Below are positions 1-11,009 of a stretch of DNA of 11,009 nt, one piece after another. The first letter of the stretch is position 1. Each line of letters opens with the position of its first letter. The position numbers and the translations under genes are program-made. The notes below the pieces were generated by a model. It saw nothing but the letters and a program-made list of their open reading frames with translations, was not told the origin of the DNA and did no database searches. Source of the DNA: Deltaproteobacteria bacterium (GTDB lineage: Bacteria > Bdellovibrionota_F > JAHFAK01). The stretch lies in contig JAHFAK010000019.1 of assembly GCA_023250585.1 (NCBI GenBank), forward strand, positions 6,846 to 17,854, given 5' to 3'.

Positions 1-7
1 TTGCATG

Positions 8-1837
8 TCATTCAACGGTTACACTCTTCGCCAAATTCCTCGGCTGATCAATATCTGTTCCACGAAAATCAGCAATATAATATGCAAGAAGCTGAAGTGG
101 AACTACCGTGAGAAGCGGATAAAATAATTCATCAATTGGAGGAACACTCATATAGGCTTTACTCAAGGACATAAGCTTTTCATCTCGTTCTGTTCCCAAA
201 GAAATGATAATGCCTTCTCGTGATTTTACTTCTTCAAGATTTGAAAGCGTTTTTTGATAATAACGATCTCTCGGCGCAATCACTACAACGGGCATTTCTT
301 CATCTATAAGCGCAATTGGTCCATGCTTCATCTCGCCAGCCGCGTATCCTTCAGCATGTATATACGAAATTTCTTTGAGCTTTAATGCGCCTTCAAGAGC
401 AATAGGAAAATTATTTCCTCTGCCTAAATACAAAAAGTCTCGATAATTAAAAAATTCTCGCGCAATTTCTTGTATTGCAGAATCATTGCCGAGTATTTGG
501 TTAATTGCTCCAGGAATTTTCAGAAGTTCTTCGACATATTTAGTAGTCATGTGATGATCTTTTCCATTGATCTCTTGACGTAAAAAAAGAGCAATAGCAG
601 CAAGACACATGAGCTGCGCGGTAAATGCCTTTGTCGAGGCAACTCCAATTTCAGGACCTGCATCGGTGAAAATAGTGTAATCGGATTTTCGATCAATAGT
701 ACTTTCACGAACATTACAAATAGAAACTATTTTTGCTCCGCGTGCCCGTGCTTCCATTAAGGCGCCAATCGTGTCAATAGTTTCGCCGGACTGAGAAATT
801 AAAAGCATCACGGTATGCTTATCTATAATAGGATTTCGATAGCGAAACTCACTCGCAAGATCGACTTCCGTATGAAGCCCACATAAATTTTCAATGAAAA
901 ATTTTCCGACAAGGCCGGCATGATATGAAGTTCCACAGGCAACAATAACAATTCTTGAGATGTTCTGGATTTCTTCTTTTGCAAGAGGAAAATCCCGCAA
1001 ATTAATTCGAAACCGTTCATTATCAACTATATCGGAAAGGGTATCAGCCAAAGCACGAGGCTGCTCAAAGATTTCTTTTTTCATAAAATGTTTATAGCCT
1101 TCTTTTTCCGCAAGCGTTGGATTCCAACTAGTTTCCTTAACTTCTTTGGTAATTTTTTTTCCTGAAAAATCGGTAATGGTGCATCCTGAATTCGAAACTA
1201 CGCCCATTTCATTATCCTCTAAGATAATAAAACGATTCGTATGCCTGATGATTGCAGATATATCAGATGCAACTAACATTTCATCTTTCCCAAGACCAAT
1301 AATCAAAGGATTTAAGTTTTTCGCGATAAAAAGTTGATCTTCAGCTCCTTTAATGATGATGGCAAGCGCGAATGCTCCTTCGACCGCAGCTAACGATTTT
1401 TGAACAGCCTGCATGGGAGTCAGCCCCTCATCGAGCTTTGAATGAATCAAAACAGCAAGCACTTCTGTATCGGTTTCAGAAACAAATTCATATCCCTTTT
1501 TAATGAGTTCTTGCTTTAACTCAGCATGGTTTTCAATAATTCCATTATGAACAAGTGCCACACGAGGTGTGCGATGAGGATGCGCATTCACATCAGTTGG
1601 TCGTCCATGCGTTGCCCAACGAGTATGTCCAATTGCAAGTTTCCCGCATGTTCTCTGTCCCACGAGTTTTTTCTCGAGTTCTATTATCTTTCCTTTTGTT
1701 TTGATAACCTCAATTGAATGATCTTGAAAATAGGCAATTCCTGAAGAATCATATCCTCGATATTCGAGTTTCTTTAACCCTTCTACGACAACATCTTTTG
1801 CTTCTTTTGGGCCCACATATCCAACAATGCCGCACAT
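8..1837 (-). CDS. glmS: Glutamine--fructose-6-phosphate aminotransferase (isomerizing), GlmS
   Basis: Converts fructose-6-phosphate and glutamine to glucosamine-6-phosphate and glutamate, the first committed step to UDP-GlcNAc for peptidoglycan and outer-membrane sugars; cytoplasmic. The 609 residues match the usual family length. Cys2 (MCGIVGYVG) is the class II glutaminase nucleophile after Met removal. HTRWATHGRP (71-80), HNGIIENH (97-104) and the ETDTEV segment (121-126) belong to the same domain. Two SIS sugar-isomerase domains follow: CGTSYHAG (301-308), SQSGETIDT (348-356), ASTKAFTAQ (400-408) and, in the second, an ALEGALKLKE stretch. The canonical tail LAKSVTVE carries the isomerase lysine. 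The ATG at 1835-1837 has an AAGGAG Shine-Dalgarno (1845-1850) seven bases upstream. It is transcribed alone leftward. No glmS ribozyme is evident in the 198-bp upstream gap, which holds a 124-bp repeat instead. Nothing looks broken. Confidence 0.98.
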   Translation of the reverse strand: MCGIVGYVGPKEAKDVVVEGLKKLEYRGYDSSGIAYFQDHSIEVIKTKGKIIELEKKLVGQRTCGKLAIGHTRWATHGRPTDVNAHPHRTPRVALVHNGIIENHAELKQELIKKGYEFVSETDTEVLAVLIHSKLDEGLTPMQAVQKSLAAVEGAFALAIIIKGAEDQLFIAKNLNPLIIGLGKDEMLVASDISAIIRHTNRFIILEDNEMGVVSNSGCTITDFSGKKITKEVKETSWNPTLAEKEGYKHFMKKEIFEQPRALADTLSDIVDNERFRINLRDFPLAKEEIQNISRIVIVACGTSYHAGLVGKFFIENLCGLHTEVDLASEFRYRNPIIDKHTVMLLISQSGETIDTIGALMEARARGAKIVSICNVRESTIDRKSDYTIFTDAGPEIGVASTKAFTAQLMCLAAIALFLRQEINGKDHHMTTKYVEELLKIPGAINQILGNDSAIQEIAREFFNYRDFLYLGRGNNFPIALEGALKLKEISYIHAEGYAAGEMKHGPIALIDEEMPVVVIAPRDRYYQKTLSNLEEVKSREGIIISLGTERDEKLMSLSKAYMSVPPIDELFYPLLTVVPLQLLAYYIADFRGTDIDQPRNLAKSVTVE

Positions 1838-1844
1838 CGGAATT

Positions 1845-1850
1845 CTCCTT
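1845..1850 (-). promoter_or_regulatory. Ribosome binding site of glmS
   Basis: Minus strand reads AAGGAG followed by a seven-base spacer to the ATG at 1837. This is a near-consensus Shine-Dalgarno and fixes the start that yields the required N-terminal Cys2. Confidence 0.8.
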
Positions 1851-1873
1851 TCATATCATTAATTCAAGCGCTA

Positions 1874-1902
1874 CTTATACTAAGTTGCATTCAAAATGAT
1901 AA
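1874..1902 (-). promoter_or_regulatory. Candidate glmS promoter overlapping the 124-bp repeat
   Basis: On the minus strand TTATCA (1897-1902) and TATAAG (1874-1879) are separated by 17 bases, four and five matches to the sigma70 consensus. The -10 lies about 36 bases before the glmS ATG, leaving a short leader that contains the Shine-Dalgarno. The -35, the spacer and half of the -10 lie inside the inverted-repeat element at 1877-2000. Predicted by eye only; in AT-rich DNA such matches can be fortuitous. Confidence 0.4.
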
Positions 1903-2000
1903 ACGTCGGCAAGGAGAAGGCGACGCAAACGTACGTAATGAGTACGTTGAGAAGCCAACGACGAAGCCAACGCAGTTAGCGTTTGCATGCAACTTAGTAT
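1877..2000. repeat. 124-bp non-coding inverted-repeat element, copy 1
   Basis: The ends are a perfect 14-bp inverted repeat, ATACTAAGTTGCAT (1877-1890) and ATGCAACTTAGTAT (1987-2000). At the exact centre is a second dyad, AACGTAC (1928-1934) and GTACGTT (1942-1948), around GTAATGA. The two arms between are both purine-rich on the plus strand and therefore not complementary to each other. They contain CAAGGAG (1910-1916) and CGACGAAGCCAACG (1959-1972). A further pairing, GCAAACG (1925-1931) with CGTTTGC (1980-1986), could compete with the central hairpin. No reading frame is apparent. It fills most of the gap between glmS and the DMT gene. A second element of the same length and design lies at 10247-10370. 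It resembles a MITE/REP-like or structured-RNA element; the family is not recognised. Confidence 0.8.
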
Positions 2001-2035
2001 TACCTATGTAAGAAGCCACCATACGAAAAAGTTTT

Positions 2036-2476
2036 CTATACATCAACATTCTTTTTTAAAAATCTCGTAAGAAAAAGCCCTATAATAATTAATACTATTC
2101 CTATCATCTGATACATCATAGAGTGTATCTTGCCAAATACCGCATCAATAATTGAACCCATAATAATTTGGCCGCTGATGATCAAGGCCGTTGACTTCAT
2201 AACGCCGAGCTTAGGGATAACCACGGTGAATAATACTCCGATAAAAACACCAATTACTCCTCCAAAATAGCTATACAACGGTGGTTCTTGAACATGCGAA
2301 AAGAAACTAAATCCATCGGATAATGCAACCAAGAGAAGAAGAAAAAGAAAACCTCCACAATGATTCCAGAAAGAAGCATTCATTGCTGAGGTAGTAACCC
2401 CTATTCTCGATATAAAGACACGATTAATGGCTAGAAAAATTCCCGCAATAAATGAAAGAAAAAGAGCGTATAGCAT
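2036..2476 (-). CDS. YdcZ/DUF606-type DMT-superfamily membrane protein, second of tandem pair
   Basis: A 146-residue, strongly hydrophobic protein with about five membrane helices. The pattern is that of the DUF606/YdcZ branch of the drug/metabolite transporter superfamily: a glycine-bearing first helix (AGIFLAINRVF), a central YFGGVIGVFIGV segment, then LGVMKSTALIISGQI followed by IIDA and a last helix ending in basic residues. Family members occur as short half-size proteins, often encoded in pairs. The ATG (2474-2476) is three bases after the stop of the preceding homologue, and an AGGGAAA ribosome site lies within that gene's last codons, so translation is probably coupled. An inner-membrane heterodimer with the neighbour is a reasonable inference. 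The substrate is unknown. It is the last gene of the leftward series, and no classical hairpin-plus-T terminator follows. Confidence 0.8.
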   Translation of the reverse strand: MLYALFLSFIAGIFLAINRVFISRIGVTTSAMNASFWNHCGGFLFLLLLVALSDGFSFFSHVQEPPLYSYFGGVIGVFIGVLFTVVIPKLGVMKSTALIISGQIIMGSIIDAVFGKIHSMMYQMIGIVLIIIGLFLTRFLKKNVDV

Positions 2477-2479
2477 AGA

Positions 2480-2914
2480 TTATTTCCCTAAAAAAAGAAT
2501 GCAGAAAGAACCACTGATGATAAAGAGAAGTTCAATAAGTTGGATCGAAGATATGGTTTTTCTTTCCATACCAAAAAATCCAAAAGCATCGATGATTAAT
2601 GAACAAACAATTTGGCCAATAAGGATCATAATCATCGTTCCTGAAATACCAAGAGACGTATTGATAGCTTTATTTGCACATATCACAATAAAAGCTCCAA
2701 AAATTCCACTAGAATATGATACAAATGGGGCTTTTGTCGCAGTGTCTTTTTTCTTGCGAACAAAAGTAATCAACAAGAATCCAGAAACAATCATTCCAAT
2801 AAAATGGGCAATAAAAGATGATAAGACAGGGGTACTAAACGCAGCTAACTGCCCATTCATAAAAAATGTAATGGCTATAAGAACACCACAAAGAAATGAA
2901 AGAATACCATACAT
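2480..2914 (-). CDS. YdcZ/DUF606-type DMT-superfamily membrane protein, first of tandem pair
   Basis: A 144-residue membrane protein homologous in layout to its downstream neighbour: FLCGVLIAITFFMNGQLA in the first helix, a short basic loop (VRKKKDTATK), YSSGIFGAFIVI, then LGISGTMIMILIGQI followed by LIIDAFGFFG, and a final hydrophobic helix. The GQI-x(5)-IIDAFG pattern is the most diagnostic of the YdcZ/DUF606 family. About five membrane segments are visible. The ATG at 2912-2914 starts 29 bases after the YceI gene stop (2944) and has no clear Shine-Dalgarno, so it may rely on readthrough from upstream translation. It probably pairs with the downstream protein to form one inner-membrane transporter. 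Substrate unknown. Confidence 0.8.
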   Translation of the reverse strand: MYGILSFLCGVLIAITFFMNGQLAAFSTPVLSSFIAHFIGMIVSGFLLITFVRKKKDTATKAPFVSYSSGIFGAFIVICANKAINTSLGISGTMIMILIGQIVCSLIIDAFGFFGMERKTISSIQLIELLFIISGSFCILFLGK

Positions 2915-2943
2915 ATTTATTGTAGATTACACGGTCGGACTGT

Positions 2944-3591
2944 CTATTTTTTCTCAGGAACTTTTTCGGCATCAGGCTTTTTAACTGCTTCTAAATTGAT
3001 CGTTATCGTAACTTGTTTACCAACAGCCTTTGATAAAAACCCTTCGGTAAGTTTCATCCCAAAATCTTCGCGATTAATTTTCGTCGTCGCACTAACACCG
3101 AGTCGTTTATTCTTCCATTCATCTTCAATGTGTTGTGCACCTACATTGAGTGTTACTTCTTTTGTCGTTGATAAAAGAGTTAAATCGCCCATAACATTAT
3201 AGCAAGTAGTATATTCTTCGTCTTTTTGTTCTTTACTACATTTCACTTTCATTACTTTTTTACCTTTAAAAGTCATTGTTGGAAATTTTTCTGTTTTAAA
3301 AAAGTCATCACTGCGAAGATGGTTATCTCGTTTATCAATTCCCGTATCAATACTCTTGGTATCAATCGTTGCTGTGACTGCTGATTTCAATGGATCTGTC
3401 GTATCCCACTGCAGATCAACATCGTATTTCTTAAATTTCCCTGTCACACTAGAAATACCAAAATGTTTAATCTTAAACCCAATCGTCGTATGCTCTTGAT
3501 CTACAGAATACTTTTCTGCTTTTGCAAACAGTACTCCCGCAAAAAGAAATGTAAGCAAGAATGCTTTTACCTTTAATGCATGCTGATTCAT
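2944..3591 (-). CDS. YceI-family periplasmic lipid-binding-like protein
   Basis: A 215-residue exported protein of the YceI family, beta-barrel lipocalin-like proteins whose characterised members bind polyisoprenoids. A signal peptide is clear: a basic start (MNQHALKVK), a hydrophobic core and an AKA cleavage site before EKYSVD. The mature part shows the family landmarks: TTIGFKIKHFGISSVTGKF near the start, DTKSIDTGIDKRDNHLRSDDFF in the middle (two stretches of that pattern), KFPTMTFKG, MGDLTLLSTTKEVTL and a C-terminal NREDFGM. Two cysteines in the KCSK and TTCY segments could form a disulfide. The tail is charged (KKPDAEKVPEKK). An in-frame ATG 33 bases further upstream (3624) is rejected because the ATG at 3591 has a GGAGG at 3600-3604 and begins the signal peptide exactly. 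It lies between a membrane methyltransferase and two transporter-like genes. Confidence 0.9.
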   Translation of the reverse strand: MNQHALKVKAFLLTFLFAGVLFAKAEKYSVDQEHTTIGFKIKHFGISSVTGKFKKYDVDLQWDTTDPLKSAVTATIDTKSIDTGIDKRDNHLRSDDFFKTEKFPTMTFKGKKVMKVKCSKEQKDEEYTTCYNVMGDLTLLSTTKEVTLNVGAQHIEDEWKNKRLGVSATTKINREDFGMKLTEGFLSKAVGKQVTITINLEAVKKPDAEKVPEKK

Positions 3592-3599
3592 ATAATAAA

Positions 3600-3604
3600 C
3601 CTCC
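3600..3604 (-). promoter_or_regulatory. Ribosome binding site deciding the YceI start
   Basis: GGAGG on the minus strand, eight bases before the ATG at 3589-3591. It favours this start over the in-frame ATG at 3624. Confidence 0.8.
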
Positions 3605-3652
3605 GTGGTATATTTAAAATTCATTTTTAGGATAATCCTTTATTTGTAAACG

Positions 3653-4231
3653 TCAAGGGAGCGGAAAGAAAAATTGTGGAACTTTTTTCTGATATGCTTT
3701 ATACGTCTCACCAAAACGCAAGACTAATTCTTTTTCCTCAAAAAATGAACACACATAAAAACCAATGAAAAGATATAAAGAAACCACAAGATAACTATAA
3801 TAGCCGGTGAGTAATCCCACACCAAAGAAAAATAAGATAAGCTCTCCATAGCGTGGATGGCGGGCATACTTATAAATTCCATGAGTAACCAACGTATCGT
3901 GGGATTTTTTTTCTTTTAGTTCCGCAAGGCAAATAAGCCGAAATACACCTAATTGTTTGATAATAAAATAATCAATTACCAATGCGGTGAATATAAGAAT
4001 AATTCCTAGTATTTCAAATAAACGATTCGGGGTGAATCGATATTTGACGAGTAACTCCTGATTGACAAAACTAAGGGATCCAATAATTATCCAAAACAAA
4101 CCCAAGCTGAGATATGTAATAATCCGATATGGTAATGACTTTGTTTTAAGCGACACAAAATGAAAAAGCATTAACCACACGGGAATTGGAATAATAAAAG
4201 CAAGTAAGATAGTAAGAATTATTTGAAACAT
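3653..4231 (-). CDS. Isoprenylcysteine carboxyl methyltransferase / PEMT-like membrane methyltransferase
   Basis: A 192-residue integral membrane protein with about five hydrophobic segments (roughly 3-25, 36-55, 72-92, 131-143, 146-163). The C-terminal third has the signature of the ICMT/phospholipid N-methyltransferase superfamily: THGIYKYARHPRYGE (116-130, the RHP-Y core) and EEKELVLRFGETYKAYQKKVPQFF (165-188, EE plus the FG-Y-Y-VP motif), which forms the S-adenosylmethionine pocket. Bacterial members of this type are widespread and mostly without a known substrate; lipids or isoprenoid compounds are candidates. The ATG (4229-4231) follows the ATPase stop by 12 bases and uses AGGGA (overlapping that stop) as ribosome site, so the two are probably co-transcribed. 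A YceI protein, a family known for isoprenoid binding, lies directly downstream; a shared lipid role is inference only. Confidence 0.8.
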   Translation of the reverse strand: MFQIILTILLAFIIPIPVWLMLFHFVSLKTKSLPYRIITYLSLGLFWIIIGSLSFVNQELLVKYRFTPNRLFEILGIILIFTALVIDYFIIKQLGVFRLICLAELKEKKSHDTLVTHGIYKYARHPRYGELILFFFGVGLLTGYYSYLVVSLYLFIGFYVCSFFEEKELVLRFGETYKAYQKKVPQFFFPLP

Positions 4232-4243
4232 AGTTTTATTTCC

Positions 4244-5536
4244 CTACGTTTGAAGAAGCCATTTTTCTAGAGAAAGATAGTGAATATGATAGTAAGCGTC
4301 TATTACTTCTTCATGCGTATAATCTTCTGTGATGACGAGACCTTCTGTTAATTTAAATTCCTTCATTGCTTTGAGAAGACTACGAAGTTCTCTTTCTTTT
4401 GTTTTAGGATGATGAATATTCCAACAAACTTGTAAAAGACTCACGACATTGAGCCCTTCTTTAACAACAAAATCAACCTCTTTATGAGATTCATCTTTCC
4501 AGTAGAATATTTCAAGAAGTGGATTCAAAGCTTTTCTTCTCATGAGTTCTATAAAAACAAGATTCTCTAGAATGGGGCCAGACGTATCCATAAAACGAAA
4601 ACCAATTGCATTTGCAAGCCCAGGATCGATGCTATAGATTTTTTTTGGGCTTTTAATTTGTTCTCTATATTTATATGAAAATCTATTGATAAAAAAAATA
4701 AGATATACCTGCTCGAAAAAGCGAGAAAATTTTTCTATGGTCTCTTGTGAGAGACCAAGAAATTTTTCTAGAGCATTATAACTGCTGAGTGCCGCAGGAT
4801 TCGTGAGATAATACTTCGCGAGATTTTTCAGATCATTGATTTTCCGTACTTTGAACCGTTTAACTACATCTTTTGTAATGATATCGTCAAAGTAGTTGAG
4901 TAAAATCTCTTTTTTTTGATCTTTCAAAACAACCTCAGGAAATCCCCCATATGCAACATAGTCATGCATATAACTCTTTATGCCATCACTATTTTCTATA
5001 GGACAGTTATGAAATTGCAGATATTCAATAAAAGACAATGGAAATACCTGAAATGAAAGATGTCTTCCCGTAAGAAGCGTGCCCAATTCATCACTCAAGA
5101 GTTTTGCATTAGAACCTGAAACAACAACATGTGCTTTGTCTAACTCGTGTATTGAGCGTACCCATCGCTCCCATCCTTCGATTTCCTGAATTTCATCTAA
5201 AAAAATAATTGGTTTTCCTGAAGGCTTAATATACTCAATATATGTTTCATAGATTTGTTGGAGTAACGAAAGATTCAATTCAGTAAAACGTGGATCCTCA
5301 AAATTTACAAATAAAAATCGTGTCCTCTCCCATCCATTCTTCATCAAAAATTCCATCGTTTGTTTCATGATAAACGATTTACCGCTTCTCCGTGAACCGG
5401 TGATAGTAACGATTTGACCGGTCTCGATAAAACCTTTTAGTTTATGAACATACGAAGGACGAAATATCCCTGTTTTTAAATCATGCTCCCAAAGATTCCA
5501 ATCATGCAATATTCTTATTATTTCCTTATTTTGCAT
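4244..5536 (-). CDS. AAA_14 / DUF4143 family ATPase
   Basis: A 430-residue member of a large prokaryotic ATPase family with an N-terminal AAA domain and a C-terminal DUF4143 domain; no function is established for most members. Visible features: Walker A GSRRSGKS (47-54), FVNFEDPR (76-83), Walker B IIFLDEIQEI (110-119), a sensor-like VVVSGSNAKLLS (137-148), then LLTGRHLSFQVFPLSFIEYL (154-173) and YGGFPEVV (196-203), all typical. The C-terminal part has ENLVFIELMRRK (324-335), EVDFVVKEG (353-361) and SLLQVCW (366-372), an arrangement like a PD-(D/E)xK nuclease core, although family members are often inactive there. The ATG has no Shine-Dalgarno. TATAAT lies four bases ahead of it, and a perfect 32-bp palindrome lies just beyond. 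The methyltransferase gene follows 12 bases downstream. These genes are commonly patchily distributed and mobile. Confidence 0.88.
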   Translation of the reverse strand: MQNKEIIRILHDWNLWEHDLKTGIFRPSYVHKLKGFIETGQIVTITGSRRSGKSFIMKQTMEFLMKNGWERTRFLFVNFEDPRFTELNLSLLQQIYETYIEYIKPSGKPIIFLDEIQEIEGWERWVRSIHELDKAHVVVSGSNAKLLSDELGTLLTGRHLSFQVFPLSFIEYLQFHNCPIENSDGIKSYMHDYVAYGGFPEVVLKDQKKEILLNYFDDIITKDVVKRFKVRKINDLKNLAKYYLTNPAALSSYNALEKFLGLSQETIEKFSRFFEQVYLIFFINRFSYKYREQIKSPKKIYSIDPGLANAIGFRFMDTSGPILENLVFIELMRRKALNPLLEIFYWKDESHKEVDFVVKEGLNVVSLLQVCWNIHHPKTKERELRSLLKAMKEFKLTEGLVITEDYTHEEVIDAYYHIHYLSLEKWLLQT

Positions 5537-5540
5537 AATA

Positions 5541-5546
5541 ATTATA
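5541..5546 (-). promoter_or_regulatory. TATAAT -10-like hexamer abutting the ATPase start
   Basis: The minus strand carries a perfect TATAAT only four bases before the ATG at 5536. If used, transcription would begin at or within the first codon, meaning a leaderless message, which fits the absence of a Shine-Dalgarno. No matching -35 is seen: its place falls within the 32-bp palindrome. It may instead be a chance AT-rich match. Confidence 0.35.
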
Positions 5547-5549
5547 CGC

Positions 5550-5581
5550 TATTCGGTAAAAATAGCTATTTTTACCGAATA
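5550..5581. promoter_or_regulatory. Perfect 32-bp palindrome upstream of the ATPase gene
   Basis: Each half reads TATTCGGTAAAAATAG, and the second half is its exact reverse complement with no central spacer. It begins 14 bases upstream of the AAA_14/DUF4143 ATG and covers the -35/spacer zone of the TATAAT there. It lacks a loop, which argues for a DNA site (dimer or tetramer operator, or cruciform) over an ordinary terminator. Likely an operator for the ATPase gene or a recognition site for its product; both are inference. Confidence 0.75.
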
Positions 5582-5700
5582 TACTGCACTCTAATCGGAA
5601 TAGCAAGGACAAACTGGCAGTATTTTTATTTATTTATAAATATTATATAATATATTGCATTAAATATTTCGCGGGGTATATATGTTTCAATTTAAATATC
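5582..5700. other. AT-rich intergenic stretch without a gene
   Basis: Between the 32-bp palindrome and the helicase stop codon. A 7-bp inverted repeat (ATACTGC at 5581-5587, GCAGTAT at 5617-5623, 29-base spacer) and a run of A/T with a 14-bp AT-only palindrome (around 5640-5655) are visible. No reading frame or terminator for the leftward helicase operon is convincing. Confidence 0.5.
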
Positions 5701-7359
5701 TCAGTATATCTTCCCCAAATCAAACAGTGTCAGCTGTTCATTTGATTTTTTTGACTTGGCTTTCAACATATCTTGTTCAAATTTAATTAATTCTTTTTCT
5801 ATTCTATCAATAAAAGAGCTTCTTGCTAAATTATATTCTTTGCCAAACATAAATCGTCGCTCAGCATGCGTAAGATAGAGATACTCTCGGGCTCGTGTCA
5901 TTGCAACATACAAAAGGCGCTTCTCTTCTTCACAATCAATGCTTTGATTATCAAAAAGATTATAGGGGATAATTCCTTCTTCGCAGCCAGGAACTATAAC
6001 ACACTGAAACTCGAGACCCTTTGCTGCATGCATAGTCATCAAAGATACTGCTTCAAGCTTAGGCTCATAGGTATCCAAGCCACTACTTAATGCTACATAC
6101 TCCAGAAAGGCTTCTCGATTTGTTCCAAAAGATTCAGCAATCGAGAGAAGTTTGTCGCATATGGGCTCTTTCGTTTCAATAATTTTTTCGAGTGCTTGTT
6201 TTATTAAAATATTTTCAGTCGGTAATTTTTTGAATTCATGAATGAACGATTTTACCGGTTCTTCATTAAAAAAAGATCTATCACTCACTGCTTGATAGGG
6301 AATATTATGATCATGAAACGCTTTTTTTATTACGTGCATTTGGCGACTTGTGCGCACAAGAACGGCAAAATCAGAAAAAGAACTAATTTCATTACTCACC
6401 TCACCTTCGCTTATATTACTATCGAGAGAAAAAAAGGTAACTCCTCCCATGTGCTTTTCGATAGTTCGCGCTATAAATTCTGCTTCGCTTTTATCTGATC
6501 GATGATGAATAATTTTAAGCCGTATACCTTGGTGTAAACCTTTTAAAATATTTTCGTTATCAGAAATTACGTTGTTTGAAGCATTTAAAATAATGTCGGA
6601 ACAACGATAACTCTTAAGTAATTGATAGATGGGCGCAGAAGCGTAATCCTTCAAAAATGTATCGACCAAACGAACGTCTCCTCCACGAAATCCATAAATT
6701 GACTGGTTTGGATCTCCGACCACAAATATATTTGAAGCAGGAGGAGGGAATATCATGCGCATGAGTTCATATTGCGCATGATTAATATCCTGGTATTCAT
6801 CTACTAAAAGATATTCGTATTTACTTTGAAGAGCGTTACAAATCTCTGGATGTTCACGGAGCAACAAAACAGATCGATACACAAGATCATCAAAATCAAA
6901 AGAGTTTCGTTCGCAAAGAATTTTTTCATAGGTAATCAAGTCCTGGTTATTCGTATTTTTCACGCTTTCTTTATAGGTACTTATTTTCTTACTAATACTT
7001 TTTACGGTTTTCGATGTTGCTATTTTTGTTTCAATCAACAACGACTTTTTTTGTTCTTCATCGATAATTTCAAATGGAATTTTATACCCAACATATGATG
7101 CATATAACTTTAAAATTTCCAAACCTAACGAATGAAAGGTTTTTATTATTACTTGATCTTGAGAAATTCTTGTCCTGATTTCTTGTGCAGCTTTATTCGT
7201 AAAGGTCACTGCAATAATTTTTTCTCCCGCAATTTTTTGTTCTTGCAGTAGATAGGAAATTCGTTCGGTAAGTACGTGTGTCTTCCCTGTACCAGGTCCA
7301 GCAATAACAAGCGCAGGGCCTTTTATATGAGTAATCGCTTTTTGTTGTTCTTCATTCAT
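5701..7359 (-). CDS. Compact UvrD/PcrA-like superfamily 1A DNA helicase
   Basis: ATP-dependent 3'-5' DNA translocase or helicase, presumably in repair. All core motifs are present: Q-motif EEQQKAI (3-9), Walker A AGPGTGKT (20-27), TFTNKAAQE (52-60), TFHSLG (74-79), DEYQD (187-191), GDPNQSIYGFRGG (215-227), SYRC (250-253), MTMHAAKGLEF (441-451) and VAMTRARE (485-492). At 552 residues it is much shorter than PcrA/UvrD (about 720). The span between motifs IV and V (about 190 residues) suggests a reduced 2B subdomain. The C-terminus EQLTLFDLGKIY contains QLTLF (542-546), a close match to the bacterial beta-clamp-binding consensus QL(S/D)LF. The start ATG overlaps the stop of the upstream EndoQ-like gene by four bases (ATGA), so the pair is translationally coupled and probably works together. 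Confidence 0.93.
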   Translation of the reverse strand: MNEEQQKAITHIKGPALVIAGPGTGKTHVLTERISYLLQEQKIAGEKIIAVTFTNKAAQEIRTRISQDQVIIKTFHSLGLEILKLYASYVGYKIPFEIIDEEQKKSLLIETKIATSKTVKSISKKISTYKESVKNTNNQDLITYEKILCERNSFDFDDLVYRSVLLLREHPEICNALQSKYEYLLVDEYQDINHAQYELMRMIFPPPASNIFVVGDPNQSIYGFRGGDVRLVDTFLKDYASAPIYQLLKSYRCSDIILNASNNVISDNENILKGLHQGIRLKIIHHRSDKSEAEFIARTIEKHMGGVTFFSLDSNISEGEVSNEISSFSDFAVLVRTSRQMHVIKKAFHDHNIPYQAVSDRSFFNEEPVKSFIHEFKKLPTENILIKQALEKIIETKEPICDKLLSIAESFGTNREAFLEYVALSSGLDTYEPKLEAVSLMTMHAAKGLEFQCVIVPGCEEGIIPYNLFDNQSIDCEEEKRLLYVAMTRAREYLYLTHAERRFMFGKEYNLARSSFIDRIEKELIKFEQDMLKAKSKKSNEQLTLFDLGKIY

Positions 7360-8654
7360 GCATGTATTTCATCGAAAAGACTAGCCTGTGGTCCAAGGCG
7401 GGATAATTCAGCGGGAGCAAATACGGTAATCCGGCCATATTCTCCATCATAGCCAGGAACAACATGGACTTTTCCATTCCGCATTCTTTTAATCGCCTCT
7501 CCTAACTCCTCGCCGCATGACTTTTTAATTTCTTCTAAAGGAGTTTCTCGTAAAACCACAAGCTCGGGACCAAGTTTTTTCAGTACATCAAGATAAAGAA
7601 CAGTAATTTTATTTGCTTGCGGCGAGACGCCTTTTAATTCTGAAAGAATTTCTTTGAGAGGGATTATCGAGAAAAAAGGATGTTTTATAGGACTCGTATG
7701 ATTATTTTTTCTGTCTGCAAGTTGCATGACTCGATTCATAACACCGACCGTAATCGGCTTAGCGCATACGGAACATATTTCTTTGTGTTTCTTTGTTTCT
7801 TCCGGAGTCCAAGAAATATTACATTTGCGATGCCCATCATGATGATACTTTCCTTCCTGAGGAAAAAATTCAAGCGTGCCCAAAAATTTATTTCTGTCAC
7901 GTTTTTTCCATGCTGAAAATATTGAGGGATACGATAATTCAGTATCAAAAAGATTTGCTTCTCTTCCCAATTTTTCCGGTGAATGCGCATCTGAATTGGA
8001 AATAAGCATATAATTATCAAGGAAAGAGCAACGTTCATTCATGGGAGGATCAGAAGACAGTCCTGTTTCAACAACATGAATGTGCTTGGTCAGATCTTCA
8101 AAACATTCTTCAATTGAATCAAAACCCGATTTATCGCCAAGTACTGCAAACCATGGTGTCCAAATATGCGCAGGAAAAAATAATATATTTTCGTTTGCCT
8201 CGAGACAGAGCTCAAGTAGATTGCGTGAATCAAGCCCAAGAATTGGTCTTCCGTCGGACGTAATATTGGCACCAAGGCGCACAAGTCTTGCTTGAATTTT
8301 ATCAACCGTAACGAAATCCGGAGCACAGACAACATTATGAATTTTTCGTACTTTGCCATTTTTCTTATAAATACTACTAATTTCTCCCGTCAGCATAAAG
8401 CGAGGAAACGGTGTATTATCAAGAAGCACATTATTCTCAAGAACGAATTTTTGCTGGAGTCGAAATAATCCTTCTTCAGCTTCTACAAATTTTTCCTTTA
8501 ATTCTTGAATCCACTTTGGATGAGTTATATCGCCAGTTCCAACAACGTTGATTCCTTTCATACGTGCCCAATAATCAAGATATTCAGCATTCAAATTTTT
8601 ACTCGTTGCTCGGGAATAATGAGAATGGATGTGAAAATCGCCGATGAATTTCAT
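7356..8654 (-). CDS. Endonuclease Q-like PHP-domain nuclease (TIGR00375 family)
   Basis: A 432-residue protein resembling endonuclease Q, which nicks DNA 5' to deaminated bases (uracil, hypoxanthine, xanthine) and abasic sites. The PHP metal-centre motifs are in order: DFHIHSHYS (6-14), GTGDITHP (39-46), TGEISSIY (89-96), PAHIWTPWF (161-169) and SNSDAHSPEKLGREA (219-233). GTLEFFPQEGKYHHDGHRKC (259-278) plus C294 and C297 (CSVC) form the zinc-binding element typical of this family. The C-terminal region includes VVPGYDGEYGRITVF and ends GPQASLFDEIHA. QASLF (423-427) resembles a beta-clamp-binding pentapeptide. The ATG at 8654 (MKFIGDFHIH) is preferred; an in-frame TTG at 8663 would add three residues, and neither has a good Shine-Dalgarno. 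The gene leads an operon with the helicase and is divergent from abiE. Confidence 0.9.
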   Translation of the reverse strand: MKFIGDFHIHSHYSRATSKNLNAEYLDYWARMKGINVVGTGDITHPKWIQELKEKFVEAEEGLFRLQQKFVLENNVLLDNTPFPRFMLTGEISSIYKKNGKVRKIHNVVCAPDFVTVDKIQARLVRLGANITSDGRPILGLDSRNLLELCLEANENILFFPAHIWTPWFAVLGDKSGFDSIEECFEDLTKHIHVVETGLSSDPPMNERCSFLDNYMLISNSDAHSPEKLGREANLFDTELSYPSIFSAWKKRDRNKFLGTLEFFPQEGKYHHDGHRKCNISWTPEETKKHKEICSVCAKPITVGVMNRVMQLADRKNNHTSPIKHPFFSIIPLKEILSELKGVSPQANKITVLYLDVLKKLGPELVVLRETPLEEIKKSCGEELGEAIKRMRNGKVHVVPGYDGEYGRITVFAPAELSRLGPQASLFDEIHA

Positions 8655-8704
8655 GATGAACAACGATAGAATTAAAACCTACACTTTTCAAATAAATTAA
8701 GTGG

Positions 8705-8732
8705 TTGACAAAAGAATAAAGAAGTATAAAAT
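8705..8732 (+). promoter_or_regulatory. Sigma70-type promoter of the abiE operon
   Basis: TTGACA (8705-8710, perfect -35) is followed after 16 bases by TAAAAT (8727-8732, five of six -10 matches). A start site near 8739 leaves a leader of about 30 bases before the AbiEi ATG at 8771. Confidence 0.65.
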
Positions 8733-8749
8733 ATTTCTATAAATAACAA
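8723..8749 (-). promoter_or_regulatory. Weak candidate promoter of the endoQ-helicase operon
   Basis: On the minus strand TTGTTA (8744-8749) and TATACT (8723-8728) are spaced by 15 bases, shorter than ideal, about 70 bases before the EndoQ-like start. The -35 overlaps the dyad proposed as the AbiEi operator. Low confidence: this AT-rich gap offers several weak alternatives. Confidence 0.25.
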
Positions 8750-8761
8750 TTTTTAGTTATT
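8742..8761. promoter_or_regulatory. Candidate AbiEi operator dyad
   Basis: AATAAC (8742-8747) and GTTATT (8756-8761) form a 6-bp inverted repeat with an 8-base spacer, and an imperfect extension outward (TATAAATAAC against GTTATTATA, one base inserted). It lies just downstream of the predicted abiE start site. AbiEi antitoxins are known to autorepress by binding inverted repeats in their promoter, so the place fits; the site itself is not shown experimentally. Confidence 0.4.
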
Positions 8762-8770
8762 ATAAGAAAT

Positions 8771-9409
8771 ATGAAATTTAGGGAATTCTGCAAAAAATTC
8801 AATAAATATCAAATTATTACATATAATGACCTTATTTTTTTTAGTGGGTCTTATGACAGTATAAAAAACAACATTAATCGATGGAGACAAGAGGGTAAGA
8901 TTATTCAGCTGAAAAAAGGCTTTTATACGTTAAGTAATGAATATCGACCGGTGGGTTTATCATTAGAACATGTTTCGAATAGAATCTATACTCCCTCGTA
9001 TATTAGTTTAGAATATGCTCTGTCATATTTTTATAAGATGATCCCCGAAGTGGTCTATGAAGTCACTGCAATCTCTACCAATAAAACCGCATCATTTACT
9101 AATAATCTTGGTCGATTTTCTTATAGGAATATCAAAAAAGAAGCATTCTGCGGATATAATCTTGTACCTGATGAATACGGCATTCCTGTCTTAATAGCGA
9201 CCAGAGAAAAAGCGCTCTTGGATAAAATGTATTTTGAAAAATATATAGATTTTCATAAAACCTACTTTCTTGAGAATATGCGATTACAAAATTATGAAGG
9301 TCTTAACATACGACTTCTGCAAAGTTATATAAAAAAATGGAAATCTCAAAAACTACAAAAGATGTTACCTATCTTAATTAACCTTATTAAAAAGGATCGC
9401 AAACAATGA
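8771..9409 (+). CDS. abiEi: AbiEi-type antitoxin / transcriptional regulator
   Basis: A 212-residue putative type IV antitoxin of the AbiE abortive-infection system; the family counteracts the partner nucleotidyltransferase toxin and represses its own operon. Residues 1-58 look like the usual winged-helix start: a helix, ITYNDLIFFSG, then NNINRWRQEGKIIQLKKGFYTL ending in the wing. The following part has YISLEYALSYF (77-87), EVVYEVTAIST (93-103) and ATREKALLDKMYF (143-155), which matches the conserved A-x-EKALLD motif of the family. The C-terminal end is strongly basic. The ATG has no good ribosome site (TATAAGAAAT precedes it). Its stop overlaps the next ATG as ATGA, the coupling expected for abiE pairs. 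A sigma70-type promoter and a dyad lie just upstream. Likely acquired by horizontal transfer, as is usual for such systems. Confidence 0.85.
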   Translation: MKFREFCKKFNKYQIITYNDLIFFSGSYDSIKNNINRWRQEGKIIQLKKGFYTLSNEYRPVGLSLEHVSNRIYTPSYISLEYALSYFYKMIPEVVYEVTAISTNKTASFTNNLGRFSYRNIKKEAFCGYNLVPDEYGIPVLIATREKALLDKMYFEKYIDFHKTYFLENMRLQNYEGLNIRLLQSYIKKWKSQKLQKMLPILINLIKKDRKQ

Positions 9410-10218
9410 AAGATATTTTACAGAAGAAAGCGCTCTTGATCGAAAATCGGAATGAAAAATATAATTTTATTCGAGAATTCCTCCAGGAGTTAATCCTCAA
9501 AATCATGGATGATACCCAAAAATTCAAGGGATGGTATTTTGTTGGAGGTACGGCACTTCATATTATTTACGATGTTAATCGCTACTCAGAAGATTTAGAT
9601 TTTTCTTCTATGAATTCTGAAAAAATTGTATTTAATGATGCTATTGAGATTCTTGTACAGCAACTTAAGTCGTATGGATTTAACCTTGAGACGAAAATGA
9701 AAACAGAAAAAACGGTTAAAAGTTCTCTTTTTAAATTTTCCAAAATTCTGTATGAAACAAAACTATCTCATCATACAACTGAGAATCTCTTAATTAAACT
9801 CGATCTTGATACAAATCCTCCCAAAGGTGCAGGATTCGCATTGACTGCAGTCAACAAAAATTTTCTTTTTAAGATCCCTCATTATGACCTCCCTTCTCTT
9901 TTTGCCGGGAAGCTCCATGCGATTCTCTGTCGGACTTACGTTAAAGGAAGAGACTATTATGATTTTTTATGGTATTTAACCAAAAAAATACCTGTAAATA
10001 AATCTCTCCTCGAAAATGCCTATAAACAAACTCAACAGAAAGAAATCAGATGTGATACAGAAACCCTCGTTACCCTCTTGGAAGAAAAATTACAGTCTAT
10101 CAACTTTGATGTGGTCATTAATGATGTTAAGTCTTTTATTAAAGACGAAAAAGAATTGGCTTTGATTAATCGAGATATTCTTGGAAAACTTATTGGGACT
10201 ATAGAAATATCGCAATAA
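9406..10218 (+). CDS. abiEii: AbiEii-type nucleotidyltransferase toxin
   Basis: A 270-residue member of the AbiEii/MenT-like nucleotidyltransferase family, DNA polymerase beta fold. Family toxins arrest growth, by GTP-dependent action in AbiEii and by modifying tRNA ends in characterised MenT proteins; this one's substrate is unknown. Catalytic features are intact: VGGTAL (46-51), RYSEDLDFS (59-67, two metal-binding acidic residues D63 and D65), IKLDLDTNPP (130-139), then PSLFAGKLHAILCR (163-176) and KGRDYYDFLWYL (180-191), which carry the conserved lysine and the RDxxD pattern. It starts within the stop of abiEi (ATGA at 9406-9409) with AGGAT upstream. It is full length and looks functional. 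The gene ends 28 bases before the second 124-bp repeat element. The pair probably serves phage defence or plasmid/island maintenance. Confidence 0.9.
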   Translation: MKDILQKKALLIENRNEKYNFIREFLQELILKIMDDTQKFKGWYFVGGTALHIIYDVNRYSEDLDFSSMNSEKIVFNDAIEILVQQLKSYGFNLETKMKTEKTVKSSLFKFSKILYETKLSHHTTENLLIKLDLDTNPPKGAGFALTAVNKNFLFKIPHYDLPSLFAGKLHAILCRTYVKGRDYYDFLWYLTKKIPVNKSLLENAYKQTQQKEIRCDTETLVTLLEEKLQSINFDVVINDVKSFIKDEKELALINRDILGKLIGTIEISQ

Positions 10219-10246
10219 ATAAACAAAACGACAAATATATTGAAAC

Positions 10247-10370
10247 ATACACAACGCAAGAACGAGCAGACCAAGGCACGACGAAGTCAAGGAATGAGGC
10301 GTACTCTTAGTTACGCCGCAATGACGAGACAAGGAGTAACGATGGTATGCGAAGTTATGGCGTTGTGTAT
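10247..10370. repeat. 124-bp non-coding inverted-repeat element, copy 2
   Basis: Bounded by a perfect 11-bp inverted repeat, ATACACAACGC (10247-10257) and GCGTTGTGTAT (10360-10370). A central dyad GGCGTA (10298-10303) and TACGCC (10312-10317) sits at the exact midpoint. The arms are purine-rich on the plus strand and include CGACGAAGTCAAGG (10279-10292) and CAAGGAG (10330-10336), words also found in the element at 1877-2000. No coding potential is evident. It occupies most of the 164-bp gap between convergent abiEii and the rsmB-like gene, and may act as a bidirectional barrier there. No T-tract terminator and no clear target duplication were seen. Confidence 0.78.
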
Positions 10371-10382
10371 AGCAAAGTACTT

Positions 10383-11009
10383 TTAACCCTTCTTCAACGC
10401 TGCCATGTAAAATCCATCGGTTCCTGACTGGGAGGTCGACAGAACTCTTTCAAATTTCTTAGACCATAAAGGATTATGTTTCAAAAATTTCGATATCTGC
10501 CATGTATTTTCAGAGGGAAAAATACTACACGTCACATAGATGAGCCGGCCGGGGTTTCGTACCATGCCTGAATAGTCCTGGAGAATCTGGGATTGCGTTT
10601 GAATTATCTGTTCCATGAATTCATGTTTCAATTTCCATTTCGCATCAGGATTGCGGCGAAGGACACCTGTGCCAGAACAAGGAGCATCAATCAAAACGAC
10701 ATCGCAAGAGGACGCAAGTCTTTTTATAATTTTTGCTGAATCGATGAGACGTATTTCTACGTTTGAAACACCTGCGCGTTTTGTTCTTTTTGCAAGCTCC
10801 TCCAATTTTTTTGGATCCACATCAAGCGCAACAATTTTTCCTTTATTTTTCATGAGAGCTGCCAGATGAAGCGTCTTACCACCGGCACCTGCACATGAGT
10901 CAATCACACGCATACCAGGTTCAACGTGGCAAAATTCTCCGACATGTTGAGAGCTTTCATCTTGTAATTCAAACCATCCTTCCTTAAACATCTCTGTGGT
11001 AAAAAGATT
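10383..11009 (-). CDS. rsmB: 16S rRNA (cytosine-5) methyltransferase, RsmB/Sun family, C-terminal part
   Basis: S-adenosylmethionine-dependent RNA m5C methyltransferase. About 208 residues lie in the window, and the frame stays open to the edge (NLFTTEMFKEGWFELQDESSQ), so the N-terminal part (usually a NusB-like domain in RsmB) lies outside; the ATG at 10991 is internal. Visible in order: FELQDESSQ, the AdoMet site DSCAGAGGKTLHLA with downstream IVALDVDPKKL, motif IV VVLIDAPCSGTGVLRRNPDAKWK, and motif VI YVTCSIFPSEN. The TCS cysteine is the family's catalytic nucleophile and the PCS cysteine aids release. The ending TDGFYMAALKKG is typical for RsmB. RsmF or another m5C enzyme is less likely but cannot be excluded without the N-terminus. 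It converges on the abiE operon. Confidence 0.88.
   Translation of the reverse strand, partial: NLFTTEMFKEGWFELQDESSQHVGEFCHVEPGMRVIDSCAGAGGKTLHLAALMKNKGKIVALDVDPKKLEELAKRTKRAGVSNVEIRLIDSAKIIKRLASSCDVVLIDAPCSGTGVLRRNPDAKWKLKHEFMEQIIQTQSQILQDYSGMVRNPGRLIYVTCSIFPSENTWQISKFLKHNPLWSKKFERVLSTSQSGTDGFYMAALKKG

Follow-up and report, generated by a model that had tools for sequence, protein, structure and literature searches.

The window (the whole stretch of 11,009 nucleotides analysed here) contains two unlinked hairpins, which raise the question of what kind of element they are, what brought them there and why they still fold. We conclude that both are very probably non-autonomous, ERIC-like MITEs, presumably moved in trans by the transposase of an IS with the same ends and kept foldable.

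Two hairpins, two families

The original prediction placed 124-bp hairpins at 1877-2000 and 10247-10370, whose outer stems, 14 and 11 bp long, pair perfectly. The hairpins are present at those coordinates and the outer stems are perfect over those lengths (ATACTAAGTTGCAT in copy 1, ATACACAACGC in copy 2); by eye, both copies also have the claimed central dyads and share, in swapped arms, the motifs CAAGGAG and CGACGAAGyCAAsG. The folds far exceed chance: the strands of copy 1 have z = -6.3 and -7.5 and those of copy 2 have z = -7.1 and -5.5, and in neither case was any of 200 shuffles equally stable. The 124-bp frame, in contrast, is not the unit: the true units are TNA/122 bp/TNA for copy 1, a member of what we call family 1, and the 148 bp at 10222-10369 for copy 2, a member of family 2 (Table 1). 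Because the two copies belong to different families, comparing one with the other is no test of covariation; within family 1, covariation is real.

The purine-rich plus strand of copy 1 is antisense to both flanking genes. Upstream of copy 2, two overlapping genes at 8771-10218, the second AbiEii-like, are likely an AbiE-type toxin-antitoxin pair, and copy 2 follows directly after them.

Table 1. Features of the window that surround or make up the two elements.
Feature	Position	Strand	Remarks
glmS (glutamine-fructose-6-phosphate aminotransferase)	8..1837	-	SIS and GATase domains; start codon about 40 bp left of copy 1
Left target-site duplication TTA, copy 1	1875..1877	.	Matches 2000-2002 exactly
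Copy 1, family 1 element, very probably an ERIC-like MITE, 122 bp	1878..1999	+ (purine-rich strand)	Dispersed copies, homologues, covariation
Left terminal inverted repeat TACTAAGTTGCATTCAAA, copy 1	1878..1895	+	Common to the putative IS
Right terminal inverted repeat, copy 1	1982..1999	-	TACTAAGTTGCATGCAAA on the minus strand
Right target-site duplication TTA, copy 1	2000..2002	.	
YdcZ-type membrane protein gene	2036..2476	-	End about 35 bp right of copy 1
AbiEii-type nucleotidyltransferase gene	9406..10218	+	End 3 bp left of the full element of copy 2
TA flanks of copy 2	10220-10221 and 10370-10371		
Copy 2, family 2 element, very probably a MITE, 148 bp	10222..10369	+	About 30 full or partial genome copies; left block and TA flanks recur
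Family 2 left block of copy 2, 26 nt	10222-10247		Outside the originally predicted frame
RsmB/F-type methyltransferase gene (gene end)	10383..10991	-	Convergent to copy 2

Copies and target sites in the host genome

The host genome is a fragmented assembly of 2.24 Mb in 164 contigs. With copy 1 as the query we recovered about 35 strong family 1 relatives, and with copy 2 about 30 full or partial family 2 relatives. A family 1 covariance model yielded 53 matches at E <= 0.1; one of them repeats a listed copy on its other strand, and the weakest matches include family 2 copies. What had been described as one dispersed family is thus dispersed as claimed, with dozens of host copies, and comprises at least two families. 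According to simple ORF calls for 28 family 1 copies, 13 lie between tandem genes (nine sense and four antisense), eight between divergent genes and four between convergent genes, and three overlap an ORF.

Family 1 is a 122-bp element with TAC...GTA ends and 3-bp TNA target duplications. Flanks identical over 3 bp border 16 of 27 own-genome copies, against 6.2 expected by permutation and with no excess at other lengths; about 40% of the own-genome copies are without identical duplications. For other genomes, the coordinates of the named loci were first chosen with a small bonus for such duplications, and in alignment columns fixed by homology the flanks are identical at exactly 3 bp in 21 of 26 copies, against 8.2 expected and with 0 of 5000 permutations as high. 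TNA is found on both sides in 23 of these 26 copies, and the identical flanks are almost always TNA in own-genome and other-genome copies alike. The duplications indicate that family 1 elements arrive by insertion.

The elements have the attributes of MITEs, being short, non-coding, bounded by terminal inverted repeats and present in many dispersed copies. The MITE reading offered in the original prediction is supported by the dozens of copies, the exact 3-bp target duplications of family 1 and compensated changes in 23 of 34 of its stem pairs, and the genome also holds a putative, incompletely recovered IS whose ends match.

A putative partner IS

A search of the host genome for family 1 ends, allowing up to three mismatches, returned 83 matches, compared with 3 for a control pattern. 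Three contig-end fragments (C27, C65 and C155) carry the 15-bp terminal repeat of family 1, TACTAAGTTGCATTCA, each beside TNA. Among the solo ends, C65 and C27 enter the same sequence: after the repeat come TATAAT (in one case possibly altered at a single base), then AGGAGG, then an ORF that begins MRIATPISNNQRRSIGKLLSKTKSKADFQRVQCM and runs for 34 residues on C65, with its first 20 present on C27. C155 starts in the opposite end; only one of its open frames extends to the contig end, and that frame terminates inside the repeat. Contigs that break in the same sequence are the effect of a multicopy IS on assembly, and we therefore take the fragments to be a putative IS with family 1 ends, recovered incompletely because the assembly breaks inside the element. 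It is a plausible source of transposase.

The short peptides of the putative IS matched no Pfam or NCBIfam model, and a search of 386 genomes and of plasmids with the 34-residue peptide found no homologue outside the host (one plasmid match, at E = 6, is at chance level). No IS with matching ends was found among the other host genomes tried, and solo family 1 ends in a Magnetococcales genome proved to be decayed copies only. Two candidates for the partner were rejected: IS630-type DDE_3 genes of 15 other host genomes are without matching ends, and a truncated IS630-type transposase in the host's own genome (L142 1546-1995) is without family 1 ends. By eye, the latter adjoins ORFs that resemble an IS3-type element. 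An IS630 assignment of the putative IS was made by eye, and we do not claim it.

We propose that a transposase encoded by an IS that shares the terminal inverted repeat would act in trans and cut at the TAC...GTA ends, and that the 122-bp family 1 element would be inserted into TNA, with duplication of the 3-bp target. Presumably it is the putative IS described above that moves these elements. The proposed arrangement is like that of RUP in pneumococcus and IS630-Spn1, where a small non-autonomous element likewise shares its ends with an IS of its host genome (PMC2229807); RUP inserts at TA, whereas family 1 duplicates TNA.

Family 2 and insertion within genes

Family 2 is built alike, but its flanks are TA and it has open reading frames, which allows some copies to lie in frame within genes. 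TA lies on both sides of most copies examined. This invariant TA fits an IS630-like target, although a constant dinucleotide cannot prove duplication, and a search with solo family 2 ends alone gave no clear partner IS. The start of the 26-nt left block resembles the right end of the element. The open reading frames of family 2 are without a transposase, and three copies are inserted in frame: in purE, ahead of an AIR carboxylase (AIRC) domain that starts at residue 56 (L044 951-1649, minus strand); in a 956-residue protein with a PD40 match (L043 157-3027, minus strand); and within an apparent signal peptide (L039 1457-3124, plus strand). Such inserts add about 40 residues, for example ...DRGTTKSRREAYETVRRSDETRSNEGMRSYDVVY.

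In this respect family 2, and only family 2, is like RPE, the Rickettsia palindromic elements, which are palindromic repeats of about 150 bp that lie in frame in genes; the host differs, and the likeness is one of description. ERIC copies have also been reported inside genes with open frames (PMC2759123).

Two further repeats were noticed. A small separate palindrome (TCCTACTACGCTC...GAACGAAGCAGGA), with a repeat of some 7 bp (CGCTGCG) at its flanks, is nested in family 2 copies at L055 1501-1663 and in L051/L054, L053 and L056/L057. A third hairpin family (CCATCTACGGCGTTrG...) has the same plan, and its two copies (L073 437-570 and L076 about 468-590) differ in their outer stems.

Fold, covariation and strand

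In 44 aligned copies the family 1 hairpin has 34 pairs, with 96.4% of cells paired. Pairs changed on both sides number 23 of the 34, whereas shuffles average 10.6 such pairs and slid controls have 5-11. The inner helix reads GGC, AA, G, GA, G, GA, GGC, GA, C on the left and G, GA, GCC, GA, C, GA, C, GAA, GCC on the right. Tandem G.A mismatches thus separate single G-C pairs and short GGC/GCC stems from one another. With RNA parameters the purine-rich strand folds more stably than its complement in 42 of 43 sequences, and with DNA parameters in all 43; the one sequence that departs from this with RNA parameters is copy 1 (-44.3 for the purine strand and -46.4 kcal/mol for the complement). The excess of G.U over A.C cells on the purine strand (84 against 18, a count in which related sequences enter many times) points in the same direction. 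The internal sequence is more than leftover filler: on one strand it forms a hairpin in which single G-C pairs recur among tandem G.A mismatches, and we infer that folding of the purine strand, as single-stranded DNA or as RNA, matters for transposition or for tolerance by the host.

The apical or central stems of the Nitrospinota and Nitrospirae copies L087, L105, L108, L109 and L126 are longer, unrelated inverted repeats, e.g., ACAACCCCCT...GGGGGTTGT.

The original prediction held that the elements are kept for their fold. The stems do covary, and selection is not separated from upkeep by template switching, in which one arm is rewritten from the other so that compensated stems would be a mutational by-product, with no selection for the fold. 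This is a possibility that we take seriously while leaning mildly against it. Wholly replaced outer stems still pair perfectly (over 17 bp in L044, 16 in L058, 18 in L067 and 15 in L124), the left arm of L116 3222-3389 (minus strand) is an inverted copy of the right flank, and the exchange of central stems in the five copies named above could have the same cause. Template switching leaves unexplained, however, both the conservation across phyla of the mismatched internal bases and the consistent strand bias. Pairing may therefore be kept up by selection for folding or by template-switch copying, either of which is compatible with the data; as the latter concerns stem covariation only, it can hold together with the MITE reading.

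Distribution across bacteria

A relative of family 1 (L082, 94 bits) was found in a distant genome, the only match among 59 genomes searched, and a search with the motif GAGGAGCNNNCGACGAAGCCAACG recovered 47 stretches in named genomes. Only part of the right arm was fixed by this motif; the left arm, the ends, the length and the TNA duplication were unselected and yet agree. Hosts of the elements are Geobacteraceae and related Desulfuromonadales, Desulfobacterales, Nitrospirae, Magnetococcales, Nitrospinota and an isolated lineage. Among the plasmids searched there was one copy, on pGLOV01 of Trichlorobacter lovleyi, and the phage records searched contained none. At L124, about 945-1065, an element apparently lies inside a gene with a MutS-like TGPNAGGKT motif, as seen by eye. 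The repeats described for uraniireducens are likewise dispersed and come from the same host group as many of the homologues found here; by description only, they are set apart from the present families by their stated units or sizes.

Relation to ERIC

Among described families, ERIC comes nearest to the present elements; enterobacteria have been fingerprinted by means of it for decades. ERIC (also IRU or RU-1; 127 bp) and family 1 are alike in length, in forming an imperfect-palindrome hairpin and in their (T)ATAC...GTAT(A) ends, and on one and the same strand both carry AAGGCGGCAAG (left arm) and GCCAACGCA (right arm). The present elements thus have the form of an imperfect palindrome of about 127 bp with the ERIC arm sequences in the same order and on the same strand. 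TA is given for the termini of ERIC (PMC2229807), whereas family 1 has the TNA duplication, and the two differ in the apical stem and the GA-rich ladder. A match to an IS has been reported for RUP only (PMC2229807), and family 1 shares its ends with a putative IS while none is reported for ERIC in reviews (PMC2229807, PMC10969869). The range of ERIC is given as Enterobacteriaceae and Vibrionaceae (PMC10969869); none of the hosts found here falls in that range, the present hosts, unlike those of ERIC, lying outside the Gammaproteobacteria. The central dyad of ERIC (GTGAATCCCCAGGAGCTTAC / GTAAGTGACTGGGGTGA) is absent from the present elements, the centre of which is a different stem, and we therefore file them as ERIC-like, not as ERIC.

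For comparison, ERIC copies were retrieved with the published primer sequences, confirmed by matches in 5,373 of 5,426 E. coli genomes. A family 1 covariance model built without ERIC aligned these copies end to end on one strand at 13-42 bits: 41.8 bits for Klebsiella oxytoca, 35.7 for Providencia, 33.0 for Pantoea, 32.7 for Lelliottia, 31.6 for Klebsiella aerogenes and 13.8 for one Klebsiella pneumoniae copy. The E. coli copies reach 13-25 bits, and for most of them the relation is weak, with next to no score from sequence alone. The same model gives family 2 and the third hairpin family 24-41 bits.

We consider common descent of family 1 and ERIC likely, though not proven. If the likeness were instead a convergence of hairpin MITEs, the low scores of the E. 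coli copies would be expected, as would the fact that sequence-only profiles beat pair-preserving shuffles for a minority of copies (the family 1 profile exceeds 0 bits in 4 of 12 ERIC copies and in 4 of 480 shuffles). We nonetheless regard convergence as rather unlikely: ERIC copies of Klebsiella, Providencia, Pantoea and Lelliottia reach 32-42 bits end to end and on the same strand, opposite-strand scores are at most 10 bits where reported, and 4 of 44 family 1 members score above 0 bits with the ERIC profile, against 2 of 528 pair-preserving shuffles, with a maximum of 13.2 against 2.9. The original prediction recognised no described family; a distant relation to a described one, ERIC, is supported, and the elements are only ERIC-like.

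Other explanations

The elements could also be structured RNAs that act mainly in transcripts, in mRNA stability or regulation, their spread being secondary. The better folding of the purine strand in nearly all copies and its G.U excess would suit such a role, as would the orientation-dependent effect of Yersinia ERIC on mRNA decay (PMC2229807, PMC10969869). Own-genome copies, however, occupy tandem, divergent and convergent gaps and also lie inside ORFs, the antisense orientation is found in 4 of the 13 tandem-gap copies and, relative to both neighbours, in copy 1 of the window, a search of Rfam gave nothing above the gathering score, and the target duplications indicate arrival by insertion; we consider a primary role in RNA quite unlikely.

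A REP/REPIN-type element moved by a Y1 (RAYT) transposase, an alternative raised in the original prediction together with a check for RAYT genes, is very improbable: the host genome does have four Y1_Tnp genes, but no copy of the elements lies within about 1.5 kb of any of them, and the described REP systems are short hairpins with a GTAG-type foot (PMC6006769), whereas the present elements are 122-148 bp long and have target duplications. Ordinary intrinsic terminators or chance palindromes can practically be dismissed, since, even with some copies between convergent genes, 8 of 28 family 1 copies lie between divergent genes, no T-run follows the copy 1 hairpin on the plus strand, and the high identity of the dispersed copies and the exact target duplications refute them.

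Implications

Reviews name no known transposase for ERIC, and its origin is likewise unsettled (PMC10969869, PMC2229807). A bolder proposal, which we think unlikely, is that ERIC is a twig of a pan-bacterial hairpin superfamily in which the purine-strand ladder would be conserved through handling of the folded single strand, and that the IS fragment would represent the ERIC-type transposase family. Should the present elements be related to ERIC, ERIC would be one local offshoot of a far older and more widespread group; the putative IS, with its matching ends, would then be a concrete candidate for the transposase, and the conserved mismatch ladder a concrete structure to probe.
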